A DNA stretch of 56,606 nt, taken from positions 1 through 56,606 of the forward strand of contig JAGRGB010000017.1 of the NCBI GenBank assembly GCA_020445745.1. Direction: 5' to 3'. This document shows, one piece after another, positions 1 to 56,606 of the stretch. The notes below the pieces were generated by a model. That model was not told the origin of the DNA. It saw only the letters and a list, made by a program, of their open reading frames with translations, and searched no databases. The DNA is from Rhodocyclaceae bacterium (GTDB taxonomy: Bacteria > Pseudomonadota > Gammaproteobacteria > Burkholderiales > Rhodocyclaceae). Both the position numbers and the translations under genes were made by a program. How positions within the stretch are numbered: position 1 is the first letter of the stretch; every line of letters begins with the position of its first letter.

Positions 1-77
1 AGGTAGGCTTGCTGGGTGCGCGCAGCCATGCCACGCAGCACCATCGCATCGATCATCCGCTGACGTAAGGGCGTCAT
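1..77 (-). CDS. Tyrosine recombinase/integrase, N-terminal fragment cut by window edge
   Basis: Only the first 25 codons are present; the gene continues past position 1. The peptide begins MTPLRQRMIDAMVLRG and continues MAARTQQAY, the pattern of the N-terminal SAM-like DNA-binding domain of XerC-type tyrosine recombinases, including those that accompany IS91-like transposases. The start at 77 is supported by an AAGGAGAAGG ribosome site just upstream. It may be the edge of a mobile element. The catalytic domain is outside the window, so integrity and family are uncertain. Confidence 0.6.
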   Translation of the reverse strand, partial: MTPLRQRMIDAMVLRGMAARTQQAY

Positions 78-571
78 CACCTTCTCCTTGAAATCGGGGA
101 CATCCCCCGGTTTCAAGGTAGAAGTGCTGAGACAAGCGCATGAAATACGCGATGGCGGGCCTCGATCTCCCAGCCACCGCGTCAGCGGTTTAGTTCAACT
201 AAGATTTTGAGAATTCTTAGCATTTGCGGAATTCCTCACATATCTCGACTCGGCCTAGCGCCGGCAAACCGGACGCCCCTGATGAAGCCGCTTGGTGGCC
301 GGGCAGTGAATCAGCACTCTAGCGCTGTCCGGCTGCTTTGGGGCATGCTCGCCTTCGGTCTCCGAGTGGCCGGAATTTGGCATTCAGCGGCCCCCTATCA
401 CAGAAGTCGCTCGGGAAGAGCGGCCAGCAAGCGGCCGCTCCGTACCCGCGTCTCGGGTCAAGGAGCTACCCGCGCTTGCCAGTCAGGAATCTGCCAAGCG
501 ACAGTTCAATGTCCAGCAGCCCTGACCGGAGAACCTTGCAGCGCCCGAATTCCTTTTGGCTCCCTGCCTCA
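78..571. other. Non-coding stretch upstream of the integrase
   Basis: About 490 bases with no convincing gene. Reading frames here are short, overlap one another on both strands and encode unrelated, arginine- and proline-rich sequence typical of out-of-frame GC-rich DNA. It lies just upstream of the recombinase start, so it may hold an end of a mobile element, but I see no clear terminal inverted repeat or target duplication. Confidence 0.4.
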
Positions 572-1042
572 CTACCGATGCCTTGCCTGTTGATCCTGGG
601 GCCATCCACGATACGCCGACCAATCAGCGAAGCCTGGCGTATCGGGCCCGTCCAGTCCGACGACAAAACAATACTCCCAGGGGATGGCGCCCTTGTAGGC
701 CCAGGCGCCGTTGGGTGATATGCCAGCCGGCGGGCCGTTGTGCCCGCCGTCCCCCTTGAGGGTTCCAGACATGATTCGGCCGGTTTCGGTAAGTTCGCGC
801 CAGCGGATTCGAACGAGGAAGCAGTTGCCATTTGCCTCGATCCCTCTTCGGCCCCTGACGCCCGCGGCCGTGTCGTCCCAGACAAAGACATGCAGATGAT
901 GCTCGAGTCTGATCGAGCCTGCCGACAGTCGAATGCCGAGCATGTCGGCAGTCTGCTAGCCGTTCTCGGCTACGGCCAATTGCATCACGTTCAGTCCGAT
1001 CCCCGTCTTGTCGATAACGACGCTGGTGTACTCCTTTGGCAT
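572..1042 (-). pseudogene. Hypothetical gene interrupted by an in-frame amber codon
   Basis: From ATG at 1042 (preceded by AGGAG) the frame encodes 28 residues starting MPKEYTSVVIDKTG and ends at TAG (956-958). The same frame then stays open for another 127 codons to 572. The downstream part has GC-rich third positions and protein-like stretches such as AWAYKGAIPWEYCFVVGLDG, so it looks coding, with no strong start of its own; the first later ATG is at 943. I do not recognise the family. It could be a pseudogene broken by one nonsense mutation, a sequencing error, or a short peptide followed by a separate reading frame. Confidence 0.35.
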
Positions 1043-1352
1043 GCAAATCTCCTGATCCACTGTCTATTGGGTTTGCGCTTGCTGATCATGTCCCCGTGAC
1101 GTGCCGGGAGGCGGCGACCATCCCGTTGTTCCGGGGGCATGTGCGGATGCACCTCGGAAGGAACACCCCGAGACGAAAGCCGCAGTCGGCTCCTGCGATG
1201 CACATTGCGGCCACGACGGCTCACCTTGGGTCGGGATGCATACTGCTTCTGCAGGACGGCAGCTATCGGGCACACCTCGTGATCGGCATCCCCTGGCCAG
1301 AACTTTAAACTCGGCGCCGCCCGCGGCGTCGGCTGCCCCTGCGGGCGGGAGC
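1043..1352. other. Intergenic stretch, no gene seen
   Basis: About 310 bases between the interrupted hypothetical gene and the DUF3592-type gene. No reading frame looks coding, and no hairpin or promoter stands out. Confidence 0.4.
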
Positions 1353-2465
1353 TCACCCTTTTCGCCGCCGCAGGCCGAGCCAGCCCAGCACGACGCCGAC
1401 CAGGGCGAACAGCAGCGAGAAGACGATCGTCGTGACCGTGACGTCGCGGGTGACCACGACCCAGCCCGGATCATCCGGATCGTAATAGCAGTCGGTCGTC
1501 GTCCCCGCGCGGAATTGGTTCAGCAGGCTCATGTCCCCTGTAGACGACGACTGGTTTCTGAAACCCGTCGATACGATCGTCCGCTCCGGGGTGTCAAAGC
1601 GCAGCGTCAGCAGCGGAATTTCCAGGCGCGTCGTGGTGCTTCGGCTGCTTTGCGACCTCGAACCGGCGGAACTCGTGCTCGAATCGTGCGTCTCGACGGC
1701 GTAGCGGACGTCCAGCACTTCACACGTCGTGGGCTGCCAGTAAAGAACGGGTTCAACGGCATTGCGCAGCCCGGCGACGGCAAAGAAGATGAGCAGCACC
1801 GCCCCCACCACGGACAGCGCCCTGAGAAGTCCTCCACCCTTGCGCCGGGTGTACCGGTACAACGCGATCTGCAGCACGACGAACAGCAGGAAGGAGATGA
1901 GCACGGCCCCGTATTGCGACAGGAAGCCACGGCTGCCGTCGGGTAGTTGCGGCGTCTCCCGCAGGTGGGCGACTTCGAGGGGCCCCTCGTCGCCGACGGT
2001 TCCCGCGTCAACCTGGAGATACGCGTCGCCGGTAACATCCCAGGACACCAGAAACCGGAATGACACTCGTGCGGTCTCGTCGGCCGGCACGTCGATCACC
2101 GGCCAGGTGATCCGGCGTTCCTGCTCCGGCTGGTCGGGCGCAACGAAGCGGACGCCCTGCTCTCCGCCGACGAATTGAACCACCTCGCCCAGCAGCGCGT
2201 TGATCTTCACTTTTCGATCGATCGGCGTTCCGTTCGCAACGCGAATGCCGGCCTCATGCACCTTGCCGTACACCAGTGGGCGCGGTGACACCTCTAGGGT
2301 CAGCTGCAGCCCGCCACCCCGCTGTGCCGGATGACGCGAAGTCGAGCCCTGGCCCGCGTCGCCATCGGATTGCGCGAATCCTGCCAGCGGCGCCGCGAGC
2401 AACATCAAGAGGGCGAGCACGATCGCGGCGCCGTGGGTGGTCCAGCCCTGTCCTTTCATGGTCAT
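1353..2465 (-). CDS. DUF3592-type secreted/membrane protein
   Basis: A 370-residue protein of unknown function. An N-terminal signal segment ending near AAPLAGFAQ is followed by an extracytoplasmic beta-rich region (about residues 45-180). Then come a hydrophobic segment (YGAVLISFLLFVVLQIALY), a second one (VVGAVLLIFFAVAGL), a DUF3592-like soluble part with a CYYDPDDPGWVV motif, and a last membrane segment before a basic tail (LRRRKG). I chose ATG 2465 because GGAGG lies seven bases upstream and the signal peptide starts there; the frame is open 414 bases further upstream without signal-like sequence. DUF3592 proteins have no established reaction. It stands alone between non-coding stretches. 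Confidence 0.7.
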   Translation of the reverse strand: MTMKGQGWTTHGAAIVLALLMLLAAPLAGFAQSDGDAGQGSTSRHPAQRGGGLQLTLEVSPRPLVYGKVHEAGIRVANGTPIDRKVKINALLGEVVQFVGGEQGVRFVAPDQPEQERRITWPVIDVPADETARVSFRFLVSWDVTGDAYLQVDAGTVGDEGPLEVAHLRETPQLPDGSRGFLSQYGAVLISFLLFVVLQIALYRYTRRKGGGLLRALSVVGAVLLIFFAVAGLRNAVEPVLYWQPTTCEVLDVRYAVETHDSSTSSAGSRSQSSRSTTTRLEIPLLTLRFDTPERTIVSTGFRNQSSSTGDMSLLNQFRAGTTTDCYYDPDDPGWVVVTRDVTVTTIVFSLLFALVGVVLGWLGLRRRKG

Positions 2466-3246
2466 GCCGATCCTCCGAACGAACTCCGCGGCCCCTGGGA
2501 ATCGTCGAGTCAGCCCTGCCGTTTCATGCCACCAAGGTAAACCCCAGGGCGTTCCCGGCGACGTGGCTACCACCGAGGCTCCCCGAGTCTGCCAAGCTGC
2601 ACTTGCCACGGCGCCAGGGCTGCGGCTGGCGCGAGGCCCCGTTGCCGGCCGATCAATGCCGAGCGACGCGCCCGTGGCGACGCACCGCTCCAGCAGCGAT
2701 TCGCCCACGTTGGCCGGAAGCCCGGCCTCGAAGCCCTTGGCACCTATAAGGATGACCAAGCAACGACAGGGAAACAAGAGCCGGGTCTCGAAACCGCGCG
2801 GTTGCGCGTGGTTCCTGGCGGCGACCTGCGCTGTGCTGCAATCGCCGCGGCGATGCCACGAACCGACCGGAAATGGCAATCACCCCCTCGCACGCACCAC
2901 GACCGGGGAACGATTCGACGAGATTCGTCTGCCGTCGCCCAGCCGAGGCACTGATCCCGACGAGCGTGGCGGCGACCGACGGATCCCCCGGGGCCAGCGA
3001 CAGCATCGTGTCGGCAACCGCAAAGCGCCCCCGGCACGCCTAGCCATCGATCTGCGGTCTGCGCGCATTCCCGAGGGGCGCCACGGATGCCGGCCACGAA
3101 GGCCTGGCCGACGCAGGGTGGCTCCGGCTAACAGCCGATAGCGCGAGCCGGGTGCCGGTTCGGATACTCCCGACGGCGAGATTCCCCGTTCCCCGACGGC
3201 AGGCCCGGCTGATTGATGATCACCTGGAGATCATTCGTTTCCGGCT
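2466..3246. other. Long stretch without a recognisable gene
   Basis: About 780 bases. Open frames exist on both strands but overlap each other, carry no family signature and look like shadows of GC-rich DNA. One minus-strand frame around 2880-3006 has a somewhat protein-like segment (AATLVGISASAG), so decayed coding sequence is possible. No RNA gene or clear repeat was seen. Confidence 0.4.
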
Positions 3247-4248
3247 CTACAACAGCTTTTCGAGACGCTCCGCAACCAGCTCCGTCATCTTGTCCGCAGC
3301 GGCCGCGTGCAGATGATTGACGGAGTCGAAGAACCATTCGCCGGGAAACAGGTAGTCCTCTGGTCTCCCGAGTGTCGGTACGCCCAAGACTTCGTACTCG
3401 CGCCTGACCTGTTCAAAAAACCCTGTCGCCGCATCCTCGTGATAACTGGGGAAATCCCGGAACGCCTGAAATCCGCCAATGACCCTGATATTCCGTGCGC
3501 GACACCATTCGACGAATTTCCTTAGTTCAGGAGGTACGGGCCCGTCAACAACCGCCCGCGGCCCGGCTTGCAGGTTGAATGGAGAGGCTTTCTTCCAAGC
3601 CGCTCGTTGCCCGGCATTCTGACTGCCATCTTCATTGGTGACCAAATCCCCGAATGCATTTATTCGGCTCGATATCCCACTCAAATCCGCGTCGTGCTGC
3701 GCCATGCTGTCATAGACACGCCAAGCGTACTCGGCGGTGGTGAGCTTACCCGCCAGTTCGACGATCGTATTGAAACCCAGCGTGGATAGATACCCGAGAT
3801 CATGGGGCAGAACGAAATCCGCGAGTGTCCATTGCGGCCCGGGAATGCGATAGCTATTGTATTCGAGGAACAACACGACCGTATCGCCGGGCCTCAGGAC
3901 CTGCCTGGCGCGATACAACAGGTAATTGACGCGCAGCGCGGCGTGAAGGCCCTCGTTGATCACCGGCCTTCCCAACCTCATGCTGAGCGTCTCTGCCCTC
4001 ACGCTGTACAGGACGCTCGAGCCGCCAAGCAGCACGACGCGGTCGCCCGGCGTCTGCCGTCCGATCTCCCGCTTCATCTGGTCCAGCGTGTAGATCCAAC
4101 GGGCACTCGCGCTGCTATGCTCGGCCGGCGGCCGCATCGCCAGAGCCATGATCGCCACCGGAATGATCAACGACAAGCCGAGCGCAGCCGCAAAGGCGGA
4201 AACCATGAAATGTCTGGGCCCCGAGCCCGTATTCGAATCAGTGGCCAC
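3247..4248 (-). CDS. SGNH-fold protein, partner of MBOAT O-acyltransferase
   Basis: A 333-residue protein with one N-terminal membrane anchor (about residues 14-38) and an extracytoplasmic SGNH/AlgX/DltD-like domain. The block I motif is LLGGSSVLYS with candidate catalytic Ser77, and the C-terminal block is FFDSVNHLH with candidate Asp308 and His312 or His314. Proteins of this type act after an MBOAT enzyme in O-acylation of a cell-surface glycan. It starts 18 bases after the MBOAT stop on the same strand, so the two are very likely co-transcribed. The acceptor glycan cannot be told from sequence. Confidence 0.75.
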   Translation of the reverse strand: MATDSNTGSGPRHFMVSAFAAALGLSLIIPVAIMALAMRPPAEHSSASARWIYTLDQMKREIGRQTPGDRVVLLGGSSVLYSVRAETLSMRLGRPVINEGLHAALRVNYLLYRARQVLRPGDTVVLFLEYNSYRIPGPQWTLADFVLPHDLGYLSTLGFNTIVELAGKLTTAEYAWRVYDSMAQHDADLSGISSRINAFGDLVTNEDGSQNAGQRAAWKKASPFNLQAGPRAVVDGPVPPELRKFVEWCRARNIRVIGGFQAFRDFPSYHEDAATGFFEQVRREYEVLGVPTLGRPEDYLFPGEWFFDSVNHLHAAAADKMTELVAERLEKLL

Positions 4249-4266
4249 TGGATATATCCCGATAGC

Positions 4267-5745
4267 TCAGAACTGAAAGTAGATGAACTCGAGCTTTTCC
4301 CGCCCGGCAACGGCGACGAATGCCGCGCAGTACAGGAGGAAGCCGGCCATTGCGCCCGAGGCGGCAGAAGGCTGCCAGGATATTTTCGCGTCCGCACGAT
4401 CAACGCGCTCCCCGCTGCCAAAGCTGTAGTTCATGATCTTGTTGGTATTGGGCGCGAATGCGGCCCAAAGTCCAAGTGCAAACAGGAACGCGTAGCTCTG
4501 TGCCGTCAGCAGGCTCTCGCTCCCCGACATCCGGTCCCCTTCACCGGCCATCGCCAGGACGAAGGACACTGCATCTTCGATGCTCTCTGCCCGAAAGAAG
4601 ACCCACGCCACGATTACCGCAGCCATGGTCGCGAACCAGCTAAGGCTCCGCGTCATGCGGTTGGGCAACAGCCGCTCTCTCGTCGCGTCGACGCGCCGCC
4701 AGGTGTGATTGATCACCAGATAGAGGCCATGCAAGCCGCCCCACACAAGGAATGTCCAGTTGGCGCCATGCCACAGACCGCCAAGCAGCATCGTCACGAG
4801 CAGGTTGGCGTAGCGCCTGGCGCGGCCGTTGCGGCTCCCACCCAGGGGAACGTACAGATAGTCGCGCAAGAAGCGCGAAAGCGTCATGTGCCAGCGCCGC
4901 CAGAAATCGATGATGCTCGTAGCCTGGTAGGGTGAATTGAAATTGACCGGAAGGTTGATGTTGAACATCAGCGACAGCCCGACCGCCATGTCGGAATAGC
5001 CTGAGAAATCGAAGTAGATCTGAAGGCTGTAAGCGACCGCGCCAGTCCACGCTTCGATCGCCGACAAACCTTCCGGGTTGGCAAAGGCCGCGTTCGCGAG
5101 GGGCGCGCAACCGTCTGCAAAGACGATCTTCTTGAAGAGGCCAAAGCTGAAGAACGCCAGTCCCCGCGAGAAATTCAGGGAATTGAAGCGCAGATTCCCT
5201 GGTTCCGCGAACTGCGGCATCATTTCCGAGTGGTGCAGGACGGGCCCCGCGACCAAGTGCGGGAAATAGGTGACGAACAGCAGGTAGCTCACGAAGCTGC
5301 GTTCGGAGACTTTGCCGCGCGACGTATCGACCAGATATGCAATCTGGGTGAACGTATAGAACGAGATGCCGATCGGCAATATCAGGTCAGCGACATGCCA
5401 CTCCAGCGAGAACGCCCGGCTCAATTCCGCAGCGGCAAAAGTGAAATACTTGAAATACGCAAGTGCCGCAAGGTTGGCAACGACGAAGCCACCCAAGGTC
5501 AGCTTGGCCAATGTGCCGCGCTCATGCTTTCCGAGAAAGTCGATCAGGCAGCCGCCAAGGTAGTTCGCCGTTATCGAAACCAGGATCAGCAATACGTAAT
5601 CGATATCCCACCAGCCATAGAAGAAGAGGGAAGCCAGGGCGAGCCACGCGAATGCCGTTCGCCACGACAGCCGGCCCAACGCAAAGTAGGCAATCAACGT
5701 GACCGGCAGAAACAGGAAAATGAATTCTGGGGAATGAAAGAGCAT
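4267..5745 (-). CDS. MBOAT family O-acyltransferase (AlgI-like)
   Basis: A 492-residue polytopic inner-membrane protein with the hallmarks of bacterial MBOAT acyltransferases such as AlgI and DltB. These are FSPEFIFLFLP-like N-terminal sequence (here MLFHSPEFIFLFLP), FPHLVAGPVL, FWRRWHMTLSRFLRDYLYVP (residues 281-300, His286) and GGLWHGANWTF with the invariant His326. The family moves acyl groups, usually acetyl, across the membrane for transfer to extracellular polysaccharide or teichoic-acid-like acceptors. Length matches AlgI. It lies between an upstream TPR/ankyrin gene and a downstream SGNH gene on the same strand. No alginate genes are nearby, so the acceptor is unknown. Confidence 0.9.
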   Translation of the reverse strand: MLFHSPEFIFLFLPVTLIAYFALGRLSWRTAFAWLALASLFFYGWWDIDYVLLILVSITANYLGGCLIDFLGKHERGTLAKLTLGGFVVANLAALAYFKYFTFAAAELSRAFSLEWHVADLILPIGISFYTFTQIAYLVDTSRGKVSERSFVSYLLFVTYFPHLVAGPVLHHSEMMPQFAEPGNLRFNSLNFSRGLAFFSFGLFKKIVFADGCAPLANAAFANPEGLSAIEAWTGAVAYSLQIYFDFSGYSDMAVGLSLMFNINLPVNFNSPYQATSIIDFWRRWHMTLSRFLRDYLYVPLGGSRNGRARRYANLLVTMLLGGLWHGANWTFLVWGGLHGLYLVINHTWRRVDATRERLLPNRMTRSLSWFATMAAVIVAWVFFRAESIEDAVSFVLAMAGEGDRMSGSESLLTAQSYAFLFALGLWAAFAPNTNKIMNYSFGSGERVDRADAKISWQPSAASGAMAGFLLYCAAFVAVAGREKLEFIYFQF

Positions 5746-5827
5746 GCCGGCCTTGCTCCAGTTAGCGTCGCTTTCTGCGCCCTTGTTGCTTCGGTAATCG
5801 GCAATCCAGCCCGGACTGCCGCTTGTT

Positions 5828-7471
5828 TCAGAGCTCGCGACGAGCCTTGCGGACGAGTTCGACGAGTTCCGGATTGCCGCTCTGGGTCGCGATGTCGACG
5901 AGGCTTGCCCCGCGGAAGGTGATGCTGGCCGGATCGATGCCGCTTTCGAGCACGAACCTGATCCCCTCCAGGTCCTCGTTGAACACCGGAATCAACGCCA
6001 CCTGAATCTGCTGCGACCCGACGCTGTCCGTCAGGCTCGCACCGTAGCCCATCAGGCGTCGCGCCGCTCCGAGGTCGCGCCCGGCGAGCGCATAGGCGAT
6101 CGCGGTCATGTTGTCGGCGTCGCGCGCCGCGGCGATCCGGCCGTCTTCGTTGAATTTCTCCAGCAGGCCGGCAGTGCGGTCGCTGGTGCTCAGGCGGAGG
6201 TAGAGCCTCGGCCCCTCGGGCAGGAAGACCCTGGCCTTGGCGAGCAGGCGCGCCTTGTCGGGCTCCTGACCTGCGGACCAGGCCATGTAGTAGGCGACAC
6301 CCAGCACCTCGCCCACCCCCCGATCGTCGCAGCCCGCCTTGACAGCGCGCTCGTCGTCTTCGATCGCGCCATCGAAATCGCCCTTCTGGAACAGCTTGAA
6401 TTCGGCATGGGCTGCCAGGAAACAGGCATTCTCCGGAAATTCCCCGGAGCGCCTGGCGTACAGCTCGTCCAGTTTCTCGACGTCGCCCCGGGTTTCCAGC
6501 AGGTCCAGCAGATTTCGATAGGCCTCCTGACGGGCGACGTCGTAGGTATTGAACGGGCGCGCGCCATCGATCGCCTGCAGGTACTTGGCAATGGCTTCCG
6601 CATCCCGGCCCTGCATCCGCAGCAGCTCGCCCCAGTTGGCCCACAGCCAGAGATTTGCCGTACCGATCGTCTGGGCGCGCTCGAACTCCGCCTCGGCCTC
6701 GTCGAATCTGTCCTGGTGCGCAAAGACATAGCCCAGCAATACGTGCGAATTGGCATGGCCGGGCTGCAGCGCGAGCGCGTGCTGAAGGTGCTCCTCGGCA
6801 CGATCGAACGCGCCGGGGCGTGGCATCGTCATCATGGCGTGTCGCGCGAGTTCCGGATACGCGTCCACATAATCCGGTTGATTGATGATGATCCGGTCAA
6901 GCAGGCGCTTGGCCTCGGTCAATGCGTTGCGCGATCGCGAGTCGATCAGGGTAACGGCCTGCCGGTACCTGTCGTCGTCGCTCATCTGCGCGTCTCGCCG
7001 GCTCTGCATCTCCGCGAACGGGTCCGGCCATGCGATCCCGTAGTCGATTTCCAGCCGCGAAACCGTCCTGCCGTTTATTTCCAGGCTCGCAACGACCTTC
7101 TGGGTGCGCACCGCCTCCTGAATCCACTTCGGCCGCAGGACGTTCAGTGTCACCTGATGCTCGCCGCGACTGGCGATCTCGACCATGCCGGGCTGGTACT
7201 TGGACTGGTCGGTAGGATCCGACGCCGCAAATACCCTGACTTGGGCCACCGGCGCATCGCCGCGGTAGAAGTAGCTGACATCGGCCGCGTAGACTTCGCC
7301 ATCGCGGCGTATCGCCAGGCCCTTGATTGCGTTCGTGCCGGGCAGGGGAGGCTCGCCCTGCTGGCCTGCGACGCTGGGCTCGTATCGGAGCAGCAGTTCC
7401 GGCCTGGCGACCACCAAGGCCACCAGGGCCAGCAATAGCGCCAGCAGGACATGAGTTCTCGTGTTCTTCAC
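5828..7471 (-). CDS. TPR and ankyrin-repeat protein with N-terminal membrane anchor
   Basis: About 547 residues. It begins with a membrane segment (VLLALLLALVALVVARPELLL) that would export the rest. Then come a beta-rich region (about 40-140), several TPR-like helical pairs (about 190-420, e.g. HANSHVLLGYVFAHQDRF and ANWGELLRMQGRDAEAIA), and a C-terminal ankyrin-like unit (ASLVDIATQSGNPELVELV). I chose GTG 7471, since it directly precedes the anchor and follows GGAAAG; the frame is open further upstream to 7714 but with no signal-like sequence. It sits 82 bases upstream of the MBOAT gene and may be a scaffold for the same surface-glycan pathway; that role is inferred from position only. Confidence 0.7.
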   Translation of the reverse strand: MKNTRTHVLLALLLALVALVVARPELLLRYEPSVAGQQGEPPLPGTNAIKGLAIRRDGEVYAADVSYFYRGDAPVAQVRVFAASDPTDQSKYQPGMVEIASRGEHQVTLNVLRPKWIQEAVRTQKVVASLEINGRTVSRLEIDYGIAWPDPFAEMQSRRDAQMSDDDRYRQAVTLIDSRSRNALTEAKRLLDRIIINQPDYVDAYPELARHAMMTMPRPGAFDRAEEHLQHALALQPGHANSHVLLGYVFAHQDRFDEAEAEFERAQTIGTANLWLWANWGELLRMQGRDAEAIAKYLQAIDGARPFNTYDVARQEAYRNLLDLLETRGDVEKLDELYARRSGEFPENACFLAAHAEFKLFQKGDFDGAIEDDERAVKAGCDDRGVGEVLGVAYYMAWSAGQEPDKARLLAKARVFLPEGPRLYLRLSTSDRTAGLLEKFNEDGRIAAARDADNMTAIAYALAGRDLGAARRLMGYGASLTDSVGSQQIQVALIPVFNEDLEGIRFVLESGIDPASITFRGASLVDIATQSGNPELVELVRKARREL

Positions 7472-7789
7472 AGGCTTTCCGTTGTCGACGCCCTTGTCAT
7501 GCACGGACCGGGTGCAGCATGTTACAAGAAGATGCCATTCGCGTTTCGAATGCGGGGCGTGGCGGCGGTCGAAGGCCTTCGCCGGGTGCGACGAATCGGC
7601 ATCGAAGTCGCCACCAAGGCAATCGCCCGCCGGCGATTCACCTGAGCTTCGGTCGGTGGCGGATTGCACCGCAAGCGGCTGCCCGGCGCGAGTTCCGCGC
7701 CGCCACCGTGGCAAAGCTCACGCCGGCCGTCGCTTGCGTCGCCGACCGCGGTGGCAGCCATGGGCTAGGACGCCCGCGGCCGCGACGGG
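7472..7789. other. Intergenic stretch, no gene seen
   Basis: About 320 bases between the stop of the MscS gene and the start of the TPR/ankyrin gene, both on the minus strand. Any promoter for the TPR-MBOAT-SGNH set should lie here, but I see no clear -35/-10 pair or terminator. Confidence 0.4.
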
Positions 7790-9157
7790 TCATCCCACCT
7801 GGGGCGGTGGCGCGCCGCCTTCCGTGGCCGGCCCCGCCGCCGCCGAGCCCTGGTTCGGCGGCGGCGGGCTGAGGTGGACATCCCGCTGCGGGTAAGGAAT
7901 CGTGATGCCGGCCTGCTTGAAGAGTTTCCAGATCGCCAGGTTGATGTCGGTCCTAACGTTGCCGATGCCGTTTTGCGGGTCGTCGATCCACACCCGCAGT
8001 TCGAGGTCGATGCCGCTCTCGCCGAAGGCCATCAGCCGCGCCGCCGGCGGCGGGTAGACGATCACCCGCGACGATGCCCTGGCGGCCTCCAGCAGCAGCG
8101 CCATTGCCTGTTCCGGGTCGTCCCGGTAGCTGATCTGCACGGGCAGCTTGATCCTCGTGTTGTCGTCGGAAAAGCTCCAGTTGACGACCTCCGAGGTGAT
8201 CAGTTTCTCGTTCGGGATCAGGCGCTCGACGCCGTCGCGGTTGCGCACCACCACGTAGCGCGCGCGAAGCTCCTGGACCCAGCCGAAGGTGTTGTCGTCG
8301 GCGCCGACCGAGATCACGTCGCCGGGCTTGATCGAGCGGTCGAGCACCAGGATGAAGCCGCTGATGAAGTTGCTGGTGATGCGCTGCAGGCCGAAGCCGA
8401 TGCCGACGCCGAGGGCGCCGCCGAACACGGCCATCGTGCTGAGGTCGATACCCGCGGCATCGATCGCCACCAGGAACGCCAGCGTGATCAGGAAGAACTT
8501 GCTGAACTTGCCGAGCGCCACCTGCAGCGACGGTGTCACGTAGGGCGAGGCGCGCATGCGCCGCTCGATCACCCCGGACACCCAGAACGCCAGCGTCAGC
8601 AGCAGCGCGATGAGGCCGACCAGCTGCAGCGTGGCGAGCAGCGAAACCCGTGAATTGCCGACCTTGAAGGCCAACGCGTCGAGCGTGTCGGCGACCGCCG
8701 GCAGCCAGCCGACGAGATGGAGCGCGAGCGTCACCCAGACCACGCCGGTGATGATGTTCTCCCACGCCTTCAGCGCCGGCGTGACCGGAAAGCCCTTGCG
8801 CAGCACGTAGATCGCCAGGCGGATGGCGGCCAGCGACAGCAGCAGCGGCACGGCCACGTCGAGCAGCGCGGTCGGGGCGTGCCGCGCGAGCAGGAATCCG
8901 CGCCCGAGCAATATCAGCAGCAGCAGCACGGCGGGGTACAGCAGGCGTTGCGCGGTACGCAGCGCGAAGCGCCGCAGGCCGACGCTCGAAGCCTCGGCGA
9001 GCCGGCGCTGGAGCGTTCGATCGACGTATCGACCTGCCATCCAGCCGCACACCGCGGCGACCATCAGCACCGCCAGTTGGTGATACACGGCCGGCGTCGC
9101 GAGCTCCGCGAGCAGTCTCCCGGCCTGTTCGACAATTTCGCTGATGGTCGATTCCAT
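7790..9157 (-). CDS. MscS-family mechanosensitive ion channel
   Basis: A 455-residue inner-membrane protein. Several hydrophobic helices (about residues 20-245) precede the conserved pore helix and beta domain of MscS channels: VFGGALGVGIGFGLQ, then ITSNFISGFILVLDRSIKPG, LIPNEKLITSEVVNWS and the C-terminal alpha/beta domain. Channels of this type open under membrane tension and release solutes during osmotic downshock. The tail is a low-complexity Pro/Gly/Ala stretch. ATG 9157 is chosen because GGGGAG lies five bases upstream, while the ATG at 9208 has only non-membrane sequence between. It is a larger, six-helix-type MscS relative rather than the small three-helix form. Confidence 0.9.
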   Translation of the reverse strand: MESTISEIVEQAGRLLAELATPAVYHQLAVLMVAAVCGWMAGRYVDRTLQRRLAEASSVGLRRFALRTAQRLLYPAVLLLLILLGRGFLLARHAPTALLDVAVPLLLSLAAIRLAIYVLRKGFPVTPALKAWENIITGVVWVTLALHLVGWLPAVADTLDALAFKVGNSRVSLLATLQLVGLIALLLTLAFWVSGVIERRMRASPYVTPSLQVALGKFSKFFLITLAFLVAIDAAGIDLSTMAVFGGALGVGIGFGLQRITSNFISGFILVLDRSIKPGDVISVGADDNTFGWVQELRARYVVVRNRDGVERLIPNEKLITSEVVNWSFSDDNTRIKLPVQISYRDDPEQAMALLLEAARASSRVIVYPPPAARLMAFGESGIDLELRVWIDDPQNGIGNVRTDINLAIWKLFKQAGITIPYPQRDVHLSPPPPNQGSAAAGPATEGGAPPPQVG

Positions 9158-9246
9158 CACCGCTCCCCGATGCCATCGTCGTGCGTGCCCGTCGCAAGGA
9201 ACGGGCAAGCACGGCCAGATTCAAGCGCGCTGCCGCCCCGGGATCG

Positions 9247-11127
9247 TCAGTGCTCCGGCGCGAGCCGGCTGCGCAGCCTGGCGAGTTCCTCGACCAGGCT
9301 GTCGATCTTCGCCTGCTGCGCGTCCACGACTTCCGAGATCCTCGCCAGGTCGGCCGCCATCGGCAGGCGCGAGACATCTCCGCTCTTGGCGCTTTCCAGG
9401 TAAAGACCTTCTTCGTCTTCGAACATGCGCCATACCAGTTTGCCATCCTTGTGGAATTTGATGTCTCCGGTCAGGAAGGCCTGGGCGCGGACCTGCCCGG
9501 CGACGTCGAGCTTGAGGTCGGGGGTGAGGCCGACCGGATTGGAATTGGGGTTCTCGACACCGATGCCGACCGTGCCGAACCAGTCGAAGGGATTGACGCC
9601 CGAGACGCCGTGGAAGACCGTGTCGGTGGCCTGGTTGGCAATGGTCGCGGTGCCCGTGATGTTCCACTCGGTGCTTCGTACCACGGTGCGTCGCGCCGCC
9701 GCGTCGATGCTGAGCCCGTTAATCAGCGAGTTGTCGAGCACGTTGTTGCGCGAGCCACTGCCGATGTCGATGGTGTTCGTCGACAGCACCGAGCTGATGG
9801 TCACGTGCGCCGCCTGGTCCAGTTTCACGTCGGCGCCCCCGTTGGCCTCGAAGTGGGTGCCCGACACGACGCTCGGCAGGCCGGTCGCGAGCTGCAGGCC
9901 GACGCCGCCGAGGCCCTCGATGGTGCCGCCGTACAGATACACGCTGCCCTCCGATACCGGGTCGACGATCCGTATCCCGTTCTGTCCGCCCTCGAGGTTC
10001 GGCGCCAGAAAGGTGTTGGCATTGGCCGAGATGTCGTTGAATCGTTCGCCATGGACCCAGACGTGATTCTGTGAAAGCGCCTGGTGGGCGAAGAACTGGT
10101 CCGGATCGAGATTCGCCCCGGTTGCCAGGCCGATGAAGCGGTTGAGCAGGCTGCCCTTGAGATAGATGCCGTAGTGGGCACCGGCCATGATCACGTGCTC
10201 GACATGGTTGCGATGGGCGTTTTCGAGCTTGATCAGGCTCGGCATGTCGCCCTCGGGCGTGACCATGGCGGCGGCCGAACCCAGGTAGAGGTCACGGATC
10301 GTGATGCCGCTGACGCTGCTGCACGCGGCGCAACTCTTGCGCAGCACGAACAGGTGCTGGTCGGGCGCGGCCTGGAAGATCTGCGATCCGAAGCCCACCC
10401 CGGCCAGATTGACGCGCTGGCTCGCCAGCACCAGCGCAGCGGATACCCGATAGTGGCCGAGCGGGAAGAACACCGTGCCGCCGCTCGCGGTCGCGTCGAT
10501 CGCATCCTGGACGGCGAGCGTGTCGTCGGCGATGCCGTCGCCGACCGCGCCGAACACGGTGACGTCGCTCCACGGCAGGTTCGCGGCGCCCTGCGGCCCG
10601 GGCTCGCCCCGGGGCCCTTGCGGACCGGTCGGGCCGGCGGGCCCCTGGGGCCCCGGCACCGGGTCGGTCGCCTCGAGCTGCGAGATGCGGCTCAAGATCT
10701 CGCTGGTGGTCGGCTCGACGACGACCACGACATTGCTCGCCGCGGCGGCGACGACCACGCCGTTCGACTTGAGCACGTATTCGATCGCCAGTTCGCCGAC
10801 GGTGTCCGGATTGTTGGTGTCCAGGCTGACCGTGCCGCTGAGGAAATCTCCGCGCTTCTTGCTGCCGACCACGCGCGAGTCCGCCAGCTGGCGGATGCGG
10901 ATGATGTCGTTCTTGTCGGTACCGCTGGCGTCGGTGATCTCGAACTGCACCTCGATGATGTCGCCCTGGACGATCTCGACCTGCCCGGTGCCGGTGCCGG
11001 GATTGAGCAGGGTCAGGCCCACGGCCTGGGCGAACGCGCTGGCGGACCACTGGGCGATGGCGAGCGCGACCAGCGCTGCCAGCAGCATCCGGCAGATGCG
11101 CGGGGATCCGTCCTCTGGAATTGTCAT
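9247..11127 (-). CDS. Secreted pectate-lyase-fold protein with collagen-like and fibre-like parts
   Basis: About 626 residues in modular order. A signal peptide (ALVALAIAQWSASAFAQ) is followed by a beta-rich domain (about 35-145) and a short collagen-like run of Gly-X-Y triplets (about 155-180, GPQGPAGPTGPQGPRGEPG). A right-handed beta-helix of the pectate lyase superfamily begins VFGAVGDGIADDTLAVQDAI, the form seen in polysaccharide lyases, epimerases and phage tail spikes. The C-terminal part resembles tail-fibre/endosialidase-like repeats (VGIGVENPNSNP, LKLDVAGQVRAQAFLTGDI) and ends in a predicted coiled coil. Start at 11127 follows GAGGAGAAAACA. Probably surface-exposed and trimeric; the substrate, if it is an enzyme, is unknown. 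Confidence 0.7.
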   Translation of the reverse strand: MTIPEDGSPRICRMLLAALVALAIAQWSASAFAQAVGLTLLNPGTGTGQVEIVQGDIIEVQFEITDASGTDKNDIIRIRQLADSRVVGSKKRGDFLSGTVSLDTNNPDTVGELAIEYVLKSNGVVVAAAASNVVVVVEPTTSEILSRISQLEATDPVPGPQGPAGPTGPQGPRGEPGPQGAANLPWSDVTVFGAVGDGIADDTLAVQDAIDATASGGTVFFPLGHYRVSAALVLASQRVNLAGVGFGSQIFQAAPDQHLFVLRKSCAACSSVSGITIRDLYLGSAAAMVTPEGDMPSLIKLENAHRNHVEHVIMAGAHYGIYLKGSLLNRFIGLATGANLDPDQFFAHQALSQNHVWVHGERFNDISANANTFLAPNLEGGQNGIRIVDPVSEGSVYLYGGTIEGLGGVGLQLATGLPSVVSGTHFEANGGADVKLDQAAHVTISSVLSTNTIDIGSGSRNNVLDNSLINGLSIDAAARRTVVRSTEWNITGTATIANQATDTVFHGVSGVNPFDWFGTVGIGVENPNSNPVGLTPDLKLDVAGQVRAQAFLTGDIKFHKDGKLVWRMFEDEEGLYLESAKSGDVSRLPMAADLARISEVVDAQQAKIDSLVEELARLRSRLAPEH

Positions 11128-11357
11128 TGTTTTCTCCTCGAAACGTCTCGAACGTGGATGCACGGGTGGCACGGCTGCCGACGGTCGCGTCGGCGTGCAC
11201 GCCCAGTCATCCCGTTATACCCGAAGCCGGCTGCGCACAAGGGGCCGCAGGCGCTGCGCCATCCGCCGCCGGAGCGTGATCCGGGCGCCGGTCCGGCGGC
11301 CCATGGCGGCGGGTTCGCCCGCCGCGCATCAACGCCGCCCGCGCCGCCAACGTTTGG

Positions 11358-11363
11358 GATAAT
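11358..11363 (+). promoter_or_regulatory. Possible -10 element for the AmpG-like gene
   Basis: GATAAT preceded by TTTGG lies 31 bases before the TTG start. No matching -35 box is visible at normal spacing, so this is a weak call based on the -10 element and its position between divergent genes. Confidence 0.25.
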
Positions 11364-11394
11364 CCCGCCTTCGCAGTCCGCAACCGGAGCCTTC

Positions 11395-12687
11395 TTGCCC
11401 GCCCAGACCCCCGCATGGCTCGTCGCCCTGCTCAATCGCCGCATGCTGGTGTGCATCGTCATGGGCTTCGTGTCGGGCATGCCGCTGTACCTGCTGTTCA
11501 ACCTGCTGCCGGCGTGGTTGCGCACCGAGGGGCTGTCGCTGAAGACCATCGGTGCGTTCGCGCTGATCCAGTTTCCCTACACCTGGAAGTTCCTGTGGGC
11601 GCCGCTGCTGGACCGCTTCGGCATCCTGCCGGGGCTCGGCCGGCGGCGCAGCTGGATGCTGGTGACCCAGCTCGGGCTGGTGGCATCCATCGCCTGGCTC
11701 GGCCAACTCTCGCCGACCGTACACCTGCCGTGGGTGGTGGCCGTCAGCGCAGCGCTGGCGATGTTCTCGGCGACCCAGGACATCGCCCTCGATGCGCTGC
11801 GGCGGGAGATCCTGCCGGACCGCGAGCTCGGCCTCGGCAACGCGATGTACGTCAATGCCTACCGCATCTCCGGGCTGGTGCCGGGGTCGCTGTCGCTGAT
11901 CCTGGCCGACCGCCTGCCTTGGGACACGGTGTTCCTGATCACCTCGCTGTTCATGCTGCCGGGCGTCGTCATGACGCTGCTGGTGCGCGAGCCCGAGGTC
12001 GCCGACACCGCGCCGCGCACGCTGCGCGACGCGGTGGTCGAACCGTTCCACGAGTTCTTCGCCCGCCACGGCGTGTCCTCGGCCCTGCTGGTGCTCGCCT
12101 TCATGCTGTTCTACAAGCTCGGCGACTCGCTGTGCACGGCGCTCGCCACGCCCTTCTACCTGGACATGGGCTACTCGAAGACCGAGATCGGCCTGATCGC
12201 CAAGAATGCCGGGCTGTGGCCGATGGTCGCCGGCGGCATCCTCGGCGGCATCTGGATGGTCCGGCTCGGCATCAACCGGGCGCTGTGGCTGTTCGGGGTG
12301 GTGCAGCTGGTGACGATTCTCGGCTTCGTCTGGCTGGCCTGGCTCGGACCCGCGCCGTCGGACACCGGTCGGCTGGTCGCGCTGGCCCTGGTGATCGCCG
12401 GCGAGGCGATCGGCGCCGGGCTCGGCACCACCGCCTTCGTCGCCTTCATGGCACGCACCACCCACCCGGCCTACACCGCCACCCAGCTCGCGCTGTTCAC
12501 CAGCCTGATGGCGGTGCCGCGCACCTTCATCAACGCCACCGCCGGCTTCCTGGTCGAGGCGCTCGGCTGGCAGCCGTTCTTCTGGCTGTGCTTCGCGCTC
12601 GCGTTTCCCGGCATGCTGTTGCTGCTGAAGGCCGCGCCGTGGAACGAAGACGTGCCCGACACCGACGCTCGAGGACAGGACATATGA
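11395..12687 (+). CDS. ampG: AmpG-like MFS transporter (muropeptide permease family)
   Basis: About 430 residues with roughly twelve membrane helices. The sequence follows AmpG-type major facilitator permeases: GFVSGMPLYLLFNLLPAWLR, FPYTWKFLWAPLLDRF, FSATQDIALDALRREIL and the second-half FYKLGDSLCTALATPFYLD. AmpG imports anhydromuropeptides released from peptidoglycan into the cytoplasm for recycling. I chose TTG 11395 because GGAGC lies four bases upstream and the first helix begins soon after; the frame is open far upstream but is antisense to the neighbouring gene there. Its stop overlaps the next start by ATGA, so the two are translationally coupled. Confidence 0.8.
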   Translation: MPAQTPAWLVALLNRRMLVCIVMGFVSGMPLYLLFNLLPAWLRTEGLSLKTIGAFALIQFPYTWKFLWAPLLDRFGILPGLGRRRSWMLVTQLGLVASIAWLGQLSPTVHLPWVVAVSAALAMFSATQDIALDALRREILPDRELGLGNAMYVNAYRISGLVPGSLSLILADRLPWDTVFLITSLFMLPGVVMTLLVREPEVADTAPRTLRDAVVEPFHEFFARHGVSSALLVLAFMLFYKLGDSLCTALATPFYLDMGYSKTEIGLIAKNAGLWPMVAGGILGGIWMVRLGINRALWLFGVVQLVTILGFVWLAWLGPAPSDTGRLVALALVIAGEAIGAGLGTTAFVAFMARTTHPAYTATQLALFTSLMAVPRTFINATAGFLVEALGWQPFFWLCFALAFPGMLLLLKAAPWNEDVPDTDARGQDI

Positions 12688-13436
12688 CCACCATCCAGGC
12701 CGACCCGACCCTCGCCGCGGCGCTGGTCGATGCCGCCCGCGCGATGTCGCACCAGCTGGCCGGGCTGCGGTTCTCGGCGCCGGTGAGCCACGTCTACAAC
12801 CCCCTCGAATACGCCCGGGCGCCGGCCGAGGCGTACCTGACGCGCTACGCGGCCAGTCGCAAGCGGGTGGTCTTCGTCGGCATGAATCCGGGCCCGTTCG
12901 GCATGGTGCAGACCGGTGTCCCGTTCGGCGAGATTGCCGCGGTGCGCGACTGGATGGGGCTGGAGGCGCCGGTCGAGGTGCCGCCGGCACAGAACCCGAA
13001 ACGCCCGGTCGAGGGGTTCGCGTGCGCCCGCTCGGAGGTCAGCGGGCGGCGGCTGTGGGGCCTGTTCGCGGAACGCTTCGGCGCCGCCGACAATTTCTTC
13101 GCCGAGCACCTGGTGGCCAACTACTGCCCGCTGGCCTTCTTCGACGGCGGCCGCAACCTGACCCCGGACAAGCTGGCGGCGGCCGAGCTGCAGCCGCTGC
13201 AGGCGATCTGCGACGCCCACCTGCGGCGCATGCTCGAACTGCTCGAACCCGAATGGGTGATCGGCGTCGGCGCCTGGGCCGAGGGCCGTGCCCGGATCGC
13301 GGCCGACGGCCTGCCGGTCGCCTTCGGCCGCGTGCTGCATCCGAGCCCGGCGAGTCCGGCCGCGAACCGTGGCTGGGCCGCGGCGGCGAGCCGGCAGTTG
13401 CGGGAACTCGGGGTATGGGACGATCGACCGGCATAG
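12684..13436 (+). CDS. Uracil-DNA glycosylase, SMUG1-like
   Basis: A 250-residue protein with the two signature motifs of SMUG1-type single-strand-selective uracil-DNA glycosylases. VGMNPGPFGMVQTGVPFG (about residues 65-82) contains the catalytic Asn (Asn68), and HPSP (about 219-222) is the DNA-intercalation loop. The family removes uracil and oxidised pyrimidines in base excision repair. It starts inside the stop of the AmpG-like gene (ATGA overlap). Length and motifs are those of an intact enzyme. Confidence 0.85.
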   Translation: MTTIQADPTLAAALVDAARAMSHQLAGLRFSAPVSHVYNPLEYARAPAEAYLTRYAASRKRVVFVGMNPGPFGMVQTGVPFGEIAAVRDWMGLEAPVEVPPAQNPKRPVEGFACARSEVSGRRLWGLFAERFGAADNFFAEHLVANYCPLAFFDGGRNLTPDKLAAAELQPLQAICDAHLRRMLELLEPEWVIGVGAWAEGRARIAADGLPVAFGRVLHPSPASPAANRGWAAAASRQLRELGVWDDRPA

Positions 13437-13446
13437 ACGGGCGGCG

Positions 13447-13473
13447 CCGCCGCGCCCGCTCCCGGCGCGGCGG
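13447..13473 (+). terminator. GC-rich hairpin after the glycosylase gene
   Basis: CCGCCGCGCC and its complement GGCGCGGCGG form a 10-bp stem with a 7-base loop, starting 10 bases after the stop codon. There is no T-run, so it would be a weak or factor-assisted terminator, or a chance pairing in GC-rich DNA. Confidence 0.3.
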
Positions 13474-13607
13474 GCCGGCCCCGTCGGCGGTGCCGGTGCC
13501 GCGTTGCTTCCGGACCCGCGTCGAAAGGTTTGAATTGTCCGGCGACTTGGTATTCGATGTGTCAGGAGGGCCACCTGTTCCGCGCCCCAACCTGAAGGAG
13601 AACAAGA

Positions 13608-14450
13608 ATGCCCGACCTGCCCGCCGTCACCGGGAAGAACCACCGCACCAAAGCGCAACTGGTCAACTACGTCACCGACCACCTGCAACCGGGGCTGGAC
13701 ACCCATCGACTGTTGAAGCACCGACTGCAGGCGGGCCTCGACGAATGGCTGCGCCAGGTCCAGCGGATCGACGACGAGCCGCCGGCCAAGCTGACCGAGC
13801 CGGTCAAGGACCACTTCATCGATCCCGCCTTCCGCAACCAGCACGACCAGCTCGCGCAGCGGTATTTCGAGCGGCTCGACAGGTTCTCGCGCACCGAACA
13901 GGGAAGCAAGGGGCAGGCGAAGGCGGCACGACAGGTCAAGACCGCGGCGACCGCACTGGAACAATCGACCCAGGCCTACGACCTCAAGCTCAGGCGCTAC
14001 GAAGACGCCTACGAGCGCTACCAGCTCGAGCACGAGGACCCTTCGGAATACGACAAGCGGGTGGCGCCCTACCGACAGGAGATCCAGCGCCTGAGGTCGG
14101 ACCTGGCGCGCATGGTGAACGCCTACAACGACAGCCGATGCTTCGACGAGATCTATCTCGGTGACGACTACCGCACCGACTTTCGCCAGCAGTACCAGCG
14201 CTATGTGCCGACCCAGCACGCGTGGTTCGCCGACGTCCAGGGCGGCACCTACATCTACGACTATCAGCACAACCAGCTGCAACTGCACCTGCACTTCGAT
14301 TCGGCGCAGAACAAGGTCAAGGCGGTGCGGATCAAGCGCTACGGCGACCAGCACGGGGTCAACGCCGACAAGAACTGGGGCATGGTCGAGCACGTCAGGC
14401 AGAAGTATCCCTGCGTGTGGGAGCGAACCTGGACCCAGGTCGCCCTGTGA
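13608..14450 (+). CDS. Unknown coiled-coil protein, 280 residues
   Basis: I do not recognise this family. The protein is charged and has no signal peptide or membrane segment. Residues about 85-175 are strongly helical with heptad-like spacing (KAARQVKTAATALEQSTQAY, EIQRLRSDLARMVNAYNDSR). The C-terminal third is rich in aromatic residues and looks folded (TYIYDYQHNQLQLHLHFDSA, KNWGMVEHVRQKYPCVW). A strong AAGGAG site stands eight bases before ATG 13608, with an own intergenic region, so it is likely expressed as a single gene. It is convergent with the glycosyltransferase gene. Confidence 0.7.
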   Translation: MPDLPAVTGKNHRTKAQLVNYVTDHLQPGLDTHRLLKHRLQAGLDEWLRQVQRIDDEPPAKLTEPVKDHFIDPAFRNQHDQLAQRYFERLDRFSRTEQGSKGQAKAARQVKTAATALEQSTQAYDLKLRRYEDAYERYQLEHEDPSEYDKRVAPYRQEIQRLRSDLARMVNAYNDSRCFDEIYLGDDYRTDFRQQYQRYVPTQHAWFADVQGGTYIYDYQHNQLQLHLHFDSAQNKVKAVRIKRYGDQHGVNADKNWGMVEHVRQKYPCVWERTWTQVAL

Positions 14451-14502
14451 GGCCTGACACCGTCGGAATTCCCGCCGCCTTGCGCCTGCAGGCGCGCTCG
14501 GC

Positions 14503-15678
14503 CTAGGCGAGCTGCGCCAGGCAGGCCGAGACTACCCGCCGCCAAGCGCCGTGCAGGCCCCGCGCCTGGATCGAGTGCGCCGCATCGAGGGCCGACCGGC
14601 GGGCGACCGGGTCGCTGGCAAGTCCGCGGATCAGTTCGGCGACGTGGCCGGGCGGGGCATCGTCGTCCACCATCACGGCGTGCGGCATCCGGTCGAGGGC
14701 GCTGGCGGTGAACCATTGGTCGAGGACCCGGGGCAACAGCAACTGGGGCCGCCCCGCCGCCAGCGCCGCGTAGGCGGTGCCCGGGCCGCCGTGATGGACG
14801 ACCAGCGACGCGGCGGCGCAGGCCTCGATCGCGTCGGGCCGGGCGTCGAGCCAGCGCAGATGCGATCCGGCTATCCGCCCTGGCAGGGCCGGGTCGTGAT
14901 CACGGGCGAAGAGGCCCCCCGGCACGCCGGATTCGATCAAGGCTGCAACGGCCAGCCGGGCTTCCGGTCCGGCGCCGGACAGGTAGGCATGAACGCCCTC
15001 GGCATCGACCGGCGCCGGCGCCGGCGCCGATTCGAACATCCCGGCGCAGGGCTCGCGCCGCGTCTCGCGGTAGGGGTCGAGTTCCGGCAGGCCGAGCACC
15101 ACCCGCCGCTCGCCGCGATAGATCTCGGCCAGGGTGTCGGGCAATGGCGCGCCGAAGCGTCGCTGCACGGCCCGCACCGTCTCCAGCATCTGCGCCTGGT
15201 CGGCGTAGGGCGCGACGTCGTACAGCAACTGCGGGAAATCCGGCCCGTCGGCCGGTGGCGTCGAGTAGGCGGAGCCGAACACCACCGCCGGCAGGCGGCC
15301 GTAGGCGGCGAGCGCCAGTAGTGGCGCATAGCGGGCGACCACCAGCTCCGGTCGCAGCTGATCGATCAGGTCGCGCCAGCCGCGCAGCATCGAGTACAGG
15401 TGGTCCACCGAACCGAAGCCGTTGCAGGCCATCAGGTCGGCAAAACCGGTCGGATTGAAGCCGTCGGCGAGCGCCTGCGGCGTCAGCCGCCCGATCAGCC
15501 ACGGCGCCTGCAGCACCGGGTAGGGCCGGTCGGCGAACAGTCTGTGCGCGTAATCCAGCGTGCGCAGTGCCAGCACCGGCCGATGGCCGGCATCGGCCAG
15601 CGCGTCGGCGAGCTGACGCAATTGCAGGCAGTAGCCGAATCCTGCGCCCAGTTCCCAGCCGAGCAGAATCGTCTTCAT
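14503..15678 (-). CDS. Glycosyltransferase, GT-B fold (GT1/MGT-like)
   Basis: A 391-residue cytoplasmic protein. The N-terminal half begins MKTILLGWELGAGFGYCLQL, typical of the acceptor-binding Rossmann domain. The C-terminal half contains LVVHHGGPGTAYAALAAGRP, the nucleotide-sugar-binding motif of MGT/UDP-glucuronosyltransferase-like enzymes, where HHGG-GT contacts the donor. The donor sugar and acceptor are not deducible. Its ATG overlaps the stop of the upstream DUF6165-type gene (ATGA), so the two are coupled. Confidence 0.75.
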   Translation of the reverse strand: MKTILLGWELGAGFGYCLQLRQLADALADAGHRPVLALRTLDYAHRLFADRPYPVLQAPWLIGRLTPQALADGFNPTGFADLMACNGFGSVDHLYSMLRGWRDLIDQLRPELVVARYAPLLALAAYGRLPAVVFGSAYSTPPADGPDFPQLLYDVAPYADQAQMLETVRAVQRRFGAPLPDTLAEIYRGERRVVLGLPELDPYRETRREPCAGMFESAPAPAPVDAEGVHAYLSGAGPEARLAVAALIESGVPGGLFARDHDPALPGRIAGSHLRWLDARPDAIEACAAASLVVHHGGPGTAYAALAAGRPQLLLPRVLDQWFTASALDRMPHAVMVDDDAPPGHVAELIRGLASDPVARRSALDAAHSIQARGLHGAWRRVVSACLAQLA

Positions 15679-16106
15679 CCCGTTTCCGGGTCGCGTCGCC
15701 GCGTCGCGCCTGCCGCCGGCGCGCCGACCGCATAGACCTTGGCGTCGCCGACCAGGTGGCCGAGTGCGGTGTCGATGTCCGCCTTGAGCTGTGCCCGGCG
15801 ATCGTTGGTGCGGTAGACGTTGCGCGCATGTTCGACGAATGACGCGCCGAATTCGCCGCGACGCTCGCAGTCTCTCAAGGCGTCCTCGATCACCCACAGG
15901 CGATGGTTCAACGCCGCCAGCTCGTCGGCCAGCGCGGTGAGCTCGGGCGAAGCCGGCAGGGCATGCCAGTACTCGAGCAAGGCCGCCAGGCGGGCAGCCG
16001 CGTCGGCACGGCGCGCGCCGTCCAGGTGCGCGACCTTGAGGCGCAGGATGGTGATGCGGTCGATCAGTTCGCCCGGCCCGATCTCGATATGTATGGCGGC
16101 GGCCAC
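15675..16106 (-). CDS. DUF6165-type small protein
   Basis: About 143 residues. The N-terminus IEIGPGELIDRITILRLKV matches the PGELIDKITIL signature of small proteins often placed beside glycosyltransferase genes (DUF6165 in my recollection). The rest is helical with conserved-looking NHRLWVIED and FVEHARNVYRTND. No reaction is known. I chose GTG 16106 because AGGAGG lies just upstream and the conserved start follows; the frame continues to 16313 but overlaps the promoter region of the divergent gene. Its stop overlaps the glycosyltransferase start. Confidence 0.65.
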   Translation of the reverse strand: MAAAIHIEIGPGELIDRITILRLKVAHLDGARRADAAARLAALLEYWHALPASPELTALADELAALNHRLWVIEDALRDCERRGEFGASFVEHARNVYRTNDRRAQLKADIDTALGHLVGDAKVYAVGAPAAGATRRRDPETG

Positions 16107-16216
16107 CGTTCCTCCTGGATCGCTAGGCGGCTGGGCCGCCGTTGCCCATTTGATACCCTCGAAGCGCGAACTCTGGCAAGCTCGTGGCACCCGATCGATG
16201 GGAGGAAATGCGCAGG

Positions 16217-16984
16217 ATGACGCCAGCCGACAAGTGCGGAATCGCGCAGGCGCTGCTGATCGAGGCCCGCGACGCACTGCAGGCGACGCTGGCCGATACG
16301 CGGGATCGCTCACGCGGGGCGCTCAACCAGGAACTGTGGACGGTGGTCCGGATGCTGGGCGAGGTCCCGGAATACTTCAGCCAGGCAGGCCAGGATCACT
16401 TCGTCGATCGCTGCGTGAGCACGGGCCTGCGTGATGGCGTCTTCGTCGATGTCGGTGGCTACGACGGCATCACCGGCTCGAACACGCTGTTCTTCGAACT
16501 GTTCCGCGGCTGGACCGGGCTCCTGATCGAGCCGGTGCCCCAGCACCTGGCCTCGGCCAGGGCGCGGCGGCGTTGTCGCTGCATCGCTGCGGCGGTCGCC
16601 GGCCGCGACGGCATGCGCGAGTTCCTGCAGGTGGCAGACGGCTATACGCAGATGAGCGGCCTGATGGACCGCTACGATCCCGGGTTGCTGCAAGCCGTGC
16701 GCGAGAATCCGCGGCATCGCGAGCAGGTGGTGACGATCGAGGCGCAGTCGCTGGCCCGATTGCTGCGGGATGCCGGGCTCGAGCGCATCGACTACCTGTC
16801 GCTCGACGTCGAAGGCGCCGAGCAGGAGATCCTCGAGGCCTTTCCGTTCGGCGAGTTCGACGTCGCCGCGTGGTCGATCGAAAACGCCGACGGCAAGCCG
16901 GGGATCGAGCGCCGGATGCAGGCCGCAGGCTACCAGCTGGTCGAATACATCGGGGTCGACGAAATCTACGTGCGGCGCGACTGA
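16217..16984 (+). CDS. FkbM-family methyltransferase
   Basis: About 255 residues. It carries the SAM-binding start of FkbM-type enzymes, DGVFVDVGGYDGITGSNTLFFE, followed by GLLIEPVPQHL and, near the end, IDYLSLDVEGAEQEIL, the second family motif. FkbM methyltransferases O-methylate sugars or polyketides. GGAGG at 16201-16205 suits ATG 16217 (11-base spacing) better than ATG 16208 (2 bases). It is followed after 13 bases by a second, larger FkbM gene. Confidence 0.85.
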   Translation: MTPADKCGIAQALLIEARDALQATLADTRDRSRGALNQELWTVVRMLGEVPEYFSQAGQDHFVDRCVSTGLRDGVFVDVGGYDGITGSNTLFFELFRGWTGLLIEPVPQHLASARARRRCRCIAAAVAGRDGMREFLQVADGYTQMSGLMDRYDPGLLQAVRENPRHREQVVTIEAQSLARLLRDAGLERIDYLSLDVEGAEQEILEAFPFGEFDVAAWSIENADGKPGIERRMQAAGYQLVEYIGVDEIYVRRD

Positions 16985-16997
16985 GCGGCCGGGGCCG

Positions 16998-19226
16998 ATG
17001 GAACATCCCGACGCATCGCCACCGCCCGCCGCCAGCGGCGCAGTTCGCGAGCGAACCTGCCGGTTCGGCCGGATGCGCTATGTCGCGCACGACGCCTATA
17101 TCGGCGCCACGCTCGACCGCTACGGCGAGTTCAGCCCGGCCGAGGCCGCGCTGCTGGCCGCCCTGCTCGAACCCGGCGATGTCGCGATCGACGCCGGCGC
17201 CAACATCGGATGCCTGACATTGGCGATGGCACGGAAGGTCGGCGACCAGGGCCGCATCCACGCCTTCGAACCTCGGCCCGCGCTGTTCGCCTTGCTGCAC
17301 GCCAATCTGTCGTTGAACAGGCTCGACAACGTGTCGGCCCATCGTGCGGCGCTCGGCGCGCAATCCGGTCAACGGGCGATCGCGCCGCTCGACACCCGCC
17401 TTCCGGGCAATTTCGGCGAGGCGGCACTGTTGCCGGCCGGGCACGGCGACGCCGTCGCGGTGACCACGATCGACCGGCTGGCCCTGCCCGCCTGCCGACT
17501 GATCAAGGCCGACGTGCAGGGCATGGAGCGGGCCGTGCTGCTCGGCGCCCGTGCAACCATCGATCGCTGCCGGCCGGTGCTGTATCTCGAGAACGACCGG
17601 CGCGAGCATTCCCGGCCCTTGCTGGAGCTGGTACTCGGACTCGGCTATCGTGCCTACTGGCACCTGCCCGCGCTCGCCGTGGCCGACAATTTCCGCGGGG
17701 CGCCGCTGGACGACGCGGGGGACATCGTCAGTGTGAACCTGCTGTGCCTGCCGGACGACCGTCCGCCACCCTTGCGCGAGCTGGCCGAAGTGACGGGTGT
17801 CGACGACTGGTGGCGGACCGACGACGGAGGAAGCCAGGTGAGGCCGAGCGAAGCCGACTTGTTTGCGATCGCGCGCCGCCAGTTCGGACGGGCGCGTTTC
17901 GACGAGGCCTGCGCATTGCTCGACGCGCTGCTCGAGTTCGCGCCCGACCAGCCGGACGCCTTGTGGCTGCTCGCCGAGTGCCACCACCGCGCCGGGCGGG
18001 ATGGCGCCGCGATCGCCTGCCTCCAGCGTCTGCTGGCACGTCATGGCGACGAGGTCGACGCGCTCTGCACGCTGGCCGATCTGCTGGTCGATGGCAAGCG
18101 CTTCGGCGAGGCGGTGGCCGCGATGTCGCGCGCCCATCGCTGCGACCCCAGCAATGCCGCCCTGCTGCACGGCCTCGCGGTGATGCTGCGCCGGGACGGC
18201 CGCGGCAAGGAGGCCCTGGCGATGCTCGACCGGGCGCTGGCGCTGGCGCCGCACTTCGACATCGGCCGCTTCGAGCGGGCCATGGTCCTGCTCGAGGCGG
18301 GGCGGCTGACCGAGGCGTGGCCGGACTACGATCTGCGACACCTGCTCGACCCGGCCTTCCAGGCGCCAGCAGACGTGCCGCGCTGGCAAGGCGGGCGATT
18401 CGACGGCGAGCGCCTGCTGGTCACTGCCGAGGGTGGCCACGGCGACACCATCTGGGCCGCCCGCTTCCTGCCCGCGCTGCGGGCGCTGGGTGGCGAGGTT
18501 CATCTGCAGTTGCGGCCGGAGCAGCGCGAGCTGCTGGCGGCGCTGGACGGGGTGGACGGCTTCGTGCCGCTCGATGCGGGTGAGGACGGTTTCGACCTCT
18601 ACTGTCCGATCCTGTCGCTGCCGGCGCGCCTCGGCGTGTCCGACCCCCACGGCTATCCACCGGCGCGGCTGAAGCCGAGCGCGCAACAGCCGGAGCGCTG
18701 GTCGCGATTGCTGGCGCGGGCGGCCGGGCGCCTGCGGGTCGGCATGCTGTGGTCGGGCAACGAGACCTACGCCAACAATCGCCACCGGGCTGCGTCGCTT
18801 GCCGATTTCCTGCCGCTGGTGGAACTGCCCTCGGTGCAGCTCTACAGCCTGCAGAAGGGCACGCAGCAGGCGGTATTGCGCGAGGCCGGACTCGGCAGCC
18901 TGATCATCGACACCGACGACTGCGACTTCAGCGAGACCGCAGCCCTGGTCGCCGGGCTCGACCTGGTGGTGATGACCGACACCGCCCTCGCCCATCTCGC
19001 CGCCTCCCTCGGCAAACCGGTCTGGCTGCTGCTCGATTCGGCGCCGTTCTGGCTCTATGGCACGAGCGGCGAGACCTGCCCCTGGTACCCGTCGATGCGG
19101 CTGTTCCGGCAGCGTTCGGCGGGCGACTGGCCGGGCGTGATGCGGCGCATCTGCAGCGAGCTGGCCGCGCTCGCGGCGGCGGGCGGGCCACCAGCGCGCG
19201 AGGACGATCGTGACAGACGTGCTTGA
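16998..19226 (+). CDS. FkbM methyltransferase - TPR - glycosyltransferase fusion
   Basis: About 742 residues in three parts. Residues about 20-260 are an FkbM methyltransferase (GDVAIDAGANIGCLTLAMA, HAFEPRPALFALL, LIKADVQGMERAVLLGA). Residues about 285-440 are TPR units (DALWLLAECHHRAGRDGAAI, LLHGLAVMLRRDGRGKEALA). Residues about 450-730 resemble the TPR-linked glycosyltransferase domain related to GT9/GT41 (RLLVTAEGGHGDTIWAARFL, RVGMLWSGNETYANNRHRA, LVVMTDTALAHLAASLGKPV). It may modify a glycan or protein. The start follows a GG-rich stretch only; the next gene starts 65 bases after the stop, so all three plus-strand genes may form one operon. Confidence 0.8.
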   Translation: MEHPDASPPPAASGAVRERTCRFGRMRYVAHDAYIGATLDRYGEFSPAEAALLAALLEPGDVAIDAGANIGCLTLAMARKVGDQGRIHAFEPRPALFALLHANLSLNRLDNVSAHRAALGAQSGQRAIAPLDTRLPGNFGEAALLPAGHGDAVAVTTIDRLALPACRLIKADVQGMERAVLLGARATIDRCRPVLYLENDRREHSRPLLELVLGLGYRAYWHLPALAVADNFRGAPLDDAGDIVSVNLLCLPDDRPPPLRELAEVTGVDDWWRTDDGGSQVRPSEADLFAIARRQFGRARFDEACALLDALLEFAPDQPDALWLLAECHHRAGRDGAAIACLQRLLARHGDEVDALCTLADLLVDGKRFGEAVAAMSRAHRCDPSNAALLHGLAVMLRRDGRGKEALAMLDRALALAPHFDIGRFERAMVLLEAGRLTEAWPDYDLRHLLDPAFQAPADVPRWQGGRFDGERLLVTAEGGHGDTIWAARFLPALRALGGEVHLQLRPEQRELLAALDGVDGFVPLDAGEDGFDLYCPILSLPARLGVSDPHGYPPARLKPSAQQPERWSRLLARAAGRLRVGMLWSGNETYANNRHRAASLADFLPLVELPSVQLYSLQKGTQQAVLREAGLGSLIIDTDDCDFSETAALVAGLDLVVMTDTALAHLAASLGKPVWLLLDSAPFWLYGTSGETCPWYPSMRLFRQRSAGDWPGVMRRICSELAALAAAGGPPAREDDRDRRA

Positions 19227-19291
19227 CCGGGGCGACGGAGTGGGCGAAGGTTGTCCGGCGGCAATTCGACTGCAAGCGCACGGAGACAGCG

Positions 19292-19819
19292 ATGAGCAGG
19301 AAAATCGGCCACGGGGCGAGCGACCGCCTCGACATCGATCGCGACATCAAGCGGCTCGGCGGTGACCACCGAGGGCGGACGGTCACCACCATCCGCCGCA
19401 ACACGATCACCGGCGGCGCACGCTTCAGGACCCTCGACCACACCGCCGGCATGACCCAGCCGTTCGCCAACCGGATGTACACAATCTACGGCGGCAAGAA
19501 CCTCGATACGATCTACGCCGGAAAACGATTCGATACGATCTACGCAGGCAAACGCTTCGACACCATCTACGCGGGCAAGCGCTTCGACACGATCTACGCA
19601 GGCAAGCGTTTCGACACCGTGTATGGCGGTGGCGGCAGCGGGGCCATCACCTACTGGGGCGCGCCGCGCCAGGGGGGCGGGGTAACGATGACGGTCAAGG
19701 ACCCGACCACCCGTCAGGTCGTCAGCGTCGTCTATAACCCGGTCACCCGACAGTACCTCGACACCAAGGCCAAGCGCTGGCTGGCCGCGCCGGCCTGGAT
19801 GCGCGCCCAGCTCGGCTGA
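19292..19819 (+). CDS. Unknown protein with five tandem 9-residue repeats
   Basis: About 175 residues, family not recognised. A basic N-terminal part (about 1-64) precedes five tandem nonapeptides (19484-19618): IYGGKNLDT once, then IYAGKRFDT four times, followed by a degenerate VYGGGGSG. After a Gly-rich linker comes a C-terminal segment (VTMTVKDPTTRQVVSVVYNP). The four identical peptide units use different synonymous codons, a sign of selection on the peptide. There is no signal peptide. ATG 19292 follows GGAGA. It lies directly after two FkbM genes, and its frame stays open past the TGA stop into the next gene. Confidence 0.65.
   Translation: MSRKIGHGASDRLDIDRDIKRLGGDHRGRTVTTIRRNTITGGARFRTLDHTAGMTQPFANRMYTIYGGKNLDTIYAGKRFDTIYAGKRFDTIYAGKRFDTIYAGKRFDTVYGGGGSGAITYWGAPRQGGGVTMTVKDPTTRQVVSVVYNPVTRQYLDTKAKRWLAAPAWMRAQLG
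19484..19618 (+). repeat. Five tandem 27-bp coding repeats
   Basis: Units begin at 19484, 19511, 19538, 19565 and 19592, all in frame. The last four encode the same nonapeptide with silent differences (for example gcc gga aaa cga against gca ggc aag cgt). The first unit differs at three residues (GG for AG, NL for RF). Confidence 0.9.
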
Positions 19820-19870
19820 AGGATTCGCGATGCCGGCCATGACAGCGGCGACCCAGGGCGCGACTACCCG

Positions 19871-20650
19871 GTGCGCCTGACCGTCCATTTCGAGCCGCCT
19901 GCGGACGGCACCGCGAGCGACGGCGGGCCGGTGACCGTCGGCTGGTTGCTCAGCGACCCGCGCGGCAGCGTGATCTACGGTCCGCCGGCCCGCGTGCGCG
20001 GCGTCGACCGCGGCACACCCCCGCCGGCCAAGTCGGCGGCCAGATGTCCGGCCATTCTCGGGCTCGAGAGCCGACTGTTCGAGATCAAGTGTCCCTTCGA
20101 CCTGGCCCTCGACTACGTCCGCGACGATTTCGGTCGGCCGGCGGTGCGGGACCGTCTCGGCAGCGCCGCATCCCTGCGGCCCGACCGCATCGACGAATTG
20201 ATCCACTGGGTCGAGGAAGACGAGTGGCGATCACCGGAGCGCCCGACGCTGCAACTGGCAATGCCCTACATCTTCGTCGCCGACGAGCCGGTATACCTGT
20301 CGCAATGGGCACCGATGTTCCATTACCGCGCCGAGCCGCTACCGGGCCTGATGCTCAGCGGCCGTTTCCCGATCAACGTCTGGCCCCGTCCGCTGATGTG
20401 GGGCTTCGAGTGGCACGACACCACGGCGCCGCTGATCCTGCACCGCGGCGAACCGCTGTTCTACGTGCAGTTCGAGACCACCCCCCAGCATCGCGCGATC
20501 CAGCTCGTCGAAGCCGAGCGCACGCCCGAGCTCGACGAGTACCTGGTGATGATCGAAGGCGTGGTCAGCTACGTCGGTCAGACCTTCTCGCTGTTCAAGA
20601 CGGCCGAGGCCCGACGCCCCGCGCGCCTGCTGAAGCCGCGGCAGCGCTGA
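19871..20650 (+). CDS. Unknown 259-residue protein in the frame of the repeat gene
   Basis: I cannot name a family. It is a soluble, aromatic-rich protein with conserved-looking motifs PYIFVADEPVYLSQWAPMF, RFPINVWPRPLMWGFEW and RGEPLFYVQFET. The best start in frame is GTG 19871, but no ribosome site precedes it, and the reading frame is continuous with the repeat gene apart from its TGA at 19817-19819. It may be translated by coupling, by an upstream non-canonical start, or represent the second half of a once-fused protein. Position suggests it acts with the FkbM/repeat genes. Confidence 0.6.
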   Translation: MRLTVHFEPPADGTASDGGPVTVGWLLSDPRGSVIYGPPARVRGVDRGTPPPAKSAARCPAILGLESRLFEIKCPFDLALDYVRDDFGRPAVRDRLGSAASLRPDRIDELIHWVEEDEWRSPERPTLQLAMPYIFVADEPVYLSQWAPMFHYRAEPLPGLMLSGRFPINVWPRPLMWGFEWHDTTAPLILHRGEPLFYVQFETTPQHRAIQLVEAERTPELDEYLVMIEGVVSYVGQTFSLFKTAEARRPARLLKPRQR

Positions 20651-20686
20651 GGAGCCGCCGCGGCACCCGGCCGGCGGCGGCGCTGC
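20641..20686 (+). terminator. Nested GC-rich hairpin after the 259-residue gene
   Basis: GCAGCG (20641-20646) pairs with CGCTGC (20681-20686), and inside it GCCGCCG (20654-20660) pairs with CGGCGGC (20675-20681). It overlaps the stop codon and precedes the DUF6629-type gene. No T-run follows, so the termination role is tentative. Confidence 0.3.
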
Positions 20687-20809
20687 TTGAGCGATGTCAA
20701 CCCCGGAGCAGCGCTTACGGCCTATGGTGTGAACAGTGGGCGGAGATGGCCCGCGCGGCCGATGGCGGCGGCGTGGCGGCCATGCCCCGCCGGTCGGGAG
20801 TGCCGGACG

Positions 20810-21523
20810 ATGTGCTTTTCGGCGACTGCGAGCTTCGTGACCGCAGGGCTGCTCGTGCCGAGCGGCCTGTACGGGGCGGCCTTTGCGCTGCGTCACGACC
20901 GCCGCTACCTGCCGCTGGCATCATTTCCGCTGATGTTCGGCATCCAGCAGTTCGTCGAAGGCGGCCTGTGGCTGGCGCTGGGCGGGTCGACCGCGATCGG
21001 GGTCGACACCGCCGCGCTCGGCTTTCTCGCATTCGCCTATTTCCTGTGGCCGTTCTATGTCCCGCTGGCTGCGCGCAGCATCGAGGTGCACGCCGAGCGG
21101 CGCCGCCTGTTCGCGGTGCTGGCCCTGTTCGGCTTCGCCCTCGGTGCCTCGCTGTATCTGCCACTGCTGGTCCATCGCGAGTGGATCACCGTGACGCTGA
21201 GCAAGGGCTCCATCCTCTACGGGCCGATGCTGATCTACGACGGCTACGTGCCGCGCAGCGTGATCCGGGCGTTCTACGCGCTGATCGTCTCGGTGCCGCT
21301 GCTGTTCTCGTCGGTCGATTCGGTGCGCGTGTTCGGCATGCTGATCCTGTTCTCGGTGGTCGGCAGCGCGATCGCCTATGCCTACGCGTTCGTCTCGGTG
21401 TGGTGCTTCTTCGCGGCGCTGCTGTCCCTCGTCGTGATCGCCATCGTGCGGCGCTCCGCCCGCCCGATGGCCAGCGACGACGGTGACGACGGCATCGCCA
21501 CGGCCCATCCGCGGGCGGGCTGA
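20810..21523 (+). CDS. DUF6629-type membrane protein
   Basis: About 237 residues with six or seven hydrophobic segments. The start MCFSATASFVTAG and the following LASFPLMFGIQQFVEGGLWL match a family of small integral membrane proteins that I know as DUF6629, function unknown. ATG 20810 is chosen because the family begins exactly with MCFSATASF, with GGGAG nine bases upstream. It is convergent with the CHAT gene, 24 bases from stop to stop. Confidence 0.7.
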   Translation: MCFSATASFVTAGLLVPSGLYGAAFALRHDRRYLPLASFPLMFGIQQFVEGGLWLALGGSTAIGVDTAALGFLAFAYFLWPFYVPLAARSIEVHAERRRLFAVLALFGFALGASLYLPLLVHREWITVTLSKGSILYGPMLIYDGYVPRSVIRAFYALIVSVPLLFSSVDSVRVFGMLILFSVVGSAIAYAYAFVSVWCFFAALLSLVVIAIVRRSARPMASDDGDDGIATAHPRAG

Positions 21524-21547
21524 CGGCGCGCGGCGCCGCCGCGGCGA

Positions 21548-23908
21548 TCAGCGTCCGTTGCCGGTGATGAAGAACGCCGCCCAGAAGAAGGGGTGGGGGT
21601 ATTTCTCGCGGGTCGCCAGCTGGGCGTGGCGCAGGGCGTGCCGCTTGGGCTCGCCGGTGTCGAGCCGGCGGTAGTAGTTCTGCATCAGCATGGTCGTGGC
21701 ATCGTCGTCCACCTGCCACAGCGACGCGACGATGTTGGATGCACCGGCATACAGGAAGCCGCGGGTCAGGCCGACCACGTCGTCGCCCGTCAGCACCGTG
21801 CCGAGGCCGGTCTCGCACGCCGACAGGGTCACCATGTCGGCATCCAGCTGGAGGTTGTAGAGCTCGTCGGTGGTCAGCGAACCGTCGTTGTCTTCGTCTC
21901 GCGCCAGCAGCAGGCGGGATTGCAGGGCATTGTCGGCGTTGTATTCGCCGTGGGAGGCGATGTGCAGGTAGCGGTAGCGCGAGGCGTTGCGCTTGAACTC
22001 GGTCTCGCTGGCCTCCCCGCGCACCAGCGCCCGGCTGTCGGGCACCATCGCGCTGATCGCCTCGACCTCGCGCTGGGCGCTGGGCAGGTCGAAGCGCTCG
22101 TCGCCGAGATCCGGGTTGCCGATCGCGAGCAGGTGACGGGGCGGGGTCGCCTGCTGCGGCGTGTCGAGGAAACCGACCACGCTGGCGCTCGGCAGGAAGC
22201 GCAGGCTGCGGCGCGCGAGCCAGTAGTCGCGGCCGTCGTGCAGCGCGCCGAACGACACGTAGTGAAGGATGCCGTGGGGTACCACCAGCAGGTTGCCGGT
22301 TGCGGCGAGGCCCCGCACCGGACGGATCAGCCGATCGTACAGCGCCCGCGAGCGACGCTCGACGTCGTCGGTGCGCTCGTCGATCGCCTTGCGGAACGCG
22401 CGCACGTCATCGGCCAGCCCTTCGGTCGCTATCTCGGTGACCGTGACCTTGCCCTGGTCGAGCAGCGCCGCATACAGCTTGCCGCCGTGGCCGTAGTATT
22501 CGAGCACCGCCTCTTCCTTGTTGAGGCGGGCCTCGACGTCGCTGGTGGACAGCGAGGCCACCGAGATCAGCGACGCCAGGTCCGGCGCGATCACCGCCAG
22601 CCGCGCACGGATCTCCTCGAGGCTCATCTGTCCGCCGGCGCCGCGGGTGGAATCGGCCGACACCGGCACCTGGGCCTGGCGCTCGAGCATCGCATCCTTG
22701 AGCCGGGCAAAGGTCTCCCGCGCCTCGCCCGAGCGCGGGCCGGTGACGACGAAGTCGTTCTTCGCGGCCAGCATGTCCACCAGCGCGCGCGCCTTCGACC
22801 GCTCCATGTAGTCGAACGCGGTGTTGTTGCGACCGCTGGCCAGCAGCATCTCGATCAGCTCCGCATAGACCACCTGCTTGTCGCCGACGAAGCCGATCTT
22901 GGCCGCCTCGGTGTTGATCGAGGAGCGCTGCAGCTCGATCACCTCGATCGCCTGGCGGAAATAGCGGATCGCGGCAGCGATGTCGCCGTCCCGGGCCGCG
23001 ACGCGGCCGCGATCGTAGAGCATCATCCAGAAGATCTCGCCGTTGGCGGGCGCCGCCGGGGCCGCCAGCAGCTTGTCCAGTCCGCTCCGCGCAGCGTCGA
23101 CGTCGCCGGTCTCGAACAACGCCCGATTGAGCAGGAAGCCGCGCGGCAGCTCGATCCACACCCAGTTGCTGGCGCCCCGCAGGCTGGCACCGCTGAACAG
23201 GTTGTCGGCCCACACCCGCCACTCGAAATGCTCGTCCTCGCGGATCACCCGCAACACCTCGCGGTAATCGCCGAGCGCCGCATAGGCGCGCGCCAGTGCC
23301 AGCGAGCGGGTCGTCGCGAAGTCCTGCGCTTCGCCCCAGCGCAGGTCGAGGGCTTCGAGCTCGCGCGCCAGCGCACGCCCTCGCTCCGGATCGCCGGACA
23401 GCGTGGCGGCGATCGATTGCACCGCCAGCGCCTCGATGGCGATGTCGCCGAAGCCGTCGTAGTCGCCGCCCAGCCAGTCCATCGCCCGCTTCGCCTCGGA
23501 GCGGGCCTCGCTGTACTGGGCCAGATCGACGCGGGCGACGGCACGCATCAGGTACACCACCGGCGTGGCGTCTTCGAGACCGAACAGCCAGGAGTGGCGC
23601 GAGCCCTTGCGAAGGCCGGCTTCGAGCTTGTCGAGGCAGGGCAGCAGACGATCGTAGCGCTTGGTCTTGGCGTGGGCGAAGCACAGCGCGTGGCGTTCCT
23701 GGTTCGACAACTCCCGTTCGCGGGCAATGGCCTCCAGGGTACGTTCGATCTCGTCGAAGCGCCCGGTGGTGGCGTAGGCGGAGACTTCGGCGTAGACGTC
23801 CCGATCGACCCGAACTCCGCCGCCGGGCGACACGCAGGCCGGCAGCGCCAGCACCCCGGCAAACGCCAGGATGCCGACGATGCGCTGCAGCCGGCCCGCC
23901 CGGTTCAT
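21548..23908 (-). CDS. TPR-CHAT caspase-like lipoprotein
   Basis: A 786-residue protein. A lipoprotein signal (GILAFAGVLALPAC) ends in a lipobox with Cys25, so the mature protein should be lipid-anchored in the periplasm or outer membrane. Residues about 35-420 are TPR-like helices. The C-terminal part (about 480-786) is a CHAT domain, a caspase-like cysteine protease fold, with the catalytic pair in YLHIASHGEY (His about 653) and TLSACETGLG (Cys about 698), then FLYAGASNIVASLWQVDD. The active residues are intact. The gene starts four bases after the outer-membrane barrel gene ends, so the two form an operon. The substrate is unknown. Confidence 0.85.
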   Translation of the reverse strand: MNRAGRLQRIVGILAFAGVLALPACVSPGGGVRVDRDVYAEVSAYATTGRFDEIERTLEAIARERELSNQERHALCFAHAKTKRYDRLLPCLDKLEAGLRKGSRHSWLFGLEDATPVVYLMRAVARVDLAQYSEARSEAKRAMDWLGGDYDGFGDIAIEALAVQSIAATLSGDPERGRALARELEALDLRWGEAQDFATTRSLALARAYAALGDYREVLRVIREDEHFEWRVWADNLFSGASLRGASNWVWIELPRGFLLNRALFETGDVDAARSGLDKLLAAPAAPANGEIFWMMLYDRGRVAARDGDIAAAIRYFRQAIEVIELQRSSINTEAAKIGFVGDKQVVYAELIEMLLASGRNNTAFDYMERSKARALVDMLAAKNDFVVTGPRSGEARETFARLKDAMLERQAQVPVSADSTRGAGGQMSLEEIRARLAVIAPDLASLISVASLSTSDVEARLNKEEAVLEYYGHGGKLYAALLDQGKVTVTEIATEGLADDVRAFRKAIDERTDDVERRSRALYDRLIRPVRGLAATGNLLVVPHGILHYVSFGALHDGRDYWLARRSLRFLPSASVVGFLDTPQQATPPRHLLAIGNPDLGDERFDLPSAQREVEAISAMVPDSRALVRGEASETEFKRNASRYRYLHIASHGEYNADNALQSRLLLARDEDNDGSLTTDELYNLQLDADMVTLSACETGLGTVLTGDDVVGLTRGFLYAGASNIVASLWQVDDDATTMLMQNYYRRLDTGEPKRHALRHAQLATREKYPHPFFWAAFFITGNGR

Positions 23909-23912
23909 CGTC

Positions 23913-25142
23913 TCAGAACCAGTAGCCGATGTTCAGCGAGATGCCGGTCGTGTCCTTGCCCTTGAGCAGGTTCAGGCCACCGCGGATATAGGTGCGCGAG
24001 GAGAGTGCGCTGCGGTTGGTACCGACCGTGATGCCCAGCTCCTGGGTGTTGTCCACATAGATCTCGGTGCCCAGATAGCGGGTGTCGATCAGCGAATATT
24101 CGAAGGCCAGACGCTTGCCGCCGAGGGTCACCGGCTGCGACAGCATCACGCCGTTGCGCAGCACGGTGTTGTGGATGTCCGGATCGAAGGAATAGTCGCC
24201 GGCGTCGATCTTGGTCGTGGTGTAGTAGCCGATCATGTTGCCGATCGCCATGTCGAAATGCTCGAAACGCAGCGCATAGGTGCTGGCCAGGGTCGCCGAG
24301 GCCACGCCGGCGACGGTGGCGAAGTCCTCCGAGCCGGTGAGGCCATAGCGCACCGCCGGGGTCAGGGTCCAGGCTTCGTTGATCGGGAAGCGGTAGCCGA
24401 CGCCGAGGGAGAAGGAGTAGGCCTTGGCGCCTTCGGAATCGGCGATCGTGATCGGCATGCTGAACACCAGCTGGCGGCGCGGATCGATGGTGTTGCGAAT
24501 CGCATAGGACAAAGGGATCGTCGTGATCGTGGTGTCGCGACCGTCCACCGACAGCGACGACAGGCCGATACCGGCACCGATCAGGTTCGCCGCCTCGGTC
24601 TCCTGATCGGACGGCATGGTGTTGAAGACTTCGCCGAAATCGCTCATAACCGCGGTCGGGATCACGCCGCCGGGGCCCGAGATCGGGCTGTGGGGCGAGT
24701 TGGCGGCCTGGTACTTCATGATGTCGGCGATCACGCCCGAATCCTTCAGGAAGTCCTCGAGCAGGTCCTGGGAGGCATCGCGATCGGCACCCACGAAGGT
24801 CTCGTTGACCCCCAGTTCGGGGATCGAGAACTGGAGGGCGGCACCATCGCCGGTGAATCCCGCGTTCGGAAAGGACAGCGTGATCGGCAGCGAATTGAAG
24901 AAGATCTCCATGTTGGCGATCTGCGTGCCGTCGTAGTTGACATTGACGTCGCCGAGCTGGCTGGTCTCGAGGCCGTCGATCAGATCCTGCGCGGTATCGA
25001 ACGAGGCCTGGCCGCAGACCCCTCCCACCGAGACGCCGAGTCCGTACAAGTCTTCGGTGGGCGAAGTGCAAGCCACCTGTGCCATCGTCGTCGCGGGCGC
25101 GGCGGCGAGCGCCGTGACCATCGCAAGAATCCTGATCCGCAT
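23913..25142 (-). CDS. Outer-membrane beta-barrel protein
   Basis: About 409 residues. A signal peptide ends near PATTMAQ, an N-terminal extracytoplasmic region has a likely disulfide pair (VACTSPTEDL and GGVCGQ), and residues about 225-409 show alternating beta strands ending in the aromatic residue of an outer-membrane barrel (SLNIGYWF). It lacks a recognisable passenger protease or adhesin. ATG 25142 is preceded by AAGGGG. It is the first gene of the pair with the TPR-CHAT lipoprotein and is divergent from the T6SS gene tagH. A joint role at the outer membrane is inferred only from this arrangement. Confidence 0.7.
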   Translation of the reverse strand: MRIRILAMVTALAAAPATTMAQVACTSPTEDLYGLGVSVGGVCGQASFDTAQDLIDGLETSQLGDVNVNYDGTQIANMEIFFNSLPITLSFPNAGFTGDGAALQFSIPELGVNETFVGADRDASQDLLEDFLKDSGVIADIMKYQAANSPHSPISGPGGVIPTAVMSDFGEVFNTMPSDQETEAANLIGAGIGLSSLSVDGRDTTITTIPLSYAIRNTIDPRRQLVFSMPITIADSEGAKAYSFSLGVGYRFPINEAWTLTPAVRYGLTGSEDFATVAGVASATLASTYALRFEHFDMAIGNMIGYYTTTKIDAGDYSFDPDIHNTVLRNGVMLSQPVTLGGKRLAFEYSLIDTRYLGTEIYVDNTQELGITVGTNRSALSSRTYIRGGLNLLKGKDTTGISLNIGYWF

Positions 25143-25298
25143 TGATATCCCCTTTGATAGAGCAACTAAAAAAGACCCCCAAGTATAGGCCCGCCGGCGC
25201 CTGCCGGCGCGAACAAAAGCGGTGCGATGGCGGCTGCATGGCGCGCCGGCCGCGCATACCGCATGGAGGCCGGCGCCGTGCCGCATCGCGGGCTGTGC

Positions 25299-25304
25299 CA
25301 TAAT
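25299..25304 (+). promoter_or_regulatory. Possible -10 element upstream of tagH
   Basis: CATAAT stands 47 bases before the tagH start in the divergent intergenic region. No good -35 box is visible at 16-18 bases, so the call is weak. Confidence 0.25.
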
Positions 25305-25351
25305 GGCTGCGACCCGCGCAGCGCTGCGAACAGGAGACAGATCGGTAGGCA

Positions 25352-27202
25352 ATGATGATCCGTTTGCGAGTTGAATCATTCCGCGGACGCCCGCTGCCCG
25401 AGCCGAGGGAAGCGACCTTCGACAGCGCGGGCGGCACGATCGGGCGATCCGAGAACAACGGCCTGTTCCTGCCCGACCCGGAGCGCCATGTGTCGCGCAT
25501 CCATGCCAAGGTGATGTGCCGCGACGGCCGTTTCTCGGTGGCCGACCAGGGCTCCAACCCGGTATTGCTGAACGGCCGTCCGATCGGCCACGGCATGACC
25601 GCGCCCCTCGGCGACGGCGACGTGCTGGCGATCGGCGAATACGTGATCCAGGTCAGTTCGGTCAGCAGCGCCGGCCACGCTCCCGCCCCGGCGGCTCCGG
25701 CCTCCGCGCCTGCGCCGCAGCCGCCGACGCCGGCCGCTGCCGCCGATCCGCTCGGCCTGTTCGACAGCCCGGCCGCGGCGCCGCCCGGAGGCGGACTGGG
25801 TGACCTGCTGGGCGGTGCTGCACCATCTACGCCGATGGCCGATCCGTTCGCCGCCGCGCCAGCACGGCCGGAGCCGCCGGCGGCGGCTCCGCCGCAGCCG
25901 CCGGCCGCGCCGGCGTCCACCGACACCGGGTTGTTCGCCGGCATCGGGCTACCCGCCATGCCATCGTCGGACGGCGCCATTCCGGACGACTTCGACCCCT
26001 TCGCCGACCCCCTGTCGCCGCCGCCCGGGAAACCGCAGGCTGCCCAGCTGCCGGACCATCTCGGCCTGTCGGAGCAGGGCATCGCGCGCGACAACTTCGG
26101 CGAGTCGGCCGATCTCGATTCGCTGTTCGCGCTGGACAAGGGGAAGAGGCCGGCCGACCCGTTCGCCGGTTCGCCGTTGGGCAGCGACGCCACGCCTGCC
26201 GGCGGTGGTCCGGAAACCGATCCTCTGGTCGCCTACGGCGGCGCCGCACGCCCGGTCGCACCCGAGAGTGAACGCGACGACGTACCCGAGATCCGCGGTT
26301 CGTTCAAGCTCCCGGCTGCCTCTGCAATCCCCGACGACACGATGTTGCGGGCACCGGTCGAGGCGTCGCCAAAGGGGACCGGACAAGCGCCACCGGCCCC
26401 CCGCAAGCCGGCCGCAACGCCAGCCCCGCCGGCGCCACGGCCAACGGCAGCGGACAAGGGCGGGCCCCGCCCGGTGGCGGCTGCACCCGCCGCCCCACCG
26501 GCAGCAGCGCCTGCACCAGGCCCCGCGCCTGCACCGACCCCGGCGCCCGCGCCGACCGCGAAGGCAGTCACGCCAGGGCCGCGTCCGGCCGGCGACCCGG
26601 ACGCGTTGGTGGCAGCCCTGAAACGGGGACTGGGCGTCGCCGAGCTGCCGGTCGAGGGGGCAATGACGCCGGAGATGATGGAGCGCATCGGCCAGCTGCT
26701 GCGCGAGAGCACCCAGGGCACCCTGGATCTGCTGCTGGCGCGGGCGATGACCAAGCGCGAGGTCAAGGCCGACGTCACGATGATCGTCAGCAAGGACAAC
26801 AATCCGCTGAAGTTCTCGCCCAACGTGACGATGGCGCTGACACACCTGTTCGGTCCGCCGCGCAAGGGCTTCCTGCAGCCGGCCGCGGCGATGCGCGACG
26901 CCTACAACGATCTGCGCTCGCACCAGTTCGGCTTCATGGCCGGCATGCGTGCGGCGCTCGAGGGGGTGCTGAAGCGCTTCGCGCCATCGGTGCTGGAGCG
27001 CCGCTTGACGCGCAAGTCGGTCATGGACAGCGTGTTGCCGATGCATCGCAAGGCGAAGCTGTGGGATCTCTACATCGAGATGTTCGAGGACATCTCGCGG
27101 GAAGCCGAGGACGATTTCCATACGCTGTTCGGCAAGGAGTTCCTGCGCGCCTACGAGGAACAGATCGAGCGCCTGGAGCAGGCTCAGGACAAGCAGGCCT
27201 GA
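25352..27202 (+). CDS. tagH: T6SS-associated FHA-domain protein TagH/Fha
   Basis: A 616-residue protein. Residues 1-105 are an FHA phosphothreonine-binding domain (GRSENN at 31-36, SRIH at 48-51, GSNPVLLNG). A long Pro/Ala-rich linker (about 105-410) follows, and the C-terminal domain (about 425-605) is that of TagH/ImpI proteins (KREVKADVTMIVSKDNNPLK, LFGPPRKGFLQPAAAMRDAY). Fha proteins bind kinase-phosphorylated partners and switch on T6SS assembly. A PP2C phosphatase gene follows after 13 bases, and Ser/Thr kinase genes lie at 29867 and 32846, making up a threonine-phosphorylation pathway. Confidence 0.9.
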   Translation: MMIRLRVESFRGRPLPEPREATFDSAGGTIGRSENNGLFLPDPERHVSRIHAKVMCRDGRFSVADQGSNPVLLNGRPIGHGMTAPLGDGDVLAIGEYVIQVSSVSSAGHAPAPAAPASAPAPQPPTPAAAADPLGLFDSPAAAPPGGGLGDLLGGAAPSTPMADPFAAAPARPEPPAAAPPQPPAAPASTDTGLFAGIGLPAMPSSDGAIPDDFDPFADPLSPPPGKPQAAQLPDHLGLSEQGIARDNFGESADLDSLFALDKGKRPADPFAGSPLGSDATPAGGGPETDPLVAYGGAARPVAPESERDDVPEIRGSFKLPAASAIPDDTMLRAPVEASPKGTGQAPPAPRKPAATPAPPAPRPTAADKGGPRPVAAAPAAPPAAAPAPGPAPAPTPAPAPTAKAVTPGPRPAGDPDALVAALKRGLGVAELPVEGAMTPEMMERIGQLLRESTQGTLDLLLARAMTKREVKADVTMIVSKDNNPLKFSPNVTMALTHLFGPPRKGFLQPAAAMRDAYNDLRSHQFGFMAGMRAALEGVLKRFAPSVLERRLTRKSVMDSVLPMHRKAKLWDLYIEMFEDISREAEDDFHTLFGKEFLRAYEEQIERLEQAQDKQA

Positions 27203-27215
27203 AGCGGGGAGCGAC

Positions 27216-27986
27216 GTGGATTTCGACACCGCCACCCTGTCGCAGCCCGGCGGCCGCGGCTACAACGAGGACGCAAGCGCCGTCTGGATCGGCGACGAGG
27301 CGGCCTGCTGGGTGGTGTGCGACGGCGCCGGCGGTCATGGCGGCGGCGATGTCGCCTCGCGCATCGCGGTCGAGGTCATTGCACGCAACTTCCAGGCGCT
27401 GGGCGAAGCCGGTGTCGAGACGGTCGCCGAATTGCTGCAGGACGCCAACGAGGCGGTCATCGAGCAGCAGTACGCGGTGTCGGAGCTGCGCAACATGCGC
27501 TCGACGGTGGTCATGCTGGCGGTCGACCGGATGCGCAACCAGGCGGTGTGGGGCCATGTCGGCGACTCCCGGCTGTACTGCATCCGCGATGGACGCATCC
27601 TGCACCAGACCCGGGATCACAGCGTGGTCCAGAGCCTGGTGGACGCAGGCTATGCCGATCTCGACGCGCTGCGCTCCCATCCGCAGCGTAGCGTGCTGCT
27701 GTCGGCGCTCGGCACCGAGGACGATTTCGAGGCCAGCTTCGCGGCCAACCCGCTCAACGTGCGGCACAACGACATCTTCCTGCTGTGCACCGACGGCTGG
27801 TGGGAGTTCGTGCACGAGGACCGCATGCTCGAGCTGCTCGTCGAGGCCGGCTCGGCGCGCCACTGGCTCGAGCTGATGGAGATCGAGCTGCTCGCCAATG
27901 CGCGCCCGGGACACGACAACTACACCGCGATCGCGATATGGCTCGACGACGACGACACCCGCACCCAGGTCGTCAGCGACCAATAG
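27216..27986 (+). CDS. pppA: PP2C-type Ser/Thr phosphatase (PppA-like)
   Basis: A 256-residue cytoplasmic PP2C phosphatase. The metal-binding motifs are present: RGYNEDA near residue 17, VVCDGAGGHGGGDVAS, GDSRLYCIRDG, LLCTDGWWE and the final GHDNYTAI. In T6SS clusters PppA removes the phosphates that the kinase puts on Fha and so restrains secretion. GTG 27216 is preceded by GGGGAGCGAC and lies 13 bases after tagH. The last 20 residues are acidic. Confidence 0.85.
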   Translation: MDFDTATLSQPGGRGYNEDASAVWIGDEAACWVVCDGAGGHGGGDVASRIAVEVIARNFQALGEAGVETVAELLQDANEAVIEQQYAVSELRNMRSTVVMLAVDRMRNQAVWGHVGDSRLYCIRDGRILHQTRDHSVVQSLVDAGYADLDALRSHPQRSVLLSALGTEDDFEASFAANPLNVRHNDIFLLCTDGWWEFVHEDRMLELLVEAGSARHWLELMEIELLANARPGHDNYTAIAIWLDDDDTRTQVVSDQ

Positions 27987-28107
27987 CCGGTGCAGCGCGC
28001 ATGCCGGCCGAGGGGCCGCACGCCGCCGACCACGTACTGGGTCACGTCGGCCGCTACCCTCGCGTGCTATGTTTGAAATTGCTACATGTTTCTGCTGGAG
28101 ACACTCG

Positions 28108-28686
28108 ATGAAATCCGTCAAATTCGCCGCCGCACTGTTGCTGCTCGCGTCCCTGCCGCTGGCCACCCAGGCCCAGCAACACGTCCTGCGCGGCAGCGAC
28201 ATCACCGAATCGGCGCTGATCGAAGCGCTGACCCCCCATGCCGATCCCGAGGCCGCCGGCCCGGGAGATTCGCCCGCGGTGCGCACCCGCTCGATCAAGG
28301 TCATGCGCGAATCCGCCGAGCAGCCCGGCCACCAGGTCGCGAAGAAGGCCCAGGCCTCGCTGCTGATCACTTTCGAGACCAATTCGGCCGAGCTGCGCGA
28401 CGAAGCCAAGAATTCGCTGGACGTGGTCGGCAAGGCGCTGCAGGCCGATTCGCTGGCCAAGTTCAACTTCGCGATCGAGGGCCATGCCGATCCGCGCGGC
28501 GGCGACGAACTCAACTACCGGCTGTCCCAGGCGCGAGCCGAAAGCGTCATGAACTACCTGGTCGGCACCCACGGCATCAGCCGCGGCAGGCTCAAGGCGG
28601 AGGGCAAGGGCTCGAGCGAGCTGCTCAACACGGATGACCCGACCGCCCCCGAAAACCGCAGGGTGACGATCACGACCCTGAAGTAG
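28108..28686 (+). CDS. OmpA-family periplasmic protein
   Basis: A 192-residue protein: signal peptide (LLLLASLPLATQAQ), a short charged region, and a C-terminal OmpA-like peptidoglycan-binding domain (ITFETNSAELRDEAKNSLD, FAIEGHADPRGGDELNYRLS, SQARAESVMNYLV, PENRRVTI). OmpA domains bind diaminopimelate in the cell wall. It has no lipobox, so it is probably soluble or weakly attached. In this position it may anchor or sense for the T6SS, but it could be independent. ATG 28108 follows CTGGAG. Confidence 0.85.
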   Translation: MKSVKFAAALLLLASLPLATQAQQHVLRGSDITESALIEALTPHADPEAAGPGDSPAVRTRSIKVMRESAEQPGHQVAKKAQASLLITFETNSAELRDEAKNSLDVVGKALQADSLAKFNFAIEGHADPRGGDELNYRLSQARAESVMNYLVGTHGISRGRLKAEGKGSSELLNTDDPTAPENRRVTITTLK

Positions 28687-28730
28687 GCGGTCAAGTCGTG
28701 ACGAACTGAGACGTTAATCAATCCGACCTG

Positions 28731-28759
28731 CCGGCGGCTGCCCGCAACGCAGCCGCCGG
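28731..28759 (+). terminator. Hairpin after the OmpA-like gene
   Basis: CCGGCGGCTGC and GCAGCCGCCGG form a perfect 11-bp stem with the 7-base loop ccgcaac, 45 bases after the stop codon. It is followed by TCCAGTTTA, which has only a short T-run, so termination is likely but not certain. Confidence 0.6.
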
Positions 28760-28816
28760 TCCAGTTTACGAAACCAGAACGGCACGCGACGCGACAAATT
28801 CGATAAGGAGGAACCG

Positions 28817-29689
28817 ATGAAGTTGGTGGTCAAGTTCAATCTGGTGTTCGTCGTGGTGTTCCTGGCGGGCTTTGCCGCGTCGGGCCTGCTGTCTTGGCAG
28901 GTGCTGCAGCAGAACGCCCGTGACGAGATCGTGCAGAACGCCCGCATCATGATGGAAGCGGCGTCGGCGGTCCGTACCTATACCAATACCCAGATCAAGC
29001 CGCTGCTGGCGACCCAGATGAAGTACGAGTTCCTGCCGCAGTCGGTGCCTGCCTACGGCGCCCAGGAAACCTTCGAGACCCTTCGCCAGAACCACCCCGA
29101 GTACATCTACAAGGAAGCCACGCTCAATCCGACCAATCCGCGCGACCGCGCCACCGACTGGGAGTCCGACGTCGTCAATCTGTTCCGCAACACCGCCGAC
29201 CAACCGGAGTTGATCGGCATGCGCGACACACCCCAGGGCGAATCCCTGTACCTCGCCCGGCCGATCCGCATCAAGAGCCCCGGCTGCCTGCAGTGCCACA
29301 GCACCGTCGATGCCGCACCCAAGACCATGATCGCGCGCTACGGCAACGCCAACGGCTTCGGCTGGCAGCTCGAGGAGGTGATCGGCGCCCAGATCGTCTC
29401 GGTGCCGACGTCGGTGCCGTTCGAGCGCGCCAAGCAGACCTTCATCCTGTTCATGGGCTCGCTGGCGGGCGTCTTCGCGTTCATCTTCATCGCGCTGAAC
29501 CTGTTGCTCAACGCGCTGGTGATCCGGCCGGTGAATCAGCTGGCGCGGGTCGCGGACGAAGTCAGTCTCGGCAACCTCGAGGCCGGCGAGCTCGAGGCGC
29601 ACGGCCACGACGAGATCTCCCAGCTGACCCAGGCCTTCGGCCGCATGAAGAAGAGCCTGGTGCAGGCCTTCCGGATGATCGAGGAGTAG
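28817..29689 (+). CDS. Tll0287-like (DUF3365) heme-binding protein with HAMP domain
   Basis: A 290-residue membrane protein with two membrane segments (about 8-30 and 215-240) enclosing a periplasmic DUF3365/Tll0287-like sensor domain. That domain contains a c-type heme motif CLQCH (residues 157-161) and ends with the typical NGFGWQLEEVIGAQIVSVP. After the second segment comes a HAMP domain (VIRPVNQLARVADEVSLGNL), and then the protein stops: no histidine kinase, cyclase or chemotaxis output. A very strong TAAGGAGGAA site precedes ATG 28817. The kinase gene 177 bases downstream is a candidate partner for redox or gas sensing. Confidence 0.85.
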   Translation: MKLVVKFNLVFVVVFLAGFAASGLLSWQVLQQNARDEIVQNARIMMEAASAVRTYTNTQIKPLLATQMKYEFLPQSVPAYGAQETFETLRQNHPEYIYKEATLNPTNPRDRATDWESDVVNLFRNTADQPELIGMRDTPQGESLYLARPIRIKSPGCLQCHSTVDAAPKTMIARYGNANGFGWQLEEVIGAQIVSVPTSVPFERAKQTFILFMGSLAGVFAFIFIALNLLLNALVIRPVNQLARVADEVSLGNLEAGELEAHGHDEISQLTQAFGRMKKSLVQAFRMIEE

Positions 29690-29866
29690 CGGGGATGTTC
29701 GCCGGGCCGGCCGTCGGCATGAGCGGCAAGCGCGTGGATGCCAGAGCTGCGAAGCATCGGACCCCGATCCGTTGCGAGCCTCGATCCTCCGCGACAGCCG
29801 GCGGCCCGGCCGCAACGCCGCATTCTGCCCGCCAGCCGGCGAACCATCCGGGCCGGGAGCGCTAGC

Positions 29867-31288
29867 ATGTCCGAGCAGCCGCGCCGCCTGGGCAAGTACG
29901 AGATCGTCGGCGTTCTCGGCCGCGGCGGCATGGGAACCGTGTACCGCGGATTCGACCCGGCGATCGAACGCACCGTGGCGCTCAAGACGATCCGCCGCGA
30001 CTGTCTCGAATCCGGGGTCGCCGACGCGATCGCCCGCTTCCGCAACGAGGCGCGGGCGGCCGGGCGCCTCAGCCATCCGGCGATCGTCAGCGTCTATGAA
30101 TACGGCGAGGACCGCGACATCAGCTTCATCGCGATGGAGTACGTCGAGGGGTTCGGCCTCAAGGAATACCTGCACCAGATCGGCGTGATGCCGCTGGCCG
30201 ACTCGGTCAGCGTGGTCATGCAACTGCTCGACGGCCTGGCGTACGCCCACGAACAGGGCGTCGTCCATCGCGACATCAAACCGTCGAACCTGATCATCAC
30301 CAGCAAGGGCAAGGTCAAGATCACCGATTTCGGTGTCGCCCGCCTGGAGTCGTCGGAGCTCACCCAGGTCGGCACCGTGATCGGCACGCCCAGCTACATG
30401 TCGCCGGAGCAGTTCATGGGCCTCGCGGCCGATGCCCGCTCGGATGTCTTCGCGGTCGGCGTCATGCTCTACGAGCTGCTCACCGGCCAGCGCCCATTCA
30501 CCGGCTCGATGGAGTCGCTGGCCTACCGCATCTGCCACGAAGAGCCTGCCCCGCCATCGCAGGTGCAGCCCGGCGTGCCGCCGGCCTTCGAGCGCATCGT
30601 CGGACGCGCCCTCGCCAAGAGACCCGAGGAGCGCTTTCCGACCGCCGGCGCGTTCCGCGACACCTTGCGCCTGGCGCTGGAGCACGAGCTCGACATGCAG
30701 GAGGCGCCGAGCGTTTCGGAGGAAACGGTGATCCGCACCACCGGGCGGATCGGCCAGCCTCGCTTCGACCCCGCTGCCAGCACCGCGTACGCCGGCCTCG
30801 AAAGCCGCGCCGCGACCCAGTCGTCGTCACGCATCGAGAACAGCACGCTGACCAGCGTCGAGCGCGAGCTGGCGTCGGTGATCGGTCCGGTCGCCAGCCT
30901 GATGGTGCGGCGGGCGGCGGGACGTGCGACGACGCTGAACGAACTCTACGAGGCGCTTGCCGACAAGTTGCCGGCCGGCCCCGACCGGGATGCCTTCCTC
31001 GCCCGACGCACGGGTGCGGCCGCGAGTCCGACCTTCGAGACCGGCAGCCAGGCGGTAATGGCCGAGACCCGGGTGCTCGGCGGCCAGCGCCTGGAGATCC
31101 CGGACGCCGTGCTGGACGCCGCCAGCCGCCTGCTGGCCCGCCACATCGGTCCGATCGCCAAGGTCGTCGTCAAGCGCGCTGCCAAGCGCGCCGCCAGCCT
31201 CGATCAATTCCACGAAAGCCTCGCCGGCGAGCTCGCCGACCCGGCGGAACGCAACGCGCTGCTCGGCGAGTTGCGGCGGCTCGGCTGA
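29867..31288 (+). CDS. Cytoplasmic Ser/Thr protein kinase with duplicated C-terminal module
   Basis: About 473 residues. The kinase domain (about 10-270) is complete: GRGGMG glycine loop (18-23), Lys40 in VALK, HRDIKPSN catalytic loop, DFG in ITDFGVAR and the activation segment GTPSYMSPEQ. No membrane segment follows, unlike PpkA. The C-terminus holds two copies of one module: IGPVASLMVRRAAGRATTLN (about 345) and IGPIAKVVVKRAAKRAASLD (about 425), each preceded by a helix and followed by LxxxLAxxL. The module's function is unknown to me. Start ATG 29867 follows GGGAGC. It probably phosphorylates T6SS proteins such as TagH, or relays the upstream HAMP sensor. Confidence 0.85.
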   Translation: MSEQPRRLGKYEIVGVLGRGGMGTVYRGFDPAIERTVALKTIRRDCLESGVADAIARFRNEARAAGRLSHPAIVSVYEYGEDRDISFIAMEYVEGFGLKEYLHQIGVMPLADSVSVVMQLLDGLAYAHEQGVVHRDIKPSNLIITSKGKVKITDFGVARLESSELTQVGTVIGTPSYMSPEQFMGLAADARSDVFAVGVMLYELLTGQRPFTGSMESLAYRICHEEPAPPSQVQPGVPPAFERIVGRALAKRPEERFPTAGAFRDTLRLALEHELDMQEAPSVSEETVIRTTGRIGQPRFDPAASTAYAGLESRAATQSSSRIENSTLTSVERELASVIGPVASLMVRRAAGRATTLNELYEALADKLPAGPDRDAFLARRTGAAASPTFETGSQAVMAETRVLGGQRLEIPDAVLDAASRLLARHIGPIAKVVVKRAAKRAASLDQFHESLAGELADPAERNALLGELRRLG

Positions 31289-31325
31289 GCGACGCGCGAG
31301 GTCCGCTCCGACTGCCGCCGCTCGT

Positions 31326-31371
31326 CGGTGCGGACAACGGCAGGCAGGCAAGCCTGCCCTTGTCCGCACCG
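31326..31371. terminator. Long hairpin between convergent genes
   Basis: CGGTGCGGACAA, a single C, GGCAGGC, a six-base loop, GCCTGCC, a single C and TTGTCCGCACCG form a 19-bp stem with one C-C mismatch. It lies midway between the stops of the plus-strand kinase and the minus-strand Cache gene and is symmetrical, so it could end transcription from both sides. There is no T-run. Confidence 0.6.
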
Positions 31372-31402
31372 CGTCGCCTGCCGCGGACCCGACAATGGGT
31401 CG

Positions 31403-31951
31403 TTACGGCGCGTCCTTCTTGACTGAAGCTGCCTGCTTGGCCAGCGTGTCCAGCTCCTTCATGCTCATCGTGCCTTCATAGATTCCGGCCGCGACCCTGA
31501 CGTCGGGCTGGAACGACACGGAAGTCTTCAATGAATACGTGATCTTGCGCGAGGCATTCCCTTCACCCGGCTTTGGCCAAAGATACTCGACCCAGCCCCC
31601 TTGGGACTTGTTCCCGGCTGTGCACAGATCCTTGAACAGGTGTGTGCCCTTGTCATCCTCCATCTGCAATATCGGCTTGCCGATCAGGTCGGGACGCAAG
31701 GGATGGGCGATCATCCGGTCGTCCCGGCAGGAGAAGACGAAGACATAGCTGTCCTTCCATACCCAGCGCGCATTGTTGTTGAAATCCGCATAGGCCGCCT
31801 GACCCTTGTCATGCAGGTACTGTGCGGCCTCGCGCACCTTGGCGATCACTTCTTCGGCGGTGGCGGCATTCGAATCGTCGGCCAAGACCCAGCCCGGAGT
31901 GATTCCGAGCAAGAAGGCCAAACCGGCGAAGCGCATCGTAGTCTTCAGCAT
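31403..31951 (-). CDS. Periplasmic single-Cache-domain protein
   Basis: A 182-residue exported protein: signal peptide (AFLLGITPGWVLA), then a single Cache domain like those sensing small carboxylates (YVFVFSCRDDRMIAHPLRPD, LIGKPILQMEDDKGTHLFKD, WVEYLWPKPGEG, RKITYSLKTSVSFQPDVRVA, AGIYEG). It has no signalling output domain. It follows the acetate-transporter gene by 49 bases on the same strand, so it may be an extracytoplasmic binding protein for a related carboxylate. This functional link is inferred. Confidence 0.75.
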   Translation of the reverse strand: MLKTTMRFAGLAFLLGITPGWVLADDSNAATAEEVIAKVREAAQYLHDKGQAAYADFNNNARWVWKDSYVFVFSCRDDRMIAHPLRPDLIGKPILQMEDDKGTHLFKDLCTAGNKSQGGWVEYLWPKPGEGNASRKITYSLKTSVSFQPDVRVAAGIYEGTMSMKELDTLAKQAASVKKDAP

Positions 31952-32000
31952 CTCAAGATCCTCTTGTATTTCGATAATGATGGCGCATCGGGCTGTTGCG

Positions 32001-32567
32001 TCAGGAAATCCATGGCTTGCCGGCTGGCAGGACTTCCCGGCCGTACAATTCGTTCAGAATGATGCGGGCCATCATGTACCACGCCGCCGCCGCGCAGATC
32101 ATCAACTCGTAGCCAGCCAGGACCGTGAGTTTTTCGAAGCCGAAATGGGCAAGGTCGAGCAGGATGAAGCCGATCAGGAGCGTCGTGAATGTAAATGCCA
32201 TGGCGCCGTGGATGCGCAGCGAGCCGACCCACAGGATCGTCGTAAATAGCGTCCACGCCACCAGGAACCAGCCGATATCCGTCGTGCTGGACTTGTACAC
32301 GTCGAACTTGTTGCCGAGCAGAATCAGGCAAAGAGCAATCCAGAACGCGCCATAGGAGGTGAACGCGCAGTAACCGAAATTGTTTCCGGTCTTCATTTCC
32401 TGCAGGCCCGCTATCAACTGGGCGGTACCCCCCAGGACCAGGCCGACCCAGACCACCGGTCCGATGCCGGACATCCAGCCCACATTGTGAAACTGCAATA
32501 GAAACGTCGTAAGGCCGAATCCAGCAAGTCCGACGACTGCAGGATTGCCGAGCTTCTGATCTGACAT
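32001..32567 (-). CDS. satP: Acetate/succinate uptake transporter, SatP (GPR1/FUN34/YaaH) family
   Basis: A 188-residue inner-membrane protein with six helices. The family signature NPAVVGLAGFGLTTFLLQFH stands at the N-terminus, and GGTAQLIAGLQEMKTGNNFG and FTSYGAFWIAL are the other conserved blocks. SatP proteins import acetate and succinate with protons. ATG 32567 is preceded by GAGGG. A near-consensus sigma-70 promoter lies about 150 bases upstream, leaving a long leader. It is likely co-transcribed with the Cache-protein gene downstream. Confidence 0.9.
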   Translation of the reverse strand: MSDQKLGNPAVVGLAGFGLTTFLLQFHNVGWMSGIGPVVWVGLVLGGTAQLIAGLQEMKTGNNFGYCAFTSYGAFWIALCLILLGNKFDVYKSSTTDIGWFLVAWTLFTTILWVGSLRIHGAMAFTFTTLLIGFILLDLAHFGFEKLTVLAGYELMICAAAAWYMMARIILNELYGREVLPAGKPWIS

Positions 32568-32718
32568 ATTGTTTTTCCCTCGGAGTATTTTGGTTATTGA
32601 CGCTACTCTTCCACAAGATGCATGGAAATCATTATTGTCGGAAATGACCAGAAATCTTTTCCGACCCGATATGCATCGAAATGCGCGGCTACTCCCAAGC
32701 GCTGTTAAAGGCCGTTGG

Positions 32719-32746
32719 AGTATAGAAACATCGATCCCGGTGTCAA
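32719..32746 (-). promoter_or_regulatory. Sigma-70 promoter for satP
   Basis: On the minus strand TTGACA (32741-32746) and TATACT (32719-32724) are separated by 16 bases, close to consensus on both boxes. Transcription would start near 32712 and give a leader of about 145 bases before the satP start. Within that leader TCGGAAA and TTTCCGA could pair, as could two GATGCAT-type palindromes. Confidence 0.7.
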
Positions 32747-32845
32747 CGGCCGATGCGTGGCCGCCCGCGATCCGCCATCCCACGACGGGCAAGCGCGCGG
32801 TCGCCGTGGCCGGGACCACCGCGCGATGCCCGGCCCACGGCGTCC

Positions 32846-34750
32846 CTACTCGATCTCCTCGATCGAGAACAAGGTCGCCCCGTAGGCCTGGCTGCAGGCA
32901 CTGGTACCGCGGCAGTCGGCCTCGCCGACGATGAACGCGCGCTCACCACCACGCTGCCCGGAGAGTTCGGCGATGCGGTGGAGGGGGAACTCGTCGAACG
33001 GGTCGCCATGCTCCACGCCTCCCGACGCGAAGTCGCGCGGTGCATCCGACACCATCGCCAGCAGGTGATTGGTGCCCGCCGGGCCGCCGGCGACGAAGGA
33101 CCAGCCGCTGCGCGGCAGGGTCAGCATGGTGCCGGCCGAGATCCGGTTGTCGCTGTCGATGGCGTTCGGAAAGAGCACGATCAGATGCTCGGAATCGGTG
33201 CCGACCATGAACACGTAGAGATAGCCCGAATCCGAACTGCGCACGCGGAACGAGGGCTTGTCCCTGCCGATGTGCACCCGCGTGCGGTTCACCTCGACAG
33301 CCACCCGCCGCGCGCGATCGCGGGCCTGGAAGGCTGCCTGCAGGAACGTTACCGGATCGGGCACCTCGACCTCCGGCGGAAGGTTATCTTCCGGCGGCTC
33401 TGCCGGCCGTGTCTCTGCCGGCCGTGTCTCTGCAGGCCGTGACTCTTCAGGCGGTGGCTCCGCCGGCGGAGCCACCGTGACTGCGGTGGCTGGTGGTTGC
33501 GCCGGCTCACGCTCCGCCGGTGGCATGGGTGCCAGCGGCGCCTCGCTTGCGGGCGGCACGGCCGGTGACGTTGCCGCTGGCGACACCGTCTCGGTCGCTA
33601 CCGATGCGATCGTCGTTACCACCGGTGGCTTGGCATGCCCGTCGTTGTCCGGCGGCGTCCGGCCCGCCAGATACCAGGCCGCGCCGGCGGCGGACACCAG
33701 CGCCAGAGCGCCGAATATCGCCGGCAGCGGCGAACGCGAAGCCTTGTTCACCTCCTCGAGGTGGCGCGCCCGCTCGTCGTCGGTGGTGGCCGAAGGCATC
33801 ACCTGGGTGAATTGCTCGGCCTCGATGCCGAGCAGGCCCCACATCTCGCGGATCGACTGCGGCCGATCCTCCTGGCGCACCGCCAGGCAGCGGTCCACGC
33901 CCTCGAGGAACTGCGCGCTGTAACGCCCCGCCGCCTGCTTGACCAACGGCTCCATGCCATCGTTGACCATGCGCGCAACCGATGGCGGCGGCGTCCGGCC
34001 GATGATCGCGTAGTAGATCAGCGCGCCGAGGGCATAGATGTCGGTGAACGCGCCCTGCTTCATGCCGGGCACCTCGGCGTACTGCTCGATCGGCGCGTAG
34101 CCGGGCTTGAGGATTACCGTCAGCGCCTGGGTCATGTCGCCGATGACCCGGCGGGCGGCGCCGAAATCCAGCAGCAGAGGCCGTTCGCCCTCGAGCAGCA
34201 GGATGTTGTCCGGCGCAATGTCGCGGTGGTAGATCTGCGCCCGGTGGATCACGTCGAGCGCTTCGAGCACCGGGCCGAGCAGTCGCTTGAGGGTGGCCTC
34301 GTCGGGCGGATCGACGCGCTCGCGCAGCCAATCCTTCAGGGTCACGCCCTGGTAGTACGGCATCACCATGTAGGCGGTGCCGTTCTCCTCCCAGAAGCGA
34401 TATACCTTGACCAGCGCCGGGTGGTCGAACTGGGCCAGCACCTTGGCCTCGTTCACGAAGCTGCGCAGCCCGGCCTTGAAGGTCTCGGCGTGACGCTGGG
34501 TCTTGATCCGTACGTCGGCGCTGCCTGGCACCCGCGCAGCCAGCGACGAGGGCATGTACTCCTTCAGTGCGACGCTGCGTTCCAGCGAATGGTCGTAGGC
34601 GAGATAGACGATGCCGAAGCCGCCCTCGCCGACGATGCCGGTGATCTCGAACTCGGCGATCCGCGAGCCTATCGCCAGCGCGTTGCCGGGCGGTTCTTCG
34701 TCGGGCAGGGAGCTCGAGATCCTGGTCTGGTTGTCAGCGGGTGGCGCCAT
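32846..34750 (-). CDS. Membrane-bound Ser/Thr kinase with DUF4384 domain (PpkA-like)
   Basis: A 634-residue protein. The kinase domain (about 30-290) has GEGGFGIVY, VALKEY, HRDIAPDN (Ala in the usual Lys place), LLDFGAAR and GYAPIEQY. One membrane segment (about 345-365, IFGALALVSAAGAAWYLAG) leads to a Pro/Ala/Glu-rich periplasmic linker with near-identical PAETR repeats (about 445-460). A C-terminal DUF4384 domain follows (SGYLYVFMVGTDSEHLIVLF). It is last in the tssJKLM-tagF transcript, 56 bases after tagF, and is probably the PpkA-type kinase that activates the T6SS through TagH. Confidence 0.85.
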   Translation of the reverse strand: MAPPADNQTRISSSLPDEEPPGNALAIGSRIAEFEITGIVGEGGFGIVYLAYDHSLERSVALKEYMPSSLAARVPGSADVRIKTQRHAETFKAGLRSFVNEAKVLAQFDHPALVKVYRFWEENGTAYMVMPYYQGVTLKDWLRERVDPPDEATLKRLLGPVLEALDVIHRAQIYHRDIAPDNILLLEGERPLLLDFGAARRVIGDMTQALTVILKPGYAPIEQYAEVPGMKQGAFTDIYALGALIYYAIIGRTPPPSVARMVNDGMEPLVKQAAGRYSAQFLEGVDRCLAVRQEDRPQSIREMWGLLGIEAEQFTQVMPSATTDDERARHLEEVNKASRSPLPAIFGALALVSAAGAAWYLAGRTPPDNDGHAKPPVVTTIASVATETVSPAATSPAVPPASEAPLAPMPPAEREPAQPPATAVTVAPPAEPPPEESRPAETRPAETRPAEPPEDNLPPEVEVPDPVTFLQAAFQARDRARRVAVEVNRTRVHIGRDKPSFRVRSSDSGYLYVFMVGTDSEHLIVLFPNAIDSDNRISAGTMLTLPRSGWSFVAGGPAGTNHLLAMVSDAPRDFASGGVEHGDPFDEFPLHRIAELSGQRGGERAFIVGEADCRGTSACSQAYGATLFSIEEIE

Positions 34751-34806
34751 GGCGTGAGTCCGACGGGCAGAAGGTTGGTCGTGGCCGGCGCAGGATCGTC
34801 GTCATC

Positions 34807-35523
34807 TCAGAAGCTGCCGCCGATCATGCGCGCGTAGGACTGGGATCCGGGCAGCCCACGCACCACCGCGGCCGGAATGCGGTCGCCGTCGAGGGCGAAC
34901 GACCACCAGATGCTGTGGCCGGCGAGCCGCGCCGGTTCGACGAAGGCCTGGGCCAGCCAGCTGCTCAGTTCCGTCCCCTCGCGCAGCATGAACAGCCCGG
35001 GGGTGAGCGCATCGCGGCTCAGGGGTGGCATCCCCGCCAGGTGCTCGGCCGGCAACGGCGAGAGCTCGCTCTGGCGATGCAGGGCAGCTTCGAAATCGTC
35101 GAGACTGGCTTCCGGGTCGAGGGCGCCGAGGGCGGCCCCCTCGAGGGTACCGAGCCAGTCCAGCAGCGCATCGGCGCCCTCGATGGTGTCGGGGATCATG
35201 GCCAGCCGGCTGCAGATGGTGAGCGGAAAATAGCGGCCGACACGATCCACGCTGGGCATCATCAGGCCGATCCAGGCGCCGGGACCGCACAGCGGCTGGA
35301 AGGCGACGAACTGCCAGATCGGGCTCGCCAGGTAGTGCTCCAGCCATCTCTCACCGAGCAGCGCCCGGCTGCCGGCGATCGCGTCGCCCAGAAAGTTGTC
35401 CCACGCAGACACGAACTCGCCCGGCAGCCGCCGCGAGACGAAGTCTCCGGTCGCCGGAAGCTTGCCGTACCAGCCGGCGGGTGTGCCGACCACAGGCTGA
35501 CTGGTTGCGCCGAACCCGAACAC
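34807..35523 (-). CDS. tagF: T6SS regulatory protein TagF
   Basis: A 238-residue protein of the TagF/ImpM (DUF2094) family: WYGKLPATGDFVSRRLPGEF at the start, then LASPIWQFVAFQPLCGPGAW, GLMMPSVDRVGRYFPLTI and SIWWSFALDG. In species where it has been studied TagF restrains T6SS firing post-translationally, partly by sequestering Fha. It starts 12 bases after the tssM stop. It is complete and not fused to a PppA domain; the phosphatase is separate at 27216. Confidence 0.9.
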   Translation of the reverse strand: MFGFGATSQPVVGTPAGWYGKLPATGDFVSRRLPGEFVSAWDNFLGDAIAGSRALLGERWLEHYLASPIWQFVAFQPLCGPGAWIGLMMPSVDRVGRYFPLTICSRLAMIPDTIEGADALLDWLGTLEGAALGALDPEASLDDFEAALHRQSELSPLPAEHLAGMPPLSRDALTPGLFMLREGTELSSWLAQAFVEPARLAGHSIWWSFALDGDRIPAAVVRGLPGSQSYARMIGGSF

Positions 35524-35535
35524 CTGGACTCCTCG

Positions 35536-38500
35536 TCAAAGCCCGCTGGGGCAGGAAAACTTCTCGATCGCATCCAGCCGGAACGGATTCTGTACGCTGT
35601 TGGCGGTCACCTCGAACATTGCCTTGCGGCCCGCCACCGACAGGGTGACCCGGAAGCGCTCCGGCAGGCTGGTCGCCTCGATGGTCGCGCGATCGAGCAG
35701 CCGGAACAAGGCCCACGGCCCCTCCGTGACAACGCCCGAGGTACCGTTCGGCGCCGGCGGGGTAATCGACACCCGCACCTGGGTGCTGCCCCGCGGGCCC
35801 GGCCACTGAACGCTCTGGGGCACCTGCGGCCCGTGGCTGTATTTCACCAGCTGGCCGTCCACGTCGAGGATGAACTGGGTGATCGCCGCATCCATTTCGA
35901 TCGGCTTGAAGTCGAGGCGCAGGTTCGGCGTGCGCCCGCCGCCGCGGAAGAACACGTCGCGAATCGTCGCCGCCCGCTGGAACTGGACGAGGTTGCCGCT
36001 GCCGCCCATGGACTGGTCGTTCACCTTCTTGAACGACCAGTTGCGGGTCGAGGTATCGACGTACTGGGCCAGGTCGCGCTGGAAGAACTCGTCGAAGATG
36101 CCGCTGGGCGCGAACAGTCGCGCGAAATCGTCCTGGGTGACATCGCGGTTGCTGCTCTTGACGAACGGATAGCGGCCGGCGATCGCCTGCCGGCAGAAAT
36201 CGCCGACCTGGCTGCCGACCCCCTGCGACAGGTTGCGGCGGGTGGCGCCCAGGGCCTGGCTGGCGCTGGTCGCCGACAGGGTCTGCAGCATGCCCCGCAC
36301 CGGCTGCGGCAGCCGGCCGGCATCGGCCTTGACACGGTTCGGCACTTCGCTCTGGGGTGGCGCGTTGCCACTCTTGATGGCGGTGTCGGTGGCGGCGAGC
36401 AGCGTATAGACATCGTTGATCAGCTGCAGCGTGCCTTCGATCGGCGGCTTGCCACCCGGCGGCGCATAGACCATCCGACGGATCGCCGCGAAGCGGTCGT
36501 CGACGATGCTCTTCTCGAGATCGTTGCGCACCACCCGGCGCTTGCTGTCCTCGCCGCCGCCGAGGATCTTGACGAGGTCCTCGGTCGCCGAGCTGAACTT
36601 CTCGGCAGTGCGATCGACGATGGTCTTTTCGTCCTCGCGCTTCTCCGACAGCGTGGTCTCGCGCGCGATGCCCTCGAGCAGCGGCACCAGCGGCGAATCG
36701 ACCGCCGACAGGATGCGCGCGAGCTGCATGCTCTCCTGCAGGTTCGACGACCGCTTCAGGCGAATGTCATTGACGAAGCGCTCCCAGGTGTCGGCGTAGT
36801 CTTCGAGATACAAGCGGCGCACGTCCTGGGCGAGGCCCTTGGAGCCGTCGTCGAGGGCCGCCGCGGCCCGCTCGGCGGCGGTCTTTTCCGGTTCGTCGAG
36901 GCCCAGCACCCAGCCGTTCTCGGACGCCATCTGTTTCGACACCTTCTCGGCGGCGGCGACGAACGCGGTGTGGTAGGCATCGTAGCCGTACATGCCGGGC
37001 ACGCCGCTGGTCAGCGGTTCGCCGCTCTTGCGCTCGAACACCAGCGGCGCGGCAGCGCCGGCGGCACGCGAGATCGTGAACTCCGCGAAGTTCTCGCCGA
37101 CGCCCTGACGCTTGAGGCGGCTATAGACGCGATCGGCCAGCGGATAGCGCGCCAGGGTCTGGCGGGTTTGGTCGATCAGTGCCTGATCCGCCGGCACCGG
37201 CGAGCGCGGCGTGCCGAGGGCCAGCAGGTTGTCGAGATGCTCGGCCAGATTGGCCCGCTCCTGCTCGGTGACCTCGCGCGGCAGGGTGCGCTGCCAGTCG
37301 AGGCGGATCCACGCCTTCAGCGCATCGGCATCGAACGGGCCGGCCTCGTTGATCATCAGGTAGGCCTTGAGCGCCTCGTAGGTGTACTCGAGGTTGCTCG
37401 GGTCGGCTTCCCGTACCTGCTCCTCGATGCGCAGCGCAAGCCGCGGCAGGAAGGCGTCGTTGAGCAGCCGCTCGTAGGCCGAGCGTGCCGCCGAAGCCAG
37501 CTTGTCACCCTGGAACAGGCCGAAGCCCATCATCGTCGGCGCATTGCCGCGGCCGACCGTCGGCGTCTCGGCGACGGTGTGCACGCGCTCGAGAATCGGC
37601 AGCAGCGGCACCACGTCGCTGGACAGTTGGGCCGGCAGGTCGCCGACCCGCTGCTCGGCGTCCTGGGTCTGGGCGGTGACGTCGTCGAGGTAAGCCTGGT
37701 TGCGCGAATAGCTCATCGCCCACAGCGAAACCAGACCGCCGGTGACCAGCACCGCGACCGCATACGAGGCCCACTGCACGAGATTGCGGCGACGTTCCCA
37801 CTTGAGATTGGTGCCGGCCAGCGCGCGCTCGAAGAACACCACGTTCCTGAGCAGGCCGGTGAGGAAGTAGCTGCGACCGCTGGAGGCCTGCGGCGGCAGC
37901 ATCCTGCGGTCGATGCCGAGCGCCCGCGACAGCCCGCCGAGGACACGGTCGATCGGGCTGCCTTCCTGGGTGCCGCTGGTGAAATACACGCCGCGCAACA
38001 TCGGCGGCTGCTCGTACCTGGAGACCGCGAAAACGCGCTCCAGGAAGGCCCCGAGCGCCGGCCGCAGGCCGGCGAACTGCTGCTGGAAGCCGAAGATCGC
38101 GGCACGGCGGACCGGATCGCGCTCGGCCTGCAGGCGGTCCGGAAGGCGATCGACGATGCGCCGCTGGAGGGCCTCGAGTTCGGTCGCCAAGGTTGCCAGC
38201 GAGGCGTCGGTGGACTGGTTCTCGACGTACGGAAAGGTGGTGCCCCAGACCTGGGCACGCTCGTCGCGGCCGAGGTCGCCGAAGAATTCCATGAAGCCGG
38301 CCAACAGGTCGGCCTTGGTCACCAGCACGTAGATCGGAAAGGCGATCTTGAAACGCTCGTGCAGTTCCTGGATGCGGTTGCGCACCGCCTGGGCATGCAT
38401 CTCGCGCTCGGCCGCGGACTGCTGCAGCAGATCGCCGGCGCTGATGGTCAGGATGATGCCGTTGATCGGACGGCGTGGCCGAAAGCGCTTGAGCAGGTCG

Positions 38501-39153
38501 AGGAAGCCCTGCCAGGCCGCGGCGTCGACGTTGCGGTCGGATTCCTGGGTGGTATAGCGACCGGCGGTGTCGAGCAGCACGGCTTCGTCGGTGAACCACC
38601 AGTCGCAGTTGCGGGTACCGCCGACACCCTTGATCGAGGCGGTACCGAACTTCTCGGCGAGGGGGAACTGGAGGCCCGAGTTGACCAGCGCGGTGGTCTT
38701 GCCGGAGCCCGGTGCACCGATGAAGACATACCACGGCAGCTGGTAGAGGTACTGCTTGCCGGACAGGCTGAACAGGCTCGACAGGCCGCCGCCCTTGCGG
38801 CCGGCGACATTGAGCTGCATGTCGCGGAACACCTTGACCGCCTCGTCGAAGCGGCGCTTCAGCTCCGCCACCTCCTGCTGGGAGGCCGACGGCTCGGCCG
38901 GCCCGGCGCTCTTCGCCGACGACACCAGCAGGTCGTTCATCATCGCCTTGTTCTTGCGGCGGGCGGCGATCACCTTCCACAGCTTCCACGCCAGGTAGGT
39001 GCCGGCGATCAGGCCGATCAGCACCCAGCGCGACGTTGGCGTGGCAAGTGGCGCGACCCCGCCGATCGCCACCATCGGACCGACGAACCAGATCACCAGG
39101 CAGATCGCGAGGATGCCGATTACGACCAGCAGGCTAGCGAGAATCTTCTTCAT
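35536..39153 (-). CDS. tssM: T6SS membrane complex protein TssM (IcmF)
   Basis: A 1205-residue inner-membrane protein. Two N-terminal helices (about 3-30 and 42-62) precede a cytoplasmic NTPase-like domain with an intact Walker A GAPGSGKT (residues 146-153) and an EAVLLDTAGRYT-type Walker B region. A third helix (about 450-470, YAVAVLVTGGLVSLWAMS) leads to the large periplasmic part ending in the beta-rich domain that meets TssJ. With TssJ and TssL it forms the trans-envelope complex. Length is normal and the gene is intact. It starts 18 bases after the tssL stop. Confidence 0.95.
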   Translation of the reverse strand: MKKILASLLVVIGILAICLVIWFVGPMVAIGGVAPLATPTSRWVLIGLIAGTYLAWKLWKVIAARRKNKAMMNDLLVSSAKSAGPAEPSASQQEVAELKRRFDEAVKVFRDMQLNVAGRKGGGLSSLFSLSGKQYLYQLPWYVFIGAPGSGKTTALVNSGLQFPLAEKFGTASIKGVGGTRNCDWWFTDEAVLLDTAGRYTTQESDRNVDAAAWQGFLDLLKRFRPRRPINGIILTISAGDLLQQSAAEREMHAQAVRNRIQELHERFKIAFPIYVLVTKADLLAGFMEFFGDLGRDERAQVWGTTFPYVENQSTDASLATLATELEALQRRIVDRLPDRLQAERDPVRRAAIFGFQQQFAGLRPALGAFLERVFAVSRYEQPPMLRGVYFTSGTQEGSPIDRVLGGLSRALGIDRRMLPPQASSGRSYFLTGLLRNVVFFERALAGTNLKWERRRNLVQWASYAVAVLVTGGLVSLWAMSYSRNQAYLDDVTAQTQDAEQRVGDLPAQLSSDVVPLLPILERVHTVAETPTVGRGNAPTMMGFGLFQGDKLASAARSAYERLLNDAFLPRLALRIEEQVREADPSNLEYTYEALKAYLMINEAGPFDADALKAWIRLDWQRTLPREVTEQERANLAEHLDNLLALGTPRSPVPADQALIDQTRQTLARYPLADRVYSRLKRQGVGENFAEFTISRAAGAAAPLVFERKSGEPLTSGVPGMYGYDAYHTAFVAAAEKVSKQMASENGWVLGLDEPEKTAAERAAAALDDGSKGLAQDVRRLYLEDYADTWERFVNDIRLKRSSNLQESMQLARILSAVDSPLVPLLEGIARETTLSEKREDEKTIVDRTAEKFSSATEDLVKILGGGEDSKRRVVRNDLEKSIVDDRFAAIRRMVYAPPGGKPPIEGTLQLINDVYTLLAATDTAIKSGNAPPQSEVPNRVKADAGRLPQPVRGMLQTLSATSASQALGATRRNLSQGVGSQVGDFCRQAIAGRYPFVKSSNRDVTQDDFARLFAPSGIFDEFFQRDLAQYVDTSTRNWSFKKVNDQSMGGSGNLVQFQRAATIRDVFFRGGGRTPNLRLDFKPIEMDAAITQFILDVDGQLVKYSHGPQVPQSVQWPGPRGSTQVRVSITPPAPNGTSGVVTEGPWALFRLLDRATIEATSLPERFRVTLSVAGRKAMFEVTANSVQNPFRLDAIEKFSCPSGL

Positions 39154-39171
39154 GTCAGGCGTCCTCGGCTG

Positions 39172-40542
39172 TCAGTTTTCGGCACGCGCGACCAACAGCG
39201 TGATCTCGACGCGACGGTTCTGGGCCCGCCCCTCGGCGTTCTCGTTGCTCGCCACCGGCTCGGAATCGGCCATGCCCTCGGCCCGCATCCGCGATGCCTC
39301 GACCTGTTGGCCGAGGATCTTCTCGACGTTCAGCGCCCGCTCCTGGGAAAGGTGCCAGTTGGACGGGAAGCGGGCGGTGCGGATCGGCTGGCTGTCGGTG
39401 TGGCCGGTGATCAGGATGCGGCCGGGCACCGAGTTGAGGGCGTCGGCGATGCGCACCAGCAGGGGCCGCACCCGCTCGGCGACGGTGGCGCTGCCGGGTT
39501 CGAAGAAGCCGTCGCCGCGGATCGTGATCACGCTGCGGTCGTCGAGATCGCTGACCGACACCAGATGGGCCTTGATCTCCGGCTCGAGGAAGGTCGCGAG
39601 CCGCGGCTGCTCGGCCGGCGGGCGCGGCTTGGGCGGCACCGCGGAGCTCGCGCGAATGCCGAGGATGCGGTTGAACACCGGGTCGGACTGGTTGCTCAGG
39701 GAGAAGCTCAGCCCCATGTAGGCCGCGACGACGATCAGCGCTGCGAGGGCGGCGACGACCCACACCGGCAACATCGCCAGCACCTTGTGTCGCTCGACCT
39801 GGGTGCCGCGCCAGTTGGGGGAGAGATCGCGCTCGAACTCGCCGCGCTGGTTGCGGATCATCTGGTGCAGCCGCTCGCGCACCGTGTCGAGCTGGGCGCG
39901 GCCGTTGTCGACGACCCGATAGCGGCCCTCGAAGCCGAGCGACAGCATCACGTACATCAGCTCCAGCAGGTTGCGGTTGGCGCCGGGGTTCTCGGCCAGC
40001 CGCGCCAGCAACTGGAAGAACTTCTCGCCGCCCCAGGTCTCGTTGTGGAACATCACCAGCAGGCTCTGGCGCGCCCACACGCCGGACCCGCCCCACGGCG
40101 TGCTGCCGCAGAACTCGTCCAGGTAGGTGCACAGGCAGTAGCGTGCCGCGACCACCTGCTCGTTCGGAATGCCGGCGGCACGCACCCGCTCCTCGAACTG
40201 CCGGATCGAATAGGCCAGTGCATCGCGCAGGCCGGCTGGATCGGGATGCTGCGAGGTCCGCAGCTGCGGGCCCGCCGTCAGCAGCGAGCTGGCCTCGGCG
40301 ACCACCGGATTGAGGCTGATGCCGGCCGACAGCGAGGCCATCACTGACGGATCCATCTGCGCCGCCGACGCCGGTGCCGGGTTCGGCGCATGATTGGGAG
40401 ACGGGGTCGGCTGCGGCGCCACCTGGGGCTTGGGCTGCTGCTGTCCGAACTGGGTGACCTGGCGCCCCTGGCGCGAACCCGGCGACGGCATGATCAAGGT
40501 GCGGTCTGAGGGCAGCTTGGAAAACGGATCGTCCTGACTCAT
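39172..40542 (-). CDS. tssL: T6SS protein TssL with C-terminal OmpA domain
   Basis: A 456-residue protein. A Pro/Gln-rich N-terminus (about 1-60) is followed by the cytoplasmic DotU/TssL domain (about 80-240, YCLCTYLDEFCGSTPWGG, LLVMFHNETWGGEKFFQLL), one membrane helix (about 258-280) and a periplasmic OmpA-like peptidoglycan-binding domain (about 335-456, DGFFEPGSATV, RILITGHTDSQPI, NRRVEITLL). This is the extended TssL type that anchors the complex to the cell wall itself. Start follows the tssK stop by 91 bases. Confidence 0.95.
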   Translation of the reverse strand: MSQDDPFSKLPSDRTLIMPSPGSRQGRQVTQFGQQQPKPQVAPQPTPSPNHAPNPAPASAAQMDPSVMASLSAGISLNPVVAEASSLLTAGPQLRTSQHPDPAGLRDALAYSIRQFEERVRAAGIPNEQVVAARYCLCTYLDEFCGSTPWGGSGVWARQSLLVMFHNETWGGEKFFQLLARLAENPGANRNLLELMYVMLSLGFEGRYRVVDNGRAQLDTVRERLHQMIRNQRGEFERDLSPNWRGTQVERHKVLAMLPVWVVAALAALIVVAAYMGLSFSLSNQSDPVFNRILGIRASSAVPPKPRPPAEQPRLATFLEPEIKAHLVSVSDLDDRSVITIRGDGFFEPGSATVAERVRPLLVRIADALNSVPGRILITGHTDSQPIRTARFPSNWHLSQERALNVEKILGQQVEASRMRAEGMADSEPVASNENAEGRAQNRRVEITLLVARAEN

Positions 40543-40633
40543 GGCCCCTGAATCCCTGGTTCTGATGATGACCGGGCGCGTTCACGTGCCGGTCGTTGTC
40601 GGATGCGCGGCAGCCCGCCGCCCGCCTTCACGG

Positions 40634-41971
40634 TCAATTGCGGATCGCCCACATCTCCAGATCGAGTCCCGGAAACTCGCCGGCGATGTGCATCGCCAGC
40701 CCGCCCGAGGTGCCGAGTTGCTTCCACAGGTCGCCGCTGCGTTCGAGCTCGAAGTAGTTGAAGCCGGAGTGGTACGGAATCTGCCGCGGAGCCACCGGCA
40801 TCGAGCGCAGCGCGATGCCCGGCAGCTGGAGATTGACGAGATCGCGGATGCGCTCGACCGGACCGATCTTGGTCTGGGTCGGAAATCGCGAGCGCAGCAC
40901 TTCGCCGGCCATTTCGGCGTTGACCGCGAGCACGAACGACGAATTGCGGAACAGCTCCTTGTCGGGAACCATCGCCACCCGCACGCCGTACTTGCGCTCC
41001 TGCAGTTCGATCGGGATCGCGTTCTGTTCGAGCACCATCGACAGCGATTGCCGCAGATCGACCATCAGCGGCGGAAAGCACTTCTCGAGTTCGTCCTGGC
41101 GGTAGCTCGCGTAGCGACCGGGTCGGCGCTTGTCCGACGCGAAGGTGGACAGGTCACCGGCCAGCATCAGGCAGGTCGCGAACAGGCGCTCCGGATGGAG
41201 CGGGATCTGCTCGTCGAAATGATCGAACACCGGCTCGAAGCGATTGATGGTCTGCAGCAGCAGGAAATCCGCGATCTCGGCAACGCCGCCGCGCCCGGCC
41301 TGTCCCATCCGCGCCGCCAGCACCTCGCCGCGCTGGTGCAGCAGGCCGCGGATCTCGCGCACGTAACCCGCCAGGGCCGCGCTGCCCTGGACCGACAGCA
41401 TCGGCGGGACGTAGTCCTTGTCGAGCACCACCTGGTTGTCGACGCGACGCTCGCGCACGCGGACGACACCGAGTGTCGCGTAGGCGTCGGTGACCTCGCT
41501 CGCGCGCATCAGGCGGACATTGAGCCGGCCGATCTGGACCAGCGCGGTCTGCGCCGAGGTGAGGGTGCTGTCGGCGACCTCGGCCTCGGTGGTCGCGTAG
41601 CGTGCGAGTTCGGCCTGGCCGCTGCCCGCGACGTCGGCATCGAGCCCGCCCTGGCGGCGCATCGGCACCGCCAGCACCACCCGTTCGTCCTTGATCTCGG
41701 CCGGCAGTTCGATCGGCTCGGGACCGCGATCGGTGCCGGGAAAGTCGAACGGGGTACCGTCCGGAAACAGGCCGCTGGCCGCGGACAGGGCGATCTTGCC
41801 GAGGGCCAGCGCGTCCTCGTCGAGGACCAGCTCGCCGAAGCCCCACTGCCATGCCCGCAGCGGCGCAACCCGCCCGTTGACCAGGCGTTCGACATAGCGA
41901 TCGTTCTGCTGCAGGTGCTGGGGCTGCAGGAACATGCCCTCGGACCAGATGACCTTGTTATTCCATGACAT
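40634..41971 (-). CDS. tssK: T6SS baseplate protein TssK
   Basis: A 445-residue protein of the TssK/ImpJ family: MSWNNKVIWSEGMFLQPQHL at the start, the family hallmark, and DNQVVLDKDYVPPMLSV further on. TssK links the baseplate to the TssL-TssM membrane complex. It starts 43 bases after the tssJ stop, so tssJKLM-tagF and the kinase read as one transcript. Confidence 0.95.
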   Translation of the reverse strand: MSWNNKVIWSEGMFLQPQHLQQNDRYVERLVNGRVAPLRAWQWGFGELVLDEDALALGKIALSAASGLFPDGTPFDFPGTDRGPEPIELPAEIKDERVVLAVPMRRQGGLDADVAGSGQAELARYATTEAEVADSTLTSAQTALVQIGRLNVRLMRASEVTDAYATLGVVRVRERRVDNQVVLDKDYVPPMLSVQGSAALAGYVREIRGLLHQRGEVLAARMGQAGRGGVAEIADFLLLQTINRFEPVFDHFDEQIPLHPERLFATCLMLAGDLSTFASDKRRPGRYASYRQDELEKCFPPLMVDLRQSLSMVLEQNAIPIELQERKYGVRVAMVPDKELFRNSSFVLAVNAEMAGEVLRSRFPTQTKIGPVERIRDLVNLQLPGIALRSMPVAPRQIPYHSGFNYFELERSGDLWKQLGTSGGLAMHIAGEFPGLDLEMWAIRN

Positions 41972-42014
41972 CGCTAGCTCATCCCTGGCAACCCCCGGTC
42001 GCCTGGCTGGAGTG

Positions 42015-42500
42015 TTACTGGGCGGTACCGCTGATCGTCACCGAGCGATCGTCGAGCTTGATGGAAAGCGGCAGCGTCCGCTCGGCCACCACCGGCACGC
42101 TGGCGCGCCACACCGCGCGCTCGAGATCCCGGTAGGCGGCGACGACGCCGATGAAGCGGGTGCCGGGCTGGGTGACCCGCTGCACCGAATGGGTGTCGCC
42201 GGGGCGAAGGACCATTTCCTCGCGGGTGTTGAGATCACCGGCGAGGGTCTGCTGGTCGTTGTCCCACAGGGAGAAGAAATCGGCGTCCTTGAACGTCGAC
42301 AGGGCCTTCAGTTCGTACATCCGGACGACCAGCGGCGATGGCCGGCCGGAGCTGTCCGGGTTGAGGTTCTCCTCGGCCTGGAAGGTCGCGGCGACGACCG
42401 TCGGATCCGGCGTGGACGAGCAGCCGGCAGCCACCAGCGCCGCGAGCACGACGGCGAGAAGGACGAGCGGGATTCGGCCAAGCGGGGATGATTGCAGCAT
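42015..42500 (-). CDS. tssJ: T6SS outer-membrane lipoprotein TssJ
   Basis: A 161-residue lipoprotein. The signal (VLLAVVLAALVAAGC) ends in a lipobox with Cys27 followed by Ser, suited to outer-membrane sorting. The mature part has the TssJ beta-sandwich pattern (PLVVRMYELKALSTFKDADF, SLWDNDQQTLAGDL, EMVLRPGDTHSV, AAYRDLERAVWRA). TssJ anchors TssM to the outer membrane. I chose ATG 42500, preceded by GGAGAC, since the lipoprotein signal starts there; the frame is open to 42629. Confidence 0.9.
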   Translation of the reverse strand: MLQSSPLGRIPLVLLAVVLAALVAAGCSSTPDPTVVAATFQAEENLNPDSSGRPSPLVVRMYELKALSTFKDADFFSLWDNDQQTLAGDLNTREEMVLRPGDTHSVQRVTQPGTRFIGVVAAYRDLERAVWRASVPVVAERTLPLSIKLDDRSVTISGTAQ

Positions 42501-42581
42501 CAGTCTTGTCTCCACAGGAAGGTCCGCCCGGATCCCGCGACCGCCATGCGGACCACGTCGCCGGGCACGATACGGCGTCCG

Positions 42582-42610
42582 ATTATACGCAATGGCGATG
42601 GCCCGAAATC
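42582..42610 (-). promoter_or_regulatory. Possible promoter of the tssJKLM operon
   Basis: On the minus strand a perfect TATAAT (42582-42587) lies about 82 bases before the tssJ start, in the 225-base gap after the DUF4150 gene. The -35 region at 17-base spacing reads GATTTC, a weak match, so activity may need an activator. Confidence 0.4.
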
Positions 42611-42725
42611 GGCAGCCGGCCGAAGACACGACGCACCCGGCACCCCCCCCGAGCAGGGGTCAACGGCACGTGAGGGGCGATCTGTAACGCAGCCGGCGCG
42701 ACCTGAGGCGGGCGGCGGCAAGCCC

Positions 42726-43127
42726 TCACGGCGCGAGCAGCAGCACGTTCACCTGGCTCGGCGCGATCCGCATGCCGGGTGCGTTGGTCGAATTCTGCAG
42801 CGACACGCTGGTCATGCGGGTGGCCGGCATGCCGGTGACCAGCACCGAGAACGCGGCCGTCAGGTGGCGGGCCGGCCCCATCACCAGCGCCGAGGCCACG
42901 CCCAGGGCGACGCCTGGATTGTCGCCGTTGGACAGCGGCACGATGGTGCCCATGTTATGGGCCGGCGTGCAGCTCCACAGCACGTTGTAGGCGGCCGGCA
43001 CGCCCATCGGGCCGGCCGCGATGTTGGGGTAGGGAATCGGCACCGGCACCGGCGAAGGCGGCGCCGGCGTCAGGCAGACATCCGGAAACGCGAAATCGAC
43101 CCCACCCATCTGGGAATTGGCAAACAT
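42726..43127 (-). CDS. PAAR-like DUF4150 protein (T6SS tip)
   Basis: A 133-residue protein of the DUF4150 PAAR-like family: FANSQMGGVDFAFPDVCLTP, PVPIPYPNIA, MGTIVPLSNGDNPGV and a TGMPATRMTSVSLQNSTN segment. Such proteins sharpen the VgrG spike and can carry effectors. This one has no C-terminal extension, so it is a bare tip. It starts three bases before... the stop of the DUF3540 gene at 43131, i.e. the two are separated by three bases on the same strand. Confidence 0.85.
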   Translation of the reverse strand: MFANSQMGGVDFAFPDVCLTPAPPSPVPVPIPYPNIAAGPMGVPAAYNVLWSCTPAHNMGTIVPLSNGDNPGVALGVASALVMGPARHLTAAFSVLVTGMPATRMTSVSLQNSTNAPGMRIAPSQVNVLLLAP

Positions 43128-43130
43128 CGC

Positions 43131-43775
43131 TCAGCCCACCTGTATCTGCTTGCCGTCCAGCTTGACCAGCTGACGCGACTTGACGATCGCGTGCTCGGCA
43201 TTGACGTTGAGGATCTTGTCGGCGCGCAGGTCGAGATGGCCGACCCGCACCAGTTCCATGTCCTCCACCTGGCGGGTGTGGCTGCGGGCGCGCAGCGCGA
43301 ACACGTCGCTGACCTGGCGGATCACCCGGGCGGTACCGTCGACGGTGTCGGCCAGCCAGTTGACGGCGCGCCCGACCAGACTCAGCCGCTCGCCGTTGAT
43401 CTCCACCGCGGTGCCGCTGACCTCGACCGCCGCGGCCTTCAGCGCGACACTGCGGCCACCGCCGAGCTGCGTCCCGCCGCTGGCCTCGATCGTCGAATCG
43501 CCGTCGACCCGCATCGACAGCGAGCGGTCGAAGCGCATCTCGACCGGCGCCTCGCTGTGGCGCTCGAGGATCGACAGCACGAAGCATTCGGCCCCACGCC
43601 ACGACAACAGCACGATGTCGCCGCCGACCGGCTGCACCAGGCACGAAAAAGCCAGCCGCGCCCTGACGATGCCGTGCGGGGTCGAAACCATGACGCCCGC
43701 CTCGCCGTTCTTTTCCACTTCGCCGACACCCTGGATGATGCCCTGGGTAACCCGCGAGTTCTCTGTCAGACTCAT
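43131..43775 (-). CDS. DUF3540 protein of the VgrG cassette
   Basis: A 214-residue protein of the DUF3540 family, found almost only beside VgrG/DUF2169/DUF4150 genes. An OB-like N-terminal part (VMVSTPHGIVRARLAFSCLV, PVGGDIVLLSWRG) is followed by a repetitive beta-helical C-terminus (DLRADKILNVNAEHAIVKSR) that resembles the VgrG spike region. It may form or extend a spike or help load cargo; no enzyme motif is seen. It lies 24 bases after the pentapeptide gene. Confidence 0.8.
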   Translation of the reverse strand: MSLTENSRVTQGIIQGVGEVEKNGEAGVMVSTPHGIVRARLAFSCLVQPVGGDIVLLSWRGAECFVLSILERHSEAPVEMRFDRSLSMRVDGDSTIEASGGTQLGGGRSVALKAAAVEVSGTAVEINGERLSLVGRAVNWLADTVDGTARVIRQVSDVFALRARSHTRQVEDMELVRVGHLDLRADKILNVNAEHAIVKSRQLVKLDGKQIQVG

Positions 43776-43799
43776 TCGTATTCTCCTCGGCGCCCGGCT

Positions 43800-44849
43800 T
43801 CAGGCCGGCCGCCAGTTCTCCGCCTTGAGGGTATCTTCGTCATCCGGCGCGGCCTGCCCACGATTCGGCATCTCCGCACCCTCGGCGCGGACGCCGCGCA
43901 GTCCGGCCCGGTGCATGTCGCAGGACACGAACCGGCTGCCGGTCAATTCGGCATGCGCCAGGTCGGCATGGCGCACGCTGGCCCCGTCGAAGCTGCAGCG
44001 GGTGAATCGCGCCTTGTGCAGTACCGACTCGACCAGCTCCGCCTTGCGGAAGCTCGCCTGCTCGCCTTCCGCCTCCAGCCAGATCGACTGGCCGAGGCGC
44101 GCCTCGTCGAAGCAGGCGCCGTCCACCCGGGCACCGATCCACAGCGTGTGACGGCCCTCGATGCCGCGGAAGTCCGCCCCGGCCAGCTTGGCACCCTTGA
44201 AGTTGCTGCCCGACAGCCGGGCACCGGCGAACTTGGCGCCGGACAGGTCGGCATCCATGAACTGGCTGCGGGTCCATGCGGCGGCGGTGAAGTCCATGCC
44301 GCCCATGTCGCACTCGGCGAAGACGCACTGGTCGCCGCCGGCCTTGACGAAGCGCACCTGCTTCAGGTCGGCCTTGTAGAAGACGGTCTTGGCGAATCGC
44401 GCCTCGTCGAGTGCCACGCTGCCGAAGGCGCATTCGACGAAGCTGGCCTGCACCAGCTTGGCGCCATGGAAGCGGCTCGACTCCAGGCGGCACTTGACCA
44501 GGTTGGCGAATTCCATGTCCGCGCCGTCGAACACCGCAGCCTCCAGCAGCGTTTCGTTGAAGGTCGTGCCGACCAGTCGCGCGGCGGCGAAACCAGCCTG
44601 CTTCAGGGTGGCGCGGTGGAAGGTCGCCAGCCGCAGGTTCGCCTCGCCGAAACGCGCACCGTCGAGGCGGCAATCGATGAACGACGACTCCTGGAGATCG
44701 GCCCCGGCGAAGTCACAGCCGGTGAAATCGCACTCGCTGAAAATGCCGCGCTTCAGCGTCAGTCCGGCCAGCGAGCTGCCGGCCAGTGCCATCTCGGTGA
44801 CCGGTTCGCCCCTGGCCAGCTTCGCCTTCAGTTGATCGCACTCGCTCAT
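43800..44849 (-). CDS. Pentapeptide-repeat protein of the VgrG cassette
   Basis: A 349-residue protein made mostly of pentapeptide repeats (A-D/N-L-X-X pattern, e.g. CDFTGCDFAGADLQESSF, ADLSGAKFAGARLSGSNF), which fold into a square right-handed beta-helix. It has no signal peptide or toxin domain. Its ATG overlaps the stop of the DUF2169 gene, whose own C-terminal half is built of the same repeats, so the two are probably related by duplication and work together in effector loading. Confidence 0.85.
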   Translation of the reverse strand: MSECDQLKAKLARGEPVTEMALAGSSLAGLTLKRGIFSECDFTGCDFAGADLQESSFIDCRLDGARFGEANLRLATFHRATLKQAGFAAARLVGTTFNETLLEAAVFDGADMEFANLVKCRLESSRFHGAKLVQASFVECAFGSVALDEARFAKTVFYKADLKQVRFVKAGGDQCVFAECDMGGMDFTAAAWTRSQFMDADLSGAKFAGARLSGSNFKGAKLAGADFRGIEGRHTLWIGARVDGACFDEARLGQSIWLEAEGEQASFRKAELVESVLHKARFTRCSFDGASVRHADLAHAELTGSRFVSCDMHRAGLRGVRAEGAEMPNRGQAAPDDEDTLKAENWRPA

Positions 44850-47542
44850 CCGTCCTTCCTCGACGATCCCGGCGACAGGACCTTGCGCCGCGGCAGGGTA
44901 CGCGCCTTGGCCATGTAGGCATTGTCCAGCCGGGTCTCGGTATCGACGTCCACGCGCGCCAGATCCGAGCCGTACAGATTGCAGTCGCGCAGGTCGGCAC
45001 CATTGAACACCGCATGCTGCGCCACCGTCTGCATCAGGTTCGACCGGGCCATGCGGGCGGCGGAGAAATCCGCCTTCATGATCAGCGCCCCCTTCAGGCT
45101 GGCCGCCTCGAAGCAGCACTGCCCGCAGCGGGCTTCCGACAGGTCGGCGCCGTCCAGCAGCGCTGCCGTGAAGTCGCTTTCCTCGAGTGGCGTCGCCCGG
45201 AAGTTGGACTTCGGCATCTCCGCCCCGCGGAAGCTGGCCCCCTTCAGCGAGCTGCGGTAGACGAATCGCACGTTCGGCGCATGGCACTTGTCGAAGCGGG
45301 CACCGTCGAGCAGGCAGGTGATGAAGTCGGCCGATTCGGCACTGGCCTCGCTGAAGTCCGCGGCCGGCAGCTCGCATTCCAGCACCGTGGCGCGTGTCAA
45401 ATCCGCCCCCGTGAACACGCAGCCACCGAGCTTGCACTTGATCAGCGTGGCCTGGCCGAGGCGCGCTCCCGGCCAGCGGCTCTCGGCGGCATCGACTTCC
45501 AGCAGGGTCACGCCCCGCCAGTCGCTGCCCTCGAGGTTGGCCTTGGCAAGCCGGGTGAATTGCACGATCGCGTCGGTGAACTGCACGCCGACACAGGAGG
45601 CTTCGCCGAAATCGGCCTTGCCGATGTTGGCGCCCACCATCGACGCGCCGTCGAGCTTCGCGCCGCGGAACTTGGCGTGGGCCAGGCAGGCATTGGCGAA
45701 GTTGGCGCCGGTCAGCGTCGCACCGCTGAAGTCGACGCCTTCCAGCTCGCCCCCCGAGAAATCGACACCCGACAGGTCCATGCCCTTGAAATCGGCAGAT
45801 TTCAGCTTCAGCCCCGCGAAGCTCTGGCCGGCCTGGCGCGCCCGCGCCGCGCTGTCGCGCCAGCGGCTGGCGACCTCGCGTGCCAGCGGCGGCGGCGCCG
45901 GCTGCATGTGGGCCACGCCGCGCGTCAGCGAGCTCTGCATCGATTCGGCGCGATCGACCAGGTCCCTCAGCCGCTGGTCCACCCGCGGCACCTGCACGTC
46001 GGGCATACGCGTGGCCTGCGCGATCATGCTGTCGAAGCGCGACATCATCTGCCGGGGCGTTTCCGTCACCGCGGGCGGCGTCGGGTGCAGCAGGCGTGAC
46101 ACTTCGCCCTCGTCGACACCCTGCTCGCGCAGGACCTTGCCGAAATGGCTGCGCAGCTCGTTCTGCCTGGCAGACAGCGCGCTGCGCATGTCGGAGGGAC
46201 GCGGCATCGATGCGAACAGGCTGCGGCTGGCCGACAACATGCCGGTCGGGTCGGGCGGCACGTGGGTCGGCGGGCGCGGCAGGCCGGAGCGGTTGATGGC
46301 GGTCGCCGCGGCCTGGCGCGCGGCATTGGCGAACTCGGCGCCATGGGCCTTCAGCATGGCGTCGTCCACCTGCTTTTCGGCGTCGGCCAGTTGCTCGTTG
46401 ATGCGGTTCACGTCCACGCCGCTGTTGCCTAGGGATTCGCGAAAGTGCTCGACCAGCTCGTTGGGCGTCGCCAGCCCGTCGGGCAGCAGTTCGAAGTCGT
46501 CGAGCAGCTTCTCCGCACCGTGCTCGGGATCCAGCCGCGCCGCGATCGCGTCGACGTAGTACTCCGGCGGACGCGGCTCGTCACGCCACTCGAAGGCCGC
46601 GCACAACAGCTCCACCTCGTCGGCGAACTCGTCGGCCACCTCGAACATCGCGTGCCACACCAGCACCGCCCGCAGCTGGTTGGGGAGCAGCCAGACGGTG
46701 GTCAGGCGCGGTTCGCCGAGACGGTCCTTGAAGCCTTCGCCGCGCTTCATGCGCGCCAGCACCACCGGGCGGATGCCCGGCAGCCTGAACTGCAGCCGCG
46801 CGTGCTCCGGATGCATGTGGCCGATCTCGATCGCCTCGCTGCCGTCGAAGGCCGCCGCCTGCCACTGGTCGGCCGAGGCGATGCAATGGTAGCGCCAGTC
46901 GAAATCCCGCGGCGGCCCGGGAAATTCCTCTTTCAGCCAGGCGTCGTCGTAGCTGCCGTCGAACTGCTTGCGTTGCGGCCACATCGGCGGAATCGGCCCG
47001 AAGCTGGCCGGCATCGCGGGCTCCTTCGGCGATGTGCAGGGGTAGTCCGGATGCTGCACCGGCGGCACCGCCAGCAGCGGTCCGGCGGCAGTCTGTTCCG
47101 GCGCGGTGCCGCGCCCGACCGGGTTCTCGGGGACCTTCGGTCCGCCCCAGGCCTGCTCCCAGCCGAGGGGCATGCGCACGAACGGGCGCACGTCGCTGAT
47201 CCGCTGGCGGTCGAGCCAGTAGCGCTCGCCGTAGACGTGCAGCCGCTTCACCAGCGCGCCGACGCGAACCTCCACCTCAAGTCCGGTGACCGGCTCGCCG
47301 CCCGGCGCACAGGCGTCGCCGATCATCAGGTACTCGGCACCGGACTTCGGCAGCGCGGCATCCAGCGGCACCTCCGGGTGCATCAGCGGCGCCACCTGCT
47401 GCCACAGCTCCTGCTCCGGCAGCAGCGCGGGCTCCTCCTGGATCGGCAGGTAGGCCATCACCGCGACGCCGAGATAGGCCCGCTGCTGGCGCTCGAAGCA
47501 GCGGTGCAGCACCGACAGATGTTGGGGTTTGATGATGCGCAT
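44846..47542 (-). CDS. DUF2169 adaptor fused to pentapeptide repeats
   Basis: An 898-residue protein. Residues about 1-330 are the DUF2169 domain (MRIIKPQHLSVLHRCFERQQ, GWEQAWGGPKVPENPVGRG). DUF2169 proteins are T6SS adaptors that help load effectors on VgrG/PAAR. A helical linker (about 330-590) with several predicted coiled stretches follows, then pentapeptide repeats to the C-terminus (MDLSGVDFSGGELEGVDFSG, ADLTRATVLECELPAADF). It starts six bases after the small membrane protein gene ends and overlaps the next gene by ATGA. Confidence 0.85.
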   Translation of the reverse strand: MRIIKPQHLSVLHRCFERQQRAYLGVAVMAYLPIQEEPALLPEQELWQQVAPLMHPEVPLDAALPKSGAEYLMIGDACAPGGEPVTGLEVEVRVGALVKRLHVYGERYWLDRQRISDVRPFVRMPLGWEQAWGGPKVPENPVGRGTAPEQTAAGPLLAVPPVQHPDYPCTSPKEPAMPASFGPIPPMWPQRKQFDGSYDDAWLKEEFPGPPRDFDWRYHCIASADQWQAAAFDGSEAIEIGHMHPEHARLQFRLPGIRPVVLARMKRGEGFKDRLGEPRLTTVWLLPNQLRAVLVWHAMFEVADEFADEVELLCAAFEWRDEPRPPEYYVDAIAARLDPEHGAEKLLDDFELLPDGLATPNELVEHFRESLGNSGVDVNRINEQLADAEKQVDDAMLKAHGAEFANAARQAAATAINRSGLPRPPTHVPPDPTGMLSASRSLFASMPRPSDMRSALSARQNELRSHFGKVLREQGVDEGEVSRLLHPTPPAVTETPRQMMSRFDSMIAQATRMPDVQVPRVDQRLRDLVDRAESMQSSLTRGVAHMQPAPPPLAREVASRWRDSAARARQAGQSFAGLKLKSADFKGMDLSGVDFSGGELEGVDFSGATLTGANFANACLAHAKFRGAKLDGASMVGANIGKADFGEASCVGVQFTDAIVQFTRLAKANLEGSDWRGVTLLEVDAAESRWPGARLGQATLIKCKLGGCVFTGADLTRATVLECELPAADFSEASAESADFITCLLDGARFDKCHAPNVRFVYRSSLKGASFRGAEMPKSNFRATPLEESDFTAALLDGADLSEARCGQCCFEAASLKGALIMKADFSAARMARSNLMQTVAQHAVFNGADLRDCNLYGSDLARVDVDTETRLDNAYMAKARTLPRRKVLSPGSSRKDG

Positions 47543-47548
47543 GCGTCC

Positions 47549-47899
47549 TCAGCGGGCCCAGGGTTCGTCGAGTACCAGATGCTGCGGGTCCTTCGGATCG
47601 ACCCGCAGCCTGAGGGTCGCGCCCGGCTGCACTGCCGCCAGATTGACCTGCGGCACCATCGTGCTCAAGGCGGCACGATAGCGCTTGCCGCCGGAGTCCA
47701 CGTCCAGCGACAGCTCCACCACCGGATTGTTGTTGACCCAGCTGCCGGTCTGCCGGGCCTCGACCACCCGGCCGCTGGCGGCGACGCCGTCACGTCGCAG
47801 CCGTGAGTCGCCGTCGCCGCCGAGCTGTCCGAAGACGATCGCGCCGACCAGCAGGGCAATGACGACGCCGACCAGCAGCCAGTTGTTGGAGGAGGCCAT
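47549..47899 (-). CDS. Small membrane-anchored protein in the VgrG operon
   Basis: A 116-residue protein with one N-terminal membrane segment (WLLVGVVIALLVGAIVFGQL) and a beta-rich soluble domain (VAASGRVVEARQTGSWVNNN, PVVELSLDVDSGGKRYRAAL). The sequence pattern recalls short DUF3592-like domains, but I cannot place it firmly. It sits seven bases after vgrG and seven before the DUF2169 gene. In T6SS islands such a membrane protein may be an immunity protein, but no toxin is seen beside it. Confidence 0.6.
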   Translation of the reverse strand: MASSNNWLLVGVVIALLVGAIVFGQLGGDGDSRLRRDGVAASGRVVEARQTGSWVNNNPVVELSLDVDSGGKRYRAALSTMVPQVNLAAVQPGATLRLRVDPKDPQHLVLDEPWAR

Positions 47900-47906
47900 C
47901 GTCGCG

Positions 47907-50159
47907 TCAGGAGAAGATCTGCATGGCGGCCTGGCGCAAGGCCAGCGCCCCCTGCGTGATCTTGGTCACCGGGTTGATCATCTGCAGTCCCGCGGCCACC
48001 TTCTCGAGCGCCGCGACCTTGTTCTCGAAGGCGACGTTCTCGGCCTTCGTCGTCACCGCCTCGGTCTTGACGCCCACCACCTCCATCACCACGCCCTTCA
48101 TCTCGGTGACCATGCCGGTGACGCCGTAGCTGATCGCCTTCAGCCAGCTCTCGTTCGAGGTCAGGCCATTGACCTGGGTGCCGGCCAGCAGGTTGACACC
48201 GGCCGGCGCCATCAGGTTGATGGCCGCACCGGTGGTGAGGTTGATGCCGGCACCTGCGGTGACGCTGGCGGCGGCGCCGCAGGTCATCGAGATGGCTGCG
48301 CCGGCCGTCAGCGAGTAGGCGGCCGCCACCGTGACCGATTGTGCCGCCCCGATCGTGGTCGACTGGGCGGCGCCGATGGTCAGGGAGTCGGAACCGCCGA
48401 TCTTGGTCGTCCGCGCCGCCCCGATGGTGATGCTTTCGGTCGTGCCGACGGTCTCGGTGCGGCTGACACCGATCGTGATGTTCTCCTTGCCACCGACCTT
48501 CTCGGTGCGGTTGCCGCCGATCGTGATCTCCTCGTTGCCGCCGACGTTTTCGGTGCGGTTGGCACCGATGGTGTTGTCCTCGTTGTTGTCGACCTTCTTG
48601 GTGCGGTCGTGGCCGACCCAGTGCGTCTCGTCGTTTTCGACCTCGATGTCCTGGTTCTTCTCGGCATGGATGAAGAGCTGCTCCGAACCCTTCTTGTCCT
48701 CGAAGCGGATCTCGTTGAAGTTGGCGGTGCCGCCGCCCTTCGACGAGCGCGTCTTGATGCCGGTCTGGGTGGCGTTGGCCGGCAGGTCGTAGGGCGGCAT
48801 CTGGTTGGCGTTGTATACCCGGCCGGTGATGATCGGCTTGTCCGGGTCGCCCTCCAGGCACTCGACGATGACCTCCTGGCCGATGCGTGGGATCGCGATC
48901 ATGCCCCAGTTCTTGCCGGCCCACGGGTGGCTGACCCGCATCCAGCACGAGCTGTTGGCGTCGCTGTTGCCGTAGCGGTCCCAAAAGAACTGGACCTTGA
49001 CGCGGCCGTACTCGTCGGTGTGGATCTCGTCGCCCGCCGGCCCGACCACCACCGCGGTCTGGGGCCCCTTGACCAGCGGCCGCGGCGTGCGCCGCTCGGG
49101 GCGGAACACGTGCGCGGTGTTGAGCGCCTCGAAGACGACGTCGTAGGTGGCCCCGCCGAGGCCGTCGCTCTCGAAGCCTTCGGCCTGGCAGTTCATCTCC
49201 GAGCGCGTGACCAGGTATTCGGCGTTCTGGTCGCCCCGCGGGTGACCGTACACCGTCAGCCGGCAGCCGACCGCAATGCCACGGGCATTGCCGGAGCCCT
49301 CCGCGACCTCGTAGCCGCGATGGACTTCCTCGATGCGCGTCTTCGCGTAGAGTTCGCCCTCGCCCTTGGCGAGATATTCGCCGGGATAGTCGAACACCTC
49401 GTAGTCGGCATGGGGGTGGCTGCGCTCGATCAGGGACTTGGCATCGAGCTTGACGTTGGGCTTCTTGAAGTCGTAGTCGGTGTGGGCCCATTTGCCGGGC
49501 TTGACCTCACGCCGGAATTCCCAGTAGGCGATGTTCTCCAGCTCGCTGCGACCGCTGCCGCTGGGCTTGATGTAGGGGACCTGGTCGTAGCCCGGGAACG
49601 GCGAGTGGGTCTCCATCGAATCCACCAGAATCATCTTGTTCTGGTCGCCGTCGAACTCGTAGTAATAGTAGATGCCCTCTTCCTCGAGCAGCCGGCTGAC
49701 GAAATTGAAGTCCGTCTCGCGATACTGGACGCAATATTCCCGGGGCTCGTAGCTGCCACTGAGCCGATCCTCGAAATCCGCGGTCGGATGGTCGGCGAAG
49801 ATCTCCTTGACGATGTCGGGAACCGTCTTCTCCTGGAAGATGCGGCAGTCGGCGGTGCGGGTCAGAAACCACGTCCAGGCATGCACGGTCGCCCGGTAGA
49901 CGTGGTAGCGCCCGTGCATGCCGGCCTGGGCGAAGCGCGTGACGTAGCCGGCGAAGAAGCGCAGCGACTCGTCGGGCATCTTCATTTCGACATGGACGTT
50001 CTGGGCGAGGATGTCGTCGACGTTGATGGCGTCGTTCTCGCTGAGGCAATCGAGTTCGAAGGAACTGACCCGGGACAGTCCCTCGATCGCGCGCATCCGG
50101 TAGAACAACAGGTCTTCGCCCAAGGGCGAGACCAGCTTGTAGAGTTCCGATCCTGCCAT
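47907..50159 (-). CDS. vgrG: T6SS spike protein VgrG/TssI with C-terminal extension
   Basis: A 750-residue VgrG. The gp27-like part (about 1-370) and gp5 OB-fold (about 380-470, GRVKVQFFWDRYGNSDANSS and SCWMRVSHPWAGKNWGMI) are followed by a repeated beta-helix (about 510-640, e.g. TENVGGNEEITIGGNRTEKV). A further segment of about 105 residues then ends in a helical tail (VAFENKVAALEKVAAGLQMI). The tail has no toxin motif I recognise and may dock adaptors or cargo. ATG 50159 is chosen because family proteins begin MAxSELYKL-like, with GAGGAGG upstream. It is the first gene of the adaptor operon. Confidence 0.9.
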   Translation of the reverse strand: MAGSELYKLVSPLGEDLLFYRMRAIEGLSRVSSFELDCLSENDAINVDDILAQNVHVEMKMPDESLRFFAGYVTRFAQAGMHGRYHVYRATVHAWTWFLTRTADCRIFQEKTVPDIVKEIFADHPTADFEDRLSGSYEPREYCVQYRETDFNFVSRLLEEEGIYYYYEFDGDQNKMILVDSMETHSPFPGYDQVPYIKPSGSGRSELENIAYWEFRREVKPGKWAHTDYDFKKPNVKLDAKSLIERSHPHADYEVFDYPGEYLAKGEGELYAKTRIEEVHRGYEVAEGSGNARGIAVGCRLTVYGHPRGDQNAEYLVTRSEMNCQAEGFESDGLGGATYDVVFEALNTAHVFRPERRTPRPLVKGPQTAVVVGPAGDEIHTDEYGRVKVQFFWDRYGNSDANSSCWMRVSHPWAGKNWGMIAIPRIGQEVIVECLEGDPDKPIITGRVYNANQMPPYDLPANATQTGIKTRSSKGGGTANFNEIRFEDKKGSEQLFIHAEKNQDIEVENDETHWVGHDRTKKVDNNEDNTIGANRTENVGGNEEITIGGNRTEKVGGKENITIGVSRTETVGTTESITIGAARTTKIGGSDSLTIGAAQSTTIGAAQSVTVAAAYSLTAGAAISMTCGAAASVTAGAGINLTTGAAINLMAPAGVNLLAGTQVNGLTSNESWLKAISYGVTGMVTEMKGVVMEVVGVKTEAVTTKAENVAFENKVAALEKVAAGLQMINPVTKITQGALALRQAAMQIFS

Positions 50160-50732
50160 CTCAGCCTCCTCGTACCGCTGTTCCGCGGATTCACCGAATA
50201 ACGCCGCGCAATCCGGCAAACTCCCGCATTCTAGCCACAGCTTCGGTCCAACAGGGCGTCGACGCGCCGCCATCGCGGACGGAGGTCACGCCGGTGTGCA
50301 CCCGCATCGCCGCCGTCGACACCGCCCCGGGGGCGATGGCAGACCGTCACCGGCACCGCCCGACGCCGATATCCGGCAGCATGCCCCCACCGGTGGGTCG
50401 CAATCGGCGAGCCCCCGGATGCAGTCGATCGCACCCGCTCCGCGACATCGTGCACGGTCGGCGGCGACCGTGTCGATGTTCGCCGCCGGCACCACCGTGT
50501 CAGCATAGCCCGACCGTCTGCCAAGGCCGCAGACCGCTTGCAGGCAAGCCCTCGGCACAAGCGTCGGCGCGCTCGCTAGGGTACCCGAATCCGTTTGCCC
50601 GACGACGCTGCGGCGCCAACGGCGTGACGGCTGCCTGTGCCTGCGGTGACGGCCGAACGGGGCATCGCCGGCCCTAAAGATCCGCCGTGGTGACCCGTAT
50701 CTCTGGTGACGACCGCCCGGAGGGACATTTCC
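50160..50732. other. Divergent intergenic region
   Basis: About 570 bases between vgrG (minus strand) and the double-receiver gene (plus strand). Promoters for both should lie here. A minus-strand TAGAAT at 50227-50232 is a possible -10 box, but no -35 or sigma-54 site fits. Open frames here look like shadows. Confidence 0.35.
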
Positions 50733-51530
50733 ATGCACGCGCTGCTCGGCTTCCACGACCTGCAGGTAGTTCTCGTCGAACCCTCCCGCGCGCAATCGAG
50801 CCTGATACGCCGCATGCTCGAGCAGCAGGGCCTGTCGATCCTCGGGGTGGTGGAATCGGGCGGCGAGGCCCTGTCGGCGATGGAAGCGCTCGAGCCGAAT
50901 CTGGTGATCAGCAGCCTCTACCTGCCGGACATGGCCGGTACCGAACTGGTGAAGCAGATGCGCGCCCGCCCCGCCCTCGAGGACGTGCCGTTCATCCTGA
51001 TCTCCAGCGAGACCCGGCCGCAGATGCTCGACCCGGTGCGACAGGCCGGCGCCTGCTCGATCCTGCCGAAGCCGTTCGGCCAGCACCAGCTGCAGCGTGC
51101 CCTGATCGGCGCGGTGGACTATCTGACCCCGGAGGTCAGCTTCGACGGTCTCGAGCCGGAGAGCCTGAGGGTGCTGCTGGTCGATGACAGCCGCACCAGT
51201 CTTCGCCACTACCGAAGGATGCTGGTCGAACTGGGCGTGCGCCAGATCTGGGAGGCCGGCAACGGCGTGGAGGCAGTGGCGCTGCTCGCCGAGACCATGG
51301 TCGATCTGGTGATCACCGACTACAACATGCCCGAGATGGACGGCCACCACCTGGTCGAGTACATCCGCCGGCAGAGCTGGCAGAGTTCGGTGCCGGTGCT
51401 GATGGTGACCAGCGAACACGACCAGCAACGCCTCGCCGCGGTGGAGCGGGCAGGCGTATCGGCGATCTGCGACAAGCCCTTCGAACAGGCTTCGATCCGG
51501 CGCCTGGTGGCCGAGGCGCTGGCCGACTGA
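50733..51530 (+). CDS. Double-receiver response regulator
   Basis: A 265-residue protein made only of two CheY-like receiver domains (about 8-125 and 145-262). The second is complete: LLVDDSRTS acidic pair, phospho-acceptor Asp197 in LVITDYNMP and Lys in CDKPF. The first lacks both the acidic pair (VLVEPSRAQ) and the acceptor, with Ser61 in [12 protein letters not shown], so it is a pseudo-receiver. No output domain is present. ATG 50733 follows GGAGGGAC. It is convergent with the NtrC-type activator gene and may work with it. Confidence 0.8.
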
Positions 51531-51549
51531 CCGGCCGGCGCAGCCCGCT

Positions 51550-52932
51550 TCAGGCGTCCGTGTCGCGCCCCCATTCGATGCACTTGCGCTCCAGCGTCTT
51601 GCGGGAGATGCCGAGTCGGCGCGCGGCCTCGGACTTGTTTCCACCGGCGCCGGCGAGCACCCGCAGGGCGTGCCGTCGCTCGAGCTCGGCCAGCGTCAGA
51701 TCGCCATCCGTCGGCTGCTCGACGGGCGCCGCCGGACCGCTGCCGGGATCCGGGAAGCTGCCGAGGATCAGCGAACGCTCGACGTAGTTCTTGAGTTCGC
51801 GCACGTTGCCGGGCCAGCGGTAGGCGGACAGGCGCTGGACCAGGGCATGCGTCAGGGGCAGGGGCGCGACGCCGAGCTGGCTGCACAGGGCAGCCATGAA
51901 ATGCCGGACCAGCGAGGGAATGTCCGCGAGATGCTCGCGCAGCGGCGGCAGGCGCAACTCGACCACGGCCAGGCGGAAATAGAGATCCTGCCGGAACCTG
52001 CCGGCGGCGACCTCGGCCGACAGGTCGCGGTTGGTGGCGGTGATGATGCGTACGTCCACCGGCACCTCCTTCTCGGATCCGATCGGCCGCACCTTGCGCT
52101 CCTCGATCGCGCGCAACAGCTTGGTCTGCATCGGCAGCGGCAGTTCGCTGATCTCGTCGAGGAACAGCGTACCGCCGTGGGCATAGTAGAACAGGCCGTT
52201 GTGCTGCTCGATGGCGCCGGTGAACGCGCCCTTGACGTGTCCGAACAATTCGCTCTCGATCAACTCGGCCGAGATCGCGGCGCAATTGACCGGCACGAAC
52301 GGGCACTGGGCGCGGCGGCTGAGCTGGTGCAGGGCGCGTGCCAGCACCTCCTTGCCGGTACCGGACTCGCCGGCCAGCAACACCGTCGACGGCATCGGCG
52401 CCACCCGCTGGACCAGGGTGCGCAGCTGCTGGACCGGTGCCGACTGCCCGACCAGACCCGGTACCTGGTCGCCCTGGCCGGCCAGGGTACGCCGCAGGAT
52501 GAAGTTCTCGCGGGTTAGCCGCGAGCGTTCGAAACAACGCTTGATCGAGTTCAGCAGCTGATCGAGGCGGAACGGCTTCAGGATGAAATCGGAGGCGCCG
52601 CCGCGCAGCGCATTGATCGCCATTTCCATGTCGGCAAAGGCGGTGATCAGCACGACGTCACCGGCAAAGCCGATGGAACGCAGCTCGTTCAGCCAGTCGA
52701 TGCCCGACATCCCCGGCAGCGCGATATCGAGGATGATCAGGTCGAAATGCACGCGCGACTGCAGGCCGGTCGCGTCCTCGACGCTGGCCACCGCCTCGAC
52801 CAGGCCGCAGCGCTGGCGCAGCGCCCGTTCGAGGAAGCTGCGCATGCCCTCTTCGTCGTCGACGATCAGCACCGAGTAGCCGCGCCAGTTGCCGAGATCC
52901 TCCACCGGCGATGTCGCCCTGTCGTCTTCCAT
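51550..52932 (-). CDS. NtrC-family sigma-54 response regulator
   Basis: About 460 residues. A receiver domain (about 18-135, acceptor Asp69 in [13 protein letters not shown]) is followed by an AAA+ sigma-54-activating domain (about 160-390) with Walker [15 protein letters not shown] for sigma-54 contact and GNVRELKN. A Fis-type helix-turn-helix (about 415-455, [20 protein letters not shown]) ends the protein. Phosphorylated proteins of this type start transcription at sigma-54 promoters. The sensor kinase is not in the window, and its targets are unknown; the T6SS genes are candidates by position only. Start ATG 52932 follows GGAG closely. Confidence 0.85.
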
Positions 52933-52999
52933 CACTCCGCCCGCGCCACTCGATCGGCCGATTTTGCCAGAGCCGATGGCGCTCAATACAATCCGCGCC

Positions 53000-53518
53000 A
53001 TGAAGATCCTTGGAATCGCGGGCTACTCGGGCTCCGGCAAGACGACCCTGATCGAAGCGCTGATCCCGCTGCTGAGCCTGCACGGGCTGGTGGTCTCGGT
53101 GATCAAGCGCGCCCACCACGGTTTCGACGTGGACAAGCCGGGAAAGGATTCCTGGCGGCACCGCGAGGCCGGCGCCCAGGAGGTGATGCTGGCGAGTCCC
53201 GAACGCTGGGTGCTGATGCGCGAACTGCGGCGCGACCCGGAGGAGAATCTCGGCAACCTGGTGTCGCGTCTGTCGCCCTGTGATCTGGTTCTGGTGGAGG
53301 GGTTCAAGGCGGCGCCGATCGCCAAGATCGAGGTCTGGCGTCCGAGCAGCGGCAAGCCGGTCCTGCACCCCGAGATACCGTCGGTGCTCGCGGTCGCGAC
53401 CGACGGCCACTGCGCCACGACGCTGCCGATCCTCGACCTGAACGATGTCGAGGCGATCGCCCGCTTCATCGTCGAGCTGCTCCCCGGGCTGCCGGGGACG
53501 GTCGGGCGCGGCGACTGA
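53000..53518 (+). CDS. mobB: Molybdopterin-guanine dinucleotide biosynthesis protein MobB
   Basis: A 172-residue GTP-binding protein: MKILGIAGYSGSGKTTLIEA with the P-loop at the N-terminus, then VSVIKRAHHGFDVDKPGKDS and DLVLVEGFKAAPIAKIEVWR, all typical of MobB. It assists MobA in attaching GMP to the molybdenum cofactor. No clear ribosome site precedes ATG 53000; an ATG at 52976 is possible. It is divergent from the NtrC-type gene and convergent with dusA, whose stop is adjacent (53518/53519). Confidence 0.9.
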   Translation: MKILGIAGYSGSGKTTLIEALIPLLSLHGLVVSVIKRAHHGFDVDKPGKDSWRHREAGAQEVMLASPERWVLMRELRRDPEENLGNLVSRLSPCDLVLVEGFKAAPIAKIEVWRPSSGKPVLHPEIPSVLAVATDGHCATTLPILDLNDVEAIARFIVELLPGLPGTVGRGD

Positions 53519-54493
53519 TCAGGCCGCCCGCCGGCGGCAGGCCTCGACCTGGTCGGCGGCGCGCAGCACCACGGCAGGATCGTTCGCGCCCAGGACCGCC
53601 GCATCGGACAGGGTGCGCCGCCACAGCCGGGCACCCGGCATGCCCTGGTAGAGACCCAGCAGATGCCGGGTCATGTGCCGGAGCGGCACGCCTTCGCCGA
53701 CCTGGGCCTGCAGGAAGGGCAGGATCGCGTCGACGACATCGCGCCGCTGCGGCAGCGGATGGTCGTCATCGAACAGCCGGCGGTCCGCCTCCGCCAGGAT
53801 CCACGGGTTATGGTAGGCCTCGCGGCCGATCATCACGCCATCGACGTAACCGAGCTGATGCTCGATCGACGCCCAGTCGCCGATGCCTCCGTTGATCATG
53901 ATCTCGAGCTGCGGGAACTCCCGCTTCAGCCGGTACACGTAAGGATATTTCAGCGGCGGTATCTCGCGGTTCTGCTTGGGACTGAGGCCCTTCAGGATCG
54001 CGTTGCGGGCATGCACGATGAACACCTCGCAGCCGCTGCGGCGATGTACCTCGCCGACGAAGTCCCTCAGGAATGCATAGTCCTCGACATGGTCGATGCC
54101 GGTGCGATGCTTGACCGTCACCGGCACCGACACCGCGTCACGCATCGCTTTCAGGCAGTCGGCGACGAGCACCGGTTCGGCCATCAGGCAGGCGCCGAAG
54201 GCGCCCGACTGGACCCGCTCGGAGGGGCAGCCGACGTTCAGGTTGATCTCGCTGTAGCCCCTCGCCTCGCCCAGCCGCGCGCAGCGAGCCAGTTCCCCCG
54301 GATCGCTGCCGCCGAGTTGCAGCGCCAGCGGCAGTTCCGACGGATCGAAGGCCAGAAGGCGCTCGCGGTCACCGTGCAGCAGCGCAGCGGAGGCCACCAT
54401 TTCGGTGGTCAGCCAGGTGTGGCGTGAAATGAGCCGCGCGAAATAGCGATAGAAGCGGTCGGTCCAGTCGAGCATCGGCGCCACCGCGAGACG
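53519..54493 (-). CDS. dusA: tRNA-dihydrouridine synthase A
   Basis: About 324 residues. The sequence VAPMLDWTDRFYRYFARLIS, INLNVGCPSERVQSGAFGAC with the active-site Cys, VTVKHRTGID, FIVHARNAILKGLSPKQNRE and INGGIGDW are diagnostic of DusA, which reduces uridines 20/20a in tRNA using FMN. Family proteins continue RRxxVAPM upstream, and here the frame encodes ARRLAVAPM from further upstream, so the true start may be earlier than GTG 54493 (possibly CTG 54556, right after the ubiK stop). ATG 54484 would cut into the conserved block. Confidence 0.9.
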   Translation of the reverse strand, partial: RLAVAPMLDWTDRFYRYFARLISRHTWLTTEMVASAALLHGDRERLLAFDPSELPLALQLGGSDPGELARCARLGEARGYSEINLNVGCPSERVQSGAFGACLMAEPVLVADCLKAMRDAVSVPVTVKHRTGIDHVEDYAFLRDFVGEVHRRSGCEVFIVHARNAILKGLSPKQNREIPPLKYPYVYRLKREFPQLEIMINGGIGDWASIEHQLGYVDGVMIGREAYHNPWILAEADRRLFDDDHPLPQRRDVVDAILPFLQAQVGEGVPLRHMTRHLLGLYQGMPGARLWRRTLSDAAVLGANDPAVVLRAADQVEACRRRAA

Positions 54494-54543
54494 TCGCGCT
54501 GCGCCCGCCTCGCCGGCGCCGGTCGATCTCTGCGGCCGGATGC

Positions 54544-54804
54544 TCAGTCCGCGCCCTCGTTCGCACCCGGGGCGGCAGCCGCCTCGAGGCTGGCCACGCG
54601 CCTCTCCAGCTCCGCGATCTTTTCCTGCGCCCGCTGCAGCAGGGCGCCCTGCACCTCGAACTCCTCGCGGGTCACCAGATCGAGGCGCGCGAAACCGCTC
54701 GACAGCAGCGCCCGGACGTTCTTCTCCACGTCCCGCGCGGGACTGTTGGCGGCGAGTTCGGCGAGTCGGGAACCGAGTTCATCGAGCAGTCGGGGAACGG
54801 CCAT
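54544..54804 (-). CDS. ubiK: Ubiquinone biosynthesis accessory factor UbiK
   Basis: An 86-residue coiled-coil protein of the UbiK (YqiC) family: RDVEKNVRALLSSGFARLDL and VTREEFEVQGALLQRAQEKI, then IAELERRVASLEA. UbiK helps assemble the ubiquinone-biosynthesis complex with UbiJ. Length is typical. It lies just upstream of dusA on the same strand. Confidence 0.9.
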   Translation of the reverse strand: MAVPRLLDELGSRLAELAANSPARDVEKNVRALLSSGFARLDLVTREEFEVQGALLQRAQEKIAELERRVASLEAAAAPGANEGAD

Positions 54805-54878
54805 CGGGGAGTCTCCTGGGGGTCGGCGCCGGCGATCTTACCACGCACCGGAAGCCGGCGACGCACGCATTCGGTGCA

Positions 54879-54895
54879 TGCACCAAGTCGGTGCA
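54879..54895. promoter_or_regulatory. NtrC-type binding site 1
   Basis: TGCACC, five bases, GGTGCA: a perfect match to the NtrC consensus dyad, about 100 bases upstream of the sigma-54-like promoter of the porin-glnK-amtB genes. An overlapping palindrome GGTGCATGCACC (54873-54884) adds a further half-site. Confidence 0.7.
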
Positions 54896-54910
54896 GAACC
54901 ATGGAGCGTT

Positions 54911-54927
54911 TGCGATGTTGCAGTGCA
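54911..54927. promoter_or_regulatory. NtrC-type binding site 2 (degenerate)
   Basis: TGCGAT, five bases, AGTGCA: a partial match to the same dyad. Its centre is 32 bp from that of site 1, about three helical turns, the spacing expected of paired NtrC dimers. Confidence 0.5.
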
Positions 54928-54989
54928 TTATCCCCCCGCGCGCTTTCGGCAACTCAAGACATCTTTTTGTTTACAAAACAAAAACTCAT

Positions 54990-55005
54990 CTGGCACGAAT
55001 CGTGT
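54990..55005 (+). promoter_or_regulatory. Sigma-54-like promoter of the porin-glnK-amtB cluster
   Basis: CTGGCACGAATCGTGT matches the -24 element (TGGCACG) exactly; at the correct spacing the -12 element reads GT in place of GC, so the match is partial. It stands about 50 bases before the porin start and about 100 bases after two NtrC-like sites, the usual arrangement for nitrogen-controlled genes. Confidence 0.5.
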
Positions 55006-55053
55006 AATGGGGGCCCCACTGACTTTTGTATCTCAATTCTCAAGGAGAGAAAC

Positions 55054-55752
55054 ATGCGCAAGACCCTGCTAGCAGTGTCGGTACTCGCCACGATGCCGTT
55101 GCTGATCACCACCGCCCAGGCAGAGGAATCCCCGATCAGTGCCAACGTCGCGCTGGTTTCGGACTACCAGTACCGCGGCTTTTCGCAGACCAATGAAGAC
55201 ATGGCGCTGCAGGGCGGGTTCGATTACGCCCACGCCAGCGGCTTCTACGTGGGCACCTGGGGTTCCAACGTCTCGTGGCTGTCGGACGGCAGCTCCGACG
55301 TCAGCAGCAGCCTTGAAGTGGACGTCTACGGCGGCTACGCCACCGAGTTCTCCGGAGTCGGCATCGACGTCGGCCTGCTCCAGTACCTCTATCCGGGCCA
55401 CTATCCGGACGGCTTCAACAGCGCGGACACGCTGGAAGGCTACGTCGGCGTTTCCTACGGCCCGGTCACCCTGAAAGTCTCCCATGCCTTCACCGACCTG
55501 TTCGGTGTCGATGATTCCGACGGTTCCCAGTACTACGACCTGTCGGCCTCCCATGACGTCGCCGGCATCTCGGTCAGTGCCCATGTCGGCCGCCAGAAGG
55601 TCGAGGGCGGCGGCTCCTACAACGACTGGAGCGTCGGCGCCAGCACCAGCTTCGTCGGTCTCGATTTCGGCCTGACCTACGTGGATACCGACGTCGACGA
55701 TGCCGATCTGGCCGACGAGCGACTGATCGTCTCGGTCGGCAAGTCCTTCTGA
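55054..55752 (+). CDS. TorF-family putative porin
   Basis: A 232-residue outer-membrane protein: signal peptide (LATMPLLITTAQA), then SANVALVSDYQYRGFSQTNE, the hallmark of this porin-like family, and antiparallel strands to a final Phe. Members often stand just before P-II and ammonium-transporter genes, as here (57 bases before glnK), so it may let ammonium or amines through the outer membrane under nitrogen limitation. A strong AAGGAGAG site precedes ATG 55054. Confidence 0.85.
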   Translation: MRKTLLAVSVLATMPLLITTAQAEESPISANVALVSDYQYRGFSQTNEDMALQGGFDYAHASGFYVGTWGSNVSWLSDGSSDVSSSLEVDVYGGYATEFSGVGIDVGLLQYLYPGHYPDGFNSADTLEGYVGVSYGPVTLKVSHAFTDLFGVDDSDGSQYYDLSASHDVAGISVSAHVGRQKVEGGGSYNDWSVGASTSFVGLDFGLTYVDTDVDDADLADERLIVSVGKSF

Positions 55753-55760
55753 GGCCATGA

Positions 55761-56147
<387 letters not shown>

Positions 56148-56176
56148 GAAAAGCTATTCGAGAAAAGGGGAATCCA

Positions 56177-56606
56177 ATGAAGAAACTCTTACCCATGCTG
56201 CTGGCTGCCGGTGCAGTCGCGCTGCCCGGAATGTCCTGGGCGCAGGAAGCGGCGATCGAGGTCAACAAGGGCGATGTCGCGTGGATGATGACCTCCACGC
56301 TGCTGGTGCTGTTCATGGCCCTGCCCGGCCTGGCTCTGTTCTACGGCGGCCTGGTGCGTTCGAAGAACATGCTGTCGGTGCTGATGCAGGTGATGGTGGT
56401 GTTCTCGCTGATCAGCGTGCTGTGGGCCGTCTACGGCTACAGCCTGGCGTTCGGCGGCGAGGGGACGATCATCGCGGGGCTCGACAAGATGTTCCTGAAG
56501 GGCATCACGATGGACTCGCTGGCCGACACCTTCACCGACAACGTGAAGCTGCCCGAATACCTGTTCATCGCCTTCCAGTGCACCTTTGCCGGCATCACCT
56601 GCGCAC
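56177..56606 (+). CDS. amtB: Ammonium transporter AmtB, cut by window edge
   Basis: The first 143 residues are present. A signal peptide (LLAAGAVALPGMSWAQ), normal for AmtB of Gram-negatives, precedes transmembrane segments with the family sequence WMMTSTLLVLFMALPGLALF, YGGLVRSKNMLSVLMQ and FQCTFAGIT at the edge. AmtB conducts ammonium and is closed by GlnK. AAAAGGGG lies just upstream of ATG 56177. The rest of the gene lies beyond position 56606. Confidence 0.95.
   Translation, partial: MKKLLPMLLAAGAVALPGMSWAQEAAIEVNKGDVAWMMTSTLLVLFMALPGLALFYGGLVRSKNMLSVLMQVMVVFSLISVLWAVYGYSLAFGGEGTIIAGLDKMFLKGITMDSLADTFTDNVKLPEYLFIAFQCTFAGITCA

Follow-up and report, generated by a model that had tools for sequence, protein, structure and literature searches.

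Tandem tyrosine-motif repeats conserved at the peptide level, and a predicted beta-clip companion, in one genus of Rhodocyclaceae

A 175-residue protein of Rhodocyclaceae carries a tandem array of identical nine-residue peptides, and its gene is directly followed by one for a 259-residue protein with a predicted beta-clip fold. Both lie in the 56,606-nucleotide stretch of DNA that was analyzed, called the window here (NCBI GenBank assembly GCA_020445745.1, contig JAGRGB010000017.1). The region singled out by the original prediction, 19292–20650, holds the repeat gene on the forward strand, as had been proposed, and its span also takes in the companion gene at 19871–20650. We tentatively favor the explanation that the repeat protein is multivalent and that a single partner, for which the beta-clip protein is the likeliest candidate, binds its identical tyrosine motifs or acts on them.

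The repeat gene (19292–19819, + strand) was characterized from its translation, composition, ribosome-binding site and orthologues; its product has a pI of 10.5 and lacks cysteine. The gene looks real because GGAG lies upstream of the start in the window copy and in the copies of five relatives, and because the reading frame is uninterrupted in the four further genomes inspected. A variant unit, IYGGKNLDT (19484–19510, +), lies 5′ of four identical but synonymously diverged IYAGKRFDT units (19511–19618, +), exactly as first described, and the degenerate motif TVYGGGGSG directly follows them. The tandem array is genuine: Tandem Repeats Finder reports a period of 27 with 4.3 copies, 88% matches and a score of 160, and an identical tandem 9-mer pair was seen in 0 of 10,000 shuffles of the protein. 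Compared pairwise, the four identical units show zero nonsynonymous differences in all six comparisons, against 2, 3, 3, 5, 5 and 6 synonymous ones over about six synonymous sites. This pattern points to selection on the units at the level of the peptide, with the DNA itself not kept, in agreement with the first reading of the sequence. A five-model structure prediction from six sequences gave a mean pLDDT of 43.5, too low for a confident model of the array fold; pLDDT is about 40 across the array, where the low-confidence model has strands, and rises to 61–71 over residues 131–175.

Alignment of six family proteins (the window copy and those at loci L030 to L034) shows 39 invariant columns, clustered in an N-terminal segment and a C-terminal module. 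The N-terminal motif, IDRDIKRLGG in the window (19334–19363, +), has I15, D16, D18, I19, L22, G23 and G24 invariant in all six members, and a helix is predicted there at residues 11–24 with very low confidence (pLDDT about 30). The C-terminal module, defined from the alignment, comprises 58 residues (AITYWG...VVYNPVTRQYLD...RWLAAPAWMRAQLG; 19643–19816, +), with 25 of its 58 columns invariant. Between these ends the unit changes: it has nine residues in the window, L030, L031 and L032 (where it reads DTLYGGKTF), 10–12 in L033 (TIYAGKGRMD and others) and 15 in the paralogue L034 (LTYIDPYLPRGSDRA). The LTY of the L034 unit resembles the single AITYWG or ALTYWG found just 5′ of the C-terminal module in the other members, and the 15-residue unit may have arisen by amplification of that segment. 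On alignment, then, the family reads as conserved ends with an exchangeable array between them, and the pI is 10.3–11.0 across all six proteins. Values of dN/dS for the array, the C-terminal part and the first 35 residues, respectively, are 0.14, 0.14 and 0.14 between the window and L030, 0.06, 0.08 and 0.39 against L031, and 0.40, 0.15 and 0.59 against L032.

Repeat genes of this family were found in five of the six genomes (G000, G001, G002, G004 with two copies, and G005) of a single Rhodocyclaceae genus that is known from metagenome-assembled genomes. In the sixth, G003, the sole match to the repeat protein is RTX-like and sits inside an 8627-codon frame. A scan of GTDB r220 with two peptide patterns returned 131 stretches, five of which were confirmed, all from Rhodocyclaceae metagenome-assembled genomes (HKST-UBA161, 162, 163 and 167). 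A profile of the C-terminal module matched one of 399 genomes of the order, the window's own, this draw evidently lacking all four other carriers and partly overlapping the phylum draw. It matched three of 398 phylum genomes, including two other than the window's own, and these two were rejected: one match lies inside a heptosyltransferase-like frame and the other is a short frame without the module. Two weak matches to a C-terminal query in the own genome were likewise set aside on reading, the first (E 0.33) as a glycosyltransferase-like ORF taken in an alternative frame, the second (E 0.95) as lying inside a frame of the sensor-kinase/response-regulator type. In other genera, 23 of 95 genomes gave weak matches (E 3e-5 to 1e-2), and the five frames read in part carry ordinary RTX-type repeats. 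Among viral contigs, 82 stretches were scanned with none confirmed, and the search of phages gave no match. Matches were found in 24 plasmid records; the 10 matches listed all fall within query residues 48–137, and two of those 10 are annotated as calcium-binding protein. A literature search found nothing on the three repeat peptides or on FkbM, tetratricopeptide and glycosyltransferase genes together with a repeat protein.

The companion gene (19871–20650, +), which the original prediction had pointed out as the next gene in the window, is immediately downstream of the repeat gene in all five genomes with the main repeat gene. This supports its role as a companion, and its product is a closer partner of the repeat gene than the FkbM genes discussed below. 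A dUTPase-like beta-clip fold is predicted over about residues 19–206, and Foldseek matches the protein to an uncultured Caudovirales protein (E 9.9e-15). Judged from this model, it looks like a dUTPase-fold beta-clip protein and not like a known peptide-modifying enzyme. It shares the predicted fold with dUTPase and dCTP deaminase but has no recognizable family sequence: no Pfam family matched at E up to 1, DUF6065, to which a likeness had been suspected, included. dUTPases carry a catalytic Asp-Tyr motif; at what we take, by our own placing on the alignment, to be the same position, the 259-residue family reads GRFPI.VWPRP. Relatives occur in phages, including the uncharacterized phage family phrog_17480 (E 1.2e-11), and in other Pseudomonadota. 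A second scan of viral contigs, using the alignment of the cellular family members, confirmed none of 31 stretches.

Selected neighbors of viral homologues were scanned at 9 of 13 loci, leaving out L068, L069, L074 and L079. For example, the homologue lies between glycosyltransferase-like and FkbM genes in L072 (2096–4313), beside a GT2 gene in L075 (2878–4349) and beside a DUF6445 gene in L073 (1669–3720), with a 2OG oxygenase next to the latter; starts and stops overlap among the genes around it in these three contigs. Another homologue is beside a DUF6445 gene in L076, and in L071 a 2OG oxygenase gene lies to either side, in one case at a distance of about 2 kb. The neighbors scanned in L067, L070, L077 and L078 are of DNA-replication or nuclease type, or of no known type. 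The recurrence of group-transfer enzymes beside the family in viral contigs is suggestive, as a tally taken without a background rate. Literature searches on DUF6065, on DUF6445 and on a CHAT domain with tetratricopeptide and FkbM found nothing.

The small and strongly basic array protein combines a fixed N-terminal IDRDI..LGG segment and the 58-residue C-terminal module with an exchangeable middle of near-identical tyrosine motifs, T-I/V/L-Y-A/G-G plus a short linker. Under the explanation we favor, each unit would provide one copy of a linear motif for a single partner to bind or act on, and the array would multiply that partner's site. The partner would most likely be the beta-clip protein encoded just downstream, and the separate FkbM/glycosyltransferase cassette might act on the array product as well or have no part in it.

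A doubtful alternative is that the units stack into some beta structure, such as a beta-roll of degenerate RTX type, giving a small secreted, scaffold or adhesive protein. The original prediction had assigned the protein to no recognized family, and this is incomplete, since it matches the RTX nonapeptide repeat PF00353 in Pfam with 28 bits, above the gathering score of 23 (E 2.2e-6). At E up to 1, PF00353 also matches four of the six family members, with a best E of 5e-9, and the family shares with RTX proteins a period of nine residues, kept by four of the six proteins, and a D-T-I/L-Y-x-G core, seen for instance in the L032 units; the strands in the low-confidence array model point the same way. 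However, the turn itself differs. Units anchored on [DN]-x-U-x-[GA] were compared between five family members (31 units; L034 was left out, its unit being different) and 15 RTX control frames behind the genome matches given above, 14 from other genera and one from G003, cut at locus ends (386 units). The third glycine of the GGxGxD turn is present in 7 of 31 family units versus 256 of 386 control units, and arginine takes its place in 18 of the 31. The second glycine is more constant in the family (31/31 versus 196/386) and the aspartate at the sixth position less frequent (16/31 versus 263/386), while the first glycine column is not evidence, a G or A being imposed there by the anchor. The unit length, moreover, is not fixed at nine residues but takes values of 9, 10–12 and 15, and these are small basic proteins whose ends are unrelated to RTX proteins. 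Turn glycine and unit length together rule out a canonical RTX protein. Two further observations speak against this alternative, namely the low pLDDT of the array and the failure of a whole-protein query to find a second match in the own genome even at E 10.

It is unlikely, though gene order speaks for it, that the protein is a RiPP-like or other modification substrate whose units are acceptor sites for FkbM methyltransferases and a TPR-glycosyltransferase. The upstream genes are as first described: an FkbM methyltransferase (16217–16984, +; PF05050, E 1e-16) and an FkbM-TPR-glycosyltransferase fusion (17073–19226, +; PF05050, E 1.3e-14, with TPR families, and Glyco_transf_9 at 24.4 bits against a cut-off of 22). 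A DUF6165-like gene precedes them on the opposite strand (15675–16106, −; 30.4 bits against 27). Just before it, ARAGORN calls a tRNA-Gly (15017–15109, −) inside a glycosyltransferase-like gene (14503–15678), and this call is probably a false positive. The genes from 16217 to 20650 are colinear on the same strand in the window, L030, L031 and L032 (which begins inside its FkbM gene), and all four are present in the same five of the six genus genomes, matches in one of the underlying searches being counted at E up to 1e-80; G002 has just a 50-residue piece of the FkbM match, at a contig end. The viral homologues near FkbM, glycosyltransferase-like, GT2, 2OG oxygenase or DUF6445 genes also favor such a substrate.

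The linkage is nevertheless broken in G004, where the FkbM cassette, the repeat-plus-companion pair and the paralogue are on three different contigs. Contig C201 carries the repeat and 259-residue genes 13 bases apart, and the 10 kb to each side of them hold nothing that matches the window's FkbM genes; just upstream, by reading, are a globin-like gene and another methyltransferase-like gene, which is two genes upstream of the pair. Relatives of the DUF6165-like (by reading), FkbM and FkbM-TPR-glycosyltransferase genes are together on the 7.4-kb contig C3, with the DUF6165-like gene between the two FkbM genes. The diverged paralogue on C78 is bordered by the genes that flank the window locus and has neither FkbM nor 259-residue genes beside it; no match to the window's FkbM genes was found in the 10 kb upstream or the roughly 4 kb downstream of it. 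Because G004 splits them onto different contigs, the FkbM cassette and the repeat-plus-companion pair are two separable modules, and FkbM genes are not obligate neighbors. Homologues without FkbM neighbors had been named as grounds for rejecting modification by these enzymes; linkage fails in this one genome and co-occurrence at the genome level holds, so the idea retains weak support from the latter. In L031, too, an AsmA-like gene (by reading) separates the repeat gene from the glycosyltransferase fusion.

Shared presence of four genes across six genomes with one absence proves little, and the joint absence in G003 is discounted as functional evidence because it belongs to a larger difference. 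The whole block differs there: in the 15.6 kb after the counterpart of 12684–13436, only weak matches to three kinase/phosphatase-like genes of the window were found, and a search of G003 alone for the CHAT-like gene that follows, run with no positive control, gave no match. Like RiPP precursors with repeated cores, the repeat family has fixed ends, which might serve recognition, a variable repeated middle and an LGG after the N-terminal motif, invariant in six of six members; it differs by its long conserved C-terminal module and by having no obligate known modifying enzyme beside it, as the G004 pair and paralogue illustrate. No precursor-peptide family matched, and the LGG segment does not seem to fit the double-glycine leader consensus of C39 peptidase substrates. 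The own genome has two C39 matches, one in a 743-codon frame, both on contigs other than that of the repeat gene. The usual targets of FkbM enzymes, moreover, are small molecules or glycans. Most economically, these enzymes are read as optional for, or unrelated to, the array protein.

Several further features were seen at these loci. Two genes beyond the pair, on the opposite strand, is a protein that reads as TPR-CHAT-like (21548–23908), an orthologue of which also flanks the L034 paralogue; a CHAT protease could in principle cut the array. From 25352 to 50159 the window holds a type VI secretion-like cluster, read from predicted translations alone, with FHA, PP2C-like, kinase-like, TagF-, TssM-, VgrG- and PAAR-like genes. 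Single in-frame TGA codons occur, as matched, in the FkbM-TPR-glycosyltransferase relative of G002 (C156, 3758–5947) and in the G004 relative (C78, 13296–14582) of the transporter-like gene at 11395; they could stem from an assembly error, from decay or from overhang of the query.

Finally, it is rather improbable that the family is just an orphan of this lineage, its units multiplied by tandem duplication and without unit-level function, and its companion there by chance: confinement to one genus, with all confirmed GTDB loci in Rhodocyclaceae, and a paralogue with a different unit and no companion would fit, but the 0 nonsynonymous versus 2–6 synonymous differences per unit pair and the joint occurrence of both genes at a different place in G004 do not.

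A multivalent array bound or acted on by the beta-clip protein is the reading we tentatively favor, and one locus outside the genus bears on how far it might extend. In G099, of the same order and another family (L083, C1 762000–780000), a 57-residue ORF is followed four bases on by a homologue of the 259-residue protein, if its start is placed at the ATG that suits the family alignment. The ORF has an AAGGAG site and a tandem run, QYGEYGR-QYGMYGQ-QYGTYGH, with mixed synonymous codons, and the two-gene unit has a tRNA gene on each side and another small, overlapping ORF downstream of it. The window and G099 repeat proteins have no worthwhile similarity (E 0.88). No tandem-repeat gene was detected beside the homologues at the other five cellular loci inspected outside the genus or the 15 phage and viral ones, in a scan that recovered four of the six arrays known in the family, those of L032 and L034 escaping it. 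In G099 itself, 22 of 1733 frames in 418 kb carry tandem peptides, among them the 57-residue ORF, antisense frames and runs of N, and another such frame is about 5 kb from the unit. Given this insensitive scan, the lack of such a neighbor elsewhere and the many tandem-peptide frames in G099, its Tyr-Gly repeat and beta-clip pair is a lead and not proof. A broader proposal, which we hold to be speculative and on balance improbable, is a two-gene system in which a beta-clip protein has a small tandem tyrosine-motif array as its substrate or multivalent ligand. Such a system would have arisen or been rebuilt with unrelated units across lineages, around a partner family, shared with phages, that is also found near FkbM, glycosyltransferase and 2OG-oxygenase genes.

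Even if the family were only a lineage-specific orphan, it would show that proteins without the defining turn of RTX repeats can still match the RTX model of Pfam. If the pair is real, it would supply a testable ligand or substrate for an unnamed beta-clip family that occurs in phages, in this genus and in other Pseudomonadota, and the array would be a clear case of selection keeping peptide copies identical within a protein while the unit itself is replaceable between species.
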